This document shows positions 1 to 64,000 of a DNA stretch of 64,000 nucleotides, one piece after another. Positions within the stretch are counted from its first letter, which is position 1. Each line of letters opens with the position of its first letter. The notes beneath the pieces are model-generated. The model saw only the letters and a program-made list of their open reading frames with translations. It made no database searches and was not told where the DNA came from. Origin of the DNA: Nitrososphaerota archaeon (GTDB taxonomy: Archaea > Thermoproteota > Nitrososphaeria > Nitrososphaerales > Nitrosopumilaceae); the NCBI GenBank assembly GCA_028867785.1, contig JAGWFS010000006.1, positions 1 through 64,000 on the forward strand, given 5' to 3'. Both the position numbers and the translations under genes were made by a program.

Positions 1-784
1 TGGCCATTCTCTTTGTAAATACAGATACAATCGTTCTATCTATGTCAGACCTGACAAGCTCAATTATGTCAAATGATAGTGTAGGTTTTCCATAAATGTC
101 AGAGTGATAAAACCCGGCATTGGGATCAAGGCCGGATAAGATTATTATTTTTTCAACAGAGCCGTACGCAATTCCATACAGGTAGTTTAGGGTTGCATTA
201 AACGCGTCTCTGGCGGGGTTTTGACTTCTGTCCTTGAATTGCCATTTTATTGGCAGTGATTTGGAAACCGCACTGAAATACTGCATGGCTGACGAACCCT
301 CATATCCCAGCAGAGTATTTTTGGCATCAACAGAATAATCCAGGCGGCAAACAGATGATATGGACTTCGTAATGGCGGATATTGCCTTTTCTACCTGCTC
401 CGGCGCATTATCCCGGTTGTTCTTCAAATAACGCAAAAACTTTCTTTGTTTTTCAAGCTTTACCTGAACAATGTGTTTTGAGATCTCAAATGCGAGTTTT
501 GTTTCCTGTGTCAGATACTGGTTCCTCCGTATCTGGGTCGCTTTTCCGGGCGTGCTTGACCAGAGTCTTGCAATCGGCCTTCCAGCCCAGTCAGAGATCA
601 CCAGCTGGATTTCTTTCTCAATGCAAAGTCGAATTGCCTGAGTACTGACCAGAGAATTTGACGATATGATTATCACGTCTATCTTTTCTGCCGGAATTTC
701 AGAAGTTGAGTCGGCATTCTTTACAACAAACGATTCATGATCTCTTTTGATCACACTACCATGCGTGGCAACCTCAACAATCAT
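1..784 (-). CDS. cas1: CRISPR-associated endonuclease Cas1 (C-terminus cut by window edge)
   Basis: Cas1 is the integrase that, with Cas2, inserts new spacers into the CRISPR array. My reading of the minus strand gives 261 residues without a stop before the window edge. The N-terminal beta domain is followed by the alpha-helical catalytic domain. The metal ligands of the family are visible: Glu162 in LGYEGSSAMQYF, His227 in DPNAGFYHSD, and the acidic pair Asp239/Glu242 in SFDIIELVR. The ATG overlaps the cas6 stop as ATGA, so the two are translationally coupled. It is the last cas gene seen; cas2 and perhaps cas4 and the array would lie to the left, outside the window. The family call is very secure; the missing C-terminus cannot be assessed. 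Confidence 0.95.
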   Translation of the reverse strand, partial: MIVEVATHGSVIKRDHESFVVKNADSTSEIPAEKIDVIIISSNSLVSTQAIRLCIEKEIQLVISDWAGRPIARLWSSTPGKATQIRRNQYLTQETKLAFEISKHIVQVKLEKQRKFLRYLKNNRDNAPEQVEKAISAITKSISSVCRLDYSVDAKNTLLGYEGSSAMQYFSAVSKSLPIKWQFKDRSQNPARDAFNATLNYLYGIAYGSVEKIIILSGLDPNAGFYHSDIYGKPTLSFDIIELVRSDIDRTIVSVFTKRMA

Positions 785-1398
785 TTGATCCTCTCAATCA
801 CTCCAAATCCCTTTGAAACGCTTTTTCCAATCCCCAAAAATTTAGGAAGTGCTACATTTAACGCAAATTCACAATAAAATCCAACAAACTTATTTTTATG
901 GGCTTCAGTTTGAATTGGTTTGAATTTATTAATTTGTGCATTTATCTGAAATTTTACTCTTAATCCAAGACCCTTGAGAACGCTCAAAACATTTGCGGTC
1001 AATATTTTTTCTAAAAACGCTTTTCTTTTGTTTTTCTCAAGTGATCTGAATTTTTCATAATTGCTCTCGTTTAACGCAAGCCAAGGACTGACAAATCTGT
1101 ATACCGCGTATTCTTCCTTGATCTCAAATGTAGCAGTTGTCAAGTCCACATTGAATAGACTTATTTTTCCATCTTGTGTTATGAGACTGTCTAACTGTGA
1201 CATTTTGTCGAATACAATTTTTGAATAATTATTCAATCCAAGAACGAGTAGTTTTCTATTTACCTTTTTGTATTGCACCAGTGGATAATGAAATGAGTTA
1301 TCCGAATGGTGGTGGAATTCAGCATCAGATGCAAAAAGATAACCGAGGTATCCCCTGAGCTCGGTTGCTGTTATTTTGCTGGAATCCGCGTCAAGCAA
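781..1398 (-). CDS. cas6: CRISPR repeat endoribonuclease Cas6 (Cas6b-like)
   Basis: Cas6 cuts the pre-crRNA within each repeat and stays on the crRNA in type I-B Cascade. About 205 residues are encoded from a TTG start. A His-rich segment FHHH followed by YPLVQYKKV (residues about 28-46) is typical of the Cas6b group and probably includes the catalytic histidines. Near the C-terminus the glycine-rich loop FLGIGKSVSKGFG marks the second ferredoxin-like fold. The frame stays open upstream of the TTG to position 1428, and those codons read like the missing first beta strand (KIKISLCYSLL), so the real start may be an unusual codon nearer 1420. The gene sits between cas3 and cas1, overlapping cas1 by 4 bases. 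Confidence 0.85.
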   Translation of the reverse strand: MLDADSSKITATELRGYLGYLFASDAEFHHHSDNSFHYPLVQYKKVNRKLLVLGLNNYSKIVFDKMSQLDSLITQDGKISLFNVDLTTATFEIKEEYAVYRFVSPWLALNESNYEKFRSLEKNKRKAFLEKILTANVLSVLKGLGLRVKFQINAQINKFKPIQTEAHKNKFVGFYCEFALNVALPKFLGIGKSVSKGFGVIERIK

Positions 1399-1418
1399 TG
1401 AATAGCAGAGTGAGATTT

Positions 1419-3662
1419 TTATTTTTCAACCACATCCTTTGCCCACTTGTCCAAGCCCACTACTTTGTCATATACCTCATTAAGATGTTCCCATTTTGGC
1501 AAAAGTATGCTTTTTTCATATAATTCAGCATCAAAAAATTTTTCGATTCCAAGATTCTCCGGACTTTTTGGAAGATTGGCAGTTAGCGTTACAAACTTTC
1601 GAAATCTTTTTCTTTCCAAGTCTGAGAGAAATGTATTTTTAATTTGGTTCCACTGCGCTTGATTTTCAGGAATAAATACCGTTTCTTGGTCATCATCAGG
1701 CAGTACTTTTTCCTTGATGAATTTCCATACTTCCTCATAATCAAGACGAGTTATTAGTCTTGCAAGTTTTTTTGCTGATTCTTCGTTAGTTTTATTTTCT
1801 TCCCAGATTTTTTGATAGTACGATGGTAGTTCATCATACAGATCCGTGGATGAGCGCACTTTTCTAATTACCCTTAGCGATTCCTGCCATTCCAGTTTAC
1901 TGTAAGGTTTCCAGTCGTCTTTTGTATCTTTGAATACGGTCATAACCGCGTTATCTTTTTCTGCTTCCCTGTTGAGCCTCCCCATCGCCTGTATTATGTT
2001 ATCAAGAGGTGCAGCTTCCCTATACATTTGATCAAAGCTAACATCTACCCCGGCCTCTATAACTTGAGTAGACACTACAATGGAATCTGGTTTTACATTT
2101 TTCAATCTTTCAAGTCTATGGATCTTGCTAATCCCAGACGACATGTAAATTATGTCTGACTGTCCAAACTTCTTATTTATTTTTTCATACATTGCAAGGT
2201 TTTTCTTTCTGGTGTTGGACATAAAGAGAGATCTACCTGTTAGCTTGTTTGGAATTTCAAACGGTTCCAAGAATGAAATCCTTTTAAAAGTTTGCTGCAG
2301 GTATTCTCGTTTTACTTCTTTTTGAATTGATAGTTTCTTTATGTCTTTTAATTCATAGGGAATTGTAGCACTAACCAAAAGGATTTTTGAGTGAAGATAA
2401 AACGCAATTTGTTCAAATAATCCAACAAGTGTTGGGAGAATTAATTTTGGAATGGTTTGAACTTCGTCTATTATTAATAAAGAGTTTTTCAGAGATAACA
2501 GTTTTAGTTTGTCTGACTGTCTGTTAGAGAATAGAGTAATCAAAAGTCTCTGTGTCGTTGTAATTATGAATTCCTTGTTAAAGGACTCGTTTTCAAAATC
2601 CCAAGCATGTGCAGCAGAGACTCCCGTTTCCTGTTTTCTTTTTTCCTCGAGACTTCCTGAAAAGAGGTGACTATAGACAAGAATTTTTTCCTGATTTTTC
2701 ACTATACCAAATATTTTTTTTTCAAAGTCTTCTGTCAATGCAAGAAGAGGAGAAAAGTAATACACCCTCTCTAGCTTGTTATCGTGTTTATATCGTGAGA
2801 TCAGGTCCAAAAAGATTTTTGTTTTACCTATGCCAGTTGGAGCCTCTAGAGCTAAGACTCCGGAGGTAGTATCATGGTTTTCAAGGGCATGTTTTTGAAA
2901 TACGTCTCTTAGATATGCAAGTTTAGACTCCTTTGTTTTAGATTGTGCTACAAGTTTATCGGTATCAAAACTTATTTCAAAGCTGGGCGTATTCCACTCA
3001 TTAAAACTTCCTCTGTCTGCCTGAAGCAAAGCTGAAAATATGCATGATGATCTCAAAAAATCAAATAAACAGTTTTTATCATCAGATTCTAATTTTGATT
3101 TGAATTCAACCGGTCTTTGGAACTGGGAAAGACATGATTCCCAATCGAGTAATGAAAATTCATCATGGCATCTTGTGGATTCTACGAAATGTTTTAGGTA
3201 GTATGAGATTGCCATCTGCGAATTCTTGTATTTTTCAGTTTTATTATCCTGCTCTGGAAGTATGTTTTTCAGATTGGAATGATGCCCATAAATTGCATGT
3301 ATTGTCATGTCAATCGATTTTTCATCGAGTCCTATCTTTTCACCGAGTAGTTTCAATGCAGCCCATGCAGAAAAGGGAGAGTGGCTTTGCTCATATTTTT
3401 GCAGTACCGTTTCTTCCACGGATTTTCGCTTTTCCGCATCAGCATGAAAAATTTCTTGATAATACGGATTTATCTTTCCAATATCATGCAGCAGGCCGGC
3501 GTAATATGCCTCGTCTTCACAATTTAGATCGGTCTGGCTTGAAATCTCCTTTGCCTTGTTGGCCACTTTGATAAGATGATCTATCAAAAGTTTGTTGTCT
3601 GGATGAGAAAGGAACTGTGCGTATCTAGTATAAGCAGACAATTCCATCAGATATTTTGACAA
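1419..3662 (-). CDS. cas3: CRISPR-associated nuclease-helicase Cas3 (HD + DExH)
   Basis: Cas3 is recruited by target-bound Cascade and degrades the foreign DNA with an HD nuclease and an SF2 helicase. Both are present in one 747-residue chain. The HD domain shows LLHDIGK at residues 57-63 and further histidines in HAIYGHHSN (122-130). The helicase shows Walker A APTGIGKT (274-281), a DEVQ box (399-402), a VSATIP motif III and an arginine-finger segment QAMGRLNRE. The start overlaps the cas5 stop by 38 bases; Met6 (position 3647) is an alternative start with less overlap. All catalytic motifs are intact, so the enzyme looks functional. Confidence 0.95.
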   Translation of the reverse strand: MSKYLMELSAYTRYAQFLSHPDNKLLIDHLIKVANKAKEISSQTDLNCEDEAYYAGLLHDIGKINPYYQEIFHADAEKRKSVEETVLQKYEQSHSPFSAWAALKLLGEKIGLDEKSIDMTIHAIYGHHSNLKNILPEQDNKTEKYKNSQMAISYYLKHFVESTRCHDEFSLLDWESCLSQFQRPVEFKSKLESDDKNCLFDFLRSSCIFSALLQADRGSFNEWNTPSFEISFDTDKLVAQSKTKESKLAYLRDVFQKHALENHDTTSGVLALEAPTGIGKTKIFLDLISRYKHDNKLERVYYFSPLLALTEDFEKKIFGIVKNQEKILVYSHLFSGSLEEKRKQETGVSAAHAWDFENESFNKEFIITTTQRLLITLFSNRQSDKLKLLSLKNSLLIIDEVQTIPKLILPTLVGLFEQIAFYLHSKILLVSATIPYELKDIKKLSIQKEVKREYLQQTFKRISFLEPFEIPNKLTGRSLFMSNTRKKNLAMYEKINKKFGQSDIIYMSSGISKIHRLERLKNVKPDSIVVSTQVIEAGVDVSFDQMYREAAPLDNIIQAMGRLNREAEKDNAVMTVFKDTKDDWKPYSKLEWQESLRVIRKVRSSTDLYDELPSYYQKIWEENKTNEESAKKLARLITRLDYEEVWKFIKEKVLPDDDQETVFIPENQAQWNQIKNTFLSDLERKRFRKFVTLTANLPKSPENLGIEKFFDAELYEKSILLPKWEHLNEVYDKVVGLDKWAKDVVEK

Positions 3663-4362
3663 ATTTTGAAAGTTTAGGCTTTAGATTTTTATTCACAGTG
3701 AAAACGGACTTTATAGGTATCCAGTGCTTTAGTACCCTACTCTGGAATTCATTATTTGAGAAAAAGTGGTGCAGATGCCGTTCAATAATGACATGTGAAT
3801 TTTCATCTTTTCCACCCAGATCTATCTTGAATGTATCGGAATAGGTTTCAGATTCGTCAAGTATTACGCAAGAGGTGTCATTATTTTTTGCATCAGATTC
3901 CATAACGTTTTGATAAAATTTTAGATCAGAAACGACACATGGGCAATATGCATGTCCCAAATACGGCGAAAAAGAAAATTTGTTTTGTCGAATGGTATTT
4001 TCCAGTTTTTCCATCGTATTTTTGTCTGATGAGACGAATATGGTATATCTTGGCGAGTCTACAAGTTCTGATTTTACGGGTTTTGTTTTTGCTTCTTTGA
4101 GGGAGCGGTGATTTGTAAAGTAGACCACTTTTTTTGGCTCAGATTCAAACCTCAATCCAATCAATGTGTTTTTGTACAGTTCTAGATATTCGGAACTATA
4201 CAATTCTGCCAGTGAGTTACTTCTTTTTACCCCGATTATAGCGCCAATTATTCCTATTACGGCACTTTTTGACGGAATGAAGGAAACTGTCTGATGAGAC
4301 GTTACTGACGGATCTCGGAATGCGGCAAAGCTTCCTGAAACAGTAAATGAAATAATGTCCAA
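3625..4362 (-). CDS. cas5: CRISPR-associated protein Cas5 (type I-B)
   Basis: Cas5 is the RAMP-fold subunit that caps the 5' handle of the crRNA in Cascade. The 245-residue product has the family signature at its N-terminus: a first beta strand ISFTVSGSFAAFRDP followed by PSKSAVIGIIGAIIGV, where the conserved helix starts. The middle holds the typical YTIFVSSD strand. Size and order (cas7 directly upstream, cas3 downstream) match type I-B. The ATG follows the cas7 stop with no spacer, which points to one transcript. Confidence 0.9.
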   Translation of the reverse strand: MDIISFTVSGSFAAFRDPSVTSHQTVSFIPSKSAVIGIIGAIIGVKRSNSLAELYSSEYLELYKNTLIGLRFESEPKKVVYFTNHRSLKEAKTKPVKSELVDSPRYTIFVSSDKNTMEKLENTIRQNKFSFSPYLGHAYCPCVVSDLKFYQNVMESDAKNNDTSCVILDESETYSDTFKIDLGGKDENSHVIIERHLHHFFSNNEFQSRVLKHWIPIKSVFTVNKNLKPKLSKFVKISDGIVCLY

Positions 4363-5301
4363 TTACAATTCTTCTACTTTGATGTGGGCGTCCTTTAGTT
4401 TTGATATTAGCGATTTAACATCAGAATTCAATTCTTCACATCCCTTGACTCTTACAAGTTTAACCTCATCGCTTCTTTTCCCAAGTACTTCGATTAGTCT
4501 TGTAAAATCAAACGGGGACTTCACAAGGGATGTCGTTTTTTCACTCATCTCTTTTTTCTCCGCTACCAATCTTGGGAGATCGTTATAGATAGTAGACTCG
4601 TAGGTCACTTCCAAGAATAGAATGCTCCGTTGTGGGTATTTTGAGCGTGTTATCAGATGGTTTGTTCCGTCCCAGAGACATGTGAAAAGTTTTTCTTCCT
4701 TTTCGCTGAACTTTTTCATGATTTTTTCATCTTTTATATATATGCCAAGGTTTGTCGGATTTACAGCACCGTGAATTTTTATCAGCGCGTATTCAACTGA
4801 ATAAAACTTGCCAAATGTTGAATATTGTTTTTGTCCTTCCTTTTCTTTTCCTACGAATCTGCCAGAAATAGTGGGATTAATCACGTTGACCTGATTCGTA
4901 CTTCGCCCTATTCCAAATTGGACAGGTCCGGTTATTTTGGCAGAATCTCCACCGCTTTCATCACCTTTTGCTTCGCGAATTGTTACCAATGCTCCAAAAA
5001 GCGGAGTATCAAATGTGGAATTGAGTAATTTTGCAATGACATCACCTTTCAGGTCACCAATTATTTCTTTAGCCCTTTTATCAGCGGTTGTTGGCAAGCC
5101 ATTATCACCATAATCCACAAACAATGTTTCTCCAAGAACATTCTTTGCGTGATCGCGAATTGTTCGCTTTATTCTGACATCTGTAACCAATATGGTGCCA
5201 TCTGGCATCAATCTTGGTTGGTTTTCAAATCCGGGATCTCCGTTTGGATTCTGCCTTGATTCATAATAGAATAGAATCTCTTTCTTGTCTTTGCTATTCA
5301 T
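4363..5301 (-). CDS. cas7: CRISPR-associated protein Cas7 (Csh2 family, type I-B backbone)
   Basis: Cas7 polymerises along the crRNA as the backbone of Cascade. The 312-residue protein carries the Csh2/Cas7 hallmarks: RQNPNGDPGFENQPR near residues 16-30, then TDVRIKRTIRD, which is the RNA-binding helix, and the mid-protein GPVQFGIGRSTNQV segment with the SGRFVGKEK loop. It overlaps the cas8b end by 8 bases and abuts cas5. The family is strongly recognised; no defect is visible. Confidence 0.93.
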   Translation of the reverse strand: MNSKDKKEILFYYESRQNPNGDPGFENQPRLMPDGTILVTDVRIKRTIRDHAKNVLGETLFVDYGDNGLPTTADKRAKEIIGDLKGDVIAKLLNSTFDTPLFGALVTIREAKGDESGGDSAKITGPVQFGIGRSTNQVNVINPTISGRFVGKEKEGQKQYSTFGKFYSVEYALIKIHGAVNPTNLGIYIKDEKIMKKFSEKEEKLFTCLWDGTNHLITRSKYPQRSILFLEVTYESTIYNDLPRLVAEKKEMSEKTTSLVKSPFDFTRLIEVLGKRSDEVKLVRVKGCEELNSDVKSLISKLKDAHIKVEEL

Positions 5302-6985
5302 TTTTCAATCCTCCCATGACTTCAAATGTGCCCTTATAAAAAAAATATGAGTAATCATTCTGTGCGGCATCATCAGAAACCTCGCCCAGATTTTGTTCTT
5401 TGATAAACTCAATTATCGTATCTTTGAACTGCTGCTCTGCCTTTGAGAGGTTGATTCCCAAACCAACTCGCTGCAATACAAAACGCAGCTTTTCTCGGTC
5501 ATATTTTGAATAGGTGAGAATGTCTGCCAGTGAGTTACTTTCCTCTTTTGAATTTCGCTTGAACTTGATGTACGCACCGGCTATTTTACCAATTGATAAT
5601 GCAAACTGTTCGTTTGTATCCATTGTACTGCCTGTGGAGATATTACATAAAAGAATTATGCAAAAATCTGCCTTGGAGAAAAACTCTAGCGTTTCACGAT
5701 TTGGTTTTTTTATCCATTCAAAAAGTTTTTTTCTCAATAATTTATTGAAAATAGAGAGAATTCTTTGTTTTTCGATGACATTTCCAAGTATGAATGTTCG
5801 CACTGCAAATAGATAATCAGCCCACAGGGTAGTTTTCTTTTCAGAGTCTATGAAAATCTCGAGTGTCATCGGTAGAACTCTCAGTCCTTTTACTCTGCCA
5901 AAAATCGATTCAAGGCGTTTCATTGTTACATTGTCATCAATTAGGATCTCGATCTTTGCATTGGTTTGTTTGTAACACATTGTCTTCATTTGTGATTGGT
6001 CGTTCTCAATATTGCCTGATTTTTGTTTTAATATCTCATAGTTTCTAAAAATTTGGCTATAGATTCCCGTGTTTGTTTTAATGAATTTTATGTAAGGATC
6101 ATTAATATTTGTAAAAAACCAATTCAGACCCGAAATGTTGAAAACCTCATCCATCGGAATATTTATCCTTTCAAGTGATGAGGAGCTGATATTCAGGTTT
6201 TTATAAAATTCTTCTCCCTTGGTAAGATTGATTGTAAAAGCAGGATCATCATATGAAAGAAATTTTGCATTAACAGTAGGTTTGTTGTCAAATGAATTGC
6301 CAGAATTACCAAACGAATCAATAAATCCCACACCTGGTGTTTGCTTAGATTCAGGCTTGAATTCTATTTTTTCATTTGATGGAAGTATTATCAATCTAAA
6401 ATTAGATTTTGTTTTAAAGTCTTCAAATTTGCTAGACTTAACAAACCCGAAAAACTTTTTTGCTATTTTTACGAAGAGTGTCGCACGAAATTTCTTATTT
6501 TCGTCTATTATTCCAGCGTTGACATATGCGTCAAAAATGTTTTGATCGGCAATTTTATAATTTTCCTTGTCAATTTTTGTCAGAACTTCACCATTTGCAT
6601 CCATCTTTTCCTTTTCTGTAAGTAAATCAAGTTCTGCTGTAAATTTATTTTTTTTATCATCGATTGTTAGTCGTAATAGCGGATCCTTTTTCTTTGAGCT
6701 TTCAAAAGAGCCATAAATTTCTAGATATGGTTTTGCGGAATTAGCACCGGCATAGCGATATGGTAGGTTCAACTTGGATAAGGAGGCGGTGATTAATGGC
6801 ATTTGAAGCCATTCTTGAATAAAGGAAAATTTCTGGTTTTTCTCGCCTGCACCATAGTTGTCAAGTGCTTTTTCATCTACCAAGACTTCGTTCTTGTTTA
6901 CAAATATTTTTTTTAATGGAAAAATGTTTTTTACTGGATTTTTATCGTTTTCCTTGTTTTTCAAGTATAGTTCGTATGCTAACAT
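5294..6985 (-). CDS. cas8b: CRISPR-associated large subunit Cas8b (Csh1-like)
   Basis: Cas8b is the large subunit of type I-B Cascade, used for PAM recognition and Cas3 recruitment. The 563-residue product (570 from an upstream GTG at 7006) fits the Csh1 length. Sequence conservation in this family is low; the call rests on size, on the Lys/Asn-rich N-terminal domain, on the C-terminal helical region and above all on its position directly before cas7-cas5-cas3. A TATA element at 7006-7015 lies about 26 bases before the ATG at 6985 and overlaps the GTG, which favours 6985 as a leaderless start. It is the first gene of the cas operon. Confidence 0.85.
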   Translation of the reverse strand: MLAYELYLKNKENDKNPVKNIFPLKKIFVNKNEVLVDEKALDNYGAGEKNQKFSFIQEWLQMPLITASLSKLNLPYRYAGANSAKPYLEIYGSFESSKKKDPLLRLTIDDKKNKFTAELDLLTEKEKMDANGEVLTKIDKENYKIADQNIFDAYVNAGIIDENKKFRATLFVKIAKKFFGFVKSSKFEDFKTKSNFRLIILPSNEKIEFKPESKQTPGVGFIDSFGNSGNSFDNKPTVNAKFLSYDDPAFTINLTKGEEFYKNLNISSSSLERINIPMDEVFNISGLNWFFTNINDPYIKFIKTNTGIYSQIFRNYEILKQKSGNIENDQSQMKTMCYKQTNAKIEILIDDNVTMKRLESIFGRVKGLRVLPMTLEIFIDSEKKTTLWADYLFAVRTFILGNVIEKQRILSIFNKLLRKKLFEWIKKPNRETLEFFSKADFCIILLCNISTGSTMDTNEQFALSIGKIAGAYIKFKRNSKEESNSLADILTYSKYDREKLRFVLQRVGLGINLSKAEQQFKDTIIEFIKEQNLGEVSDDAAQNDYSYFFYKGTFEVMGGLKNE

Positions 6986-7005
6986 GAAAAGTTTAGTGTA
7001 TTCCA

Positions 7006-7015
7006 CTTTATAATG
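7006..7015 (-). promoter_or_regulatory. TATA box of the cas operon
   Basis: On the minus strand the sequence reads CATTATAAAG. Its centre is about 26 bases from the ATG at 6985, the usual archaeal TATA-to-start distance, so the cas transcript probably begins at or next to that ATG. The 256-base gap between the cas operon and the divergent integrase gene shows no other clear signal and no CRISPR repeats. Confidence 0.5.
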
Positions 7016-7262
7016 GGTTGCGGTGATTTTCCCGTTTCAGTAATTTTGTTGCTAAGTGTAAATTTTCAACATGTGGCGATCAAGTCTGTAAATGTTCCAT
7101 AAGGATTTCATTTCGTGCCTGTTATGAAACGTTTGATTAAACTCACTGGTTTTCACCACGATTACAATTGAAATTAACCAATAAATCATACTTTCGTTAT
7201 TATTCGGTATTAAAGATGAAAAACAGTCGGAAGTAAACACTTTCATAAATACTAGTTTCTGG

Positions 7263-8693
7263 ATGCTTAAGGCGTCAAAAATGAAATCCTCAAGAATATT
7301 GGACGGAAATTACCTGATGCCTTGGGATGTAAAATCCGATGATCCCGAGATAAACCGCCAAAACGAGCTTCTTTTCTCATCCGATCACGATTTATCAGAA
7401 GAAAATCAAAATACTATGTATTCTCATACCATATCTGATGAGGACTGCTTGCACAAAGCCAGCAGACAGTCTGATATGGGAAACAAAAAACTTCGATCAA
7501 CTACAACCGCCAAAACAGTACAAAAACAGAGCAGACGACAAGTTCTGCTTTCCAACCCAACCATAAAGCGATGGTATGACAACCTGGCAAGAGGCAGCAA
7601 TATCACGGCCTACCAAAGGCTCTACAGGCTGGACAAGTTCTGCAAGGAACACCAGATGACACCAATGCAGCTTGCAGATCTTGCAATGAGAGATCTCAGT
7701 GCAGTGACAAACCTTCTGGCAGATCACATAACTGCAATGGAGGAACAAGGAAGATCTGGGAGTTACATCCAGAGTTTTGTCGTAGTCGTGAAGAGCTGGC
7801 TTGAGAACTTTGACATCAAACTGGTAAGAAGACTCAAGGTGTCAAACAGAAATGCCACACCGACTCTTGAATCTGAAAAGGTTCCCGAGTCGCAAGAGAT
7901 AGCAGAGATGCTCAGCAGGGCAGATCTTCGCACAGGTGCAATAGAGTCGCTTGTTGCAAAGGCCGGACTGAGGCCACAGGTATTGGGCAACCACAACGCA
8001 ACAGATGGACTGACCATGAACGACCTTCCAGACATTGCCATAGTGCAGGGTGTAACCCAATGCATTAGAATGCCTGCAAGGGTCATCGTGAGAAGAAACA
8101 TCTCAAAGGCGAGGCACCAGTACTTTACCTTCCTGACACCAAGCGGGGTACAGAGACTACTGGCATACCTAAATGACAGGCTTGCAAAGGGAGATGTTCT
8201 CAATGCAGACTCGCCAGTAATTGCGCCAGACATTGACCACTCTTACGGAAGGGGTGCCAACGATGGAAAGAGGTTCCTTACAACAAGCCAGATAACATCG
8301 CTTGTGAGAAAGTCGCTAAGGCCAAGGTTTGGCTGGAGGCCATATGTGCTAAGGGCATACTTTGACACACAGCTGCTAATCGCAGAGGCAAGAGGGAAGA
8401 TTGCACATGATTTCCGTGTTTTCTTCATGGGTCACAAGGGAAGCATGGAAGCCAAGTACACTACAAACAAGGGAATATTGCCAGAGATGCTTGTCAACGA
8501 GATGAGCGAGGCCTTCAAGCGATGCGAGGAATTTCTTGACTTGGAAACAAGACATGAAGATCCATTGCAGAAAAAAAGAGAGGAGGCACGTCAAATGATA
8601 GAGCGAGCTGCCCCTGAAAAGGTGCAAGAGATGATCAGGTTTCTGACATCTGCAAATCCCGATTCAGAGGGTGGCAACGAGCGAGGAAGCTGA
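7263..8693 (+). CDS. Tyrosine recombinase / integrase
   Basis: This is a site-specific DNA recombinase of the tyrosine (phage integrase) class. The 476 residues comprise a long poorly conserved N-terminal part, a SAM-like core-binding domain (about 95-190) and a C-terminal catalytic domain. The catalytic set can be placed as Arg237 (AGLRPQ), the YVLR box at 361-364 (His of the usual HxxR replaced by Tyr), His391 (MGHKG) and the nucleophile Tyr399 (AKYTT). A C-terminal charged helix follows. A TATA-like TTTCATAAAT (7241-7250) would place transcription start near 7272, so Met7 (7281) may be the true start. It lies between the CRISPR operon and tRNA-Arg, which suggests a role in island integration, though no duplicated attachment site was found. 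Confidence 0.8.
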   Translation: MLKASKMKSSRILDGNYLMPWDVKSDDPEINRQNELLFSSDHDLSEENQNTMYSHTISDEDCLHKASRQSDMGNKKLRSTTTAKTVQKQSRRQVLLSNPTIKRWYDNLARGSNITAYQRLYRLDKFCKEHQMTPMQLADLAMRDLSAVTNLLADHITAMEEQGRSGSYIQSFVVVVKSWLENFDIKLVRRLKVSNRNATPTLESEKVPESQEIAEMLSRADLRTGAIESLVAKAGLRPQVLGNHNATDGLTMNDLPDIAIVQGVTQCIRMPARVIVRRNISKARHQYFTFLTPSGVQRLLAYLNDRLAKGDVLNADSPVIAPDIDHSYGRGANDGKRFLTTSQITSLVRKSLRPRFGWRPYVLRAYFDTQLLIAEARGKIAHDFRVFFMGHKGSMEAKYTTNKGILPEMLVNEMSEAFKRCEEFLDLETRHEDPLQKKREEARQMIERAAPEKVQEMIRFLTSANPDSEGGNERGS

Positions 8694-8787
8694 GCAACTC
8701 ATCCCAACCGGATGGTTGTTTGTAGGCGTTCTGCCAAGCGGCAAGGTCATCTTGCAGAAATAAATAACCCCCTGTTAGAGGGCACTT

Positions 8788-8862
8788 GGGCCTGTAGCTC
8801 AGCATGGATAGAGTGCTGGACTTCTAATCCAGTGGTCAAGGGATCGAAGCCCTTCGGGCCCG
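8788..8862 (+). tRNA. tRNA-Arg (anticodon TCT)
   Basis: A full cloverleaf can be drawn. The acceptor stem GGGCCTG pairs with CGGGCCC with one G-T pair, the anticodon stem CTGGA/TCCAG closes loop CTTCTAA giving anticodon TCT, and the T stem AAGGG/CCCTT closes loop ATCGAAG. The CCA end is not encoded. The integrase gene ends about 95 bases upstream, making this tRNA a candidate integration target. Confidence 0.93.
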
Positions 8863-8944
8863 TATAATCTGTTTGTACGCATACACCGACTTTCAACTTT
8901 CTTCAATTACAATGCAACTTGGAAATAAAACAGAAAAGCAATCC

Positions 8945-9088
8945 CTATATCAGGATTGCAGTGACGATTCCTGCTCCAATGAATGCGCCAAGACTCAAAA
9001 ACAAGAGGTCAAAGGCTATTACCTTCTTGAAAGGAGCGTGAACCTCTCTTTCCCAGTGCTGCGGAATTAATCTTGTTCCTATTCTATG
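8945..9088 (-). other. Open frame for a small membrane segment without a usual start codon
   Basis: The stretch from 8863 to 9189 has no standard gene of ordinary size. On the minus strand a frame of 47 codons ends at 8945 and reads as a basic amphipathic segment (IPQHWEREVHAPFKKV) followed by a hydrophobic helix (about LLFLSLGAFIGAGIVTAILI). No ATG, GTG or TTG precedes the basic segment; a stop lies at 9089-9091. It may be the end of a decayed gene or a frameshifted member of the small-gene chain upstream. Confidence 0.25.
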
Positions 9089-9097
9089 TCACCTCCA

Positions 9098-9193
9098 CTA
9101 TCCTTCATCCGTGTATACAGTGTCCAAGTAGGCAGACCTAGCCATCACGCACTTTCTGTGGTCAGATTTTTGCACAGTCATACTCTTACTCAT
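9098..9193 (-). CDS. Possible 31-residue peptide, last of the small-gene chain
   Basis: The ATG overlaps the stop of the preceding zinc-ribbon gene as ATGA, like the other junctions in this chain. The product (MSKSMTVQKSDHRKC, then 16 more residues) shows no known motif. Translational coupling is the only support; it could be chance. Confidence 0.3.
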   Translation of the reverse strand: MSKSMTVQKSDHRKCVMARSAYLDTVYTDEG

Positions 9194-9369
9194 TTTTCTT
9201 CACTTCCTTCCGACCAGCATTGTTTGCAATTGCGACAGTATCCAGACATGGAATATTTCATTCCATGATATGCCCAACTTGCAAGGATCTTAGATGAGCT
9301 GCAATTTGGACATGCGATCACGCGTGCCAGATACTTGTCTGATTGTCTTGCCATTACACTCTCATTCAT
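9190..9369 (-). CDS. Small zinc-ribbon protein (59 aa)
   Basis: The product has two CxxC knuckles, CPNC at 20-23 and CRNC at 45-48 followed by KQCW, separated by 21 residues, the layout of a zinc ribbon. It resembles the 64-residue neighbour upstream (CPNC ... CPDC-EKHW) and is probably its duplicate. The ATG overlaps that gene's stop as ATGA. Such proteins may bind DNA, RNA or a protein partner; nothing in the sequence decides which. Function unknown. Confidence 0.65.
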   Translation of the reverse strand: MNESVMARQSDKYLARVIACPNCSSSKILASWAYHGMKYSMSGYCRNCKQCWSEGSEEK

Positions 9370-9560
9370 TTTTCATTCTCCTGTGACCAGTGTTTTTCGC
9401 AGTCAGGGCAGAATCCCTTCATGATGTAGTCCTTTCCGTCATCTACCCATGCCACAAAGACCTCAAACGAACGGCAGTTTGGGCAGACAAATCTAAAGTC
9501 TGGGTAACATGGCGCGCAGATGTTAAGATTGGGCTTTATCTCTGCAAGTATTTGGCTCAT
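9366..9560 (-). CDS. Small zinc-ribbon protein (64 aa)
   Basis: The product shows CPNC (about residues 28-31) and CPDC (54-57) followed by EKHW, a zinc ribbon with an extra pair of cysteines upstream (CAPC). The spacing between knuckles is slightly longer than in its downstream paralogue. The start codon overlaps the stop of the 74-residue gene by one base (TAATG), so the chain 9784-9098 looks like one coupled operon. Function unknown; small zinc ribbons are common in archaeal mobile and accessory DNA. Confidence 0.7.
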   Translation of the reverse strand: MSQILAEIKPNLNICAPCYPDFRFVCPNCRSFEVFVAWVDDGKDYIMKGFCPDCEKHWSQENEK

Positions 9561-9784
9561 TAGTTTACGTGTCTCCCAAGTCTATTTCCATGTCTCATCT
9601 TCAACCTCTGAATTCTGCGAAGCTGTTGCCTAGAATATTCCCGACAAAAGGAGATCGCGTTTGCCTGTATCTCCATACGGTCAAGAAACGATTTGCCCTC
9701 TTCTACCGGATTGTTACTTACCGGAATTTTTATTGGGTTGGGTTCCCAAGCCATTTGTTGGCAATATATCTGATTCTTCATCAC
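9560..9784 (-). CDS. Small basic protein of unknown function (74 aa)
   Basis: It is the first gene of the small-gene chain. The N-terminal half is rich in Pro and Asn; the C-terminal half (from about FLDRMEIQANAISF) is predicted helical and ends in a strongly basic RQQLRRIQRLKMRHGNR segment that could bind nucleic acid. No family recognised. The existence of the gene is supported by the one-base overlap with the downstream zinc-ribbon gene. Confidence 0.5.
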   Translation of the reverse strand: MMKNQIYCQQMAWEPNPIKIPVSNNPVEEGKSFLDRMEIQANAISFCREYSRQQLRRIQRLKMRHGNRLGRHVN

Positions 9785-9858
9785 GATGTAATAGATATCA
9801 TATTATAATACAAAATCCGAATTTTGTTTGTACCAGTCTTAAAAAAGTTAAGACCAGA

Positions 9859-9868
9859 TTATATAAAA
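9859..9868 (+). promoter_or_regulatory. TATA box for the PDZ membrane protein gene
   Basis: TTATATAAAA is centred about 25 bases before the GTG at 9888. This decides for GTG as a leaderless start; no ATG is available in frame nearby. Confidence 0.6.
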
Positions 9869-9887
9869 AATTGATTCATGAAAATAT

Positions 9888-11090
9888 GTGAACAATTATG
9901 TGGAATTGACTCTGGGTGAACGGGTTCATCTGGCAAGTAAAGATCTTAGAAATATTCTAAAGCCATCAATCGTTGCTGCGATAGTTGGACTCGGAATTAT
10001 TGCAGTCGTCGGTAGTGTAACCCATATTGCTTCCACTACCATTAACGAATATGCATACGCCGTATATAGGATAAATTCTGCAACCGGCCCACTTTGTGAC
10101 CCATTAAATTTTGTTCCCGTAGGCGATAACGATCCTGCCAAAGTAAAAGTGCTTGAAGGACAGAATGCAGACAAGGCTGGAATGTTGACAGGCGACATAA
10201 TAACAAAAATCAATGGAATGCAAATTACAAACGCCAGAATGTTCAATAATTTACAAAACATATTTCCAAATCTAAAACCGGGTGATGCTGTAAATGTGGA
10301 GATATTTCGTAGCGATCAACAAGTCCCGTTTACTGTTCAGGCAGTCCAGTCTCTCAATAATCCAAAAGCTGTCTCATTGGGAATGATAATTCCTGCTAAA
10401 TGCTCCATGTATTACGAGCTAAAAGAAGAAAAGAAGGAGTATGGACCAGAATTGATAGCTGTCGTTTCTGATAATCTGGATAATATACGCAACATAGCAG
10501 GCATATTTGCCACAATTTTTGGTTTCTTTTTGATATTGACATTATGGAAGGGAAGAAAACTGAGTAACGAAATAAATGACTGGGAAAAGGCTTATCTTGA
10601 CCAACACTATGTGCTGACTTTTGAGACAAATACACCACTTGGTTCTACAAATGGAGAGAAGATCTTCAATATGGCTCAGATGGTCTTCCCCGAACTGAGG
10701 CAAAAAGATGGCAAGGCAGCACACTGGCAAGGCAGCATCGCGGGAAAAAACAATTATATTTTTGATTGTTTTCAGACTACAAACGAATCTAGACCCAGAT
10801 TATTTGTGGTAAAATATTTTGATGAAAACGTGACAGTTGATTTGAAGAAACTCCAAGAATTGTACCAAGCAGTAAATGAAAGCAAGAGATTGTCCCCATT
10901 AAAAAATACGATAAAAAACCTAGAAAAGACAAGGATTTTCAGAATAATATGCGTTGCTCAAAAATACGATGAGGATGTTTTGGATGACTCTAAAAAAGAA
11001 GAGATCTTAAACAAGCTCTCAGAATATCCTCTCGATCTGATTCTGGAAAGAGACGGCAGCTACTCAGTTCTCTGGGCATCTACTAATTAA
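9888..11090 (+). CDS. Membrane protein with an extracytoplasmic PDZ domain
   Basis: The 400-residue protein starts with a cytoplasmic segment, a first membrane helix (about 28-50, PSIVAAIVGLGIIAVVGSV), then a PDZ-like domain (about 85-160) with the ligand-groove features AGMLTGDIITKINGMQI, then a second helix (about 205-220, GIFATIFGFFLIL). The C-terminal half is cytoplasmic, mixed alpha/beta, without a recognised family; it has a VVKYFDENVTV strand and a final RIICVAQKYDEDVL segment. There are no protease motifs, so it is unlikely to be a peptidase by itself. It may sense or scaffold surface proteins. A winged-helix gene follows 21 bases later and could be its partner. Confidence 0.6.
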   Translation: MNNYVELTLGERVHLASKDLRNILKPSIVAAIVGLGIIAVVGSVTHIASTTINEYAYAVYRINSATGPLCDPLNFVPVGDNDPAKVKVLEGQNADKAGMLTGDIITKINGMQITNARMFNNLQNIFPNLKPGDAVNVEIFRSDQQVPFTVQAVQSLNNPKAVSLGMIIPAKCSMYYELKEEKKEYGPELIAVVSDNLDNIRNIAGIFATIFGFFLILTLWKGRKLSNEINDWEKAYLDQHYVLTFETNTPLGSTNGEKIFNMAQMVFPELRQKDGKAAHWQGSIAGKNNYIFDCFQTTNESRPRLFVVKYFDENVTVDLKKLQELYQAVNESKRLSPLKNTIKNLEKTRIFRIICVAQKYDEDVLDDSKKEEILNKLSEYPLDLILERDGSYSVLWASTN

Positions 11091-11111
11091 TCCTAGTATC
11101 ATACCCATGTC

Positions 11112-11450
11112 ATGCCGCAGTCAGGCCCACGTTTACGCAAATATGGTAGCAAGGACGGTACCAAGCTTAGAATACTAAGTTATCTCTATTCTCACTCAGA
11201 AGGAGCAAACCAGAACACGATAAACTCATTGCCTGGTCTGAATTCGCAAAGATGGGATATCATAAAAGACATTTTATCAGAGTTATCTCAATCTGGAGCT
11301 ATAGCAATAGAAAGTCATGATGAAATAAAAAAAGGGGCAGTCATTTACAAGATTACAACAAAAGGCAAAGAGACAGTGGAAAAGATAAAAGAGCTGCAAA
11401 AAATTGGACTAGACTCTACCTTTGATTTATTCCGAGGTTTGGAAGAATAG
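11112..11450 (+). CDS. Winged-helix DNA-binding protein
   Basis: The 112-residue product matches a winged helix-turn-helix: TKLRILSYLYSHSEGANQ (helix 1 and 2), LNSQRWDIIKDILSELSQSGAI (recognition helix) and the wing AVIYKITTKGKETVEKI. It ends with a short acidic helix. Similar small regulators are abundant in Nitrososphaerota. It lies just downstream of the PDZ gene, but TTAATTAAT-like sequence near 11083-11091 may give it its own promoter. Target genes unknown. Confidence 0.65.
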   Translation: MPQSGPRLRKYGSKDGTKLRILSYLYSHSEGANQNTINSLPGLNSQRWDIIKDILSELSQSGAIAIESHDEIKKGAVIYKITTKGKETVEKIKELQKIGLDSTFDLFRGLEE

Positions 11451-11587
11451 GGATTTTTGATTGTTTTCATGTAAGTCATGTGGCTAAATCTAACTCAAAA
11501 TAAAAAATCGAAAAGGGCCCAGTTGCACCATTAATCAGACCCTCTGGATCCTCTCAAGTCTTACAACATTATTTTTAAAAATATGCC

Positions 11588-11977
11588 ATGCCACAATTTA
11601 TTATCATCAAATTGCAGACTCTTAATGTGAAAGACATAGAGCTAAAGTTAGAAAACCTGAACATAAGGCCACATGAAATAATCAAGGCCAGAATACAGGT
11701 GAACTATCCTGGCAGATATGATGGCGTGGTTGTAAACACGCAGATATTAAACTCCAATCAACTCGTCGTTTACAGATCGTACAACAACAAGACAATCTCG
11801 CAGAATGTATCACGATTATTTATCAATAGAAATGATATGCCCCAAAATTCTGCAGAGTTTACAGCTTCAATCGAGTTTGAGCCAAAGGAGGCTCACGAGG
11901 TAAAATTCAGAGCCTCAATAATACAGGAACACAAAGAGATAGAAAGTGTTATTTTATTTACAAGGTTGGTTGTCTAG
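11588..11977 (+). CDS. Conserved-looking beta-rich protein, function unknown
   Basis: The 129-residue product has no signal peptide or membrane helix. It alternates short hydrophobic strands with polar loops (IKARIQVNY, DGVVVNTQIL, AEFTASIEF, HEVKFRASII), like an immunoglobulin or C2-type beta sandwich. No family recognised. It stands alone between the winged-helix gene and the convergent cupredoxin gene. Confidence 0.5.
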   Translation: MPQFIIIKLQTLNVKDIELKLENLNIRPHEIIKARIQVNYPGRYDGVVVNTQILNSNQLVVYRSYNNKTISQNVSRLFINRNDMPQNSAEFTASIEFEPKEAHEVKFRASIIQEHKEIESVILFTRLVV

Positions 11978-11994
11978 CAGGTTTTACTTGCGCG

Positions 11995-12462
11995 CTAGGA
12001 GGTGAGTGCTCCTGGAACAATATCCACCTCGCCTTTCATCCACGGGTGCACCTTGCAAAAGTACGGAATCTGGGCTGTCTGGGTAAACAGGAAGGTATAC
12101 GTCTTCCCTGGCATTATTGCGTCAGAGCCAAAGGCCCCGCTGTACGCGTCCTTGTAACCTGTTTTAGGCGTGACATAGTGGGCTGCCGAATCATGGTTGG
12201 TCCATACTATCAGATTGGCCACTCCCAGCTGCACGTCTTGTTTCTTTGGCACAAAGTTTTGCTGCTGGTTCGGATTTACGGCCCCGGTTACAATTGAAAT
12301 CTGCGTAGTCTGGCCCGGTTTGAGGACCTTCTCAGGTATGACTGGTTTTGCGTTATACTCCGGAATGTAATAGAGCTGATAATACGATACACCGACAGCT
12401 GCTCCCACTATGACTGCTATTAGCGCTATCCCATATGCGTGGCTTGATGTAGGAACGCTCAA
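11995..12462 (-). CDS. Membrane-anchored plastocyanin-like blue copper protein
   Basis: The 155-residue protein has an N-terminal membrane helix (about 9-31) that anchors a cupredoxin domain outside the cell. The type 1 copper ligands fit His in NHDSAAHYV, Cys in PYFCKVHPWMKG, the His two residues on and the Met three residues after that. Such proteins replace cytochrome c as electron carriers in ammonia-oxidising archaea. It lies 55 bases after the cytochrome b gene on the same strand, so it probably accepts electrons from that complex. Copper-protein call is strong; the partner is inferred from position. Confidence 0.85.
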   Translation of the reverse strand: MSVPTSSHAYGIALIAVIVGAAVGVSYYQLYYIPEYNAKPVIPEKVLKPGQTTQISIVTGAVNPNQQQNFVPKKQDVQLGVANLIVWTNHDSAAHYVTPKTGYKDAYSGAFGSDAIMPGKTYTFLFTQTAQIPYFCKVHPWMKGEVDIVPGALTS

Positions 12463-12517
12463 CTAGCCGTTGATTTTTTTGCTAGTCTTATAAAGTTATA
12501 CACCCAAAAGTTGCATA

Positions 12518-14080
12518 TCAGCGATTTTTAAGATCAAATTTTCCGATAGTCGGATTGTTTAGGTTCTCCATCCCTACTGCCTTGATTTCGGGTGCAGCTT
12601 CTTGTGGCTTTGGCGGCGTCAGTTTTCCAACATCTTCTTTTGGAGGAACTTTTCCTAGCGATTCAGGACCTTCCAAGGGTTTTGCAGGTTCTGTCTGTTG
12701 CGGGGGTGGAGCAGGTGTCTTTTTTGCCTCATTTAGGCCATGCCTGTAGAGATGGAACAGACCGGCAAATACCATCAGTCCTAGTCCTACCAAGAACAAT
12801 GAAATGTTCTTCATTCCGGCTAGTGCCGCATTGTATGCGGCTATGTTTATGTATACTTGGAATATCAACAGGGCTATAATGAGCCAGTTTATCCATTTGC
12901 CTGACAAATTAATCGGAGCTACTGATTTATGCGGCCCTTTTGAAGCAGCCAACTTGGCCTTTCTTTCTGCCTCCTTGGCAAGCAGTATCATCATGTATGA
13001 GAACCCAAAACTTATCGGTACAAGAAGTAGCATTATCGTATAGAAGAATACCGGATCTATCACGAGTCTGGCAACCAGCGGCTTTGAAACGTCAGGCGTA
13101 ATGTAAAATCCCCAATATGTTGTTACCATGACTTGTGCTATGCCGGTTATTCCAAACGCCGTAACTATTGGCCTGTCCTTCCAGGAGAATTTTTTGTACC
13201 GGTCAATAAACGGAGTCATGGCTATGGCCACAATGAATATTCCGGGCCACAAGACTCCAGTTATAAATTTGTTATACATAGTTCTAAGGAAGGCATAGAT
13301 TCCCGTGAGATACCATTCGGGCACAGTGATGCCTGGCGGTACTGTCGGCTGAAATTTTGAGCCAAGATCCACAGGAAACACGCCTCCTGTCATAAGTATG
13401 GCCCCAGAAATTGCCATCACCATAGGTACATCAAATACCAAGAATCGTGGCAGGTGTACTGCCATCAGTCCCAGCATTACAATAGGCAGAACGAATACGT
13501 GCAGTGTATAGAATCTCAGTATAAAGTCTGCAAAGCCAGAGCCAAACATTGCATCACGTATGGTCGGCCCTACCACCGGTATTGAGTTGGTAAGCGAGGC
13601 GGCAATACTGATTGCAAGCTCTGCACGTTCACTGAAAATTATATCATAACCTGTAAAAGCCTCCAGAATTGTTACTGTGCCCAGTACAACTCCTGTTACC
13701 CAGATTATCTCGTTTCGTATTTTGTATCTGCCGCTAAAGTATTGGTAATACATGTGCAGCACAGCAAGAAGGACCATTGCATTTGATGCATGATAATGAA
13801 TATTCCTAATCATAAACCCGTATGGGACAACATTATTGATTTTAGCAACGCTGTCCCACGCTCTGTCCAGTATAGGTTCGTAATAGAACATCAACAGGGC
13901 TCCAGAAACTCCCAGTATGATGAATGTAACAAAGGTCAACATGCCCAAGAACCCAAACGGGCTTACAAATCTAGCCGGAAATGAGAACTTTGTTCCTATG
14001 AATACAGTTCTCTCTAGTCCATCCCAGATCCAGTAGCAGAAATCTGCAAAACCGTTTTTACGTTTTAAGGAGACGACCAT
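12518..14080 (-). CDS. Cytochrome b (complex III-like, b6-type haem spacing)
   Basis: This is the di-haem membrane subunit that oxidises quinol together with the Rieske protein. The 520 residues contain the full N-terminal four-helix haem core and the C-terminal subunit IV-like part with a PEWY motif (PEWYLTGIYA), the quinol-site signature. Haem histidines are spaced with 13 residues between them in helix B (NIHYHASNAM...VLHMYY) and 14 in helix D (TLHVFVLP...AVHLPRF), the latter as in cytochrome b6. A proline-rich soluble tail (from about residue 450) is unusual. Its start overlaps the Rieske gene by 23 bases. Confidence 0.92.
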   Translation of the reverse strand: MVVSLKRKNGFADFCYWIWDGLERTVFIGTKFSFPARFVSPFGFLGMLTFVTFIILGVSGALLMFYYEPILDRAWDSVAKINNVVPYGFMIRNIHYHASNAMVLLAVLHMYYQYFSGRYKIRNEIIWVTGVVLGTVTILEAFTGYDIIFSERAELAISIAASLTNSIPVVGPTIRDAMFGSGFADFILRFYTLHVFVLPIVMLGLMAVHLPRFLVFDVPMVMAISGAILMTGGVFPVDLGSKFQPTVPPGITVPEWYLTGIYAFLRTMYNKFITGVLWPGIFIVAIAMTPFIDRYKKFSWKDRPIVTAFGITGIAQVMVTTYWGFYITPDVSKPLVARLVIDPVFFYTIMLLLVPISFGFSYMMILLAKEAERKAKLAASKGPHKSVAPINLSGKWINWLIIALLIFQVYINIAAYNAALAGMKNISLFLVGLGLMVFAGLFHLYRHGLNEAKKTPAPPPQQTEPAKPLEGPESLGKVPPKEDVGKLTPPKPQEAAPEIKAVGMENLNNPTIGKFDLKNR

Positions 14081-14663
14081 ATCCTACCACTCCATTTTCG
14101 TTTACGTTCCACACAGCTGGCTTTATCCACAGATCTCCCTTGTCATCAGCTTCAAGATAAAGTGTAGCAAGCACGTTTGACGGCGGAGCTTGAAGTGATG
14201 CAGGGCCTGCAAATGCCTTGCCATCCAGTGGATTGTACATACTGCCGTGACAGGGACATTCGCCTCTTTTTCTGCCATCCTGCGGCCAGTATTTCCACAG
14301 ACACCATAAATGCAAACACACCATACTGTAAACACGAAAAGCGCTAACATCCTCTGCATCGCCGCCTAATTCTGAAGGCAGTCGGATAAACTGCCATTTT
14401 TTAAACGCCCCTTGATCAAGAACCGGATCTCCAGAGGACGGATATGTTATGACTTCGGAGCTATTTTTTGGAAATGTCTTGACGTTTGCCACTGTGCCGT
14501 CTGACAATGTTACCTGGACTTTGGAAGGAACTATGTTTGAAGGGTTTGGCATGAATTGCCCCCACGGAACAAAGGGTGCAAATGTGGTTGCCACGCCTGC
14601 AGCACCTAGAAGTTTGAGAAAGTCTCGCCTAGTTACTGTACCCCTAGTATCTTGCTCAGACAT
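14058..14663 (-). CDS. Rieske [2Fe-2S] protein with Tat signal
   Basis: The 201-residue protein begins with a twin-arginine signal (TRRDFLKLLG, residues 11-20) and a hydrophobic stretch, so it is exported folded and anchored. Cluster ligands are Cys116 and His118 in box I (CLHLWC) and Cys136 and His139 in box II (CPCHGS), with Cys121 and Cys138 for the disulfide. Box I differs from the common CTHLGC in two places (Thr to Leu, Gly to Trp). It is the first gene of the operon with cytochrome b and the cupredoxin and works as the quinol-oxidising subunit. Confidence 0.92.
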   Translation of the reverse strand: MSEQDTRGTVTRRDFLKLLGAAGVATTFAPFVPWGQFMPNPSNIVPSKVQVTLSDGTVANVKTFPKNSSEVITYPSSGDPVLDQGAFKKWQFIRLPSELGGDAEDVSAFRVYSMVCLHLWCLWKYWPQDGRKRGECPCHGSMYNPLDGKAFAGPASLQAPPSNVLATLYLEADDKGDLWIKPAVWNVNENGVVGYGRLLKT

Positions 14664-14702
14664 CCAAAGCTTCGTGGCTGAAAAATTGCATATAAACCTT
14701 GT

Positions 14703-17700
14703 CTAAGTTCTTCCTGAAAATCTAAATTTTTTAAAAGTAATGACAGATATCAAAGATGCAATTGCAATTCCAACCAATATTTCAATCAAAGTTATAAAAT
14801 TCTGATCGCTTGAGCCGTGGATAAAACCAGAACCTAACATGAAATTATTTACAGTGATTACAATTTTTTTGTCTGCAGTATTTTCTGCCTTGTCTTTGGC
14901 AATGACCTCAATATGATATACACCATTTGGTAGTGTCCTAGTGTCATACTGGAATGTCGTATTGTCAAGAACCGTTTGATTTGGAAGCTTTACTGCGAGC
15001 CAGTTCTTTTCCAATGGATTGGTTTCGTTTATGATCAAGTTGATTTGAATTATTCCTGAGACGGTAGACCCGTTTGTGGGCGATTCAAGAATTATTGCAG
15101 GAGGAGTATTGTCTACTACAAATTTGAAATCCTTTGATGCAATATGTCCTACTGTATCTGACGCGGTAATTCTCACATCATGCAACCCATCTTGGAGACT
15201 CTCAATAGAATTTTCCAATGCAGAATCGTTGAATTCTTTTGATGCTGAGGAATCTACAGAGTATTTTAGATCTTGGATGCCATCGCCAGTTATTGTGGAG
15301 GTAACCTTGTAAGTATTGTTGATAAATTGCGGGATTTTCAGATTTATCTGAGGCGGGCTCTCATTTGGCAGAATTGTTGAAAACTTGGCCGCCACTGTTA
15401 TCGGTTCCGCGGTTGACCTTCCTCCAAACAGCGTAGTATGAACCAGCACGGAATACACCCCTGTTTGGTTGATGGGTGCGTATACTTCTGTTGACGTATT
15501 GTCCTTGTTTTTAATTGGATAAAATCCTCCACCCTCACTAAATGGCGTACTTGGTCCTAGCCAGTCTCCACTTGGCCACCCCTGAAACTGTCCCAGTATT
15601 CCAGCCGGAACGTTTGTTTGGATTATCTTTCCTTGCGGATCAATTACAAAGACGGACAGATTGGTGTCTGGATCTTCCCAAGAGATAATCATTGTTGCCG
15701 CGTTTATTGTCTTGTCATTGACATCAAAGTAATATTCACGCCAGTCCCCAGCGTTATATCTATTAGACATGTCGAATCCACCTCCCACGTATCCATTTCC
15801 AAAAATAGCATCTCCCTTTGATCCCAGAATAACGGTTGGCAGGTCCTTTGGTTGCAATTTTTTCAATACAACGTATGACACGGGCACATTTACCGTATGC
15901 GACTTGTCGTTAAATGATATGAATCCCTGATAGACTCCTGGTTTTTCATCGGACGGTACAACAAGTGTTGCATATGTAGTGATTTTGCTCTGGGGTTTTA
16001 CCGTGATGTCGTTTGAGTCAAGCCATACTTGACTCCATTGAGCTTTTTTGTAATAGCTTGCAGTAACAGTATAATTGATTGAGGTAGAATTTTCTTTTGT
16101 ATCCCCAGACCAGTATGAATACCGTGTAGGAACCGGATATACGCCTACGAGAGGCACGTGTGCAAATTTCGAGCCAGGATCGGATACCCTCACTTCTTGG
16201 ACTGTTCCCCATGTACCGCCCCTGTTAACAAGTGAGAGGTCTTTGTATGTTGGTTTTGTATCATTGTTCTTGTTGTTCCAATCATACAGATAGAGCGACG
16301 ATATTTTGATGTCATCTGCATATGTTTTGGCAGAAGAGTTCATGAATTCTGAGAATGGAAATGCCAGATCAAGCACCATCAGTGATGCATCAGGAGGTAT
16401 TGAGTTTGATTTTTGGGAAAGAGACGGCGGATTTGTATGGTTTGTTATCTGAGCAAGCGGTATATAGTCAGGTCTGTAAACTCCGGGTTTTTTGATTGCA
16501 GGGTCTTGCATGCGCGGCTCTGTGGTTCCGTTATACTGGGACGTTTTCATCAGATCAAGTTTTTGCGGTTCTATTTCTACTTTAATGTCGTTGTCTGTCG
16601 GGTTTTCAATTGTAAAGGCTGCAGTTGTCCTGTCCCCAGGATACAGCCTTCCGGCAAACCAAGGGGTTTCTGGAAGCGAGGAATTATCCAGTTGAAGCGT
16701 CTTCAACCCAAATGCAGATAAATTCATGGAACCAACTGCAGGACTTAGAACTTTGTTTACATTAGAATATGTTGCATTGTTGTAAACCTGAAAAGTGTTT
16801 TCTTTTCCCAATACATAGTTGATTGCACTTGTTACATTGATCAGTCCGGCACCTTGGGCAAAAGGATCGTTGCCCAGATCTTCAGCAGTAGACATCAGTA
16901 TGTTTTTCACCGTAAATGGATTGTATGATATGCCTTTATCGTGCAGAGCTTGCATCACGATGGCAGCAGAGCCGGCAACAAGCGGGGCCGCAAGGCTTGT
17001 CCCTCCAAATAAGGAAAATGATCCCGTCGAGTTTTTGTTGTAGTGTGTAACCGAAGTCGGTGTAAAACTATACTCCCCTATTGCCATTATGTCGGGTTTT
17101 GGGTCTCCTATCAACGACGGTCCCTTGCTTGAAAATCCAGATATGTCTCCGGAATACAACGTGCTGTTTCCAAATCTTGGCTGTCCCTTGAATGGTCCAT
17201 AGCCCACAAAGATGTTATCGGTTGCCGCCCCAACAGTCAGGCCAAACGGTGCTGCATCAGGACTGCCTATTGTCCCGTATCCCGGCCCGGCATTGCCTGA
17301 GCTGCTTACGGTGAGTATTCCCGGATAGTTCGGGTCTAGCGAACCTGGGACATCAAGTGCGCTAAGCAAGAGAGATTCCACGTCAAGACCCGGAACCGAC
17401 CCTAGTGCGGGAAAAGTGGAGATTCCCCAGCTGTTGGACAGAATATCGACTCGTGGTGCTCCTGAAAGTTTCCAATGATTCCCATTCTGATCAAACCCGG
17501 CAGCCCACAGCCACCCGTATATTGCGTCACCGAGCCACAGTGCCTTTATTGGAACTATCTTTGATCCAGGAGCAACTCCCCGTATTACATATTTTGTAGA
17601 ATTTCCGTAGATGTCATACTGCTGCTTTCCTTGTGACGTTATTGATGCCGCAGTGGCAGTTCCGTGTCCTTGATAATCATACATTACGCCAAAAAAGTTT

Positions 17701-18959
17701 CCGCGAGGGTCAAGCGGAGGAAGCAGTGTACCGTTTACTGCTCCGGTTTTTTTGTCGATTTTGGCTGAGTGCCCAGCAATCCCATACAGGTCAAGGATGC
17801 GCGCACCAACAGTGCCTGCGCTATATTCTGGACTTCCGTCGTTATTTTTGTCATATACAAGAAACTCTTTTCCATTTCCTAATGTGATTGGAGTCTGTGT
17901 CGTAAAATCATAGTCATATTTCGGCATTATTGGACTGGTTATTCGTGTAAAATCCTTGTACGAGTCAGACATGTCCGGGATTATGGTATCATACACACCT
18001 GCCGTCTTGGAATCAACTACAAGGACTGGAACCAACTGCAATAGCGGGAGCTGGCCTTGCGAGACGCTTTCGTATACCATTCCAAAGTGATACATCCCGC
18101 TTTTTGACAGAATAAAGTGCCGGGCATCCTTTCCTATTTTGTAGTCGTTGTATACTGTTCCGTTTATCACTGGCGTGCCGCCTTTTGGATATTGTGAATT
18201 ATACACCTGAATAGTGGTTCCCTTTCCTCCCTTGGCCATATCAAGGAAAACTCCGTTTGAGGTTACATATACAGAAGAAGTTACATTTTTTGGGATTGGT
18301 TTTGTATAGTTCTGTATCATGCCGTGGCTGCCAAGTTGTGCTACAAACGTGGCATTTGTTAGTACAAGCCCCTGGCCATCTGCGTCAATCATTATTGGGA
18401 CATTGTCTTTGTCTCTTGCAAGAGAGTCTTTTACGTCAGGATTTGAAAAATCTGTTCCAGTGTCAACTATACCTATCTTGATTCCGTCTCCATAGTAGTT
18501 GTATTGTTTCATTACCTTTTCTGAACCAAGTATGCTATCCACTCTTGATACATCGCTTGGCATTAGAGGACTTGGTTGTACAGAGTCAAATTCCAGCGGC
18601 AGATCCTCGATCACATTATAGCCCTCAAGTTTTAGGCTTGAGACCTCATTTTGATCAAACATTCCCACTGCAAATGAACCATGATCAGAGTTTAACCCAT
18701 ACAGGATGTCACCAGCTCTCTTTGACATGTCTGATACCGTGCCCGATCCAAAAACCAGGTATCTTTTTAGAGGATTTTCAGACAAGACAGGTTGCAGGGA
18801 TATCAGACCTGTTGTTTGTTCAGGAGTATGGATTTGCGTCTGCCTTGGAATATCCACGTCATAGTATGCGCTGACTGGTTTTGGAATTATAGACATTAAA
18901 AGAAGAGATATCAAAAAAAATGAAACCGTCGACATGGCAAATGATCTGGCGTTTACCAT
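14703..18959 (-). CDS. Large secreted, membrane-anchored subtilisin-like protease (S8)
   Basis: The 1418-residue protein starts with a signal peptide (cleaved near ALA/SAYYD at about residue 31) and ends with a membrane helix (about 1385-1407) plus a basic tail, so the enzyme faces outward. The catalytic triad is Asp166 (GIVDTGTD), His432 (YQGHGTATAA) and Ser655 (GGTSLAAP), with oxyanion Asn556 (SSGNAGPG). The roughly 265 residues between Asp and His are a large insertion. After the catalytic domain come several beta-rich repeats, including an Ig-like region with SPTNGSTVSG. It probably processes or turns over surface proteins. The partner gene upstream ends 5 bases before its start. Confidence 0.9.
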   Translation of the reverse strand: MVNARSFAMSTVSFFLISLLLMSIIPKPVSAYYDVDIPRQTQIHTPEQTTGLISLQPVLSENPLKRYLVFGSGTVSDMSKRAGDILYGLNSDHGSFAVGMFDQNEVSSLKLEGYNVIEDLPLEFDSVQPSPLMPSDVSRVDSILGSEKVMKQYNYYGDGIKIGIVDTGTDFSNPDVKDSLARDKDNVPIMIDADGQGLVLTNATFVAQLGSHGMIQNYTKPIPKNVTSSVYVTSNGVFLDMAKGGKGTTIQVYNSQYPKGGTPVINGTVYNDYKIGKDARHFILSKSGMYHFGMVYESVSQGQLPLLQLVPVLVVDSKTAGVYDTIIPDMSDSYKDFTRITSPIMPKYDYDFTTQTPITLGNGKEFLVYDKNNDGSPEYSAGTVGARILDLYGIAGHSAKIDKKTGAVNGTLLPPLDPRGNFFGVMYDYQGHGTATAASITSQGKQQYDIYGNSTKYVIRGVAPGSKIVPIKALWLGDAIYGWLWAAGFDQNGNHWKLSGAPRVDILSNSWGISTFPALGSVPGLDVESLLLSALDVPGSLDPNYPGILTVSSSGNAGPGYGTIGSPDAAPFGLTVGAATDNIFVGYGPFKGQPRFGNSTLYSGDISGFSSKGPSLIGDPKPDIMAIGEYSFTPTSVTHYNKNSTGSFSLFGGTSLAAPLVAGSAAIVMQALHDKGISYNPFTVKNILMSTAEDLGNDPFAQGAGLINVTSAINYVLGKENTFQVYNNATYSNVNKVLSPAVGSMNLSAFGLKTLQLDNSSLPETPWFAGRLYPGDRTTAAFTIENPTDNDIKVEIEPQKLDLMKTSQYNGTTEPRMQDPAIKKPGVYRPDYIPLAQITNHTNPPSLSQKSNSIPPDASLMVLDLAFPFSEFMNSSAKTYADDIKISSLYLYDWNNKNNDTKPTYKDLSLVNRGGTWGTVQEVRVSDPGSKFAHVPLVGVYPVPTRYSYWSGDTKENSTSINYTVTASYYKKAQWSQVWLDSNDITVKPQSKITTYATLVVPSDEKPGVYQGFISFNDKSHTVNVPVSYVVLKKLQPKDLPTVILGSKGDAIFGNGYVGGGFDMSNRYNAGDWREYYFDVNDKTINAATMIISWEDPDTNLSVFVIDPQGKIIQTNVPAGILGQFQGWPSGDWLGPSTPFSEGGGFYPIKNKDNTSTEVYAPINQTGVYSVLVHTTLFGGRSTAEPITVAAKFSTILPNESPPQINLKIPQFINNTYKVTSTITGDGIQDLKYSVDSSASKEFNDSALENSIESLQDGLHDVRITASDTVGHIASKDFKFVVDNTPPAIILESPTNGSTVSGIIQINLIINETNPLEKNWLAVKLPNQTVLDNTTFQYDTRTLPNGVYHIEVIAKDKAENTADKKIVITVNNFMLGSGFIHGSSDQNFITLIEILVGIAIASLISVITFKKFRFSGRT

Positions 18960-18964
18960 GATTA

Positions 18965-19975
18965 TTATCTTCGCCTGGCAAGAGTGGCTAATTGTAACGC
19001 AATCATTACAGCAATCAAAGCAATAAACGGCAGGAGCAGCGAGTTGACTTGTCCCGAAGCTGATTCCATGTTTTTAACCGAATCAGACATGGAGGTAACA
19101 CTTTTGTTCATGTTTGCGTTTGCCTCAGCCATAGAGTTCTGGCTGGTGTTTAGTACATAGCCAAAAGTTTGAACCTCTGTCTTCATCTTGTCAAGCTCGC
19201 TCGATGTCGTGTTCAGCACAGAGTTTAATTTTATGATCTGCTGCGATATTCCCTCTATGCTTTGCTTGAGCACCAGAGTAGCAACTGATCCATTGGCTTC
19301 AGTACCCTGGCTGAGCGCTATGATGTGAAAGACGTAGGTGCCTTCTTGCGTGGGTGTAAAGTCCACATAGTAGAGTCCCTGGTGAAGGGTCGTGAAAGAA
19401 TTGGTAAGATCTGTCACATCGCCGTTTGGCAGATGCACGTGCGATGTTGCCAAAAGTTTTGAAGGATCGCCAGCTACTAGAAGGCCATCGCTTGTCACTT
19501 GGACAAATACGCGAAATGTTTGGTTGACGGCTGCGGTTTGCGGGGCATAAACGGATACAAGCACTGTTCTTTTTACTTGTGCGTGTATCAATGACGAGGT
19601 CGACGTAAACCCCACGTCAACCTTTTGTGAAAAACCCTGCTCTTTTGGGGCAATCGCTTCTACCGAATACGTCCCATACGGATAGTTTGTTGTCGCGTTG
19701 GGCCACCTTATCAGTATTTGATTAAAGTCCCCATGGCTATCCGATGTAATTTGATTGAATTGTTTTATGGTGCCGTCGGGTGCAAACAACCTAAGGATTA
19801 TCGTCTCGTTTGCAGACAAAGTTTTTCCATATGCAAGAAGAGGCTGGCCCTCAGAATACACCTGGGAATCTGTATACAATTCCAGTGGAATGGAAACAGC
19901 CCAAGCCTGAGACAGGATGCTTCCCATGATAACAAAAAACATGAGAGTTGTTACCAGTACGTTCAATCTATTCAT
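18965..19975 (-). CDS. Secreted beta-domain protein with coiled coil and C-terminal membrane anchor
   Basis: The 336-residue product has a signal peptide (to about AWA, residue 26), an Ig-like domain related to macroglobulin MG2-type folds (LYTDSQVYSEGQPLLAYG), a second beta domain, a coiled coil (about 240-305, ISQQIIKLNSVL onward) and a C-terminal membrane helix followed by ARRR. Similar proteins occur next to S-layer or surface protease genes in Nitrososphaerota. It is upstream of and nearly touching the S8 protease gene, so the two are probably co-expressed and act together at the cell surface. Exact function unknown. Confidence 0.7.
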   Translation of the reverse strand: MNRLNVLVTTLMFFVIMGSILSQAWAVSIPLELYTDSQVYSEGQPLLAYGKTLSANETIILRLFAPDGTIKQFNQITSDSHGDFNQILIRWPNATTNYPYGTYSVEAIAPKEQGFSQKVDVGFTSTSSLIHAQVKRTVLVSVYAPQTAAVNQTFRVFVQVTSDGLLVAGDPSKLLATSHVHLPNGDVTDLTNSFTTLHQGLYYVDFTPTQEGTYVFHIIALSQGTEANGSVATLVLKQSIEGISQQIIKLNSVLNTTSSELDKMKTEVQTFGYVLNTSQNSMAEANANMNKSVTSMSDSVKNMESASGQVNSLLLPFIALIAVMIALQLATLARRR

Positions 19976-20074
19976 GATGACGCCTACCCATAGATATTGG
20001 TTCTGCTGGAAGGAATGGCGTCAGTTGGTTAAAACATGTCAAGATACAAAATTTCATGAAAAATAATTTGTTTT

Positions 20075-20689
20075 TTATTCTTGGAGATAACGCTCTGGAT
20101 GCATGGAATTAATTGAAATTATGGAAAGGCCGGTTTGTTCTTTTTTGAACATGGTCAAGGATGCGTTTCTGATTATCAATTCATACAAAGATTCCGGTTT
20201 TAATTGCATTATGGTTGAAAGCATTGACTTTATTGGATCCATGTGAGTTACAAACAATATGTTTTCTCCGTCATATTTCTTAGAGCAGTGCTCTACCAGA
20301 TCAAGAACCCTTTTTTTGATGCTGGCAAACGTTTCAATTTTATTTTCTTCTATTATTGGATGTCCTTCGTAAAACCTGAGAAAAATATTTCCATATTTTG
20401 CAAACATTTGATCAAACTGCATGCCCGACAAAAGTCCCATGTCGATTTCTGTGAGTCTCTCATCTACCTTATAGTCAAGATCCATCTTTTTTGCCACTAT
20501 GCCAGCAGTTTGCTCAGCCCTTTCCACTGGACTTGAATATATTTTCGATATGCCAAAGGGTTTGAGAAAATCAGCTATCTTTTCTGCCTGCATTATGCCC
20601 AGATCTGTGAGAGGGTATCCCGACGCACGTCCTGCAAGAATTCTCTCCACGTTATTTCTGGCTTGTCCGTGACGCAAAAAAAGAAACAA
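20075..20689 (-). CDS. Histidine phosphatase (phosphoglycerate mutase-like)
   Basis: The 204-residue protein belongs to the branch with catalytic motif LRHGQ (His7) and second histidine in VTHMDP. An Arg/Glu pair typical for the fold is seen at VERAEQTA and LTEIDMG. Members of this superfamily dephosphorylate sugar phosphates, nucleotides or other small molecules; a bona fide cofactor-dependent phosphoglycerate mutase is less likely. The divergent start from npdG (20752) leaves 62 bases for both promoters. Confidence 0.82.
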   Translation of the reverse strand: MFLFLRHGQARNNVERILAGRASGYPLTDLGIMQAEKIADFLKPFGISKIYSSPVERAEQTAGIVAKKMDLDYKVDERLTEIDMGLLSGMQFDQMFAKYGNIFLRFYEGHPIIEENKIETFASIKKRVLDLVEHCSKKYDGENILFVTHMDPIKSMLSTIMQLKPESLYELIIRNASLTMFKKEQTGLSIISINSMHPERYLQE

Positions 20690-20751
20690 TATCTATTCTG
20701 AGACGACTTGCGGAATAGAGATAATAATAAGATTATCAGAATATTCATGTC

Positions 20752-21423
20752 GTGAAGATCGGAATAATAGGAGGAACTGGCGGAATGGGCAGAGGATTTG
20801 CTTTACGGTGGTGTATCAACCACGATGTACTGATAGGTTCAAGAGATGCGGCAAGGGCCGAAGAGGCAGCCCGCGAATATTCTTCAAGCGCTGACAAGGA
20901 ATTTGGCACTGTGAAAGGCAGGATAGCTGGCACGGACAATATTGCCGCTGCAAAGGAAAGTGATGTATTGGTTCTGTCCATTCCATATGAAAACATTGAT
21001 GCGATATGCTCGCAACTGCTTCCAAACGTCAAGGACAACTGCATTGTCATATCTCCCATAGTTCCACTCACTAAGACAGACGCAGGCTTTGAGTTGATTT
21101 CATTCAGGGAGGGAAAGCCGTCTGCGTTTGAGCTTGTACAAAAACACATGAGAAACAAATCCAATCTGGTCTCTGCATTTCACACTATTTCAGAGAAAAA
21201 GCTCATGGATGCAAAGCTTGTCCTAGATTCAGACATATTTGTGTGCGGGGACAGCGAAAGCTCGATAAATGTTGTAAATGGCCTGATAAAAGAGATAAAG
21301 AATCTAAGACCCATCCTCCTAGGACCTGGTTTGCTCTCATATCTTGCTGAAAGCGCAACGCCGATTCTCATAAATGCTATGATAAAGAACAAGATGAAGA
21401 ATCCAGGCATAAAGATAATTTAA
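20752..21423 (+). CDS. npdG: F420H2:NADP oxidoreductase
   Basis: The enzyme moves hydride between reduced coenzyme F420 and NADP. The 223-residue product begins with a Rossmann GxGxxG motif (IGGTGGMGRG) and a SRD segment (IGSRDAARAEEA) that binds the NADP phosphate. The GPGLLSYLAESATP segment near the C-terminus fits the F420-binding part. GTG is the start; the nearby ATG at 20747 leads to a stop within three codons. A small membrane protein and a flavin split-barrel protein follow, consistent with a deazaflavin/flavin cluster. Confidence 0.85.
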   Translation: MKIGIIGGTGGMGRGFALRWCINHDVLIGSRDAARAEEAAREYSSSADKEFGTVKGRIAGTDNIAAAKESDVLVLSIPYENIDAICSQLLPNVKDNCIVISPIVPLTKTDAGFELISFREGKPSAFELVQKHMRNKSNLVSAFHTISEKKLMDAKLVLDSDIFVCGDSESSINVVNGLIKEIKNLRPILLGPGLLSYLAESATPILINAMIKNKMKNPGIKII

Positions 21424-21445
21424 TCAGCACCTACAAGAGTAAAAG

Positions 21446-21670
21446 ATGGGAAGCAGCCCAAAAAAGAATTGGTTCACGGCAATGGGAGTATTGTTCATAG
21501 TTGTGGCAGCAATACCCATTATCAGGGACCTGCTGATTTTCGGGCCGGATTTTGTACTGGACTTTTTTACCTCACAGTACATCACAAGCGAGAAAGTATC
21601 TACTGCAGTGTTTGGAATTGGAATATTCATGATCATTCTTGGTTTGAGAGGTGAAAATTATGAAGGATAG
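21446..21670 (+). CDS. Small membrane protein (74 aa)
   Basis: Two hydrophobic helices (about 10-32 and 50-68) are joined by a short loop, DFVLDFFTSQYITSEKVST. There is no recognised family. It is 22 bases after npdG and overlaps the next gene by about 20 bases, so it is probably in the same transcript. Confidence 0.55.
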   Translation: MGSSPKKNWFTAMGVLFIVVAAIPIIRDLLIFGPDFVLDFFTSQYITSEKVSTAVFGIGIFMIILGLRGENYEG

Positions 21671-22058
21671 GCATTTTATAAGGACGCAGAAAATTTTGAG
21701 AATTGCCACCGTAAACAGCAGAGGCATTCCCCACATTGTACCTGTTTGGTACAGATACATTAAGAACAAGTTCTACATAGGTACCAATACCAGAACAGCA
21801 AAGGCAAGAAACATCAGACACAATCCAAAGGTTTCATTCTGCATAGATACAGGCGTAAGCTCGCCTGACATCTTTGGTGTAATGGGCGTTGGCAGGGCAA
21901 AACTGATTTTAGATAACAATCGCGTAAAACCAATTGCCAAAAAAATTCTTTGCAGATATTTTAAAAGCTTGAAAGATAAATCGGCCCAGTATCTACTAAG
22001 CGATACTGACTGCATCATTGAGATAACCCCAAAAAAAATTGCAGTCTGGAAATTCTAG
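21651..22058 (+). CDS. Split-barrel flavin/F420-binding protein (pyridoxamine 5'-phosphate oxidase-like)
   Basis: The 135-residue product has the opening of this fold: LRIATVNSRGIPHIVPVWYRYIKNKFYIGTN, with the conserved hydrophobic strands and a basic turn (RTAKARNIRHNPKVSFCID) that binds the flavin phosphate. Members are FMN or F420-dependent reductases of mostly unknown substrate. Start is GTG at 21651 or ATG at 21660. Proximity to npdG suggests F420 use. Confidence 0.7.
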   Translation: MKIMKDRHFIRTQKILRIATVNSRGIPHIVPVWYRYIKNKFYIGTNTRTAKARNIRHNPKVSFCIDTGVSSPDIFGVMGVGRAKLILDNNRVKPIAKKILCRYFKSLKDKSAQYLLSDTDCIIEITPKKIAVWKF

Positions 22059-23227
22059 CCGACAAACTCTTCTATTTTATCAAGTGCGTTTTCCAGAACC
22101 GGTATTTCAGGCAGAAATACCATCCTAAAATGCCCGTTTCCATACTGGGTTCCAAAGCCAGATCCATGCACGGTCAGGACTCCTTTTGATTTGAGAAGTT
22201 CCAAGACAAATTCCTTGTCAGAACTATATCGATTATTTTCAATTTTTGGGAATGCATAAAAAGCGCCTTTTGGGTTTGAGCAGCTAAGACCGCTCATGCC
22301 ATTCAGCCTCTTGATGGCGTAATCTCGCCTTTTCTTCAGGTCTGATACAAATTTTGGCACATAGTTTTGAGGACCCTTTAGTGACTCCAGGGCAGCATAT
22401 TGAACAGGCAGATTTGTGGCAATTCTCACTCTTGCAAGTTTTGGCACATTTTCCCGCAGAGATTCCAGTTTCTTTGATTGGTTAAATGCCATATAGCCAA
22501 TCCTCCACCCCGACATGAGATGAACCTTGGAAAAACCATTTAGAAGTATGACAGGAGAATCGCCGCTTACCTTCCCTATGCCTACGAACTTTTCATCAAA
22601 TACTATTTGATCATATATCTCGTCACATATTATGTAGAGATCATGCTCGTTTGCAATATCAATCAGATCTTTTAATGATTTTTCACTAAATACGGCACCA
22701 GTGGGATTGTTTGGGCTTATCAGACAGATAGCAACTGTCTTTGAAGAAATCTTTTTTCTGATATCATCCAAGTCAGGCGTTGAATTGTGCAAGTCGACTG
22801 AGAACTCGATTGGTTTTCCTCCAAACAGCCTCACATAGGAGGCATATGGGGGATAATAGGGTCCCGGTATGAGAACCTCGTCTCCTGGTTCCACTATTGA
22901 AGCAGTAACCATCTCGAGCGCTTCTGAAACACCGTTTGTTACAAGAATATCGTCTTCAGTCACTCCCAAGCCCTTTCTCTTTTCTTTTCTTGCAATCTCT
23001 TCACGTAGCTCTGGCAACCCCTCTGAAACTGCATAATAGTTTTGGCCGTCCCTTATTGCTTTCACCAGAGCCTCTTTGACATTTTCAGGTGGTTGAAAAC
23101 CATACTGGAGCGGGTCTCCGATGTTGAGGTATGTGATTTCCCTGCCTTGTTTTTGCAGTTTTCGAGCCTCAAGTGCAATATCCCGTATGGCGTATTCGAC
23201 ACCTGCCACCCTTTGTGATGTTTTCAA
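22055..23227 (-). CDS. PLP aminotransferase class I/II (aspartate/alanine type)
   Basis: The 390-residue protein is a fold-type I aminotransferase. The PLP lysine is in NGFSKVHLMSGWRIGY, with the preceding DEIYDQIVFDE segment and SPNNPTGAVFSEK, which are hallmarks of the family. It probably transaminates alanine or aspartate; the exact amino acid cannot be told. It converges on the flavin gene with a 4-base overlap and starts about 40 bases from the tRNA-Arg gene on the other strand. Confidence 0.85.
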   Translation of the reverse strand: MKTSQRVAGVEYAIRDIALEARKLQKQGREITYLNIGDPLQYGFQPPENVKEALVKAIRDGQNYYAVSEGLPELREEIARKEKRKGLGVTEDDILVTNGVSEALEMVTASIVEPGDEVLIPGPYYPPYASYVRLFGGKPIEFSVDLHNSTPDLDDIRKKISSKTVAICLISPNNPTGAVFSEKSLKDLIDIANEHDLYIICDEIYDQIVFDEKFVGIGKVSGDSPVILLNGFSKVHLMSGWRIGYMAFNQSKKLESLRENVPKLARVRIATNLPVQYAALESLKGPQNYVPKFVSDLKKRRDYAIKRLNGMSGLSCSNPKGAFYAFPKIENNRYSSDKEFVLELLKSKGVLTVHGSGFGTQYGNGHFRMVFLPEIPVLENALDKIEEFVG

Positions 23228-23270
23228 TTACCTAGACAGATATTTAGCCCCGATAAATTCTTACTTGATT

Positions 23271-23345
23271 GGACCCGTTGCATAGCCAGGATAGTGCGGG
23301 TGGCTTCGGACCACCAGGTCGAGGGTTCGAATCCCTCCGGGCCCT
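23271..23345 (+). tRNA. tRNA-Arg (anticodon TCG)
   Basis: The D stem GCAT/GTGC, anticodon stem GGTGG/CCACC with loop CTTCGGA (anticodon TCG), and T stem GAGGG/CCCTC with loop TTCGAAT all form. The acceptor GGACCCG pairs with CGGGCCC except for an A3-C70 mismatch. The next gene to the right begins after this tRNA; an open frame starting inside it is not a gene start. Confidence 0.9.
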
Positions 23346-23416
23346 TACTAACTGTTAGTAAGAGAACCTCCAGGCCCTTGGAAATAAATAGATACGGTAC
23401 TACCATCGGTAGAATC

Positions 23417-23899
23417 GTGCATGGAAGGTTGACCGTATTTAGGATAGGCCTGATTGCTGCTGCCATGGGTTCGATTTGGATAGGCGTCGTCTTTTCGGCT
23501 TCGGCAAAGAATCTAGAAAGTTTCAACATTGACAAGACGGATTCTGAAAGCATGGTTTTATCCCTGCACGGTGGCGGCATAGGGTTCTATGAGATATATT
23601 CCAACCAATACAACAATTCCATCCTTGTAAAGGTGTTGGACTCGCATGGGAATTATCTTGGCATGAAGACTATAACTAACAAGGAAACCGTCAATTACTT
23701 TGTCTTTGATCATACCGGAGAATACACCCTTGAATTGACAAATCTTTCTTCAAATCCGGTACAATTGGCAGTGGAGTTCGGAGATACAAGGTACCAGGAA
23801 TTTGGCATCCCGGCCTCCATGGTCTTGGTCGGAGCATGCCTGCTGTTGCTGGCAGGATACGTAAGACTGAAGAATTACATTACTGCACAGCCTGAGTAA
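23417..23899 (+). CDS. Membrane-anchored extracytoplasmic protein, unknown function
   Basis: About 160 residues from a GTG. An N-terminal membrane helix (RIGLIAAAMGSIWIGVVFSA), a beta-rich outer domain (IGFYEIYS, ILVKVLDSHGNY, YTLELTNLSSNPVQLAVEF) and a C-terminal helix (ASMVLVGACLLLLAGYV) are seen. The GTG is chosen since the frame upstream runs through the tRNA gene, and an AAATAAAT element at about 23385-23392 suits a start near 23412-23417. No family recognised. Its end overlaps that of the convergent membrane gene by 25 bases. Confidence 0.6.
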   Translation: MHGRLTVFRIGLIAAAMGSIWIGVVFSASAKNLESFNIDKTDSESMVLSLHGGGIGFYEIYSNQYNNSILVKVLDSHGNYLGMKTITNKETVNYFVFDHTGEYTLELTNLSSNPVQLAVEFGDTRYQEFGIPASMVLVGACLLLLAGYVRLKNYITAQPE

Positions 23900-24465
23900 A
23901 ATAGTTGAAAGACCGGGACGCACAAGACGGCAGAGCCTGCCAGCAAAACCAGATTGAATCCTATCCATGATGCAGACAAGAGTACAGACATTATGGATAT
24001 CGGGCCTATCTTTCTTAGGGTAGGATTTTGGGATTTTGACAGCGTGATAAAACCTCCAGCTGCGCCAAGCAGCAAGCCGGTCTCGATTGCAATATGTGAT
24101 GGTGTGACAAGGCCGTCTATTCCATAGACCTCATGAAAATTATAATCTGCGTATCCTCCTCCCAGTTGAAACATTGCTCCAAGTATTATCATTGTCATCC
24201 CTTTTTTCATTGACCTGTATCCGCAGCGGTTTAGAACCAGTACTGCGGCAATAGCAGAGCAGACCACCATGGATGCGCCAGAATAGATGGTCACATGCTG
24301 TATGGTCCAGAACATATCCGGAATCCTCAGTTCATGAGATGCAGAATCCCAGACCCCGCCTAACAGCATCACCATCGTTCCACAGACAGCAAGAAAGGAA
24401 GAAGATTCTGCAATTTTCCTAGTTCTTGACAGAACAGACGCATGGAATCTGTTCGACAGATACAT
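23875..24465 (-). CDS. Polytopic membrane protein with duplicated Asp/His motif
   Basis: The 196-residue product has about five membrane helices. Two halves carry similar polar positions inside or beside helices: GVWDSASHE ... WTIQHVTIYSG and DYNFHEVYG ... TPSHIAIETG. The repeated Asp-x(3)-His and later His suggest a metal- or haem-binding site made by an internal duplication. I recall similar D/H patterns in uncharacterised bacterial membrane proteins, but cannot name a function. The gene stands alone. Confidence 0.55.
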   Translation of the reverse strand: MYLSNRFHASVLSRTRKIAESSSFLAVCGTMVMLLGGVWDSASHELRIPDMFWTIQHVTIYSGASMVVCSAIAAVLVLNRCGYRSMKKGMTMIILGAMFQLGGGYADYNFHEVYGIDGLVTPSHIAIETGLLLGAAGGFITLSKSQNPTLRKIGPISIMSVLLSASWIGFNLVLLAGSAVLCVPVFQLFYSGCAVM

Positions 24466-24690
24466 GCTGAAAAATACCTTTAGCAGTCCTATATAGGATT
24501 TTGTTTGCTAATCTTTAGCTTTTGGTTTTTGAACTGGAAGTGACGGTTTGATCTTTTACCACTGCAAACAGATGATACGGTTCATGCAATGATTCCATAT
24601 CAAGAGATTGGCGGTTCGTGATTTCAAAACACTCAGACTAGAGAAAAATTGCCAGACTAGATTATTATACTTGTACAATGTAATCAATTT

Positions 24691-24930
24691 ATGAGTCCTG
24701 GAATAGGCCTGATGAAGAGGAGGCTTCCAACCGAGAAGGAGGCAATCCCGGTTGCAATATCCGGCATAGTCCAGAAATACGGCGTTGGTGCAGGAGGCGT
24801 CAAAACTCTGGAAACAAAGTATGACGAAGATGGCGGAGACTGGTATGTTGCCTTGGGTTTTGGGGAAAAAAGGGCCATTGTAAAGATGGATTCCGTACAG
24901 GGTACCATAACAGAGATTACAGAGATCTAA
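24691..24930 (+). CDS. Small protein of unknown function (79 aa)
   Basis: The product is soluble with a central beta hairpin (WYVALGFGEKRAIVKMDSV). ATTATTATA at 24661-24669 is 26 bases before the ATG, so a leaderless message fits and the gene is probably real. It resembles nothing I can name. Its end is 4 bases from the convergent DUF59-PqqD gene. Confidence 0.5.
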   Translation: MSPGIGLMKRRLPTEKEAIPVAISGIVQKYGVGAGGVKTLETKYDEDGGDWYVALGFGEKRAIVKMDSVQGTITEITEI

Positions 24931-24933
24931 AAC

Positions 24934-25557
24934 CTACTTCTTGAATTGCACGTTGGAGACTTCGGGTTCATTTATTGTAACCAGTCCGCCATCGCGTAGC
25001 TGTTGAATCAATTGCAAGACCTCTTTTTCCACCTGGCCCCTTTGAAGACCGATCTTTTGCGCAAACGCATCTACCAGCTCCGTAATCTTTCTGTGCCCAT
25101 TGCAGAGCTGCCAAAAGTCCACTATGGCCTGGTTTACCATGAATCCCTGCTGGTTCTCATTCATCAGTATGAGAGAACCGTCTTCCTGTTTTACCACCGA
25201 GCCTGTTCCCTGCGGCAAGGCGATTTCATAGTTTATTGGAGCTACGGTTTTTTGTTTTCCGTAATTGATCAGCTTCTTTCCCTCGTCTGACATTTTTTCC
25301 GGAGTCCATGGGGGATCCCAGACTATTTCCACGTTGACTCCTGCTACTCCCGGCACCTTGTTTACATATCTTTTAACATCGCTGACAAGGGTATCATGGA
25401 GCGGGCATCCCCGCGTTGTCATTGTCATTTTGATGTCTACCTTGTTGTCGTCAGATATGTTCACCCCGTAGATCAGTCCCATGTCAACTACGCTTATTGG
25501 AATTTCAGGATCCATGCATTGTTTTAGCGAATCAAGTATTTGTTCGGTTTTTACCAT
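24934..25557 (-). CDS. DUF59 (MIP18/SufT-like) and PqqD-like fusion protein
   Basis: The N-terminal 100 residues are a DUF59 domain (MDPEIPISVVDMGLIYGV, then TMTTRGCPLHDTL with the conserved Cys, and VEIVWDPPWTPEKMS), a family acting in Fe-S cluster delivery. The C-terminal part (about 115-205) matches PqqD-like peptide-binding modules: a beta hairpin (SLILMNENQQGFMVN), then LCNGHRKITELVDAFAQKIG and a winged end LIQQLRDGGLVTI. PqqD domains present peptides to radical SAM enzymes, so the fusion may link Fe-S assembly to a client. It is isolated, 38 bases downstream of mtnA on the same strand. Confidence 0.75.
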   Translation of the reverse strand: MVKTEQILDSLKQCMDPEIPISVVDMGLIYGVNISDDNKVDIKMTMTTRGCPLHDTLVSDVKRYVNKVPGVAGVNVEIVWDPPWTPEKMSDEGKKLINYGKQKTVAPINYEIALPQGTGSVVKQEDGSLILMNENQQGFMVNQAIVDFWQLCNGHRKITELVDAFAQKIGLQRGQVEKEVLQLIQQLRDGGLVTINEPEVSNVQFKK

Positions 25558-25595
25558 GACAGTGGATTTTTTGATTCAATCATGGAATAAATACC

Positions 25596-26651
25596 TTACA
25601 GCTTTGACTCGAACAATTTTTTGATTGATTCCTCAAAAGGAGGCTTGGCCACGCCGGCTTCTGTTATTATACCAGTGATGAGTTCAGGAGGAGTCATGTC
25701 AAAAGCTGGATTTATTACATTAATATCGTCAGGGGCAGTCTTTTTTCCTGCCACTCCAGTCACTTCGCTTGCTTTGCGTTGTTCTATTACCACTTCTTTT
25801 GGAATGCTTTTCATGTCAAATGTAGAAAGCGGCGCCGCAACGTAAAACGGTATGTTGTGCTGTTTTGCCATTAGGGCCACCTGATATGTCCCGATCTTGT
25901 TGTACACATGACCGGTACGCAGTATTCTGTCAGCTCCAACAATCACTTTGGAGACAAGGCCGTTTGCCATTGAATATCCCACAGCAGTGTCAGGGATTAA
26001 GCTCACATCTATTCCGTCGTGCTTTAGCTCAAACGCAGTTAGTCTGGAGCCTTGCATTACAGGCCGGGTTTCTGTAGCAATTACGCGAATTTTTTTTCCG
26101 CTTTCCTTTGTAGCCCTTATCACTCCAAGTGCGGTACCATAAGCTACCGTGGCTAATGCGCCTGCATTGCAGTGGGTCATTATGGTATCGTTATCATTGA
26201 ATAGTTGAGAGCCATGTTTTCCCATGCGCATGTTTATCTCAATGTCTTCCTCTGCCATTTTCTTTGCCTCTTTGATGACATTATTTCTTATTTCAGAGGC
26301 ATCTTTTCCTGACCTTGCTACATCCATTATACGTTCCAGTCCCCAAGCTAGATTAATTGCGGTAGGTCTTGTTTCAAAAAGAATTTTTTTCGCCTGTTCT
26401 AGATCTTTGATAAGATTTTCTTTGGTTTCTCCCTTGCTTTGCAATGCAGCCAAGGCAAGCCCAAAAGCACCCGAAACTCCTATTGCTGGGGCACCTCGCA
26501 CTACAAGATTTCGTATAGCATCTGCAACATCTTTGTAATCCGTATATTTTACGTAAACTAGCTCGTTTGGCAATATAGTTTGATCAATCATTACAACTGC
26601 ATTATCTTTCCATTCTACGGTTCGAAGACTAGGATGAATTCTAGTTTCCAT
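25596..26651 (-). CDS. mtnA: S-methyl-5-thioribose-1-phosphate isomerase
   Basis: This aIF2B-family enzyme isomerises 5-methylthioribose 1-phosphate to the ribulose form in methionine salvage. The 351-residue length and the motifs RGAPAIGVSGAFGLALA, THCNAGALAT (catalytic Cys), ETRPVMQGSRLTAFEL and VGADRILRTGHVYNKIGT (catalytic Asp) are those of MtnA and exceed the shorter ribose-1,5-bisphosphate isomerase. No other salvage gene is in the window. The substrate could also be a related 5-deoxyribose phosphate. Confidence 0.88.
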   Translation of the reverse strand: METRIHPSLRTVEWKDNAVVMIDQTILPNELVYVKYTDYKDVADAIRNLVVRGAPAIGVSGAFGLALAALQSKGETKENLIKDLEQAKKILFETRPTAINLAWGLERIMDVARSGKDASEIRNNVIKEAKKMAEEDIEINMRMGKHGSQLFNDNDTIMTHCNAGALATVAYGTALGVIRATKESGKKIRVIATETRPVMQGSRLTAFELKHDGIDVSLIPDTAVGYSMANGLVSKVIVGADRILRTGHVYNKIGTYQVALMAKQHNIPFYVAAPLSTFDMKSIPKEVVIEQRKASEVTGVAGKKTAPDDINVINPAFDMTPPELITGIITEAGVAKPPFEESIKKLFESKL

Positions 26652-26699
26652 GCTTTGTTGATGATTTGCTATATTATATATGATTCAACTACGGTCAGG

Positions 26700-27491
26700 T
26701 TATTTCTTTTGGTATTTTTTTGCTATTTCTTTTGAATCCTTTACTTTTTCTGCATATAAGTCATTTATCTGTTTGATTAGGTCTAATGTCTGATTGTGAA
26801 TCAAGTCCAAATTAGGGATAACGCAGTGGCCACCTATGAATCCTGGAAACATTTTTGGCCTGTTCCCAAGATACTTATGGATTTCATCTACAAATGACCA
26901 CATCTCGTCATACTCCACTTGATTTTCTATTGCTATCATATTACTGAGCTGTGCATATGTGATTAGCCAGCCGTAATAGGATGTATCAACTACTATCTTT
27001 GCAAGCTCAAGGGCCATAGGCTTTGACATCTTTTTCGTCTTGACCTTGCATTTTTTCAACAGTTTTTCATATTCCTTTGAGGCCCACTCTCCAGAGGGTG
27101 CGTCTGGCTCTATCGAATAGAATTTTGTGTATCTTTTAAGGTCGTTTAGCATCCTTTTATGGACGCCCCTTGTAGCGCTGTAAATCACTGGTATTGATAG
27201 TTTCGACTGCAAATCCCTTGTAGTGCCTGGACTAATGGTACTATGAATGACAATACATTTTGGTTTGAACTGCTCATAGAGATTTATCACGTTTGAGACA
27301 AAGTTGCCCGTAAAGGGAATGCATATGTTCAGAAAACGAGTGTCAAGATCCACAGCTTTATCAAATTTTTTCTTGTCCATCAGTGTTTCACTTATATCAT
27401 AACCTACTGCAATGGCTGCCTTTGAAATGAGCTGCAATATTGGCATGCCGATTTCTCCGAGTCCTGCTACTACATCTTTTGTTTTTTCCAT
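26700..27491 (-). CDS. Short sugar-nucleotide dehydrogenase-like protein
   Basis: The 263-residue product resembles UDP-glucose/UDP-ManNAc dehydrogenases. It has the N-terminal Rossmann motif GLGEIGMPI, a central helical region and a FIGGHCVIP segment with the cysteine at the position of the catalytic thiol. It lacks the C-terminal UDP-binding domain of the usual 400-residue enzyme, and the segment between is shorter. It may be a distinct dehydrogenase or a reduced one. It opens the glycan island, divergent from the DegT aminotransferase. Confidence 0.65.
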   Translation of the reverse strand: MEKTKDVVAGLGEIGMPILQLISKAAIAVGYDISETLMDKKKFDKAVDLDTRFLNICIPFTGNFVSNVINLYEQFKPKCIVIHSTISPGTTRDLQSKLSIPVIYSATRGVHKRMLNDLKRYTKFYSIEPDAPSGEWASKEYEKLLKKCKVKTKKMSKPMALELAKIVVDTSYYGWLITYAQLSNMIAIENQVEYDEMWSFVDEIHKYLGNRPKMFPGFIGGHCVIPNLDLIHNQTLDLIKQINDLYAEKVKDSKEIAKKYQKK

Positions 27492-27593
27492 TATAAATCA
27501 AGAAGGGGTTTATTTAGACCACTAATTAGTTTTTATCAAGATCTTACAAGGTCAAACATAGAATATAGATAGAGGTTTTCTGCAGTACGGCTT

Positions 27594-28682
27594 ATGAAAA
27601 AAAGAATATTTTTAATGCGTCCGTCACTTGCAAAGGAAGATTTTGACCAGATTAAGAAAGTTTTACGTTCCAAGTTTCTCACCGAGGGCGATGTTACAAA
27701 AAGGTTTGAGGCAAAGATCGCGTCCTATGTTCATGCAAGGTACGCGATTGCAACCACGTCTGCTACAACTGCCATCCACACCGCTCTTGAATGCATAGGA
27801 ATCAAAGGCAAAAAAGTACTGGTTTCTGACTTTACATTTCCCGCGACCGCCCTAGCTGTACGTCTTGCAGGGGGTATCCCAGTGCTTGCTGATGTAGACA
27901 AGGACACCATGAACATCACGACCGAGATTGCTGAAAATTCACTTGACGACTACACAAGAGTAATCTTGCCCGTATCGCTTTTTGGCAACCCACTTGAGAG
28001 AGATTTCTACAAATTCAGGAGGATTGGCATAAATATAGTAGAAGATGCTGCAACAAACCTTGGAACTAAGATAGGAAGGGATCATGTGGGTTCATTGGCA
28101 GACATTACTTGTTTTAGCTTTCATCCAAGAAAAATAATCACGACGGGAGAAGGTGGCATGATAACAACAAATGACAAAAGGGTGGATGAAAGGTGTAGAT
28201 CTTACAAGACATTTGGTAAAGTAAAGGGTGAATTCATACAAGACGGAACAAACTATAAACTGTCAGATATCCTTAGTGCATTAGGCTTGGCTCAATTCTC
28301 CAGGCTTGAAAAAATAATAACAAAACGCCTGCAGATGGCAAAAATTTACGACGAATTATTGTCGAAGATTAGCGTCATAGAGCCCCAGAAAACCACCGTA
28401 GGAGGTAGAAATACCCGCCAGTCATACACATGTTACGTTACAAAAGAACATCTGCGCGACAAGATTCGAGAAAAACTGGCCCATGAAAACATAGAGAGCC
28501 AGATAGGAACTTATGCCTTACATCGTCTACCAGTCTTCAAAAAATGTTTGAGAAAAGGTAGTCTTTCAAATTCTACATTTTTGTATAAAAATTCTATCTC
28601 CTTACCTATGCACGAAGAGCTAAGCCAAGATGATCAGGAATTAATCTGTAAAATAATCCAAGCGGCTTCAAATCAACAATAA
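27594..28682 (+). CDS. DegT/DnrJ/EryC1/StrS-family sugar aminotransferase
   Basis: The family transfers an amino group to keto-sugars bound to nucleotides, to make amino-sugars for glycans. The 362-residue product holds TTSATTAIHTALECIGI (PLP phosphate binding), VEDAATNLGT and the Schiff-base lysine in SFHPRKIITTGEGGMI. It lies upstream of an epimerase/dehydratase on the same strand with 52 bases between, and both probably work on the same sugar. Confidence 0.88.
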   Translation: MKKRIFLMRPSLAKEDFDQIKKVLRSKFLTEGDVTKRFEAKIASYVHARYAIATTSATTAIHTALECIGIKGKKVLVSDFTFPATALAVRLAGGIPVLADVDKDTMNITTEIAENSLDDYTRVILPVSLFGNPLERDFYKFRRIGINIVEDAATNLGTKIGRDHVGSLADITCFSFHPRKIITTGEGGMITTNDKRVDERCRSYKTFGKVKGEFIQDGTNYKLSDILSALGLAQFSRLEKIITKRLQMAKIYDELLSKISVIEPQKTTVGGRNTRQSYTCYVTKEHLRDKIREKLAHENIESQIGTYALHRLPVFKKCLRKGSLSNSTFLYKNSISLPMHEELSQDDQELICKIIQAASNQQ

Positions 28683-28734
28683 AAAATCTTTAGAATACCA
28701 AACATATTTTAAGTAACCTGAAAAAAAAGAAGTT

Positions 28735-29688
28735 GTGACAAAAAGACAAGCTGTCGTAACTGGCGGAGCAGGATTTATTGGGTCACATTTAGCACAAATG
28801 TTGCTACAAAACGGTTATGATGTAACGGTCTATGATGATTTTTCGAATGGAAGCGGTAGAAACAATCTGGATAGGAAGGTCAATGTAGTAAAAGCCAGTA
28901 TTTTAAACGCAGAAAAGTTCAGAGTCACCTGTAAAAGGGCAGACGTGGTTTTCCACCTTGCAGTCAAGCCGTTAACAATGTCATTTGACAAACCGGAGGA
29001 AGTAGTGAAAGTAAATGATTATGGAACATACTTGGTTGCAAAAATTTGCACTGAAATGAAACTCAAAATGATTCATGTTTCTTCAAGCGAGGCATACGGT
29101 ACTGCATTGTCCCTACCCATGAAGGAACAGCACCCCCTGTTCCCCCATACCATTTATGCTGGATCAAAAGCCGCATCTGAGCTATATGTTAGAGGATTTG
29201 AAAAATCAGAGGGCTTAAAGATGGTGATAGTTAGGCCCTTCAACAGTTATGGAGAATATATGAGAAGTGATACCTACGCTGCCGCTATTCCACTATTTTT
29301 CAACAGGATTTCCAAGAGAAAGCCCCCGATAATCTATGGAACTGGAAGGCAGACGCGCGACTTTACCTATGTAAAGGATACGTGTAGGGGGATAATGTTA
29401 GCCGACCAGACAAAGAACGCCATTGGAGACACCTTCAACATAGGACAAGGAAGAGAGATTAGCATAATCGAGATCGTCAAAAAGACTATAAAGAAATACA
29501 ACGAGATTGTAGGCAGCAATGAAAAAATCAAAATGAAGTTCGAAAAACCACGGCGTGGAGATGTGATGAGACATCTTGCAGATATTTCACATGCAAGACG
29601 AGTATTGGGATATAAGCCAACCGTGAATCTTGGAGAGGGAATTGGTAGGTATGTTAGTTGGAGAGTCAATTCGCAGTTTATTGCATAA
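28735..29688 (+). CDS. NAD-dependent sugar epimerase/dehydratase (extended SDR)
   Basis: The 317-residue protein begins with the SDR glycine motif TGGAGFIGSH and contains the catalytic pattern SSSEAYGTA and YAGSKAASELYV (Tyr-x3-Lys; here YAGSK). It is most like UDP-glucose 4-epimerases and related GDP-mannose or dTDP-glucose enzymes. GTG is the start. It follows the aminotransferase gene and probably supplies the keto or epimerised sugar. Confidence 0.87.
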   Translation: MTKRQAVVTGGAGFIGSHLAQMLLQNGYDVTVYDDFSNGSGRNNLDRKVNVVKASILNAEKFRVTCKRADVVFHLAVKPLTMSFDKPEEVVKVNDYGTYLVAKICTEMKLKMIHVSSSEAYGTALSLPMKEQHPLFPHTIYAGSKAASELYVRGFEKSEGLKMVIVRPFNSYGEYMRSDTYAAAIPLFFNRISKRKPPIIYGTGRQTRDFTYVKDTCRGIMLADQTKNAIGDTFNIGQGREISIIEIVKKTIKKYNEIVGSNEKIKMKFEKPRRGDVMRHLADISHARRVLGYKPTVNLGEGIGRYVSWRVNSQFIA

Positions 29689-29815
29689 TCCAAATTCGTT
29701 TTGAATCAAATCTTTGGTAACAAAATACAACCTTGACTACATCTGAAGAATTAACAAAAATTCAAGATGAATATGTAGGAAAATTCTTAAGTTAGAAAAA
29801 CTTTTTTCATAAGAC

Positions 29816-30379
29816 ATGGAGGGAGATAGCTCAAAGAACGATGAGCGTCGCATTAAAGTAAGAAAAGAAATAATGAGAAGGGAAGAATCACGACTTATGA
29901 CTGATGACGAAAGAGCTGCTTTTTTTGGCTTGCCAAAAGGCTGCAGGATGCGTGAAGGTGTTAAGATTTATTCGCCTGAGAATTTCAAATGTGGCGAATA
30001 CTGTTGGTTCGGCGAGGATACTAAATTGGATGCTTCCGGGGGTCTTGAAATCGGTGATCACACTACTGTGGGATCATCGGTTTTAGTTTGGTCCCATACC
30101 AGTTTTCTAACAAATTTGACCATGAATAATTTTATCGGAAGTAATTTAATAATCCGAAAGAAGACAAAAATTGGTAGCGGGGTATTCATTGTTGGCCATG
30201 CTGTAATTTACCCTGGCGTCAACATAGGTGACAAGTGCGTCATATTACCAATGACGGTAGTTACTGAAGATATTCCAAGCTACAGCATGGTATCAGGAGC
30301 TCCTGGTAAAGTAATTAAAACCATCTCAGAAGAATGGATTAGAGAGCAAGTAGAACGCGTTATGAGATCAGAAGGTTAA
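29816..30379 (+). CDS. Hexapeptide-repeat acetyltransferase (left-handed beta helix)
   Basis: The 187-residue product has an N-terminal helical lid (RRIKVRKEIMRREESRL) and the repeated I/V/L-G-x-x pattern of a left-handed beta helix (LEIGDHTTVGSSV, KTKIGSGVFIVGHAVIYPGVNIGDKCVI), ending with SGAPGKVIKTI, the usual WbbJ/maltose-acetyltransferase tail. It probably adds an acetyl group to a sugar made by its neighbours. Confidence 0.82.
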   Translation: MEGDSSKNDERRIKVRKEIMRREESRLMTDDERAAFFGLPKGCRMREGVKIYSPENFKCGEYCWFGEDTKLDASGGLEIGDHTTVGSSVLVWSHTSFLTNLTMNNFIGSNLIIRKKTKIGSGVFIVGHAVIYPGVNIGDKCVILPMTVVTEDIPSYSMVSGAPGKVIKTISEEWIREQVERVMRSEG

Positions 30380-30472
30380 ACGGGTTTGAATTCTTTCTTG
30401 TTTCATAGTTCATTCAATCGCAACCACCATAGATACAAGTGTTAATAAGATCATACGGAAAAATGAACAGCT

Positions 30473-31225
30473 GTGAATTGGAAATGTGATTTCAGTTACA
30501 GGCATTATTTTGAGGTTTTAGATTATGCAAAGGATCACTATTACATATATCCTATAAGTGAGATTCCCAAGTCAAACAACAAGAACCAATTCCTAGTTTT
30601 ACGGCATGACATAGACTTTTCACTGGACTATGCCTTGAGACTTGCGGAAAAAGAACACAAAAAAGGCATTGCCTCCACTTATTTTGTACTACTGCACTGC
30701 GAGTACTACAATGCGTTGTCCGAGGATGGGACCAAGGTGATAAGGAGAATATCAGAGCTTGGGCATGAAATCGGCTTGCATTATGATACGAATTTTTTAA
30801 CAGAAAAGCCTTCCAGTGCAATTAGGCAAATCAAAGAGGAAAAGAGATTGTTGGAAAACATTACAAACAAGAAAGTAGTGTCAGTTGCCCAGCACAATCC
30901 TTCCATATCAAGAAAACTGAATTTATCCTTGGAAAAACATAGCTTGGTTGACGCAGGGAACAGTAGACACATGGATGGGGTCAAATATATCAGTGACAGC
31001 GTACAAAACTGGAGAAATGGTTGCATGTGTAACCACGTGGAAAGGGAAAAAAAACTACAGATATTGACTCATCCACTATGGTGGTCATCTCGGCCAACAT
31101 CGAGAACAAAAATACTTTCCATTCTTCAAAAGGACAAAACGGCAAAGATACAGAGACTTGTCAAGTCAAGCCATCACGTGCATGAATCTTATATCAGAAA
31201 TTTACGATCCAGAAATATTAACTGA
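30473..31225 (+). CDS. Polysaccharide-deacetylase-like protein
   Basis: The 250-residue product has LRHDIDFSLDYA (metal-binding Asp in the RHDID position), EIGLHYDTNF with a His, VAQHNPSIS and LTHPLWW near the end, as in NodB-homology or related sugar de-N-acetylases. GTG start at 30473 is supported by the lack of a later in-frame ATG before the conserved first motif. It probably removes an acetyl group from a glycan building block. Spacing to the previous gene is about 90 bases, so it may be its own unit. Confidence 0.7.
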   Translation: MNWKCDFSYRHYFEVLDYAKDHYYIYPISEIPKSNNKNQFLVLRHDIDFSLDYALRLAEKEHKKGIASTYFVLLHCEYYNALSEDGTKVIRRISELGHEIGLHYDTNFLTEKPSSAIRQIKEEKRLLENITNKKVVSVAQHNPSISRKLNLSLEKHSLVDAGNSRHMDGVKYISDSVQNWRNGCMCNHVEREKKLQILTHPLWWSSRPTSRTKILSILQKDKTAKIQRLVKSSHHVHESYIRNLRSRNIN

Positions 31226-31314
31226 AACTCACACACAAGAACCGAATTTTCAGAACGAAGTTTTCTTGTGAAACTCCATTTACAATACATGAAAAGACTA
31301 TTCAATCCATGGTA

Positions 31315-32262
31315 TCATCTATTTCTCTTATTTCCTGTTCTTTTCATAGGGCGCGCTGGAACCCCAATTGCGGTAGAGCCTGACATTATGTCCTTTGTCA
31401 CAACTGATCCCATCCCAATTAACGCGTTCTCTCCTATCCTTATTCCATCTCTTATTGTAGAGGACATTGCAACATGCACGTTATCGCCAAGTATACAACC
31501 ACCTGCAATCATACATTGTGCTACAACTAGACAGTTGCGTCCGATCTTGACATTGTGGGCAATATGGACGAGGTTGTCTATCTTAGTACCATAACCTATG
31601 ATGGTATCTTCAAGCGTCCCTCTGTCGATGCACGTACACGCTCCTATCTCGACATTGTCATGTATTTTCACTCCTCCCAAGTGAGGAAACTTTTCCCATT
31701 CATTTTCTTCATTCTTTTCAAAACCGAAGCCGTCCGAGCCTATCACAGCAGAGGGATATATCACCACGTTTTTCCCAATACGGCTGTTTCCATAGATACA
31801 CACATGACCGTATATCCTGCTGTTGTCCCCGATCGTAACGTTTTTGCCTATGTACGCAAATGGCCCCACATACACATTTCTTCCTATTTTTTTCGACTCT
31901 ATTATTGCAGTCTCGTGTATACCTACTGGTTTTTTAAAGGGTGTGAATTTTCCCACACATCGTAAGAACCAAAGCCTAGGTCTGTCAACAAAAAGGAGAC
32001 TTGCATTAGTACGTTTAATTTCCTTTTTCATGATAACATTGCAAATTATCAAAGATGCCCTGGATTTGCCTATAAGTTCGAGGCCCTTTTTCCCCACTGC
32101 AGAGCAAAAAGTCATATCGCCCTTGCGTGCCAATAGGATTGGCTTGAAGCCAATGATCCTAAGATCCTTTTTGGTTTTAAGAACAAAGTCTTTGGATTTC
32201 GTATATTTGATAATTTGCAAAATTGTTGTTTGTTCTTCCAAGCTTCGCCAACTTCTTTTCAA
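31315..32262 (-). CDS. LpxD-like acyltransferase
   Basis: LpxD adds a hydroxy-fatty acyl group to UDP-glucosamine in bacterial lipid A synthesis. The 315-residue protein has both parts: an LpxD N-terminal domain ([15 protein letters not shown]) and a hexapeptide beta-helix with the loop [20 protein letters not shown] and the catalytic His in [12 protein letters not shown]. Archaea have no lipid A, so the real substrate must be different, perhaps a UDP-amino-sugar for a surface glycan. The gene is in the glycan island, opposite to the deacetylase gene. Confidence 0.75.
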
Positions 32263-32354
32263 AGTTTTTAGATATATTCTTGCTGGTTCGTTGGATCTAC
32301 TTTTTTTCTATAGCCATATCTTATCTAACGAAAGAGGTAAAAGCTGCAGTACCT

Positions 32355-33458
32355 CTAAGAAATTTCAGACAGTCTATCACGTACTCGATCTATTCTCTCT
32401 CTATCTAGGATTCCTTCATAGATAGCAAGAAGCTTCTTAGAATATGTCACAAGGGAATGATGTTTGCACGCCCAGTCTCTTCCTTTCTTTCCTATTTCCA
32501 TCCTAACCTTTGCATCTTTTAAGTAATTCAATCTGTCCAGTATTTCCATGTGGTTCGAGGCGTTTATCACTGGAGGCTTTTCTCCGAATAATTTTTCATA
32601 CCCTGCCTCATCAAAAAGGGTCAGGAGCGGCTTCTGACAGCACAAGGCTTCCCTTCCTATGCCGCCTATTTCAGGTACAACGAACTGATCTGCTATCACG
32701 TCAGATATATTGTAATAATGTCTTAGTTCAACTGAATTTAGCGGCCCCTTTAAAAAATGAACATTCCTACTAATGTCAAGCTTGTCAACAAGATCATGAA
32801 TTACCTTAGAATCAGGGCCTCTATCTATCATTATTAGGATAGCATCAGAATCGTCTTTGATAAATTCGGCAAACCCCTTTACCAATATGCTATTGCCTTT
32901 CAGAGACCACAAATTAGCTGGATGAAAGACGACGAATTTGTCTGTAAAATCACCACGGGCTGTATCAACAGGTTTGAAGAATTCTACGTCTGCAAAAAGG
33001 GGCAAGAATATCATGTTTTTTATTTTCAGTCTTGCCAAAAGGGCAAGCTCTGCCGGGGTGCTAAAAAGGACAGCGCGTGCTCGTCTAAGGGCCCTGCGCA
33101 TAAGAAACCCTCGTAACGAGCTTGAAAATGCAAGGTCCCTCAGGTCATCGCCCACTATTCTGCTCACTATCGGTCTCCTCGAAAAGTATGCAAAAATATT
33201 ATGCTCATACTGCGATTCTATCAAATCATATTTTCGCATTGTCTTCATGATATTTCTCTTCCAACCCGAGCTGTTTTTTTCATAAAACCTAACCCATTGA
33301 GGATAAACATTCTGTAATTCTGGATCCTGCTTTGCTGGATCCTGTTCAACTATTGGTCTGTTCTCCAACAAAAGATCTATGTCAACACTATTCGCTCTAA
33401 GCTGTTTTGCTACCAGATAACCAATGTTAGCTATGTTTCCTGCATAGAGTATCTTCAA
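32355..33458 (-). CDS. Glycosyltransferase (family 4-like, GT-B)
   Basis: The 367-residue product has the GT-B layout: an N-terminal acceptor domain (MKILYAGNIANIGYLVAKQL) and a C-terminal nucleotide-sugar domain with VFHPANLWSLKGNSILVKGF, then LKGPLNSVELRHYYNISDVI and EIGGIGREALCCQKPLLT, the E-x7-E type sequence (here E-I-G-G-I-G-R-E). It transfers a sugar in surface-glycan assembly. It is on the minus strand and ends about 90 bases before the LpxD-like gene starts, so the two may share a message. Confidence 0.82.
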   Translation of the reverse strand: MKILYAGNIANIGYLVAKQLRANSVDIDLLLENRPIVEQDPAKQDPELQNVYPQWVRFYEKNSSGWKRNIMKTMRKYDLIESQYEHNIFAYFSRRPIVSRIVGDDLRDLAFSSSLRGFLMRRALRRARAVLFSTPAELALLARLKIKNMIFLPLFADVEFFKPVDTARGDFTDKFVVFHPANLWSLKGNSILVKGFAEFIKDDSDAILIMIDRGPDSKVIHDLVDKLDISRNVHFLKGPLNSVELRHYYNISDVIADQFVVPEIGGIGREALCCQKPLLTLFDEAGYEKLFGEKPPVINASNHMEILDRLNYLKDAKVRMEIGKKGRDWACKHHSLVTYSKKLLAIYEGILDRERIDRVRDRLSEIS

Positions 33459-33603
33459 TTGACAGTTAAGCGATTAGTACTGAACTAATTAACCTTGTCT
33501 ACGTTCTTCATTTTTCAAACTTGTGATATCTTGGTGAGGACCCCGCTACAAGGAGAACACTTGGTATCATATACTTTTTGAGTAATACTGGGGGTACCAA
33601 TCC

Positions 33604-33942
33604 ATGGTAGCCAGAAACAGACGGTCATCAGAGGAGAAGATGCGGGACAGTCACGGAATACCTTACCACCAACGGAGTGGCAGAACTCTGTCGCAAGTAC
33701 AACATCAGTCACAGACATTCTACCAGTGGAAGGAGAGGTTCGTCAATGGCGGAGTAACATATACGGGTAAGATAACAAAGACAGAAAGCATGCGTCTCAG
33801 ATGAGTGCTAACAGAATGCATCCACATCCACACAAGATATGAAAAAGACAGTAATATCACACAATTCTACAACAAACTGACAAAGAAGAGAACTGCAAAG
33901 GCAACTGTTGCGAGTCACATACTGCATGCTAAAGGAATGTAG
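33604..33942 (+). pseudogene. Wrecked transposase remnant (IS3-like OrfA head, IS110-like tail)
   Basis: Three frames must be joined to see a protein: SSEEKMR in one frame, then TVTEYLTTNGVAELCRKYNIS in another (helix-turn-helix as in IS3/IS911 OrfA), then QTFYQWKERFVNGG back in the first. The next residues (GKITKTESMRLR, then a TGA where the family has Trp) and a run after it (TRYEKDSNITQFYNKLTKKR ... ATVASHILHAK) match the C-terminal domain of IS110-type transposases. Two frameshifts and a nonsense codon show it is dead. A further short frame around 33984-34070 (VYLDGHVSIFVDDELI) may be another fragment. Confidence 0.6.
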
Positions 33943-33979
33943 AATACAGGAAACATTACAGTTGAGGAATAACCGCGAT

Positions 33980-34117
33980 TTGGGCATATTGAGGGTCTAC
34001 CTCGATGGGCATGTATCCATCTTTGTAGATGATGAACTGATCAGAGAGTATTTTTCCAGATGACATCATGGACGAAATGGAATAACCATTAAATATTCTT
34101 CACATGAGTATGCCCAA
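33980..34117. repeat. Short imperfect inverted repeat in transposase debris
   Basis: TTGGGCATATT at 33980-33990 is matched by AGTATGCCCAA at 34107-34117 as an inverted copy with 10 of 11 positions agreeing. It could be the ends of a small non-autonomous element or chance in a decayed region. Confidence 0.3.
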
Positions 34118-34150
34118 GGCTCAATTAATTGCAGATTGAAATAAAAGTAG

Positions 34151-34381
34151 GTGATTATCAATTATTTACCCCCAATACGTAATCTACCAATAATGAAAAG
34201 ACATCAGTTTTCTGTTGTTGTATCTCCATTCCATTTCCTTGATGTAAAGCAGAAACTTGTAGAATATTATTTGGAGAATTCAATGAGATCGATTCTTTCC
34301 AACGATGATTGTGTGAAATTAGTCATGGTAATAGGTTTACAATCACCTAAAATTAAACGGATTCCTCAGAATCTGCTTTAG
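34151..34381 (+). CDS. Doubtful small open frame (76 aa)
   Basis: From GTG, or ATG at 34193 (MKRHQFSVVVSPF). An ATAAAAG element lies just upstream. It shows no motif, and its last 29 bases overlap the convergent membrane-protein gene. It may be a real small gene or a leftover of the mobile debris to its left. Confidence 0.25.
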   Translation: MIINYLPPIRNLPIMKRHQFSVVVSPFHFLDVKQKLVEYYLENSMRSILSNDDCVKLVMVIGLQSPKIKRIPQNLL

Positions 34382-34790
34382 GATCATGATTTAGAAAATG
34401 TTCTTTCTTATGTCTCTTCAAAATAAACTCCAGATATTTCAATACCTGTTCGTTTTCTTCCTTAGTAGTCTTTTCTTGCAACAAACGAATCATAAATCTA
34501 GTTTGCCAGGCCCATATCCAGTTTTCTTGTAACAATGTTTCATTTTCTACTGTATATTGATTACGCCTATGCCAATAGCCTATTAGAATTGCAACAGGGA
34601 TATAGATAACTAAGAAGAATATGATGAAGCTTGCAAGATTGACAAATATAGAATGAAGCGTAGGAACATCTTTTATGGCAAAATTGTATGCTATCAAAAT
34701 AAAATTAACGAAGTTCATAACAAAAGCTAGATAGAAACTGTGGCCATTTCGAAAATCAAGCCACCGTCTACGCATAAAGCTACTAAACAT
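34353..34790 (-). CDS. Two-helix membrane protein, function unknown
   Basis: The 145-residue product begins with a basic segment, then two membrane helices (about 19-38 and 47-71) and a cytoplasmic helical tail rich in Lys and Glu (LLQEKTTKEENEQVLKYLEF). No family recognised. It separates the transposase debris from the second half of the glycan island. Confidence 0.6.
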   Translation of the reverse strand: MFSSFMRRRWLDFRNGHSFYLAFVMNFVNFILIAYNFAIKDVPTLHSIFVNLASFIIFFLVIYIPVAILIGYWHRRNQYTVENETLLQENWIWAWQTRFMIRLLQEKTTKEENEQVLKYLEFILKRHKKEHFLNHDPKADSEESV

Positions 34791-34888
34791 CTACCACAAT
34801 GTGGTATGTTTCCATTAATTTAACTTATCACAAACAAGTTTCCTTATAGAGCACATGTAAGATAATTCAGCAATACGAATCTGTTGCC

Positions 34889-35038
34889 TTGAAACTTGTA
34901 TTAAGTATCAAATCCCGATGTAATCTAGTCTATGCCAGAATTTATTGTGATAAATTCGGTTTGAATTTATGTTCACCTCTCAAACAATATGACAAATTCA
35001 AGGCTAAAATAGACCATATGTATGTTGAAATTTTATGA
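34889..35038 (+). CDS. Possible 49-residue product coupled to the PIG-L gene
   Basis: A frame from a TTG ends with TGA that overlaps the ATG of the deacetylase gene as ATGA. The product (SIKSRCNLVYARIYCDKFG in the middle) has three Cys and no known motif. Coupling is the main support. It may also be the end of a decayed gene; the rest of the 34791-35034 gap shows nothing clear. Confidence 0.22.
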   Translation: MKLVLSIKSRCNLVYARIYCDKFGLNLCSPLKQYDKFKAKIDHMYVEIL

Positions 35039-35643
35039 AATTCTTGGATCTTTCAAATAAAAAAATACTGATTCTTGGTCCCCATCCCGACGATATAGAG
35101 CTTGGAATGGGCGGTACTTTGTATCAAATAAGAAAGTACAAACCCAAAGTGATAGTTTTTTCAGATTCTACCAATATTGAGGGAAATAATGACATAGTTA
35201 ACGAACTTGAAAAAAGCATGGCTATTTGTGGTATAAAATATCAATGTCTTGATTATAAGACAATGGATTTTGTAAATCACATAACTGAAATTAGAAACTA
35301 CGTATACAAACTCAGAGAAACAGACGTGATATTTTGTACGTCAAAGAATTCACAGCATTTAGATCATAGAATTCTTGGAGAAGCTGTAGACGATATCATG
35401 TTTGGCAAGACAATTTTATATTATGAAGACATACGCAGTGGACAGAATCAACATGTTAATTGTTGGAATGAGATATCGCCAACAGAATTTAAGATCAAAT
35501 GTAAGATGATAGAACAATATTCATCTCAGAAGCATAGAATTTATTTCAAACAATATTCATTTAGCGATTTAGTGAAATTTCGCGGTGCTCAAATTGAAAA
35601 ACAATATGCGGAGGCTTTTGAACTTCAAAGGTTCATACTATAG
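35035..35643 (+). CDS. PIG-L/LmbE-family zinc deacetylase
   Basis: The 202-residue protein has the zinc motif GPHPDDIELGMGGTL (His-Pro-Asp-Asp) and the second histidine site in NSQHLDHRILGEAV. Members remove N-acetyl groups from sugars such as GlcNAc linked to lipids or nucleotides. It lies just before a GT2 glycosyltransferase gene on the same strand with 50 bases between. Confidence 0.88.
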   Translation: MKFLDLSNKKILILGPHPDDIELGMGGTLYQIRKYKPKVIVFSDSTNIEGNNDIVNELEKSMAICGIKYQCLDYKTMDFVNHITEIRNYVYKLRETDVIFCTSKNSQHLDHRILGEAVDDIMFGKTILYYEDIRSGQNQHVNCWNEISPTEFKIKCKMIEQYSSQKHRIYFKQYSFSDLVKFRGAQIEKQYAEAFELQRFIL

Positions 35644-35693
35644 TAAACTATATTTTTATGAAAACAACAAGACGATAATAGAGATCAATTGTC

Positions 35694-36530
35694 ATGGGTA
35701 AATATTTTGCAATAGTAACATGCAGGAATTCTGAATTAATCATAGAGCAATCTCTTTTTTCATTAAAAAATCAAACCTTGAAACCTGAGTATGTGATAGT
35801 GATAGATGATGGTTCCACGGACAAGACCGCCGAGATTCTAAAAAAGATTAAAAATGATTGGGATGATTTGCATATAATTACGAATCCCGATTTGGGATAT
35901 GATATTGGAAGGGTTGTAAATAATTGGAATAAAGCGTTGAAGTTAGTTAGCGACAAGAATCTGAAGAAAACAGACTATCATATGATTAGTGCAGATGATG
36001 ATGTTTATGAGGAAAACTATGCAAAGAAGATTGTAACATACATGGATGCAGATCCAAAACTGGCAATTGTCTCTGGAATTTTCAATGATGGTAAATTTCA
36101 AGATCCAACTGGAGGAGGTAGATTCGTTCGCAACTCGTTTTTCATATCTAAATACAGATACTATCCAGAAAGAATGGGTTATGAATCTGCTGTTTTGTAT
36201 ATAGCTCTTCGTGATGGATACAAACATGACGTGTTAAGAGAAGCAAGATTCAGACATATTCGTGAAATTGGTTCTGAACATCATTTTTATGAATTTGGTG
36301 CTGGAATGAGGACACTGGGCTATAACCCACTTTTTGTGTTTGGGCGATTTTTTGCAAACTTTGTAAGGGGTAAACCAGTCAGCAGAAGAGGATCTTTGAA
36401 TATGCTGTACTATTATCTTACCTTTTCACCTACTAAAAGTGGGTACAATAGCATGTACGATAAAGGGATACGAGACTACATAAGAAAAGTGCAGACAGAA
36501 AGAATAAAGAAGATTTTTAGGAAAATTTGA
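35694..36530 (+). CDS. Glycosyltransferase family 2
   Basis: The 278-residue GT-A protein has the N-terminal nucleotide-binding strand YFAIVTCRNSELIIEQSLFSLKNQ, VIDDGSTDKTAEIL and the metal-binding acidic motif SADDDVYEENY. The C-terminal part is polar, with no membrane helix, so the enzyme is probably a cytoplasmic or peripheral transferase for a surface glycan. It follows the PIG-L gene. Confidence 0.87.
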   Translation: MGKYFAIVTCRNSELIIEQSLFSLKNQTLKPEYVIVIDDGSTDKTAEILKKIKNDWDDLHIITNPDLGYDIGRVVNNWNKALKLVSDKNLKKTDYHMISADDDVYEENYAKKIVTYMDADPKLAIVSGIFNDGKFQDPTGGGRFVRNSFFISKYRYYPERMGYESAVLYIALRDGYKHDVLREARFRHIREIGSEHHFYEFGAGMRTLGYNPLFVFGRFFANFVRGKPVSRRGSLNMLYYYLTFSPTKSGYNSMYDKGIRDYIRKVQTERIKKIFRKI

Positions 36531-36593
36531 TTCTGTTGGCCGATTTGTAGAATTGTATTTTGAAAAACTCTCGAGGTAATGACACATGCCAAA

Positions 36594-37736
36594 TTATGCT
36601 TTTTTATACGCCTCGAGTATTTTTTGTTCGGATTTTTCCCACACCATATTATTTTGTGCATGCTCCAAGCTCAGACTACGTTTCCGGTTAAGTTCAGAGG
36701 GATTGTCATTGTAATATGCCAGTAGATCAGCTAGATCATCATAGTTACTGAATTTATCACAGTGAATACCAAAGTCATCTATAACTGGTTTCAGGTCATC
36801 AATCACAATCAACCACAAACCACAGTGAGCGTATTCATAAACTTTATTTGGATTACAGTATTCATGAAACCAGTGTTTTTGCCACGGTAGTAATCCAATA
36901 TGAGCGTCACGATTCAACACTTCATATGCTTCATCCATACGGAGAGTTCCAACTGATTTTATTCGTGATGTATTAGGTTGTGAAACTCCAATTCTTAATA
37001 ATGTTCCAATATTTTCTTTTGTAGAAAATAATTGATGTAACCCCGTAATGTTTCTAACCATACTGAAATTCTGGTCCGAATCTCGACCAAGATACGCAGA
37101 ACGAAGATTTTCCTTGACAGATTCCTGGTAACTATCAAATCTGATAGCGTTTTCAGTAGGGTAATTCGGTACCACATATACGTTATTGCAATATTTTTTA
37201 TGATGGTTAGCAATTTGCGTACTTACAGTGATTATGGGATATTTTTCCCCTATTTTTTGCTCCCAATCTGCCCAAAGATTTTCTTTAACTTTAGTTATTA
37301 ACTTCTTCCTCAGGTTAGCTTTCTCATTTTGAGCTTTAATATGCAAAGAATACAATTCATGATCATCTAGAACCATGGGTATTCCAAATTTTGATGCCGG
37401 ATATGCAACAAAGATGTTGTGTGCATGTATTATGTCTGGTTTTATTTCTTCTACAACATTTTTGAGTTGTCTCTCAAGCGATAAAGCATGCTCTGGATAC
37501 GGATACCATTTCCAAAACCTGTCAATACCTCGGAAAAGACTCTTTGCAATCCTTGCTCTATCAGGAATTTTTATCCATGTTAATTTTGTAAAAACATCTG
37601 TGTTAAATGTTTGACCTAGATTTTCGCCACAGAAATATTCTTCATAACCTGCTTTTTTTCCTGTCTTGGCTGCATTTATGACTCTTGAATCATCAAGATC
37701 TCCATCATTTATGTGAAGAATTTTAAGACTTTTCAT
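36594..37736 (-). CDS. Glycosyltransferase (family 4-like)
   Basis: The 380-residue product has the family start LKILHINDGDLDDSRVINAAKTGKK split over a GT-B N-domain, IHAHNIFVAYPASKFGIPMVLDDHELYS in the middle, and a C-domain with GLLPWQKHWFHEYCNPNKVYEYAHCGL, a typical donor-site helix. It is divergent from wecB. Acceptor and sugar unknown. Confidence 0.82.
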   Translation of the reverse strand: MKSLKILHINDGDLDDSRVINAAKTGKKAGYEEYFCGENLGQTFNTDVFTKLTWIKIPDRARIAKSLFRGIDRFWKWYPYPEHALSLERQLKNVVEEIKPDIIHAHNIFVAYPASKFGIPMVLDDHELYSLHIKAQNEKANLRKKLITKVKENLWADWEQKIGEKYPIITVSTQIANHHKKYCNNVYVVPNYPTENAIRFDSYQESVKENLRSAYLGRDSDQNFSMVRNITGLHQLFSTKENIGTLLRIGVSQPNTSRIKSVGTLRMDEAYEVLNRDAHIGLLPWQKHWFHEYCNPNKVYEYAHCGLWLIVIDDLKPVIDDFGIHCDKFSNYDDLADLLAYYNDNPSELNRKRSLSLEHAQNNMVWEKSEQKILEAYKKA

Positions 37737-37859
37737 GGTTTGACTGTACTACCACTGTACAAGAAATGCATATAAAATACCATAGGAGATACGATAAGGT
37801 GAAAGAATCATCTATTGATTGTCAGTTTGTTTTGAAGTATAGATGGAGAATAGAATCAG

Positions 37860-38978
37860 TTGAGGGTTGAAAAAATTGTTGTTGTCATAGGAACAAGACC
37901 TACATTCGTTGAATTAGCACCCGTTATACACGAATTACAAAAAACTGGGCGTGAAATTCTCATCTATCATACCGGTCAGCATTATGACAAGGATATGTCA
38001 GATGTCTTTATGAAACAGCTTGAGATTCCAAAACCGCATCAAAATCTAAATGCTGGCGGTGGTACTTTTGCAGAACAGATATCAACAATACTTACAGGAT
38101 GTGAGTGTCTATTAAAAAAAGATCAGCCAGATATTCTTCTAGTAGAAGGAGATACAAACACTGCGTTTGCTTCAGCATTAGCAGCTGCCAATGCCAAAAT
38201 CCCTGTAGTGCACATAGAAGCTGGATGTAGATCTTTCGATAAAAGTCTTCCAGAAGAAGTAAACAGAGTCCTAATTTCACATATAACCGATATTCATTTT
38301 CCTCCTACACAAAATTGTAGGCAAAATTTGTTAAAAGAGGGCATAAAAGAAGATGCCATAAAATTTGTTGGGCACCCCATAGTGGACTCTGTCAATCTAA
38401 TCAAAAATAAACTGCGTGATTCTTCCAAGTTAGGACTGGATATAGAAGCCAACAAGTATTATTACGTTACAATTCATAGGGATTTTAACACAGATGATCC
38501 TTCAAGATTAGAACGTATACTAAAGGAACTCTCAAAAATCTCAGAAAAAAAGAAAATTATATTCCCAATTCATCCCAGAACCAAAAGTAGAATTGAACAG
38601 TTTGGTCTTGTAAAATATCTTCAAAATATCACCGCAATATTACCAGTAGATTATATCACATCTTTGTCTCTTACAAGAAATGCTTATGCGGTAATAAGTG
38701 ACTCTGGAGGACTTACAAAAGAATGTTGTTTATTCGGCATACCATATGTTTCTCTTAGGCCTAATACGGAATGGATTGAAACACTTACTGGATACTCGAA
38801 TCAATTAGCATTCAAACATGGAAATACAATCGCTGGATGTATTGAAAATCTTGTCAAAAATTACGAGATAGCAAAACAAAATATGAGATCGTTGCAGGGG
38901 CTATTTGGCAATGTAGGTGTTTCAGGCAAAATAGCTGATCAGATCTGCAACATAGAAATAGATAAACTAACAAAATGA
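37860..38978 (+). CDS. wecB: UDP-N-acetylglucosamine 2-epimerase
   Basis: The enzyme turns UDP-GlcNAc into UDP-ManNAc. The 372-residue product holds GTRPTFVELAPVIHEL, EGDTNTAFASALAAANAKIPVVHIEAGCRS, LPEEVNRVLISHITDI, HRDFNTDD and SDSGGLTKECCLFGIP, all landmarks of the family. TTG at 37860 is taken as start; no in-frame ATG precedes GTRP. UDP-ManNAc could be oxidised by a dehydrogenase of the type at the start of the island. Confidence 0.88.
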   Translation: MRVEKIVVVIGTRPTFVELAPVIHELQKTGREILIYHTGQHYDKDMSDVFMKQLEIPKPHQNLNAGGGTFAEQISTILTGCECLLKKDQPDILLVEGDTNTAFASALAAANAKIPVVHIEAGCRSFDKSLPEEVNRVLISHITDIHFPPTQNCRQNLLKEGIKEDAIKFVGHPIVDSVNLIKNKLRDSSKLGLDIEANKYYYVTIHRDFNTDDPSRLERILKELSKISEKKKIIFPIHPRTKSRIEQFGLVKYLQNITAILPVDYITSLSLTRNAYAVISDSGGLTKECCLFGIPYVSLRPNTEWIETLTGYSNQLAFKHGNTIAGCIENLVKNYEIAKQNMRSLQGLFGNVGVSGKIADQICNIEIDKLTK

Positions 38979-39064
38979 ATTATGATCACCTTAATTCTTA
39001 CACTATGATCCTAAAAATAAACGTGAATTAAATCCTTGCACAAAATATGTCTTCAAATAAAATT

Positions 39065-40303
39065 TTAAAGACGTTCATTTTTTCCCATTGTTTTGCTGAT
39101 AAATAATCTGTACCAGACTTCTAAAGCTAAAATCAATAAGACTTTGTTTATATACCGGAATCGTAAATCTGGTCCATCATTCAATTGTATTTTTTTAAGT
39201 GCGGAATCAATCCATTTATCATTAATTATCTTATTTTTTACGATCTCTGAATTGTCATTTAAGTATGCTATAATAATTTCTTTTGCAGTTTTATTCCAGA
39301 GTGAATCCAGGTTGACAGAAAACCCTTTCTTGATTGGATGAAATCTCTCGAATCCTTTTTGTTTACAAAGTATAGACCGCAACGGCAGTTTTCCATTATT
39401 CGTTTTTGGATCATATTTTAATTGCCATGGGATACGGGTTGAGAATTTTATCATGTTAGAGTTAAGAAATACGGATTGAATATGCAGGTCGAAAAATTTT
39501 TCAAATGCCTTGTTAGCTGGAAGCCAGTCATAGAGTAATTTACCGTTAAAATCCGCCAAAAAAACCTGATCGACTGGTGATAGAGGATTGATGAAATATG
39601 GTTTTAAAATTCTATAAATTTTCGACCAAGAGAATTTAATTTTACTTCCAAACATTCTTTCTTGGTCAGGCACCCAGTCACGTTCATGACAAGAAAGGTA
39701 TAGAGCAGCCTTTTTTTTCCAATCAGGATTCTTTGGCAAGTTGTTGAAAAATTTTTGATAGCGAAAAGTATAACCTCCAAAGAGCTCATCACCGCCATCT
39801 CCAGAAAAGAATGTGTCTGCTCTTTTCTTTGCCTCCTCAAGGACATAATAGCCGTAAAGATTCCATCGAGGTTCTTTCACAATTGATATCAGGCGAGGCA
39901 GTTCAGTAATAACGTCGTCTCTTACTATACTATGGAAGTCACAATCATAGATGTCAGCCAGCTGTTTCGCTCTAACAATTTCGTCATCATCATCGCCAAA
40001 GCCCATGCTAATAGATGAGATCTTGACGTCGGGAAGTATTTTCTTTAACATTGCCAGAGTTAATCCAGAATCAATACCTGCACTAAGAGATATTGCTATG
40101 TGATTGAATTTCAGCTTTTTATGTTGAGTGGCGAGGTGATTATCTATTATTTGCAGTATTTTCGATTCCACGTCGTTCACACTTTGTGGAATAAAATCTT
40201 TGTAACTCAATGGTTCAATTGGGCTGTGTTTTGACGGATCATATCTGAGAGTAAGAATATTTGAAATTGACTCGTAGTTCATTTGAACTAGTCTTTGATC
40301 CAC
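39065..40303 (-). CDS. Asparagine-synthase-domain protein without glutaminase domain
   Basis: The 412-residue product contains the synthetase half of AsnB: the PPi-loop SLSAGIDSGLTLAML, a long helical region and GDGGDELFGGY. The N-terminal Ntn glutaminase domain (with its catalytic Cys2) is absent; the first 70 residues are helical linker. It would need free ammonia or a partner. In a glycan island it may amidate a sugar acid or a peptide-like substituent rather than make asparagine. HAD and ATP-grasp genes follow to the right. Confidence 0.75.
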   Translation of the reverse strand: MDQRLVQMNYESISNILTLRYDPSKHSPIEPLSYKDFIPQSVNDVESKILQIIDNHLATQHKKLKFNHIAISLSAGIDSGLTLAMLKKILPDVKISSISMGFGDDDDEIVRAKQLADIYDCDFHSIVRDDVITELPRLISIVKEPRWNLYGYYVLEEAKKRADTFFSGDGGDELFGGYTFRYQKFFNNLPKNPDWKKKAALYLSCHERDWVPDQERMFGSKIKFSWSKIYRILKPYFINPLSPVDQVFLADFNGKLLYDWLPANKAFEKFFDLHIQSVFLNSNMIKFSTRIPWQLKYDPKTNNGKLPLRSILCKQKGFERFHPIKKGFSVNLDSLWNKTAKEIIIAYLNDNSEIVKNKIINDKWIDSALKKIQLNDGPDLRFRYINKVLLILALEVWYRLFISKTMGKNERL

Positions 40304-40435
40304 CTCTTAATATACAAATCATCAGATTATGATTTGAAACATTTACAGAAATTGGAAACTTTGAATATAGACTTCCTACAGATAAAGCAATTTCAAGGTT
40401 TAAATGAATGATATCAAGAAGCTGTTTAATTCAAA

Positions 40436-41110
40436 ATGAGACTTGTGATATTCGATTTTGATGATACACTTATTGACAACACCTTATTGGATATGGATTC
40501 ATTTAGATATGTACTGGACACCTTTCACTTGCCGCAAGCCAGTTATAAAACTCTCATCAGATGGCGGAAGAATGGCACGATAGCAAAGAATATTTTTCGA
40601 CGTATAATTAAAAAGAAGAACAATATGCTTTTGGAAAAATGTGTCAGTGCCAGACTAGAATATCTGGCAAGAGGTGGAGGAGGTGTGAAGCTGGCCAATG
40701 CAAAAACAGGTGCGAAGGAAACATTGCGGCAGATAAAAAAAAATAATAATTTTATTGTCGTCGTGTCTAGTAGAAAGGATAAGAGCATTATAAAAAAAAT
40801 CCTGAAGAATTTAGAGATGGTTCAATATATAGACGAGATTTATTGTGCCGAAGACTGTAAAGAATGTCTTGGGAAAAAATTTAGTGCTACTAATATGAAA
40901 ATAAAGCTGTATAAGCTTGCACTTTCAGATTTCAAATTCAATTCTGATGAAAAACCACTGGCCATAGGAAATTTGAAATCAGATATCGTTGCGGCAAGAA
41001 AATCAAACATGATTCCCATAGCAATAAGTGGATCATATAGATTCGATTCAGGCATATCAAAGAAGGCAAGAACAATTAAAGATCTGCACGAGGTTTTAGA
41101 AATTTTATAA
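40436..41110 (+). CDS. HAD-superfamily hydrolase
   Basis: The 224-residue product starts with the nucleophile motif IFDFDDTLIDN, has motif II in FIVVVSSRKD, a Lys in the third motif region and IGNLKSDIVAARKSN for the acidic motif IV. The cap is helical. It probably removes a phosphate from a sugar phosphate in this island. Its end overlaps the ATP-grasp gene on the other strand by 6 bases. Confidence 0.8.
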   Translation: MRLVIFDFDDTLIDNTLLDMDSFRYVLDTFHLPQASYKTLIRWRKNGTIAKNIFRRIIKKKNNMLLEKCVSARLEYLARGGGGVKLANAKTGAKETLRQIKKNNNFIVVVSSRKDKSIIKKILKNLEMVQYIDEIYCAEDCKECLGKKFSATNMKIKLYKLALSDFKFNSDEKPLAIGNLKSDIVAARKSNMIPIAISGSYRFDSGISKKARTIKDLHEVLEIL

Positions 41111-42190
41111 ATATTCGAAACCTTTTGAGTCTCTCACAAATAATTCCTTCCAATATCTAATCATTCTAGTTTTTCTCAGTTTCATATTCTTAGGTAGTCT
41201 TTCTCCCACAGCTTGTTTTACAGCAAGATATGGCATGTTTATCCCTGCAGCAGATGGAAGCACTATGGAACCTCCCATCCTCGGATTTATCTCTACTACT
41301 TTAGGTATTCCATTCCTGGACAATTTTAATTGAATATTTACATTGTAACTGAGATCTAGTGCGTTGACAATCCTCTTACAAATTGAATTGATGCGTTCAT
41401 CATTAATGGTTACAGCTTGAAAGGAATAGAATTGTTCCAATCTTTCTCTGAGGTTTGCAATGCAATATATCGTCTTTCCCTTGTCAGCCAAAACATATAC
41501 ACTGTATTCTCGTCCAGGCAAATATTCCATAACCAGCAAGTCAAGGTTTTTGCTTGTTTCCAAGAGTCGCAAAGCTGTATCATAATCTATTTCTGCAGAA
41601 CCCGGCTTACTATCCAAGATGATTTTTTTTAATGAATTTTCTTTCCTTAAAATTCGAAAACCCCTAGCTCCTCCACTTGAGGTGTAGGATGATGGTTTAA
41701 AACAGACAGGAAATTTTGGATAACCTAATTTACGTATGGCTTGCAAAAATTCTTTTTTTGATTGCACATGAAAAAAATCAGGAATGGAAATTTTATTTTT
41801 CTCCAGTATCTTATAGACCAAGTTTTTATCCATTGTTTTTGTTATTGCGTCATATTCCGAGATTGCTGGATATATGTAGTTAGAGATAAGAAAATCTTTA
41901 TTCTTGGATATGGTCAAAATTTCTGGATTGCTTCCTGGCATGATGACATCAATTTTTTCCTTTTTACATAATCGGAGCAAATGATCCACATATCGTTTGG
42001 AATCCCCTCTTGGCAAAATCCCAAAACCATCTGCCTTGTGGCGTAATATTGGATTGTCTTTTATATCCGTACAAAAAACTCGAATCTTTCTATGTTCATA
42101 ATTATTTTTCAGACAATCGATTATGCTAGTTCCTCCAAATCCTCCCCACCCGTTTAGTAAAACAGTAAGATGTGGTTTTCTAGTTTGCAT
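41105..42190 (-). CDS. ATP-grasp ligase-like protein
   Basis: The 361-residue protein has the ATP-grasp fold: an N-terminal Rossmann-like part (TVLLNGWGGFGGTSIIDCL), the ATP-binding region FPVCFKPSSYTSSGGARGFRIL, VMEYLPGREYSVYVLADKG and the metal-binding end PKVVEINPRMGGSIVLPS. These resemble carbamoyl-phosphate synthase large-chain-like ligases found in cell-wall and capsule loci. It may join an amino acid or acid to a sugar. Substrate unknown. Confidence 0.8.
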   Translation of the reverse strand: MQTRKPHLTVLLNGWGGFGGTSIIDCLKNNYEHRKIRVFCTDIKDNPILRHKADGFGILPRGDSKRYVDHLLRLCKKEKIDVIMPGSNPEILTISKNKDFLISNYIYPAISEYDAITKTMDKNLVYKILEKNKISIPDFFHVQSKKEFLQAIRKLGYPKFPVCFKPSSYTSSGGARGFRILRKENSLKKIILDSKPGSAEIDYDTALRLLETSKNLDLLVMEYLPGREYSVYVLADKGKTIYCIANLRERLEQFYSFQAVTINDERINSICKRIVNALDLSYNVNIQLKLSRNGIPKVVEINPRMGGSIVLPSAAGINMPYLAVKQAVGERLPKNMKLRKTRMIRYWKELFVRDSKGFEYL

Positions 42191-42410
42191 AGATAATAAT
42201 AAATTGGATGTTCTTTATGCTTTTTTACTGTAGGTATAACATGTAGGAATACTCAATTTTAAACAATTTTCGTAATATGATATAAAGTTAGAAGAATTTG
42301 TTTTGTATGATCCGTTTCTGAAATTCATGCCTTTATTTCCTGAAAATTATGAATGCCACACCTACGACAAATGATAAATTAATTCAGAATTAAAATAATT
42401 TGAATGAAAG

Positions 42411-44075
42411 CTACATCAAAGCCTGAGATGCTTCATGGAACATCTGACTCTTTGCACATCCTGCAGCAAGCTCGTCGCCTGCGCCTCTTCTCATTATTCC
42501 CCTATAGAGGCCATCCTCCAGCTTGGCACCTACCCTTTGTTCCCATTCTTCTACTGTTGTGGAATATTTCTTTTGGATTCTGTCCCTGTACCACTCTGGG
42601 ATTACATTGAACGCGCAGAATGGAATTATTCTAAGGTCAGGTGTCACATAATGGATGTCGCACCTTTGCAGCCTTTCAAGGTCTTCGTTATACTTGTCCT
42701 GGAAATGCATCATGCCCAGAAAGAGCCCCTTGACATGCCAAGAACCTACCGAGTCAAACGATCTCTTCATCAATATGTTGCCAAACATCTTTGCCAAGTC
42801 TAGGCCTGCTGGCTGCTTCTTTCTGTCTACAAAGCTTGAGAGCTTTCTTACGACCTCCAGCATTGTAAAGTACTTGTTTTTGCCGGAACGAATCTCTTCT
42901 GCCTTGTCCTCAAAGAGTTCCAGCATTCCCTGAATATCTGCAAACTTTGTTAGCGGTACAAACTTTTTGGTTTCCTGGTCTTCAAAGATGTATGTTCCTG
43001 CTCCACATGCGAAATGAATTGACAGCTCGTATTTTGGCTTGCTTGAGAATGCCTCAATTACGTTTGTTAATGGCATACAGCTTGGTACAGGGAACCAGTC
43101 ATCTACTGTCACTTCGGCACCTGTCTGCTCCTCGATTCTTTGTATGCAGTCAGGAATTGTGATTCTGTATTTTTCACGCTCTTTCTTGCCCATCCTTCCT
43201 GTCAGTGAGACCGGCTGGAAGTTTACTGCATGTACAACATCAAGATTCTTTTGTGCATATCGAATAATTCCGCCTAACTCGTGATCATTAATTGATTTGA
43301 TGACGGTCGGTACAAATACAACGGTAGTTCCTGTCTTTCTTGCGCTTTCTAACGCATATGGAATTTCCCAGTGATTCTTTGGGTTTGTCCTTGGGGTTAC
43401 ACCGTCAAAGCTTAGATACAGATTGTTTACGCCGGCAAGTCTTACTTCCCGCATTGCCTCTGGGTCGAGTGCAAACCTTATTCCGTTTGTATTCATCTGG
43501 ATGTGGTCTACACCCTCTTCTTTCATTATTTTGATAACATCAGTAATGTCTTCCCGCAGCATTGGTTCTCCACCAGTGATCTGCATCGAATTTCCTGGAA
43601 TTGGTCTTTCTGCCTTCAAAGTCTTCATCATTGCTCTGACTTGATCCTGTGTTGGTTCATACATGTATGCGCCCTCCAGACCTTTCTTTACATAGAAGAA
43701 GCAATACCAGCATGTCAGGTCACATCTGTTTGTAACTATCATGTTTGCCAGCCCGCTGTGTGAAAGGTGGTTGGAGCACAGTCCGCAGTTATTTGGACAT
43801 GAGCACTTGTCAATCATTACGTTAGGAGCATGAGCACCCTTTCCGTCCATCCAGTAGGTACTGAACTTTCTGTACATCTCATATGAGCCAAAGTAGAGTT
43901 CTTCGCATTCTCCATGTGTAGGACAGGTTTTTGTCATGAATACCTTGCCGTCTCTCTCAAAGACCTCTGCGTCAAGTATCATGTTGCAGTCCGGGCATAT
44001 GCTTTGGGTAAATCTTATAGTAGACTTCTTTCCCAATGCAGGAGTCTTGAGATTAGATATCTGAATTAGTTCCAT
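42411..44075 (-). CDS. Radical SAM enzyme of the tetraether lipid synthase-like family
   Basis: The 554-residue product has N-terminal cysteine pairs (CPDC at 27-30, CPTHGEC at 51-57, CSCPNNCGLC at 91-100), then the [4Fe-4S] SAM motif NRCDLTCWYCFFY (Cys118, 122, 125) and a GGEP motif for SAM (QITGGEPMLRED). The layout fits MJ0619-type proteins, a family that includes the archaeal synthase joining two diether lipids into tetraether. Extra cysteines near the C-terminus may bind further clusters. Ammonia-oxidising archaea make such lipids, so this function is plausible but not proved here. It is divergent from a TrmB regulator gene. Confidence 0.65.
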   Translation of the reverse strand: MELIQISNLKTPALGKKSTIRFTQSICPDCNMILDAEVFERDGKVFMTKTCPTHGECEELYFGSYEMYRKFSTYWMDGKGAHAPNVMIDKCSCPNNCGLCSNHLSHSGLANMIVTNRCDLTCWYCFFYVKKGLEGAYMYEPTQDQVRAMMKTLKAERPIPGNSMQITGGEPMLREDITDVIKIMKEEGVDHIQMNTNGIRFALDPEAMREVRLAGVNNLYLSFDGVTPRTNPKNHWEIPYALESARKTGTTVVFVPTVIKSINDHELGGIIRYAQKNLDVVHAVNFQPVSLTGRMGKKEREKYRITIPDCIQRIEEQTGAEVTVDDWFPVPSCMPLTNVIEAFSSKPKYELSIHFACGAGTYIFEDQETKKFVPLTKFADIQGMLELFEDKAEEIRSGKNKYFTMLEVVRKLSSFVDRKKQPAGLDLAKMFGNILMKRSFDSVGSWHVKGLFLGMMHFQDKYNEDLERLQRCDIHYVTPDLRIIPFCAFNVIPEWYRDRIQKKYSTTVEEWEQRVGAKLEDGLYRGIMRRGAGDELAAGCAKSQMFHEASQALM

Positions 44076-44180
44076 GTCGTTATTGGCATATCTTAGGAAT
44101 TAGTATTTAATCCATTTCCAACAAGACACCAGATGAATAGGTAGAACGTGCGCTAGGCATGCACACAGGCCAATCCTAGA

Positions 44181-44190
44181 CATATATACA
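44181..44190 (+). promoter_or_regulatory. TATA box for the TrmB-family regulator
   Basis: CATATATACA is centred about 28 bases before the ATG at 44213. The 137-base gap to the divergent radical SAM gene must also hold that gene's promoter. Confidence 0.5.
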
Positions 44191-44212
44191 TTGGAATCTC
44201 GATTGATATGAC

Positions 44213-44983
44213 ATGAGTCTGTCTGACAAGACCAGAAAGGCCCTCGAGAGGGTAGGACTTACCAGCTATGAGATAAAGACTTATGCCGCTCTTCTCAAGA
44301 CCGGCCCTATAACGGCATCCGATCTGAGCCAAAAGTCAGGCGTACCCTACTCAAAGATATACGAGGTGCTGGGCACTCTTGAAGAGAAGGGATGGATTGG
44401 CTCTGACGACTCACGTCCTACACAGTATTTTGCCAAGTCTCCTGCCACAGCCATGCAGACATCAAGGCAGCAGTTTGAGACTGACTTTGGCAATAATGAG
44501 AGTACGATATTGAAGGAGCTTACCCCGCTTTACGAACAGAGCGGTACAAGCGAGAGGCCGGACATTTGGATAGTTTCAGGAGTCATGAATATAGCAACCA
44601 AGATTCTTGAGATGGTTGATTCCTGCAGAAACGAGGTGTTGATTGCAATACCCAAGGTAGCAGAAGTTCTTGCAAAGGAGGCGCTGCCAAAGCTTAGATT
44701 ATTGCATGACAGGGGGGTAGACATTACTATTCTGGTATCGGAAGATGTAGATAGTGACACGCTAAAGTCCCTCTCGCGTGTTTCAAAGGTCAAATTGAAA
44801 AAGGGTCTCTTTGGAGGAGGCATCATCTCAGACAAGAGATATGTCGTGCTGCTTCTTGGCGAGGAGCTTGGCACATCAGCCTCAAAAGAGGCAGTAGCCA
44901 TATGGGCTGATCACTCTGGGCTTGCGGGATTTGCGCGCGAATACTTTGAATATTTGTTAAGAGAATCAAAAGACGTAAAGTAA
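44213..44983 (+). CDS. TrmB-family transcription regulator
   Basis: The 256-residue protein has an N-terminal winged helix (KALERVGLTSYEIKTYAALLK, then GVPYSKIYEVLGTLEEKGWI as recognition helix) and a C-terminal effector domain of the phospholipase-D-like type seen in TrmB proteins (LLGEELGTSASKEAVAIWAD). Such regulators respond to sugars or other small metabolites. Its divergence from the radical SAM gene suggests it could control that gene. The DtxR-like gene follows 20 bases later. Confidence 0.85.
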   Translation: MSLSDKTRKALERVGLTSYEIKTYAALLKTGPITASDLSQKSGVPYSKIYEVLGTLEEKGWIGSDDSRPTQYFAKSPATAMQTSRQQFETDFGNNESTILKELTPLYEQSGTSERPDIWIVSGVMNIATKILEMVDSCRNEVLIAIPKVAEVLAKEALPKLRLLHDRGVDITILVSEDVDSDTLKSLSRVSKVKLKKGLFGGGIISDKRYVVLLLGEELGTSASKEAVAIWADHSGLAGFAREYFEYLLRESKDVK

Positions 44984-45003
44984 GGTTGAGAGATGAATAC
45001 GCC

Positions 45004-45444
45004 ATGAAAGATCAGGAAATTCTGTTTGTCGGAACCGCAGAGGCGGAGCATGTGGAGATGTACCTGAAGGCAATCTGGCACATAAAGGAGGGGGGAGATC
45101 CCGTAAAGATAAGCACAATAGCAAAGATGCTAAATGTCAGGCAGCCAAGCGTGGTACAGATGCTGAAAAAATTAAACGATAGCAAGCTTGTAAACTACAA
45201 CAAGGGCGGAGTCTCTCTGACCAAGAATGGTGAACAGATAGGCTCCAACATGATGCGAAACAGCAGGCTGCTTGAAGTGCTGATGGATAGCGCCCTCAAA
45301 GTAGACATTAACGAAGAGATGGTTTGCGGAATAGAGCATCACATGAATGAGCAGTTTACAGATGCCTTGTGCACAATGTTAAAGCATCCAAGGCAATGCC
45401 CCCATGGGCACGACATTCCACGTGGCAAGTGTTGCAAGGCCTAG
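45004..45444 (+). CDS. DtxR/MntR-family metal-dependent regulator
   Basis: The product has the DtxR winged helix (EMYLKAIWHIKEGGDPVKIST, NVRQPSVVQMLKKLND) and the metal-binding dimerisation part (MVCGIEHHMNEQFTDAL and HPRQCPHGHDIP with the Cys and His that bind Fe or Mn). About 146 residues from the ATG at 45004; a TTG at 44986 would add six codons. No SH3-like C-terminal domain. It controls metal uptake genes elsewhere, judging by the family. Confidence 0.85.
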   Translation: MKDQEILFVGTAEAEHVEMYLKAIWHIKEGGDPVKISTIAKMLNVRQPSVVQMLKKLNDSKLVNYNKGGVSLTKNGEQIGSNMMRNSRLLEVLMDSALKVDINEEMVCGIEHHMNEQFTDALCTMLKHPRQCPHGHDIPRGKCCKA

Positions 45445-45483
45445 GTCTTGAAAAGTTATATCACGGGCGGGTTTTGATACAGC

Positions 45484-45639
45484 ATGACCTGTTTTTGCGG
45501 TTGCGAGACGTATGTGAAGAACTCTGACGGCTTCAAAGTCGGTTGTGTCAAGTGCAACCACGGTCCCCAAAATCACGAGGAAAGTTTCAAGATCAAGCCC
45601 GTTACTGAAGGAAGTCAAAAACGAGGCTCACTAAGCTAA
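45484..45639 (+). CDS. Small Cys-rich protein (51 aa)
   Basis: The product starts MTCFCGCETY and has CVKCNH in the middle, so CxC and CxxC pairs could bind one zinc. A TATA element AGTTATATCA (45454-45463) lies about 26 bases before the ATG, a good leaderless arrangement. It ends one base before the convergent YjbQ gene. Unknown function; possibly a small zinc or metal-handling protein, considering the metal regulator next to it. Confidence 0.5.
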   Translation: MTCFCGCETYVKNSDGFKVGCVKCNHGPQNHEESFKIKPVTEGSQKRGSLS

Positions 45640-46059
45640 CTACTCTCCAATTATTTTCACAAGTACGCGTTTTGGCCTTTTTCCGTCAAATTCACCGTAG
45701 AAGATCTGCTCCCACGGTCCAAAATCAAGCTGCCCGCCTGTTATGGCAACCACTACCTCCCTTCCCATTATCTGCCTTTTGAGATGCGCGTCTGCATTGT
45801 CTTCACCCGTATTGTTGTGCGCGTATCTTGATATTGGCTCGTGAGGGGCCAGCTCTTCAAGCCATTTTTCATAGTCGTGGTGCAAACCACTCTCATTGTC
45901 GTTGATAAACACGCTTGCCGTGATATGCATCGCATTAACCAGACACAGTCCCTCCCTTACCTGGCTCTTCTGTACCAGCTTGCGCACCTCCGGAGTGATA
46001 TTCACAAATCCTCGTCTGGACTGGACATTGAATGTCAGATATTCTGTCAGCGATTTCAT
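45640..46059 (-). CDS. YjbQ (UPF0047) family protein
   Basis: The 139-residue product matches Yjb[59 protein letters not shown]. The first His-rich part and NADAHLKR-x8 segment form a metal or phosphate site. Some members have thiamine-phosphate synthase activity, but the in vivo role is unknown. It stands alone. Confidence 0.88.
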
Positions 46060-46230
46060 GGTATGATGGAACTTTTCATTTCATAAAAATCAAGTGCAGG
46101 CTCAGAACTCAAGATCCTTCTCATCAAATCAAAGGGATTTGGTCATCAACGCCTGCAGCAGGTAATTTTTATTGTTCCTAATTGAGTCTTTCAAGAAGCT
46201 TGATAAAAGGCGGTTGCGAAATCTAGATAA

Positions 46231-46656
46231 ATGGTTTCAATCGATGCAACCTGCGCGCTTGAAAGCTTCAGGAATTTCATAGTTCTTAGTACTTGCAATT
46301 CGTTTATTCCCGAGAGTTACTTGGAAGACTATGAAGTGTTTCCGGAGCGCGAGACATCGCCTGGCCTGATCTATGTAGAAGCGGCAGACAAGGTGACTCT
46401 CAAAAAAATTCGCGACATGACTTTTGTGAATGCGAAGGAGGTACTGGGCATAATTTATTCGTCAAAAAGCGGTAACACGAACCTGAAATGGAGACAGGTC
46501 AGGCGCACGACGGGAAAAGTTGTGGGGGAGGCATCGACCAACACTCTGGTAAACCTGACCGAAGCTGGCGTGCTGACGCAGGAATGGGTTCAGAACTATC
46601 TGAGAAAAAAGGCGGCAGAAGAGAAACAGGTCGAACCCGACGAGCTGACAAACTAG
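46231..46656 (+). CDS. Conserved-looking protein of unknown function before Pelota
   Basis: The 141-residue product has no signal peptide. Its first part has the regular strands FIVLSTCNSFIP and the central VEAADKVTLKKIRDM segment; the end is helical and acidic (EWVQNYLRKKAAEEK). No family recognised. It is 42 bases upstream of the Pelota gene, on the same strand, so it may share a transcript and act in translation or mRNA surveillance; this is a guess from position. Confidence 0.5.
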   Translation: MVSIDATCALESFRNFIVLSTCNSFIPESYLEDYEVFPERETSPGLIYVEAADKVTLKKIRDMTFVNAKEVLGIIYSSKSGNTNLKWRQVRRTTGKVVGEASTNTLVNLTEAGVLTQEWVQNYLRKKAAEEKQVEPDELTN

Positions 46657-46698
46657 GCTGCTTCTTTTTTATTCTTGTAATTTCATATAGAATACGAA

Positions 46699-47751
46699 TT
46701 GATTACAAAGAAAATAGATGACGGTATGACGGCTCTGATACCTGAAGAGTCAGATGATCTTTTTACATTGCGAAGAATCATGCAGAAAGGAGACAGGATA
46801 ATAGGAGATACCACACGCGTAATAAAACAAGACAGAGATTTTTCAAGGCCGGACAGAGGAGAGAGAATCAGGATCCGCATTGCGCTTGATGTTGAAAAGA
46901 TCTCTGTTGATGACGTGGTGGACAGACTAAAAGTTCAGGGAATCATAGCAGAATCAGACAATGAATCTGTCACCAGGGGCTCACACCATTCCATGACTTT
47001 GAAAATTGGCGAGCCCATAACACTTGTCAAGAAAAAATGGAATGACATAGAAAGAAAGTTAATTTTTGGAAAGAAAGACACCGGAAGTTTTCTGCTTGTT
47101 GCAATAGATACTGCCGATTGCGGGATAGGGAGACTGACCGGGACTCACCTCAAGCTCATGCCCAACCTATATTCCGGTGCAAGCGGCAAGAGATACAAAT
47201 CAAAATTTAATGTGGAGGACTTTTTCAAAGACGTCCAAGGCGCAATATCATCTACAATAAGGGAAAGAGACGAGATCATAATATTTGGCCCTGGCGAGAC
47301 AAAAAAAAGACTGGGAAACTTTCTTTCCGAGTCGTCATCTGTCAAAGGTCACGGGATACGGATAGTTGACGGCATTGATTCAAGCGGAGAGGATGGCATA
47401 TACACGTTCATCAAGTCAGAGACCATGAGGCAGGCACTGACCAAGAGCAAGATTGCCAGAGTGTCTGCAATTTTAGACGAGATAATGCTCATGGTGAACA
47501 AAAAAATTAGCAAGTTCAGCATGGGGTTTGAAGAAACGTCAAGAGCAAACGAGTCGGGAGCCGTGCAATCGCTGATATTTTCTGACAAGATCTTTGAAAA
47601 TCGGGACGAAGACAGGGTCATTGCTTTTCTTAATAATGCAGAAGGAAAGGGAGTAGAAGTATATGCCGTAGATTCAACTACGGATGTAGGGCTGAGAGTG
47701 TCATCTCTGGGAGGGATTGTTTCTCTTCTTAGGTTTTCCCTTGCCGGTTGA
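46699..47751 (+). CDS. pelA: Ribosome rescue factor Pelota (aPelota/Dom34)
   Basis: The 350-residue protein is an eRF1-like factor that frees stalled ribosomes with aEF1A and ABCE1. The N-terminal Sm-like domain begins ITKKIDDGMTALIPEESDDLF and contains SDNESVTRGSHHSMTLKIGEP; the central domain has VAIDTADCGIGRLTG and IFGPGETKKRLGNFL; the C-terminal domain has YAVDSTTDVGLRVSSLGGIVSLLRF. GGQ is absent, as expected for Pelota. TTG start. The last 51 bases overlap cutA on the other strand. Confidence 0.92.
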   Translation: MITKKIDDGMTALIPEESDDLFTLRRIMQKGDRIIGDTTRVIKQDRDFSRPDRGERIRIRIALDVEKISVDDVVDRLKVQGIIAESDNESVTRGSHHSMTLKIGEPITLVKKKWNDIERKLIFGKKDTGSFLLVAIDTADCGIGRLTGTHLKLMPNLYSGASGKRYKSKFNVEDFFKDVQGAISSTIRERDEIIIFGPGETKKRLGNFLSESSSVKGHGIRIVDGIDSSGEDGIYTFIKSETMRQALTKSKIARVSAILDEIMLMVNKKISKFSMGFEETSRANESGAVQSLIFSDKIFENRDEDRVIAFLNNAEGKGVEVYAVDSTTDVGLRVSSLGGIVSLLRFSLAG

Positions 47752-48048
47752 ATCCATGAGCCAGTTCTGATATAACACGTTTATCGAGTCCATTTTTAGC
47801 TCTGCAATTTCTGGAACTTGGTAGGGATGCGTTCTTGCAATTTCTTCTTTGAGTGATTTTTTCGCTTTTGTCGTAGTCTTGAAGAGTGTCAAAAATTCAC
47901 AGGTATTCTCCACTCTTCCCTTCCAAGTATACACGGAATTGATTTTTGTATAATTGACACATGCGGCCAGTCTCTTTTTTATCACAATGTTTGCTATTTT
48001 GTCTAGAGATTTTTTGTCCGGATATGTAGAGACTATCATGATTCCCAT
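47701..48048 (-). CDS. cutA: CutA1 divalent-ion tolerance protein
   Basis: The 115-residue product matches the small trimeric CutA1 family: IVSTYPDKKSLDKIANIVIKKRLAACVNY, VYTWKGRVENTCEFLTLFKTT and ARTHPYQVPEIAELKM. The C-terminal basic tail (GKGKPKKRNN) extends beyond the core. Role in copper tolerance or signalling is not settled. Confidence 0.92.
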   Translation of the reverse strand: MGIMIVSTYPDKKSLDKIANIVIKKRLAACVNYTKINSVYTWKGRVENTCEFLTLFKTTTKAKKSLKEEIARTHPYQVPEIAELKMDSINVLYQNWLMDSTGKGKPKKRNNPSQR

Positions 48049-48091
48049 AGCAACTGATAAATTGCCTGATTAAAAAAGAATATCAATTAAT

Positions 48092-49294
48092 TTGGCATTT
48101 AGTTTTTTACAGCAGAATTCCATCATCTACGTGTTAATTGCATGGTTCATCATATTTGCAATTGCAAAGGTCTCAAAGCTGGACAAACGAGGTTTTGAAA
48201 TAAAGCCGTACAGCCTGACATATAAAAATCAAAATATCCAGCTACTTTTGACCAGACTTTTAGGCAGGACAGAGAGGGCAACGAGAATTTTCTCAAACAC
48301 AAGCGTCGTTCTTGGGTTTATAATGATGGGTGCCGGGTTTTGGTACCTGATTTCCAATCTTTCCAACTTTTTTGTAAAGCCGGAATCATTTGCAGAGATG
48401 ACAGTACTCATACCCGGAGTTACAATTCAATCCGGTGCCAACATTGCATATTTTCTTCTTGCAGTCCCGATTGTGCTTGTGATGCATGAGGGCGCACATG
48501 GAATAGTAGCAACCCTTGAAAAAATAAAGATCAAAACGGGAGGTTTTGCCGTTTTTATAGCACTGTTTGCAGGCTTTGTTGAACCAGACGAGGAAGAGTT
48601 TGCCAAAGCAAAAAAAATATCACGACTGCGAGTAATAGGAGCCGGGGCCACATCAAACGTCATATTTTCTTTTGTAATTGCAGGCCTGCTTCTTTTCAAT
48701 CCCTCCTTTGCATTAATCATGCCAGACGGCATACGAAGTATACTATATACCGAGCCGCTGGGAGTCCCGATAATTTCCGTAGAACCCGGATCAGGAGCTG
48801 AAAAAGCAGGGCTGCAGAAAGGTGATACCATAACTGGGATCAACGGCATACACATATCACTACCGCAAGACTTTGCCAAAGTCAAGCTAAAACCTGGGGA
48901 CACCGCAACTGTGACAGTTACCAGATCAGGACAGACTCTCCAGATTCCAGTGATAACTACACCGTCAAAGGACGATCCGCAAAAAGGAATGATTGGAATC
49001 ATGAGGGCCGCACTGCCTTCCTACCAGCCAGTTGTTCCATATTACATACATTGGAGCCCGGAGGTATTCATGTTCTTGTTGTGGTTATGGATGCTGTCAT
49101 TTTTTATTGGAATATTCAACATGCTGCCGCTGCCCATACTTGATGGCGGAAAATTTGTCCACAGCATAATTGAGAAAAAAATGTCAGACAGGGCCCTGAA
49201 AGGCACCATGCTGTCATTGTATGTCGTTACTTTTGCACTGTTTGGCCTGAACATAGCTCTGTCTGCACTCAAATCCGGCTTTATCACAATTTGA
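48092..49294 (+). CDS. Site-2 protease (M50 family) with PDZ domain
   Basis: The 400-residue membrane metalloprotease cuts transmembrane proteins inside the bilayer. The zinc site is HEGAHG in the third hydrophobic segment, and the third ligand is in LPLPILDGGKFVHS. A PDZ domain sits between them (AGLQKGDTITGINGIHISLPQ). TTG start at 48092. Its targets are unknown; in other organisms these enzymes release membrane-bound regulators. Confidence 0.88.
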   Translation: MAFSFLQQNSIIYVLIAWFIIFAIAKVSKLDKRGFEIKPYSLTYKNQNIQLLLTRLLGRTERATRIFSNTSVVLGFIMMGAGFWYLISNLSNFFVKPESFAEMTVLIPGVTIQSGANIAYFLLAVPIVLVMHEGAHGIVATLEKIKIKTGGFAVFIALFAGFVEPDEEEFAKAKKISRLRVIGAGATSNVIFSFVIAGLLLFNPSFALIMPDGIRSILYTEPLGVPIISVEPGSGAEKAGLQKGDTITGINGIHISLPQDFAKVKLKPGDTATVTVTRSGQTLQIPVITTPSKDDPQKGMIGIMRAALPSYQPVVPYYIHWSPEVFMFLLWLWMLSFFIGIFNMLPLPILDGGKFVHSIIEKKMSDRALKGTMLSLYVVTFALFGLNIALSALKSGFITI

Positions 49295-49340
49295 GTCTCA
49301 TAAAATAAGGCTAAATTAAGGAAATACAAAAATAAATTTC

Positions 49341-50255
49341 ATGAAATGTAACTATTGTGAAAATACAGTAGTTTACTCTAGGAAATATTCCGGGGAGAAC
49401 CTTTGCTTGGATTGCTTTTCAAAATCAATCATACGAAAAACCGCCAAAACCATATCAAAATACAGGATGATCCGCTCTGGAGACATGGTAGGGGTTGCTG
49501 TTTCTGGCGGAAAAGACTCGCTGTCTCTCTTGCACATATTGAAGCAGATTTCATTGAATCACAATTTCACGCTTAGAGCCATTACCATAGACGAGGGAAT
49601 TCCAGGGTACAGAGACGAGGCATTGGATTTGGTACGCAGTTTTTGCAGCAAGATTGGCGTGGAACATGGTGTTTATTCATACAAGCATCTCTTTGGCACA
49701 ACCTTGAAACAGTCACTCGAGATAAGAGAAAACGAAAAGATCTCTTCGTGTTCCATATGCGGCATACTAAGAAGACGCGCCATTGATTTTGGTGCAAAGG
49801 AACTGGGAGTTGACACAGTAGCTACAGGCCACAACTTGGACGATTTCATTCAAACTTTTATCATCAATCTTCTCTCCGGGGATACAAACAAGATAGGATG
49901 GATGGACCCGGAGCCGACAAACAAGACAGCAAGGAGGATAAAGCCGTTTTGTGAGATTTATGAGAACGAGATTGCATTCTATGCTTTTACAAACAACATT
50001 CCATTCCAGTCGGAAGAATGTCCTCACATGAGCGAGGGAATCAGGACAGAAATACGCAATTTTCTCAATTCTTTGGAAAAGAGCCATGCCGGAATCAAGA
50101 ATAACATGTACCAGTCAATTTTAAAAATTTCTTCCAAGCTAAAAGAGGAAACGGGGAAAAAATGGAAGATTTGTTCAAAATGCGGAACAGAGTGTACTGG
50201 CGATACGTGCTCTGTATGCAACACATTATTGAGTCTGGGGCTAGGTCAACCCTAA
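49341..50255 (+). CDS. TtuA/NcsA-type tRNA 2-thiolation enzyme
   Basis: The 304-residue protein has an N-terminal zinc finger (CNYCENTVVYS...CLDC), the ATP-pyrophosphatase loop SGGKDSLSL, CSICGILRRR and SEECPHMSEG, which carry the cysteines for an Fe-S cluster, and a C-terminal zinc finger CSKCGTECTGDTCSVC. It thiolates uridine in tRNA, either position 54 (TtuA) or wobble 34 (NcsA/Ctu1); the sequence alone does not decide. Confidence 0.88.
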   Translation: MKCNYCENTVVYSRKYSGENLCLDCFSKSIIRKTAKTISKYRMIRSGDMVGVAVSGGKDSLSLLHILKQISLNHNFTLRAITIDEGIPGYRDEALDLVRSFCSKIGVEHGVYSYKHLFGTTLKQSLEIRENEKISSCSICGILRRRAIDFGAKELGVDTVATGHNLDDFIQTFIINLLSGDTNKIGWMDPEPTNKTARRIKPFCEIYENEIAFYAFTNNIPFQSEECPHMSEGIRTEIRNFLNSLEKSHAGIKNNMYQSILKISSKLKEETGKKWKICSKCGTECTGDTCSVCNTLLSLGLGQP

Positions 50256-50355
50256 TGCACACAAGATCTTCGGCAGCTTGTCAGAACTTTGCCCTGTAGG
50301 CAAAACCCCTGGCAGGTCATCAGAACTCACATAAGGATCTTGCCATAATGGTATG

Positions 50356-50677
50356 ATGGTAGTAGGGAAGATCGGGGCGCTAGCCGTGCCCTGCCTCTGA
50401 AACCGGCTATATGCAGAGATCGGTAACTGCTGGGTAAATCTCTAGATGGATGATACTCGCTTGACTTGCGGAGATGAAATCACGCCGAAGCGGGTGGATG
50501 CAGGACTGAGACTGTCCGAAGGGATGGCTCTCAAGTTCTAACTGCCGAAAGGGATGAGGTCCGGGAGGGAGCAATCCTAAGGTAGAGCATCCACGCTGCG
50601 TCGTCTACGTGGCGGATCTTGCTTGACTTGAGATGAGGTCATTTGCCTAGACCGGAACTGGCAGAGCTACTACCTCT
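50356..50677 (+). ncRNA. ffs: Signal recognition particle RNA (archaeal 7S)
   Basis: The RNA scaffolds the SRP that directs secretory proteins to the membrane. Ends are set by GGTAGTAG (50358-50365) pairing with CTACTACC (50667-50674). The Alu-domain region CTCTGAAACCGGCTATATGC near the 5' side and the helix 8 signature GATGAGGTCCGGGAGGGAGC with the conserved asymmetric AGCA loop near 50550 match archaeal SRP RNA. Length about 320 nt is usual. Boundaries are accurate to a few bases. The gap before it (50256-50355) has a small hairpin TTGCCCTGTAGGCAA and an AT-poor promoter zone. Confidence 0.85.
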
Positions 50678-50686
50678 AAATATTAC

Positions 50687-51034
50687 ATGGCAGGCAAGGG
50701 AAGTATGGACGGTTTGGTTTCAGGTAACGCAAGAACATACGATGATTTCAAGAAACAGATACCTGACAAAATAAAGCCTCTATTTGAAGAGATACGAAGC
50801 TACTGCTTTTCACTTGGCAGTAACGTGCTGGAGGATGTCCGCATGCATAGAATAGTATTTTGCAAATCCATGACGTTCAGATACTTTGCCGATATCGAAC
50901 CGCAGAGAGAATCAGTTATTGCAAAGATTACAAGAGACAGAAAAGAGCCAGTAAGAGAGGTTGAGATAAAACCAGGCCAAAATCTTGATGAACTAAAAAA
51001 TCTTCTCTCTGATGCGTATTTCAGCATACATTAG
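50687..51034 (+). CDS. DUF5655-like protein
   Basis: The 115-residue product has a helical start (KKQIPDKIKPLFEEIRSYCFSLG), then VRMHRIVFCKSMTFRYFADIEPQRES, a core strand and loop arrangement seen in the DUF5655 group often fused to transport or restriction proteins. The function is unknown. The start lies 10 bases after the SRP RNA end and the end overlaps the acylphosphatase gene on the other strand by 4 bases. Confidence 0.5.
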   Translation: MAGKGSMDGLVSGNARTYDDFKKQIPDKIKPLFEEIRSYCFSLGSNVLEDVRMHRIVFCKSMTFRYFADIEPQRESVIAKITRDRKEPVREVEIKPGQNLDELKNLLSDAYFSIH

Positions 51035-51309
51035 AGAAGAATTTCAAAATCTGCAAAGTTTTCAAAACTAATTTCTTCCACAGTCTTTAATTCACCCACC
51101 ACGGCTCCAGGAGGACCAAAACGACTCCAATCTATCACGGCGTCTACATTTGATTTTTCACCCTTCAAGACTGCTTCAACTCTCTTGTCTGGGAGATTCC
51201 TTACCCAGCCTGTAACATTATTTTTTTCTGCAGTCTCTTTCATTCCTTGTCGAAAATAGACTCCCTGCACCTTTCCGCTAACGTAAAGATGAACTTGTTT
51301 CAAGGTCAC
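51031..51309 (-). CDS. Acylphosphatase
   Basis: The 92-residue protein cleaves acyl phosphates. It shows the ferredoxin-like fold with VSGKVQGVYFRQGMKETAEKN (active-site Arg in the phosphate loop) and VTGWVRNLPDKRVEAVLKG (catalytic Asn). It follows the L2 gene on the minus strand by about 40 bases. Confidence 0.92.
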   Translation of the reverse strand: MTLKQVHLYVSGKVQGVYFRQGMKETAEKNNVTGWVRNLPDKRVEAVLKGEKSNVDAVIDWSRFGPPGAVVGELKTVEEISFENFADFEILL

Positions 51310-51347
51310 AAATTTAGTTTTGATTTCAACTATTAATTAGCTTTGAG

Positions 51348-52079
51348 CTACTCTCTTTCTTTAATTCGGGCTCTTCCGGTCTTTCTTGCTGCAATACTAC
51401 CAACCTTGCGTCCAGGAGGAGCGTTTCTTGATACAGTCGAGCTTCTGCCAACATGCTGGTGCCTTCCACCGCCGTGCGGGTGAACATATACTGCCTGTGC
51501 AACTCCTCTAACTATAGGATACTTGTGTCCCTTTGAACGCATTCTGCGCCAAGCCACACCTGCTCGCAGAAAAGGCCTATCGCCTGCACCGCCTCCGGCA
51601 AGAACCCCGATCATGGCCCTATTCTGAGGATGCAGAGTGGTGAACTTGCCTGATGGAAGTTTTAGTGTAACACCATCGTTGCCATGAGAAAATACAGTAG
51701 CATAAGATCCTGCAGACTTTACCAGAGAACCGCCGTCTCCAAAGTGCCTTTCTACGTTACATACAACGGTTCCGTCTGGAATGTTTTGTATACTGATTAC
51801 ATTTCCGGAAGAAATTTCTGACTTTAATCCAAATTGTAGTTTTGAGCCTATTTTGGTACCCAAGACTGACGGGACAAGAGACCAGTTCCCATTCTCGAAT
51901 AGGACTCTGGCAAGGGGAGCATCACGACCAGTCTCATGTACGATATCAATTACTTCCCCCTCATGCTGTTCAGAGAGGGTAAATCGTGGATATTTTGCAG
52001 GTGTTAACTTTCCCGTAGAAGCTGCACGGAATTGCATTCCGCCCCTGCCTCGTCTTCTCACTAGTGGTCTCTTACCCAA
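51348..52079 (-). CDS. rpl2: 50S ribosomal protein L2
   Basis: L2 helps bring together the ribosomal subunits and supports peptidyl transfer. The 243-residue product has the family ends: GKRPLVRRRGRGGMQFRA at the start, HPHGGGRHQHVGRSSTVSRN with the essential His in the middle, and PPGRKVGSIAARKTGR at the C-terminus. It is not in a ribosomal-protein operon here: it stands divergent from cdc48 and upstream of acylphosphatase. Confidence 0.95.
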   Translation of the reverse strand: MGKRPLVRRRGRGGMQFRAASTGKLTPAKYPRFTLSEQHEGEVIDIVHETGRDAPLARVLFENGNWSLVPSVLGTKIGSKLQFGLKSEISSGNVISIQNIPDGTVVCNVERHFGDGGSLVKSAGSYATVFSHGNDGVTLKLPSGKFTTLHPQNRAMIGVLAGGGAGDRPFLRAGVAWRRMRSKGHKYPIVRGVAQAVYVHPHGGGRHQHVGRSSTVSRNAPPGRKVGSIAARKTGRARIKERE

Positions 52080-52151
52080 AGCATCGAATGTGCCCTTTCT
52101 TGTAAATTTTAATCTTCTGATCTATTTGTTCTGGATCAAAGACAACAAAGG

Positions 52152-52159
52152 TATAAAAA
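52152..52159 (+). promoter_or_regulatory. TATA box of the cdc48 gene
   Basis: TATAAAAA is centred about 26 bases before the ATG at 52182, so the message is probably leaderless. The gap to the divergent L2 gene is 102 bases. Confidence 0.6.
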
Positions 52160-52181
52160 TTAGTTTGGGGGTGTTTAAACT

Positions 52182-54383
52182 ATGAGCCAGAACACTCTTT
52201 CCCTTAAGGTACTTGAGGCCTATACACGTGATGTGGGAAGAGGAGTAGCACGTATTGATTATGATTCCATGGATTCACTTGGTGCATCCACCGGAGATGT
52301 TATTGAAATAAAGGGCAAGAGAAGAACAGTAGCAAAGTGTCTTCCACTTTATCCATCTGATGAGGGCAAAGGAATAATCAGAGTAGACGGACTCGTAAGA
52401 AACAATGCAGGTATTGCAATAGGAGATACTGTTGCGGTGCGCAAGATCAAGGCAGTTGCTGCTGAAAAGGTGGTAGTTGCTCCACTTGAAGCAATACCTC
52501 CAATCGATGAACGATATCTGGCAGATGCTTTGGAAAGCGTTCCTCTGATAAAAGGAGACAATGTCATGGTCCCGTATTTTGGAGGAAGACTCACTTTCCA
52601 AGTAATCGGTGTCACTCCAGCAGCTGACGCAGTGCTTGTAACCCAGAAAACAGTTTTCCACATAGCAGAAAAAGGAGAAACTTTGCGCGGTGTTCCGCAG
52701 GTAACCTATGAAGACATTGGTGGTTTAACAGATGAAATTAAGAAAGTTCGCGAAATGATCGAGCTCCCGCTCAGACATCCTGAAATATTTGAAAAACTCG
52801 GCATTGAAGCTCCAAAGGGTGTTCTCCTATACGGACCTCCAGGAACTGGAAAGACTTTGCTTGCAAAGGCAGTTGCAAATGAGAGCAATGCCCACTTTAT
52901 CAGCATTTCAGGTCCTGAGATCATGAGCAAGTTTTATGGTGAAAGTGAAGCTAGACTAAGGGAAATTTTCAAAGAAGCCAAGGAAAAATCTCCTTCAATA
53001 ATATTCATTGATGAAATTGATTCGATAGCTCCAAAGAGGGAAGAAGTTACTGGCGAGGTGGAACGCAGAGTGGTGTCACAGCTACTGTCACTCATGGATG
53101 GTCTTGAAGCAAGAGGCAAAGTCATAGTAATTTCGGCCACAAACAGACCCAATGCAATCGATCCTGCACTCAGAAGGCCAGGCAGATTTGACAGAGAAAT
53201 TGAGATAAAGGTACCTGACAAGAAAGGCAGAAAGGACATACTCATGATCCATACTAGAAACATGCCTCTTAGCGACGATGTGAACTTGGACAAGATTGCA
53301 GCAATAAGTCACGGATATGTAGGTGCAGACTTGGAGTACTTGTGCAAGGAAGCAGCCATGAAATGCTTACGAAGACTATTACCTGAGCTCAACTTGGAAG
53401 ATGAAAAACTTCCTCCTGAGACCCTTGACAAGCTGATTGTAAATGACGAGGATTATCAAAATGCACTCAAAGAAGTAACACCATCCGGAATGCGCGAAGT
53501 CTTCATAGAGAATCCCGATGTCAGCTGGGAGGAAGTAGGAGGACTGGAAAGCGTCAAGCGCGAATTACAAGAAGCTGTAGAATGGCCCATGAAGTATCCA
53601 ACGCTATACTCCAAACTTGGACACAGGATGCCAAGAGGAATATTATTGCACGGATCAAGCGGAACTGGAAAGACCTTGCTTGCAAAGGCAGTTGCTACTG
53701 AAAGCGAGGCCAACTTCATATCAGTAAGAGGTCCAGAATTGCTATCAAAGTGGGTTGGAGAATCCGAACGCGGTATAAGGGAGATATTCAGAAGAGCAAG
53801 ACAAGCTTCACCTTGTGTGATATTTTTTGATGAAATCGATTCAATAGCTCCTGTCAGAGGAATCGGAGGAGAAACAGCTGTAACCGAAAGGGTGGTCAGC
53901 CAGCTATTAACCGAACTTGATGGAATAGAAAGCCTCCGCGGCGTGGTTGTCCTAGCTGCAACAAACAGAGCAGACATGATAGATACTGCCCTGCTAAGGC
54001 CAGGCAGATTTGACAAGATCATTTTGGTACCCCTACCTGACAAGGAAGGAAGGAAGAAAATACTGGAAATCAATGCAAAGGACATCCCAGTAGTCAGAGA
54101 GCCAATGACAGACGGCATAAAGAATCCAGACTATGTGGATTTGGACAAGATTGCGGAATCAAGCGATGGAATGAGCGGGGCAGATGTAGCATCGATTGCC
54201 AATACGGCAGTGTCTCTGGTAATACACGAGTTTCTTGCCAAATATCCCGACCAAAAAGAAGCGGAGAAGCAAGCTGCAGATGCCAAAGTAACCATGAGGC
54301 ACTTTGAGGAGGCTGTTCGAAAAGTAAGAACCCAGAAAGAACTCAAGATAGGCGAAAAGGTGGCAGTACCTTACTACAGGTAA
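52182..54383 (+). CDS. cdc48: Cdc48/VCP-like AAA ATPase
   Basis: The 733-residue double-AAA protein unfolds substrates, often for the proteasome. The N-domain (double-psi barrel, [20 protein letters not shown]) and D1 (Walker A GPPGTGKT, Walker B IIFIDEID) are regular. D2 has Walker A GSSGTGKT, where two Pro are replaced by Ser, and Walker B VIFFDEID; the arginine fingers are RPGRFD in both. C-terminal end is VPYYR. gatD starts 33 bases downstream. Confidence 0.95.
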
Positions 54384-54415
54384 TTTTAATAAAATAACAA
54401 TTCTAATCCTAACAA

Positions 54416-55699
54416 ATGTCCCATACCGGATACCGAGGAAAAAGCCTGGAATTCCTAAAAAAGAACAAGATAGAAGTCGGCAACCTTGTCAAAATTCAGG
54501 CAGATTCCACCTATTCAGGGATTTTGATGCCAAGATACGAATACAGCGATGACGACCACATTGTGCTCAAGCTAAAAAATGGCTACAATATAGGATTGGA
54601 GATTGGGAAAATATCACACATAGAAACAGAATCACGTCAGTCGACAAAGAAGGAAACCATCTCACATCCTCAGGCTGATCCAAAATTACCCAAAATTTTG
54701 CTCATATCAACTGGGGGAACCATTGCAAGCAGAATAGATTACAGGACAGGAGGGGTAACTCCAGCACTCACTGCATCAGAGCTTAACGCAAGTGTCCCGG
54801 AATTATCCAAGATAGCTAACATAGACACAGAAGTGTTGTTTTCTGAATATTCTGAAAATCTATTACCAGAACACTGGATAAAGATTGCAGAACGATTCGA
54901 GTCATGCGCCAGATCGGAATACAAAGGAATCATAGTGGCACACGGGACTGACACCATGCAGTATACTGCTGCCGCACTTTCATTTTCATTGTCTGGGTTT
55001 CCAAAGCCGGTAGCTTTGGTAGGATCCCAGAGATCTTCAGATAGGCCTTCGTCAGATGCTGCTCTAAATCTCATTGCAGCAACCAAGTTCCTAGTCAAAA
55101 CTGATTCCAATGGCATTTTTGTTGTAATGCACAACTCAACAAGTGACGACGAGGTTGCTTGCCACTGGGGAACAAGGGTAAGAAAAAACCACACCAGCAG
55201 AAGAAATGCGTTTCAGACCATAGGCGGATCTCCTGCTTTCATTGTGAAAAACGACAGCATTGAAAAAAATCCGCTGTTTAACGCTCCACAAAATGCATTC
55301 GCCCCCAAGATTAATTTCAACAGCAAGGTCATGTTAATGAAGTATTATCCCGGTCTTGATCCTGCGTTAATTGATAATGCAACAAATTCTGGTTACAAGG
55401 CAGTGATTTTTGAGGGTACTGGCCTCGGACATGTGGGAAAGGTAATGTATGAGGCCATATCACGCGCAAAAAGAAAGGGACTGTTCATTGGCATGACGTC
55501 ACAATGCATAGACGGGATTGTACGTATGACAGTTTATGATAGCGGGAGAGATTTGTTGAATTTGGGCGTGATTCCACTTGGAAACATGATCCCAGAAACT
55601 GCACTTGTGAAAGCCATGTGGGCTTTGGGTAATGCCAGAGATATAGACGAGATGGAAAAAATGATGAGGGAAAACATATCTTTAGAAATTTCAGACTAA
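54416..55699 (+). CDS. gatD: Glu-tRNA(Gln) amidotransferase subunit D
   Basis: GatD is the asparaginase-type subunit that frees ammonia from Asn or Gln for GatE. The 427-residue product has an N-terminal extension (about 1-85), the asparaginase core with STGGTIASRIDYRTGGVTP, HGTDTMQYTAAALSF and the catalytic Lys and Thr region, and the C-terminal domain. TTTAATAAAA about 26 bases before the ATG suggests its own leaderless promoter. gatE follows directly, 32 bases on. Confidence 0.93.
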   Translation: MSHTGYRGKSLEFLKKNKIEVGNLVKIQADSTYSGILMPRYEYSDDDHIVLKLKNGYNIGLEIGKISHIETESRQSTKKETISHPQADPKLPKILLISTGGTIASRIDYRTGGVTPALTASELNASVPELSKIANIDTEVLFSEYSENLLPEHWIKIAERFESCARSEYKGIIVAHGTDTMQYTAAALSFSLSGFPKPVALVGSQRSSDRPSSDAALNLIAATKFLVKTDSNGIFVVMHNSTSDDEVACHWGTRVRKNHTSRRNAFQTIGGSPAFIVKNDSIEKNPLFNAPQNAFAPKINFNSKVMLMKYYPGLDPALIDNATNSGYKAVIFEGTGLGHVGKVMYEAISRAKRKGLFIGMTSQCIDGIVRMTVYDSGRDLLNLGVIPLGNMIPETALVKAMWALGNARDIDEMEKMMRENISLEISD

Positions 55700-55731
55700 G
55701 ATTTAAAACAAGTATAACAGTAAAACTAGAA

Positions 55732-57642
55732 GTGTCTGAAATTCAGATAGACAAAATTGGTCTCAAGGTAGGTTTGGAAGTACATCAGCAACTTGGAACG
55801 GGTAAAAAATTATTCTGCAATTGTTCTTCAATAGAGTCAACAGATTATCCACTAAAATTTACTCGCAGGTTGAGAATAGCAAGGAGCGAGCTTGGAGAAC
55901 TGGATCCCAGTGCCCTATTTGAAACTAGCAAACAGAAAACCATAATGTATTATGCAAATCCTGAGAGCAGTTGCCTCGTAGAACAAGATGAAGAGCCTCC
56001 TCACGAGGTAAGCCCAGATGCAAAAGAAACTGCCTTGATTATAGCTTCTGCATTGAAAACAAACATCTTCAGCGAGGTTTACGTTATGAGAAAACTTGTC
56101 ATAGACGGTTCAAACACGTCAGGATTCCAGAGAACCATGTTAGTTGGACTGGGGGGAAGCCTCACAGTAGATGGAAAAAGCGTTGGCGTTCAAAGCATAT
56201 GCCTGGAAGAAGATGCGGCAAAGCTCCTCAACGACTCGTCTGATCTTAGGGAATACACCTTGGACAGATTGGGAATACCGCTAGTAGAGATAGCACTTGA
56301 ACCAGTCAGTGGAACGCCCCAAGAAATTAAAAAAATCGCATTGACGATTGGGCGCATGTTACGTGCAACCAAGAGGGTCCAGAGAGGCCTTGGCTCAATA
56401 AGACAAGACGTCAATGTCTCAATTGAGGGCGGAGGAGTTGTAGAGGTAAAAGGGGTGCAAAAGCTTGACCAGCTTGAAAAAGTGATAGAATACGAAGCTA
56501 AGAGACAGCACGGCCTCAAAATAATACAGGAAAAATTGCAGAAATTAGGCATTGAACGAATTGCCAAGGAAATGGATGTAAAGGACGTGACCGAGGCGTT
56601 TGAGAATTGCCAGTCAAAAACCATTCAGAAAGCATTAGCAAATGGTGCAATTGTAAAAGCAATCAAGGTAAAGAGTTTTTCAGGCATGTTTGGTTTTGAG
56701 CCATATCCCGGAATCAGGCTTGGAAAGCAATTGGGCGAACTGGTAAGATTCTTTGGTCTAGGAGGCGTATTCCATTCAGACGAGCTTCCAAATTATGGAA
56801 TCGCAGAAGATGAGATACAACAAGTGAGGAAGATCCTCCAGACACAGCAAAACGACGGTTTTTTGGTTCTTGCTGGAGAGTCACAGAAACTAGATCTGGT
56901 GACAGAGTCAATAATAAAGAGGATAGAGGATGCCAAGGTCGGCATACCTGCAGAGACCAGGGTTGCTACCCTAGCTGGAGAAACAGTTTATCTCAGGCCC
57001 AGACCGGGAGCTTCTAGAATGTATCCTGAGACCGACATACTGCCAATTATTGTAACCAAGACCGAGATGGAAGAAGCCAAAAAGAAAATTCCAAAATCCT
57101 GGGAGGAAGGATTGCTTGAGATTCAGAGACAATATGAGTTGAATCCACAGCTTGCCTTGCAGATATTTGACTCGGAATATCTGGATTTATTCGAATTAAT
57201 ATGCAAAGACAAGAGAGTCTCCCCCAATTTTGTGTCATCTATTCTTTGCGGTACAATTACCAATCTTGAAAGACGTGGCTTGAACTCTGAATTATTGAAA
57301 AATTCCGACATTTCAAAGACATTCGAGTTTTTGGCAGAGGGTAGAATTGCAAAAGAATCAGTTGAGATAATCTTTGAGAGCATAATGAACGGAAAAGCCA
57401 GTTCCATAGAAGATGTCATTGAAAAAAATGCAATGAATACGATGGATGATAATGAGCTAAATAGCGTATTAGATGGGTTGATATCAGATAACATCACGAT
57501 CATAAAACAACAAGGTATGAGATCTATGGGACCACTTATGGGGCTGGCAATGAAAAACCTTAGAGGAAAGGTTGACGGCCAGAGAATAAACCAGTTATTG
57601 GAATCTAAGATAAAAGCTCGAATTGATGCAAGTTCAAAGTGA
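55732..57642 (+). CDS. gatE: Glu-tRNA(Gln) amidotransferase subunit E
   Basis: GatE activates the glutamate on misacylated tRNA(Gln) and amidates it with ammonia from GatD. The 636-residue product holds GLEVHQQLGTGKKLFCNCSS, DGSNTSGFQRTMLVGLGG, GLGSIRQDVNVSIEGG, RMYPETDILPI and the C-terminal YqeY-like tail, all GatB/GatE hallmarks; an insertion AKR-x in the middle is the AspRS-like domain of GatE. GTG start, with ATTTAAAACA about 27 bases before it. Confidence 0.94.
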   Translation: MSEIQIDKIGLKVGLEVHQQLGTGKKLFCNCSSIESTDYPLKFTRRLRIARSELGELDPSALFETSKQKTIMYYANPESSCLVEQDEEPPHEVSPDAKETALIIASALKTNIFSEVYVMRKLVIDGSNTSGFQRTMLVGLGGSLTVDGKSVGVQSICLEEDAAKLLNDSSDLREYTLDRLGIPLVEIALEPVSGTPQEIKKIALTIGRMLRATKRVQRGLGSIRQDVNVSIEGGGVVEVKGVQKLDQLEKVIEYEAKRQHGLKIIQEKLQKLGIERIAKEMDVKDVTEAFENCQSKTIQKALANGAIVKAIKVKSFSGMFGFEPYPGIRLGKQLGELVRFFGLGGVFHSDELPNYGIAEDEIQQVRKILQTQQNDGFLVLAGESQKLDLVTESIIKRIEDAKVGIPAETRVATLAGETVYLRPRPGASRMYPETDILPIIVTKTEMEEAKKKIPKSWEEGLLEIQRQYELNPQLALQIFDSEYLDLFELICKDKRVSPNFVSSILCGTITNLERRGLNSELLKNSDISKTFEFLAEGRIAKESVEIIFESIMNGKASSIEDVIEKNAMNTMDDNELNSVLDGLISDNITIIKQQGMRSMGPLMGLAMKNLRGKVDGQRINQLLESKIKARIDASSK

Positions 57643-57650
57643 GTTTAACA

Positions 57651-57992
57651 TCATATTGCGTGGACTCCTTTTTGTCCGCTTCCGATGTCTACTGCAGTAT
57701 CAATATTGTCAATGAATATCTTTCCATCACCCACAGAACCAGTGCTTGCAGCAGCAAGAATGACGCTAATCACCTTGTCTACAATCGAGTCGTCAACTAC
57801 TGTAAGAACATAGCTCTTTACATTGAACTTTGTGTACGTATTTGTAGACTTTTCGGTATCTTTTACTGTTTTGCTTGCCCGTCCCCATCCTCTTGCTTCA
57901 AAAATAGTAATTCCTCCAACACCTGCTTTCTTTAATGCCTCAACCACAGCATCAAGTTTGTTATAAGATACTACGGCCTCGACTCTTTTCAT
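57651..57992 (-). CDS. glnK: PII nitrogen regulator GlnK-like with unusual T-loop
   Basis: The 113-residue product has the PII core (MKRVEAVVSYNKLDAVVEAL) and the B-loop TGSVGDGKIFI, typical of ATP binding. The T-loop from Gly37 is atypical: GRASKTVKDTEKSTNTYTKF in place of the usual QKG...YRG segment, with one Tyr at 53. The start at 57992 is chosen by a TATA box about 27 bases upstream; the longer frame reaches into the tRNA-Leu gene. No amt gene is adjacent, so the partner is unknown. It follows gatE convergently. Confidence 0.88.
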   Translation of the reverse strand: MKRVEAVVSYNKLDAVVEALKKAGVGGITIFEARGWGRASKTVKDTEKSTNTYTKFNVKSYVLTVVDDSIVDKVISVILAAASTGSVGDGKIFIDNIDTAVDIGSGQKGVHAI

Positions 57993-58014
57993 GAAGCCAA
58001 CAATCGGCCAATGG

Positions 58015-58023
58015 ATTATAAAT
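58015..58023 (-). promoter_or_regulatory. TATA box of glnK
   Basis: ATTTATAAT (minus strand) is centred about 27 bases from the ATG at 57992. It rejects the earlier ATG at 58034, which would lie upstream of the TATA box. Confidence 0.6.
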
Positions 58024-58052
58024 TTTTCACTCATTGCCAAAAAATTTTGTAA

Positions 58053-58137
58053 TGCGGGAGGTGGGATTTGAACCCACGAACTCCTAAGAGATAAGGTTCT
58101 GAGCCTTACGCCGTTGACCAGGCTAGGCGACCCCCGC
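58053..58137 (-). tRNA. tRNA-Leu (anticodon CAG)
   Basis: A class II tRNA of 85 bases. The acceptor GCGGGGG pairs with CTCCCGC with one G-T pair, the anticodon stem TAAGG/CCTTA closes loop CTCAGAA giving CAG, a long variable arm (TCTCTTAGGAGTTC) follows, and the T stem GTGGG/CCCAC closes TTCAAAT. The discriminator base is A. CCA is not encoded. Confidence 0.95.
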
Positions 58138-58259
58138 AACGTGAAAATTAAAACGCCAGAATAAGTGTCTTTATTCCAAGTTCGTCATATAATAGGAAAA
58201 AGTTTCATGTCTAATCCCGTGAAATACATTACAGATACACAAGATCCGGATATGAGAGA

Positions 58260-58808
58260 TTAATTATGATTGATTTTGCCAATAATGCCTACTGCCTCCT
58301 CTAGTTCATAGATTCTCTTTGCCCTAGGATCAGGAAATTGAAGATTCCATGGTTGGCTGTATAGTATTACTGACTTTTCTCTGGCCAGTATGGCTTCTGC
58401 ATTTATTGGCGAATCATCGATGAAGACATCATAATCAAGTTTCGCTTTTTCTGTGCCCTCTACTACTCCCACATAATTTTTAAAAATCACATCATGCATT
58501 TTGAGCCAATTCTTTACATCATCATGTGTGGAATCTTCTCTTGCAGTCACTATATCTACAGTTCCCATTTTTGAAAGTTCCCAAGATGCATGGGAAATAT
58601 TATTTTCAGTTGGTGGAATGGTCGTCCAAGACTTCCAGCATGTTGAGAGTTCTTTATAGAAATCAAATTTGTTTATATTGTATTTTTTCCAAAAATCCCA
58701 TTCCGATATATCTGACTTTAATATGGTTGTACGAACTTTGTTGTTGTATGACAGCCAGGCATCAATGACATCTGCAAGTACTCCATCCACATCCAAGGCA
58801 ATCCTCAA
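58260..58808 (-). CDS. HAD-family 5'-nucleotidase-like phosphatase
   Basis: The 182-residue protein has the nucleophile motif IALDVDGVLADVIDAWLSY, motif II VDIVTAREDS, and the acidic motif DVFIDDSPINAEAIL as in 5'(3')-deoxyribonucleotidases and related HAD phosphatases. The substrate may be a nucleotide but the family is broad. It follows dnaJ by 3 bases on the same strand, which suggests a shared message. Confidence 0.78.
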   Translation of the reverse strand: MRIALDVDGVLADVIDAWLSYNNKVRTTILKSDISEWDFWKKYNINKFDFYKELSTCWKSWTTIPPTENNISHASWELSKMGTVDIVTAREDSTHDDVKNWLKMHDVIFKNYVGVVEGTEKAKLDYDVFIDDSPINAEAILAREKSVILYSQPWNLQFPDPRAKRIYELEEAVGIIGKINHN

Positions 58809-58811
58809 TAT

Positions 58812-59918
58812 TTATTCCCCGGAATTCATGGTGTCTTGTAGTTCTTCAAGTAGCTTGCGTTGGTGTTTATCGATTTTTTTCGGTATATTGACGACAAATC
58901 TGACATATTGATCACCCCTGCCTCTGCTTCCTTGATGCGGCAGACCCTTTCCCTTTAGTTTTATTATGGTATTTGGCTGACTGCCTGCTTCAACGTCAAT
59001 TTTTTCAGTTCCCTCCAATGTGGGTACGGTCAGTTTTTTACCCAGAGTAGCGTCGATCATGGAGATATTTTCATCATAGAATATGTCTGCCCCATCACGC
59101 TTGAACTTGCCGTGAGGCATGACTTTGATTCTGACAATGAGATCACCGCTTAGTCCATTTGACATTGGTTCTCCTTGCCCTTTTATTCTATATTCACCAC
59201 TCTCAATCCCAGGAGGTATTTCAAATGAAAAATGTCTCATTCCCTTTTGTTTGCCAGAACCCTTGCATTTGGAGCATGGTCTCTCAATTATTTTGCCTTG
59301 CCCTCTGCAGGTATTGCATGGTTGAACAGTAACAAACGTGGAAAAGCCACTGCTACGGGATGTTCTTACCTGTCCATGACCATTGCAAACAGAACATGTC
59401 CTGGCAGATGTACCAGGAGAAGCACCGGTTCCTTTGCATACCTCACATTGAATATCGCTTGGAAGTTCAATCTCCTCCTGTTTTCCCTTGAGAACATCCT
59501 CAAGCGTTATTTCTGTATCATACACCATATCTGCTCCTCGTTCTCCTCCAAATCCAAAATCAAATCCTCCAAACCTGAAACCCCCGCCCCCCCTGCCGAA
59601 AAGATTTTCAAAAATGGATTCAAATCCAGAACCAAAGACATCCTCAAAGTTGACTTTGGAGCCTTGGAATATGTCTTCAGTGCTATATCTTCCGTCAACC
59701 CCCGCGTGACCATAGCTGTCATAGAGTTTGCGTTTCTCAGCATCAGACAATACTGCATAGGCTTCGGACACTTCTTTGAAATGTTCTGCAGCATCTGGCG
59801 ACTTGTTTCTATCTGGATGGAATTTGAGAGCAAGTTTTCTGTACTGGGATTTTATTTCATCTTGGGAGGAGTTTTTCTGAAGGCCCAAGACTTCATAATA
59901 ATCGCGTTTTGTACTCAT
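58812..59918 (-). CDS. dnaJ: Chaperone protein DnaJ (type I Hsp40)
   Basis: The 368-residue co-chaperone delivers substrates to DnaK and stimulates its ATPase. It has the J-domain with HPD ([18 protein letters not shown]), a Gly/Phe-rich linker (about 95-125), four zinc-binding CxxCxGxG repeats ([32 protein letters not shown]) and the C-terminal substrate domain. It is the third gene after grpE and dnaK on the same strand. Confidence 0.96.
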
Positions 59919-59953
59919 GATTATACAGTATTATTTATTCCCAAGTATAAACA

Positions 59954-61804
59954 TCAGTTTGTCTTTCCCCCAGCAGCTTGGTCGGAAGATCCTGCAGTTT
60001 CCTGTGCTCCAGATTCTGCAGTACCCTGTGTGCCAGCTCCAGGAGGCGGGGTTGCATTTTTGTAAAGTTCTGTGCTAATGTCATTTACTATTTTCTTTAG
60101 TGCATCAAGTTTTGGCCTGATTTCAGCAGGTTCCTTGTCAAGAACATCTTTGAGATCCTTTATCGCGTTGCTTACCTTTATTCCTTGATCTTGTGATACC
60201 TTGTCCTTAAGATCTTGGTTTATCAGCTTCTCGGTAGCGTAGATATACTGTTCTGCTTCATTTTTTACTTCCACCCCTTCTTTCTTCTTTTTGTCTTGTT
60301 CAGCAAAGGTTTCAGCGTCCTTTTTCATTTTTTCAATGTCATCTTTTGAAAGTTTTGTGCTTGCTGTAATAGTTATCTTGGCTTCCTTTTGAGTTGCAAG
60401 ATCTTTGGCAGTGACATTAAGAATTCCGTTTGCGTCAATGTCGAATTTGACCTCGATTTGCGGCACGCCCCGTGGTGCGGGCGGAATGCCGGACAAGTTG
60501 AAGCTTCCAAGAGAGACGTTATCTGAAGCCATGGGTCTTTCACCTTGTGCTATGTGAATTGTTACAGCAGTCTGGTTGTCAGCAGCAGTGGTGAAGGTTT
60601 TGCTTTTGGAGGTTGGGATTGTCGTATTTCTCTCTATTATGGGTTCCCGCAAGCCGCCAAGAACCTCCACTCCAAGAGTTAATGGCGTGACGTCTAAAAG
60701 AACAATATCGCTTGTTACCTCACCTGCAATGATTCCTGCCTGTATAGCAGCTCCCAGTGCCACAGCTTCCATTGGATCAACCCCAGCCTCTGGGTCTTTT
60801 CCCATCACGGTGGCTACAAATTTTCGGATTTGCGGTATCCTTGTCGGTCCGCCCACAAGGATGATCTTGCTTACGTCTGATGGGGACAGTTTTGCATCCT
60901 CCAGCGCCTTTGTCATAGACGGCCTGCATCTTTCGACAATAGGATTTATGAGCTCTTCAAATTTTGCGCGAGTTATTTTCAATTCCAGGTTCTTTGGTCC
61001 AGAGGACGGATCGTACGATATGAAGGGCAGGTTGATGTCAGTTTCAAATACTGATGAGAGTTCAATCTTTGCCTTTTCAGCCGCTTCTCTAACCCTTACC
61101 ATGGCTGCACTATCCTTGGTAAGTTCTATTCCGGATGATTTTCTGAAATTATCAACGACATAATCAATTAGAACTTTGTCCATATCCGTTCCTCCCAACT
61201 GCGTATCACCAGAGGTGCTCAGTACCTCAAAGACGCCTCCTCCCATTTCCATTATTGTCACATCAAGAGTTCCTCCTCCCAAATCAAAGACCATTATTTT
61301 CATGTCTTGTTTTGATTTGTCAAGACCAAAGGCAAGCGCTGCAGCAGTAGGCTCGTTTATTATCCTGACAACCTCAAGGCCTGCTATTTGCCCGGCGTCC
61401 TTGGTGGCCTGCCTTTGATTATCGTTAAAGTAGGCAGGGACGGTTATCACGGCTTTGTCTATTTTTTCTCCAATGAATGCCTCGGCATCTTTCTTTATTT
61501 TTTGCAAAATAAAGGCAGAAACTTGCTGGGGCTTGTATTCCTTGCCATGAATCTTAAAAGCATGATCTGTCCCCATCTTCCTTTTTGCTGCCACCACTGT
61601 TCCATCAGGATTTGTTACTGCTTGCCTTCTTGCCGGCTCGCCTACAATAAGTTGGCCGTCTTTGGTAAAAGCTACCACTGATGGAAAGGCCTTGCCTCCG
61701 ACAGTAGTTCCCTCAGCAGCCGGAATCAAGGTAGGTTTTCCACCCATCATAACTGCCGCCGCAGAGTTGCTAGTTCCCAAATCAATACCAATAATTTTAG
61801 CCAT
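59954..61804 (-). CDS. dnaK: Chaperone protein DnaK (Hsp70)
   Basis: The 616-residue product begins [23 protein letters not shown] and has [49 protein letters not shown] and the substrate domain with [17 protein letters not shown]. The C-terminal lid ends in a Gly/Ala-rich tail with [12 protein letters not shown]. It overlaps grpE by 8 bases. Hsp70 is patchy in archaea and is thought to have come from bacteria. Confidence 0.97.
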
Positions 61805-62372
61805 TTTGATCCATCTCTTTGATATGTTTCTTAGATATTTCTACTAAGCTAGGTCTAATAATTCTGTCTTTTAAAATATATCCCTTGCGCAGTTCCGCTG
61901 TAATCACATCGTCATCAAGTGCTAGGTCGTTTTTTATCGAAATTGCTTCGTGTAATGCGGGGTCAAAAACTTCTCCTAATGCCTCAATAGGTTTTACACC
62001 ATGTTCAGACAAGAAGGAATTCATGTTCTTTAGAATAGCATCCAATCCGTCTGTATTCACGTTTTGTTTTGATAATGCATCCTTTGCACGAACAAAATCA
62101 TCATAAATCGATAAAAATTTCAAAATCATGCCGTCAGTAATAGAGTTTACCTTGTTTTGAACATCTAGTTCGTTTCTTTTCTTTAAATTTTCAAAATCCG
62201 CAAGTAAATATTGTATTTTTTTTTCTTGCGAGATAGTTTTTCCCCTTTCTTTTTCTAATTCATTTTTCAGCTCTTGAGTATTTTTGGTTTCTTGTTCCTC
62301 GGTTTCTGCCGTCATGCCTTCTTCATGCAAGGATTTTCCCTCGGTTTCATTTTTGTTATCATCGCTAGACAA
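61797..62372 (-). CDS. grpE: Nucleotide exchange factor GrpE
   Basis: The 191-residue product has the long N-terminal coiled coil ([17 protein letters not shown] onward) and the C-terminal beta wing with [38 protein letters not shown]. It drives ADP release from DnaK. It is the first gene of the chaperone operon, overlapping dnaK by 8 bases. Confidence 0.95.
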
Positions 62373-62401
62373 ATCTAAACACCCTTTATTGCATACCTTT
62401 A

Positions 62402-63535
62402 TTATAATATCTCACACAAAGGGTTGGTTTTTATTATTATCACATCGGAATCTTTTCCATTTTTGACAACCTTGTCGTAGTCAATTTTTGAGCATGCAAC
62501 TATGATGGTGGTTTTATCACTATGGAAAAGATCAAGACCTAGTACCTCTTGGACCTCTACATCTCCTATATAGTCACGCAGTTTTGTAACAAGAGAATTC
62601 AACATGTCAACCTTGTCCCCACGCATCTCATAGGAATCCTGCGTCCAGACTAGAACTACCCTGGTCCTGCTTGCCTTGAGCTCGTTCTTTTTCAGCGTGG
62701 ATCTAATCTCATCAATAAGTCTCTTGACATAACCTTCTATTCCCTTGATGCTACCGTTTACAAGATACATCATAGTGCCGGCACCCTCGACAGACGTACC
62801 AAGCGATCTCAGATCATACAAGCCATTTGTCATGTCATCTAGAAACAAATCCTTGTAGTCTGTAAATACAAGATCATTTCGCGTAGCTGGATCTTGTGCA
62901 AATTTGCAAACTTCAAGTATGCTTGCCAGACTCGAAAATTGTGTCAGAACTTTTATTGCATGAATGATTTCAGAAGAAGGCATGGAGACAAATTTTTTCG
63001 TCTTTTTCTCCACTTCTAACAGCTTGCCGAGTTTGTCGTCGGCCTTGCCATTAAAGGAACCAACAATTTCTGGAACGTATCCTTTTGAAAGAGGATAATA
63101 AAAGTATGATATTCCTTTTCCCATCTCGAGTCCTACAATATGTTCCAAAAGGGATATGGTTTCATTGTTGCCTCCAATACCAGTGGGAAGATTGTAAATG
63201 ACTGACCCGCCCTTTTTCATTGGAGATGTGGCATCTTTGAATTTAGAGTGAATTTCCATCTTTGCTTCCTGGCCGGTTTTTCTAATCCTTGGAGCAAAGA
63301 AGAGATACTCTGCGTGAGATATGGCCACGTCAATTGGTTCCACTCCAAGCAATGGCTCATCCTCTTTTAATGATGTAACATTTGGGTATGTCTTGGCAAT
63401 TTCAGCCTTGAGAGAAATTGCCATGTGAGCCGATTCGTCCACAATGAAGACATCTGCTCCCTTTATTGCCATTTGGCATGCGATTGAGTATCCTTCTGTA
63501 CTAAGTCCATAAACAACAACTTTTGTGGCAGCCAA
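62402..63535 (-). CDS. Rossmann-fold protein of unknown function (dehydrogenase-like)
   Basis: The 377-residue product has an N-terminal Rossmann motif (VVVYGLSTEGYSIACQMAIKG), then GNNETISLLEHIVGLEMGKGIS and a C-terminal alpha/beta half. It is loosely like the NAD-binding part of UDP-glucose/ManNAc dehydrogenases, but lacks a clear GGHC motif. I cannot name a reaction. It lies 29 bases upstream of grpE on the same strand and could be transcribed with the chaperones. Confidence 0.6.
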   Translation of the reverse strand: MAATKVVVYGLSTEGYSIACQMAIKGADVFIVDESAHMAISLKAEIAKTYPNVTSLKEDEPLLGVEPIDVAISHAEYLFFAPRIRKTGQEAKMEIHSKFKDATSPMKKGGSVIYNLPTGIGGNNETISLLEHIVGLEMGKGISYFYYPLSKGYVPEIVGSFNGKADDKLGKLLEVEKKTKKFVSMPSSEIIHAIKVLTQFSSLASILEVCKFAQDPATRNDLVFTDYKDLFLDDMTNGLYDLRSLGTSVEGAGTMMYLVNGSIKGIEGYVKRLIDEIRSTLKKNELKASRTRVVLVWTQDSYEMRGDKVDMLNSLVTKLRDYIGDVEVQEVLGLDLFHSDKTTIIVACSKIDYDKVVKNGKDSDVIIIKTNPLCEIL

Positions 63536-63652
63536 ATCATGCGAACTTAAGAGTGTAGGCTAAGAAAAACTTTGCCTACCATACTTTAAAAGGTCTTTTT
63601 GGAGAAAATAAGTCAGTTTTTTAAAGTTTGGAACTTAAATGAATGTCATATT

Positions 63653-64000
63653 TTGAAGACACTACATCTTTCAATGATAATTGCAATGAGTGTAACAATC
63701 ACAATATTATCATCCTTCTTGTTATTATCTAGAGCAAATGAAAACATTATTTCTATAATACCGTTATTTCAATCAACTCTTAGGTATGGTTATAAGACAT
63801 ATGACCTAGCCCTATTTTCAAACGAGATTAATCAACCAGTTACTTTTGATGGAGTGACATTTGTTTATGAAGGAAATGCAACAATTCATGATGGTCACTG
63901 CAACACACCGTATTATGACCACACTCATCAGTCTCCGACAATGAACTTTAAAGTAACACTGCGAAATGGCACTACCATAAACGAAGATATGTGTTGGCCT
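63653..64000 (+). CDS. Secreted protein, C-terminus cut by window edge
   Basis: My reading gives a frame open to the window edge from a TTG at 63653 or the ATG at 63674. The first part is a hydrophobic signal or anchor (MIIAMSVTITILSSFLLLS). The outer part has TFDGVTFVYEGNATIHDGHC and a His-rich HDGHCNTPYYDHTHQ segment, which might bind metal. No family recognised; the C-terminus is not visible. Confidence 0.5.
   Translation, partial: MKTLHLSMIIAMSVTITILSSFLLLSRANENIISIIPLFQSTLRYGYKTYDLALFSNEINQPVTFDGVTFVYEGNATIHDGHCNTPYYDHTHQSPTMNFKVTLRNGTTINEDMCWP

What the first reader, a model, noticed from the sequence alone, without database searches (positions are those of the whole stretch)
1..7006. 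Type I-B CRISPR operon with cas6 moved between cas3 and cas1
Seen: cas8b-cas7-cas5-cas3-cas6-cas1 in one direction, with overlaps at most junctions. Known: the usual I-B order has cas6 at the front and cas4 between cas3 and cas1. Here cas4 is not in that slot and cas6 is coupled to cas1. This may couple crRNA processing and adaptation in expression, or mark a separate lineage of archaeal I-B systems.
Basis: partly seen in the sequence, partly recalled or inferred. Interest (0 to 1): 0.6.

Follow-up and report, generated by a model that had tools for sequence, protein, structure and literature searches.

The report
Type I-B CRISPR operon on mobile island
This is most of an archaeal CRISPR immune system whose gene order is the normal order for its lineage, not a one-off rearrangement; the more notable point is that it is the main cargo of a small mobile DNA island inserted in a transfer-RNA gene.

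Summary
On the minus strand of window 1-7006 lie cas8b-cas7-cas5-cas3-cas6-cas1; cas1 is cut by the contig end. The order differs from the usual I-B order (cas6-8b-7-5-3-4-1-2), which I verified in haloarchaeal and two other Thermoproteota loci.

It is no oddity of this genome. All 13 other complete loci of this Cas8b1/Cas6b lineage, in three archaeal families, read cas8b-7-5-3-6-1-2-4; an array follows cas4 in all seven checked for it. So cas4 is last, not missing, and cas6 has not simply moved: it is another Cas6 family (PF17262/PF17955; usual-order Cas6 is PF01881). Two other groups share the effector genes but have different, differently placed cas1/cas2/cas4. The lineage, and a copy on an integrated element, are published (Krupovic 2019, PMC6563490).

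Beyond the given coordinates, the operon sits in a small integrated element in the 5' part of tRNA-Arg(TCT), about 11 kb plus the array: a pNOB8-type tyrosine recombinase, a 20-bp att repeat, a Fic/Doc gene. Its other end is on another contig, which breaks inside a CRISPR repeat. The closest relative has the same kind of cassette at a different tRNA-Arg gene. Verdict: new member of a known kind.

The parts
2..784 (-). cas1, 3' end cut off by the contig end (261 of about 316 codons)
   Evidence: PF01867 6e-64, PADLOC Cas1b 5e-75; length from L015
781..1398 (-). cas6, Cas6b family (start codon uncertain, TTG as listed)
   Evidence: PF17262 9e-39, PF17955 2e-13
1419..3662 (-). cas3, HD nuclease-helicase fusion, motifs HDIGK, GIGKT, DEVQ, SAT, QAMGR present
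   Evidence: TIGR01587, TIGR01596, PADLOC Cas3b; motifs
3625..4362 (-). cas5b
   Evidence: PF09704 2e-12, TIGR02592 1.5e-23
4363..5301 (-). cas7b (Csh2-like)
   Evidence: PF05107 1e-36, TIGR02590 9e-34
5294..7006 (-). cas8b1, large subunit of Cascade
   Evidence: PADLOC PDLC01110 2e-167
5294..5623 (-). candidate internally started Cas11b small subunit (Met462 of Cas8b, 109 aa); inferred
   Evidence: Met at the exact alignment column in 13 of 18 Cas8b1, within 3 residues in 3 more; precedent in Haloferax, PMC11899642
7007..7262 (.). intergenic region between divergent cas8b and integrase; presumed promoter region; no CRISPR-repeat-like element
7263..8693 (+). tyrosine recombinase (integrase) of the element, pNOB8-type R...YxxR...Y
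   Evidence: invariant R237, Y361, R364, H391, Y399 in 25 homologues; fold matches XerA, integron integrase, Cre
8740..8785 (+). sequence upstream of the tRNA supplied by the element (replacement promoter, inferred)
   Evidence: differs from the native upstream sequence kept on C272; resembles the sequence upstream of the same tRNA in G292
8786..8805 (+). att site, right copy: TTGGGCCTGTAGCTCAGCAT; left copy at G000:C272:210927-210946 (L114:6928-6947)
   Evidence: exact 20-bp repeat
8787..8863 (+). tRNA-Arg (TCT), integration target, intact
   Evidence: ARAGORN and Rfam

Best explanation
Window 1-8805 is the right half of a small integrated mobile element whose main cargo is a type I-B CRISPR-Cas system of the archaeal Cas8b1/Cas6b lineage. 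Shown: effector genes cas8b-7-5-3 are followed by cas6b-cas1 and, in relatives, by cas2-cas4 and the array; this order is fixed in the lineage. Shown: the recombinase gene and the cas operon lie between a 20-bp repeat of the 5' end of tRNA-Arg(TCT) here and a second copy on contig C272, which ends in a CRISPR repeat. Inferred: the recombinase integrated (and may excise) the element at that repeat; Cas8b-7-5 with Cas6-made crRNA form Cascade and recruit Cas3 to destroy invading DNA; Cas1-2-4 add spacers at the cas4-proximal end of the array. The unusual order reflects how effector and adaptation blocks were joined in this lineage, with a distinct Cas6 family beside the adaptation genes; it does not reflect a special coupling of crRNA processing with adaptation.
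For: Family matches for all six genes. Same order in 13 of 13 complete relatives, array after cas4 in 7 of 7 checked. Cas6 of a different Pfam family from usual-order loci. Same effector family with other, differently placed adaptation genes in Micrarchaeota and family f20. Element: recombinase signature and fold; glycosylase-tRNA-Arg adjacency in 5 of 5 relatives and its interruption here; att copy and cut CRISPR repeat at the end of C272; lower G+C of cas genes and left arm, 37% against 41%; same recombinase-cas8b pair at another tRNA in G292; different neighbours in other cas loci.
Against: The two halves are on different contigs and the middle (array, cas4, cas2, cas1 end) is not in hand, so the join is inferred. 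The element boundaries in G292 rest on a 15-bp repeat. Most other loci of the lineage have no such recombinase close by, so mobility of this kind is shown for two genomes only. Activity of the immune system and of the recombinase is untested.
Confidence: 0.88

Rival explanations
1. One reading: cas6 was relocated within an ordinary I-B operon so that crRNA processing and spacer acquisition are expressed together.
For: cas6 and cas1 overlap by 4 nt in 13 of 14 relatives.
Against: Most other junctions overlap as tightly; all cas genes lie in one direction, so one transcript is the simplest reading in either order; the Cas6 is of another family, not a moved copy.
Confidence: 0.07
2. The cas operon is chromosomal and the recombinase beside it belongs to an unrelated element end; the att repeat is a remnant of another event at the tRNA.
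For: The recombinase family is common (53 of 200 genomes of the family), and several cas loci of the lineage have no recombinase near.
Against: Both chromosomal flanks of the tRNA-Arg site are syntenic with cas-free relatives, and the CRISPR repeat lies at the far end from the recombinase, so cas genes and array fall between the att copies. The closest cas relative has the same recombinase-cas8b pair at another tRNA.
Confidence: 0.06
3. The cas6-cas1-cas2-cas4 block was captured whole from a type III-associated adaptation cassette and joined to I-B effector genes.
For: Published Cas1 tree places this clade among type III Cas1 (PMC6563490); a Cas6b lies at the end of a gene row whose ORF sizes suggest type III-A in f20 (L056; type not tested); adaptation genes differ between groups that share effectors.
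Against: My trees held no type III rows; Cas6 also occurs with the effectors in L054, where the contig ends before cas1 can be seen.
Confidence: 0.3

Closest known systems
Thaumarchaeal cryptic integrated elements with I-B CRISPR-Cas: NitEve-E4 and NitVie-E4 (Krupovic et al. 2019, PMC6563490)
   Same: Integrated element with integrase and a complete I-B cas set plus array; the NitEve-E4 Cas1 forms a clade with N. viennensis and Nitrosopumilus sp. LS, and loci named or inferred to be those are in the set studied here (L021/L028, L017, L018).
   Different: This one sits in the 5' part of tRNA-Arg(TCT) (in that study all but one tRNA insertion were at the 3' end) and is small, about 11 kb plus array (NitVie-E4 is 20.2 kb).
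Type I-B loci of haloarchaea (Haloferax mediterranei, Haloarcula hispanica, Halobiforma lacisalsi plasmids)
   Same: Same set of eight cas genes, same cas8b-7-5-3 block
   Different: cas6 first and of family PF01881, cas4 between cas3 and cas1, Cas8b of other families
I-B locus of a Micrarchaeota MAG (JAOAJL010000008.1, L031)
   Same: Cas8b1 family and cas8b-7-5-3 block, Cas7 54-58% identical
   Different: Order cas1-cas2-cas4-cas8b-7-5-3 with dissimilar adaptation proteins; contig ends after cas3

Membership tests
Type I-B CRISPR-Cas | Cas8b large subunit with Cas7b and Cas5b | tested here: met
   PADLOC Cas8b1 2e-167; Csh2 and Cas5h matches; the Cas5 and Cas7 scores are below NCBI's cut-offs for its I-B models
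Type I-B CRISPR-Cas | Cas3 with HD nuclease and helicase | tested here: met
   TIGR01587, TIGR01596 and motifs
Type I-B CRISPR-Cas | Cas6 that makes crRNA | tested here: met
   Cas6b N and C domains; activity not testable here
Type I-B CRISPR-Cas | Cas1-Cas2(-Cas4) and a CRISPR array | tested here: inconclusive
   cas1 in window; cas2 and cas4 not in the assembly; cut CRISPR repeat at end of C272; complete in 13 relatives
Usual I-B gene order (cas6-8b-7-5-3-4-1-2) | cas6 in front, cas4 between cas3 and cas1 | tested here: not met
   for the window; for the usual order
Integrated mobile element (cryptic integrated element) | Integrase gene | tested here: met
   Signature residues and fold
Integrated mobile element (cryptic integrated element) | Direct repeats at the ends and an occupied site that is empty in relatives | tested here: met
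   20-bp repeat; glycosylase-tRNA-Arg intact in 5 relatives
Integrated mobile element (cryptic integrated element) | No viral structural or conjugation genes | tested here: inconclusive
   None recognised in the roughly 10 kb seen; the stretch between the two contigs is not in hand

The most novel reading that the evidence does not exclude
The I-B system spreads through ammonia-oxidizing archaea as a nearly self-contained recombinase-CRISPR-Cas cassette of about 11-13 kb that moves between different tRNA genes, entering one from the 5' side and restoring its promoter.
Probability: 0.45. Interest if true: 0.55.

Novelty: new member of a known kind. Interest (0 to 1): 0.38.

Why it matters
It shows that the odd order is an inherited property of a whole archaeal I-B lineage with its own Cas6 family, and that effector and adaptation blocks are exchanged as units. 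It also adds a compact, well-delimited case of a CRISPR-Cas system as cargo of a small integrative element in a group of archaea whose immunity is little studied.

Tried and rejected
A second cas1, cas2 or cas4 elsewhere in the genome: none. A CRISPR array in this genome by Rfam model: none; the cut repeat on C272 was found only by following the chromosomal flank. Att as the 3' end of the tRNA: one copy only in the window; the repeat is the 5' end. A CRISPR-repeat-like element (as in CreTA) in the cas8b-integrase gap or the left arm: no better than shuffled sequence. Naming the integrase by Pfam, PHROGs or PDB sequence: no match, so alignment and fold were used. Reading the G292 C10 junction as an excised circle: rejected, its upstream sequence is not the other end of the element. 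An empty site for G292 from the gene beside tRNA-Arg(GCG) in two relatives: no match on C76. A survey centred on Micrarchaeota: not possible with the tool.

Full report
Observation. The six minus-strand ORFs of 2-7006 are cas8b1, cas7b, cas5b, cas3, cas6b and cas1 in order of transcription, each with strong family matches. Base 1 is the end of contig C294, so cas1 is cut at 261 of about 316 codons and this contig says nothing about cas2, cas4 or the array. The rest of the assembly holds no Cas2, Cas4 or second Cas1 match.

Is the order special to this genome? No. Cas8b was found in 11 of 400 genomes of the order. Every locus that is complete on its contig reads cas8b-cas7-cas5-cas3-cas6-cas1-cas2-cas4. 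An array of 36-37-nt repeats follows cas4 in all seven of these. A phylum-wide search with the Cas6b domain (15 of 398 genomes) added six complete loci from another family, f18 (kinship 'same phylum'), with the same order. That makes 13 of 13: L015, L016, L017, L018, L020, L021, L022, L049, L050, L051, L052, L053, L055. L020 and L022 have a split cas8b, and L020 a split cas7, so some copies look decayed.

The usual order was checked, not recalled. cas6-8b-7-5-3-4-1-2 is present on plasmids of Haloferax mediterranei, Haloarcula hispanica and Halobiforma lacisalsi and in two Thermoproteota genomes of other families (L177, L182). The cas6 proteins tested from such front positions match PF01881, while the lineage here matches PF17262 and PF17955. 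So 'moved' is the wrong word: a different Cas6 family sits beside the adaptation genes.

Modules. Two other groups carry the same effector family. A Micrarchaeota locus reads cas1-2-4-8b-7-5-3, and family f20 has cas4, cas1 and cas2 upstream in mixed orientation. Effector proteins stay similar (Cas7 54-58% for Micrarchaeota) but the Micrarchaeota adaptation proteins do not (Cas1 35%, Cas2 about 30%, Cas4 about 25%), and the Cas1 rows of both groups have very long branches. With the published statement that this Cas1 clade nests among type III Cas1 (PMC6563490), this favours block-wise joining of effector and adaptation genes. Whether the block came from type III was not tested here.

Coupling. 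cas6 and cas1 overlap by 4 nt in 13 of 14 relatives with both genes (11 nt in the other), but most other junctions overlap as well. Nothing in the sequence points to separate regulation of cas6 with cas1.

The mobile element. Divergent from cas8b lies a 476-aa ORF without a family match. Its 25-member alignment has invariant R237, Y361xxR364, H391 and Y399, the pNOB8-type pattern described for archaeal integrases (PMC8371274). A moderate-confidence model (pLDDT 69) matches XerA, integron integrase and Cre first. The ORF ends 93 bp before tRNA-Arg(TCT). In five relatives a 281-aa gene (DNA-glycosylase-like, my reading of the sequence) stands directly 5' of this tRNA, and in four of them the genes on the 3' side match the window from 11588 on. 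In this genome that gene lies near the end of contig C272. 31 bp after its stop comes TTGGGCCTGTAGCTCAGCAT, exactly the 20 bp at window 8786-8805, then about 1.3 kb with a Fic/Doc gene (PF02661), and the contig ends inside a CRISPR repeat, 31 of 32 bases identical to that of the closest relative. Both halves break where the array and the remaining cas genes should be. About 10.1 kb are seen; comparison with L015 puts the missing cas1 end, cas2, cas4 and leader at about 1.1 kb, plus the array. G+C of the cas genes and left arm (36.6%, 36.8%) is below the chromosome's 41%.

There the recombinase end abuts the 3' end of tRNA-Arg(GCG): the last 77 bp of contig C1 equal the first 77 of C76. A 15-bp copy of the tRNA end lies about 13.2 kb further on. 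The other cas loci of the lineage sit among different genes again. The locus therefore moves, at least on an evolutionary time scale.

Known or new. Krupovic et al. 2019 described thaumarchaeal integrated elements carrying I-B cas, and this very Cas1 clade. The 2.95-Mb N. evergladensis genome with one 37-bp-repeat array beside cas genes was published in 2014 (PMC4084955); G086 has that size, and I take G086 and G083 to be N. evergladensis and N. viennensis from size alone. Not found stated in the papers read: the fixed order across three families, the separate Cas6 family, and this island with its 5' tRNA target. I class it as a new member of a known kind.

How it works. Shown: gene content, order, motifs, att repeats. 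Inferred from established I-B biology: Cas6b cuts the repeat, Cas8b-7-5 form Cascade, Cas3 degrades the target, Cas1-2-4 add spacers beside cas4. A conserved internal Met in Cas8b (exact column in 13 of 18) is a candidate start of Cas11b, as reported for Haloferax (PMC11899642).

Noticed in passing
L032:10001-11704 (IMGVR_UViG_3300038673_000996): A contig filed as viral carries, a few hundred bases after tail-like virion genes, a Cas8b of this lineage that resembles the f18 family's; the contig ends inside or just after it. Either a virus with its own I-B genes or a virus end beside a host cas locus.
   Followed up: partly
window 8660-8761: A +1-frame ORF overlapping the 3' end of the integrase gene (QRVATSEEAEQLIPTGWLFVGVLPSGKVILQK) is also present behind related integrases in L109 and L110; possibly a separated C-terminal domain or a frameshift.
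   Followed up: partly
L048:7602-12121 (G218): A locus with cas3-cas6-cas1-cas2-cas4 but no cas8b, cas7 or cas5; the genome gave no Cas8b match: adaptation and processing genes without Cascade.
   Followed up: no
L110:726-1092 (G000:C254): A 3' fragment of the same integrase family ends just before tRNA-Gly(TCC) on a 4-kb contig, the same arrangement as in the window: another element end in this genome.
   Followed up: no
L152:1-77 (G292:C10): A second contig ends in the same 77 bp (tRNA-Arg(GCG) end plus recombinase end) as C1 with other sequence upstream: tandem elements or strain variation at that site.
   Followed up: partly
L114:7657-8082 (G000:C272): A Fic/Doc-family gene is the only sizeable ORF in the left arm of the element; a possible toxin-like companion, without an evident antitoxin gene in view.
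   Followed up: partly
L060 (G200:C8:20658-20842): A second contig end with the same CRISPR repeat as the cas-linked array in G200: assemblies of this group break at arrays.
   Followed up: no
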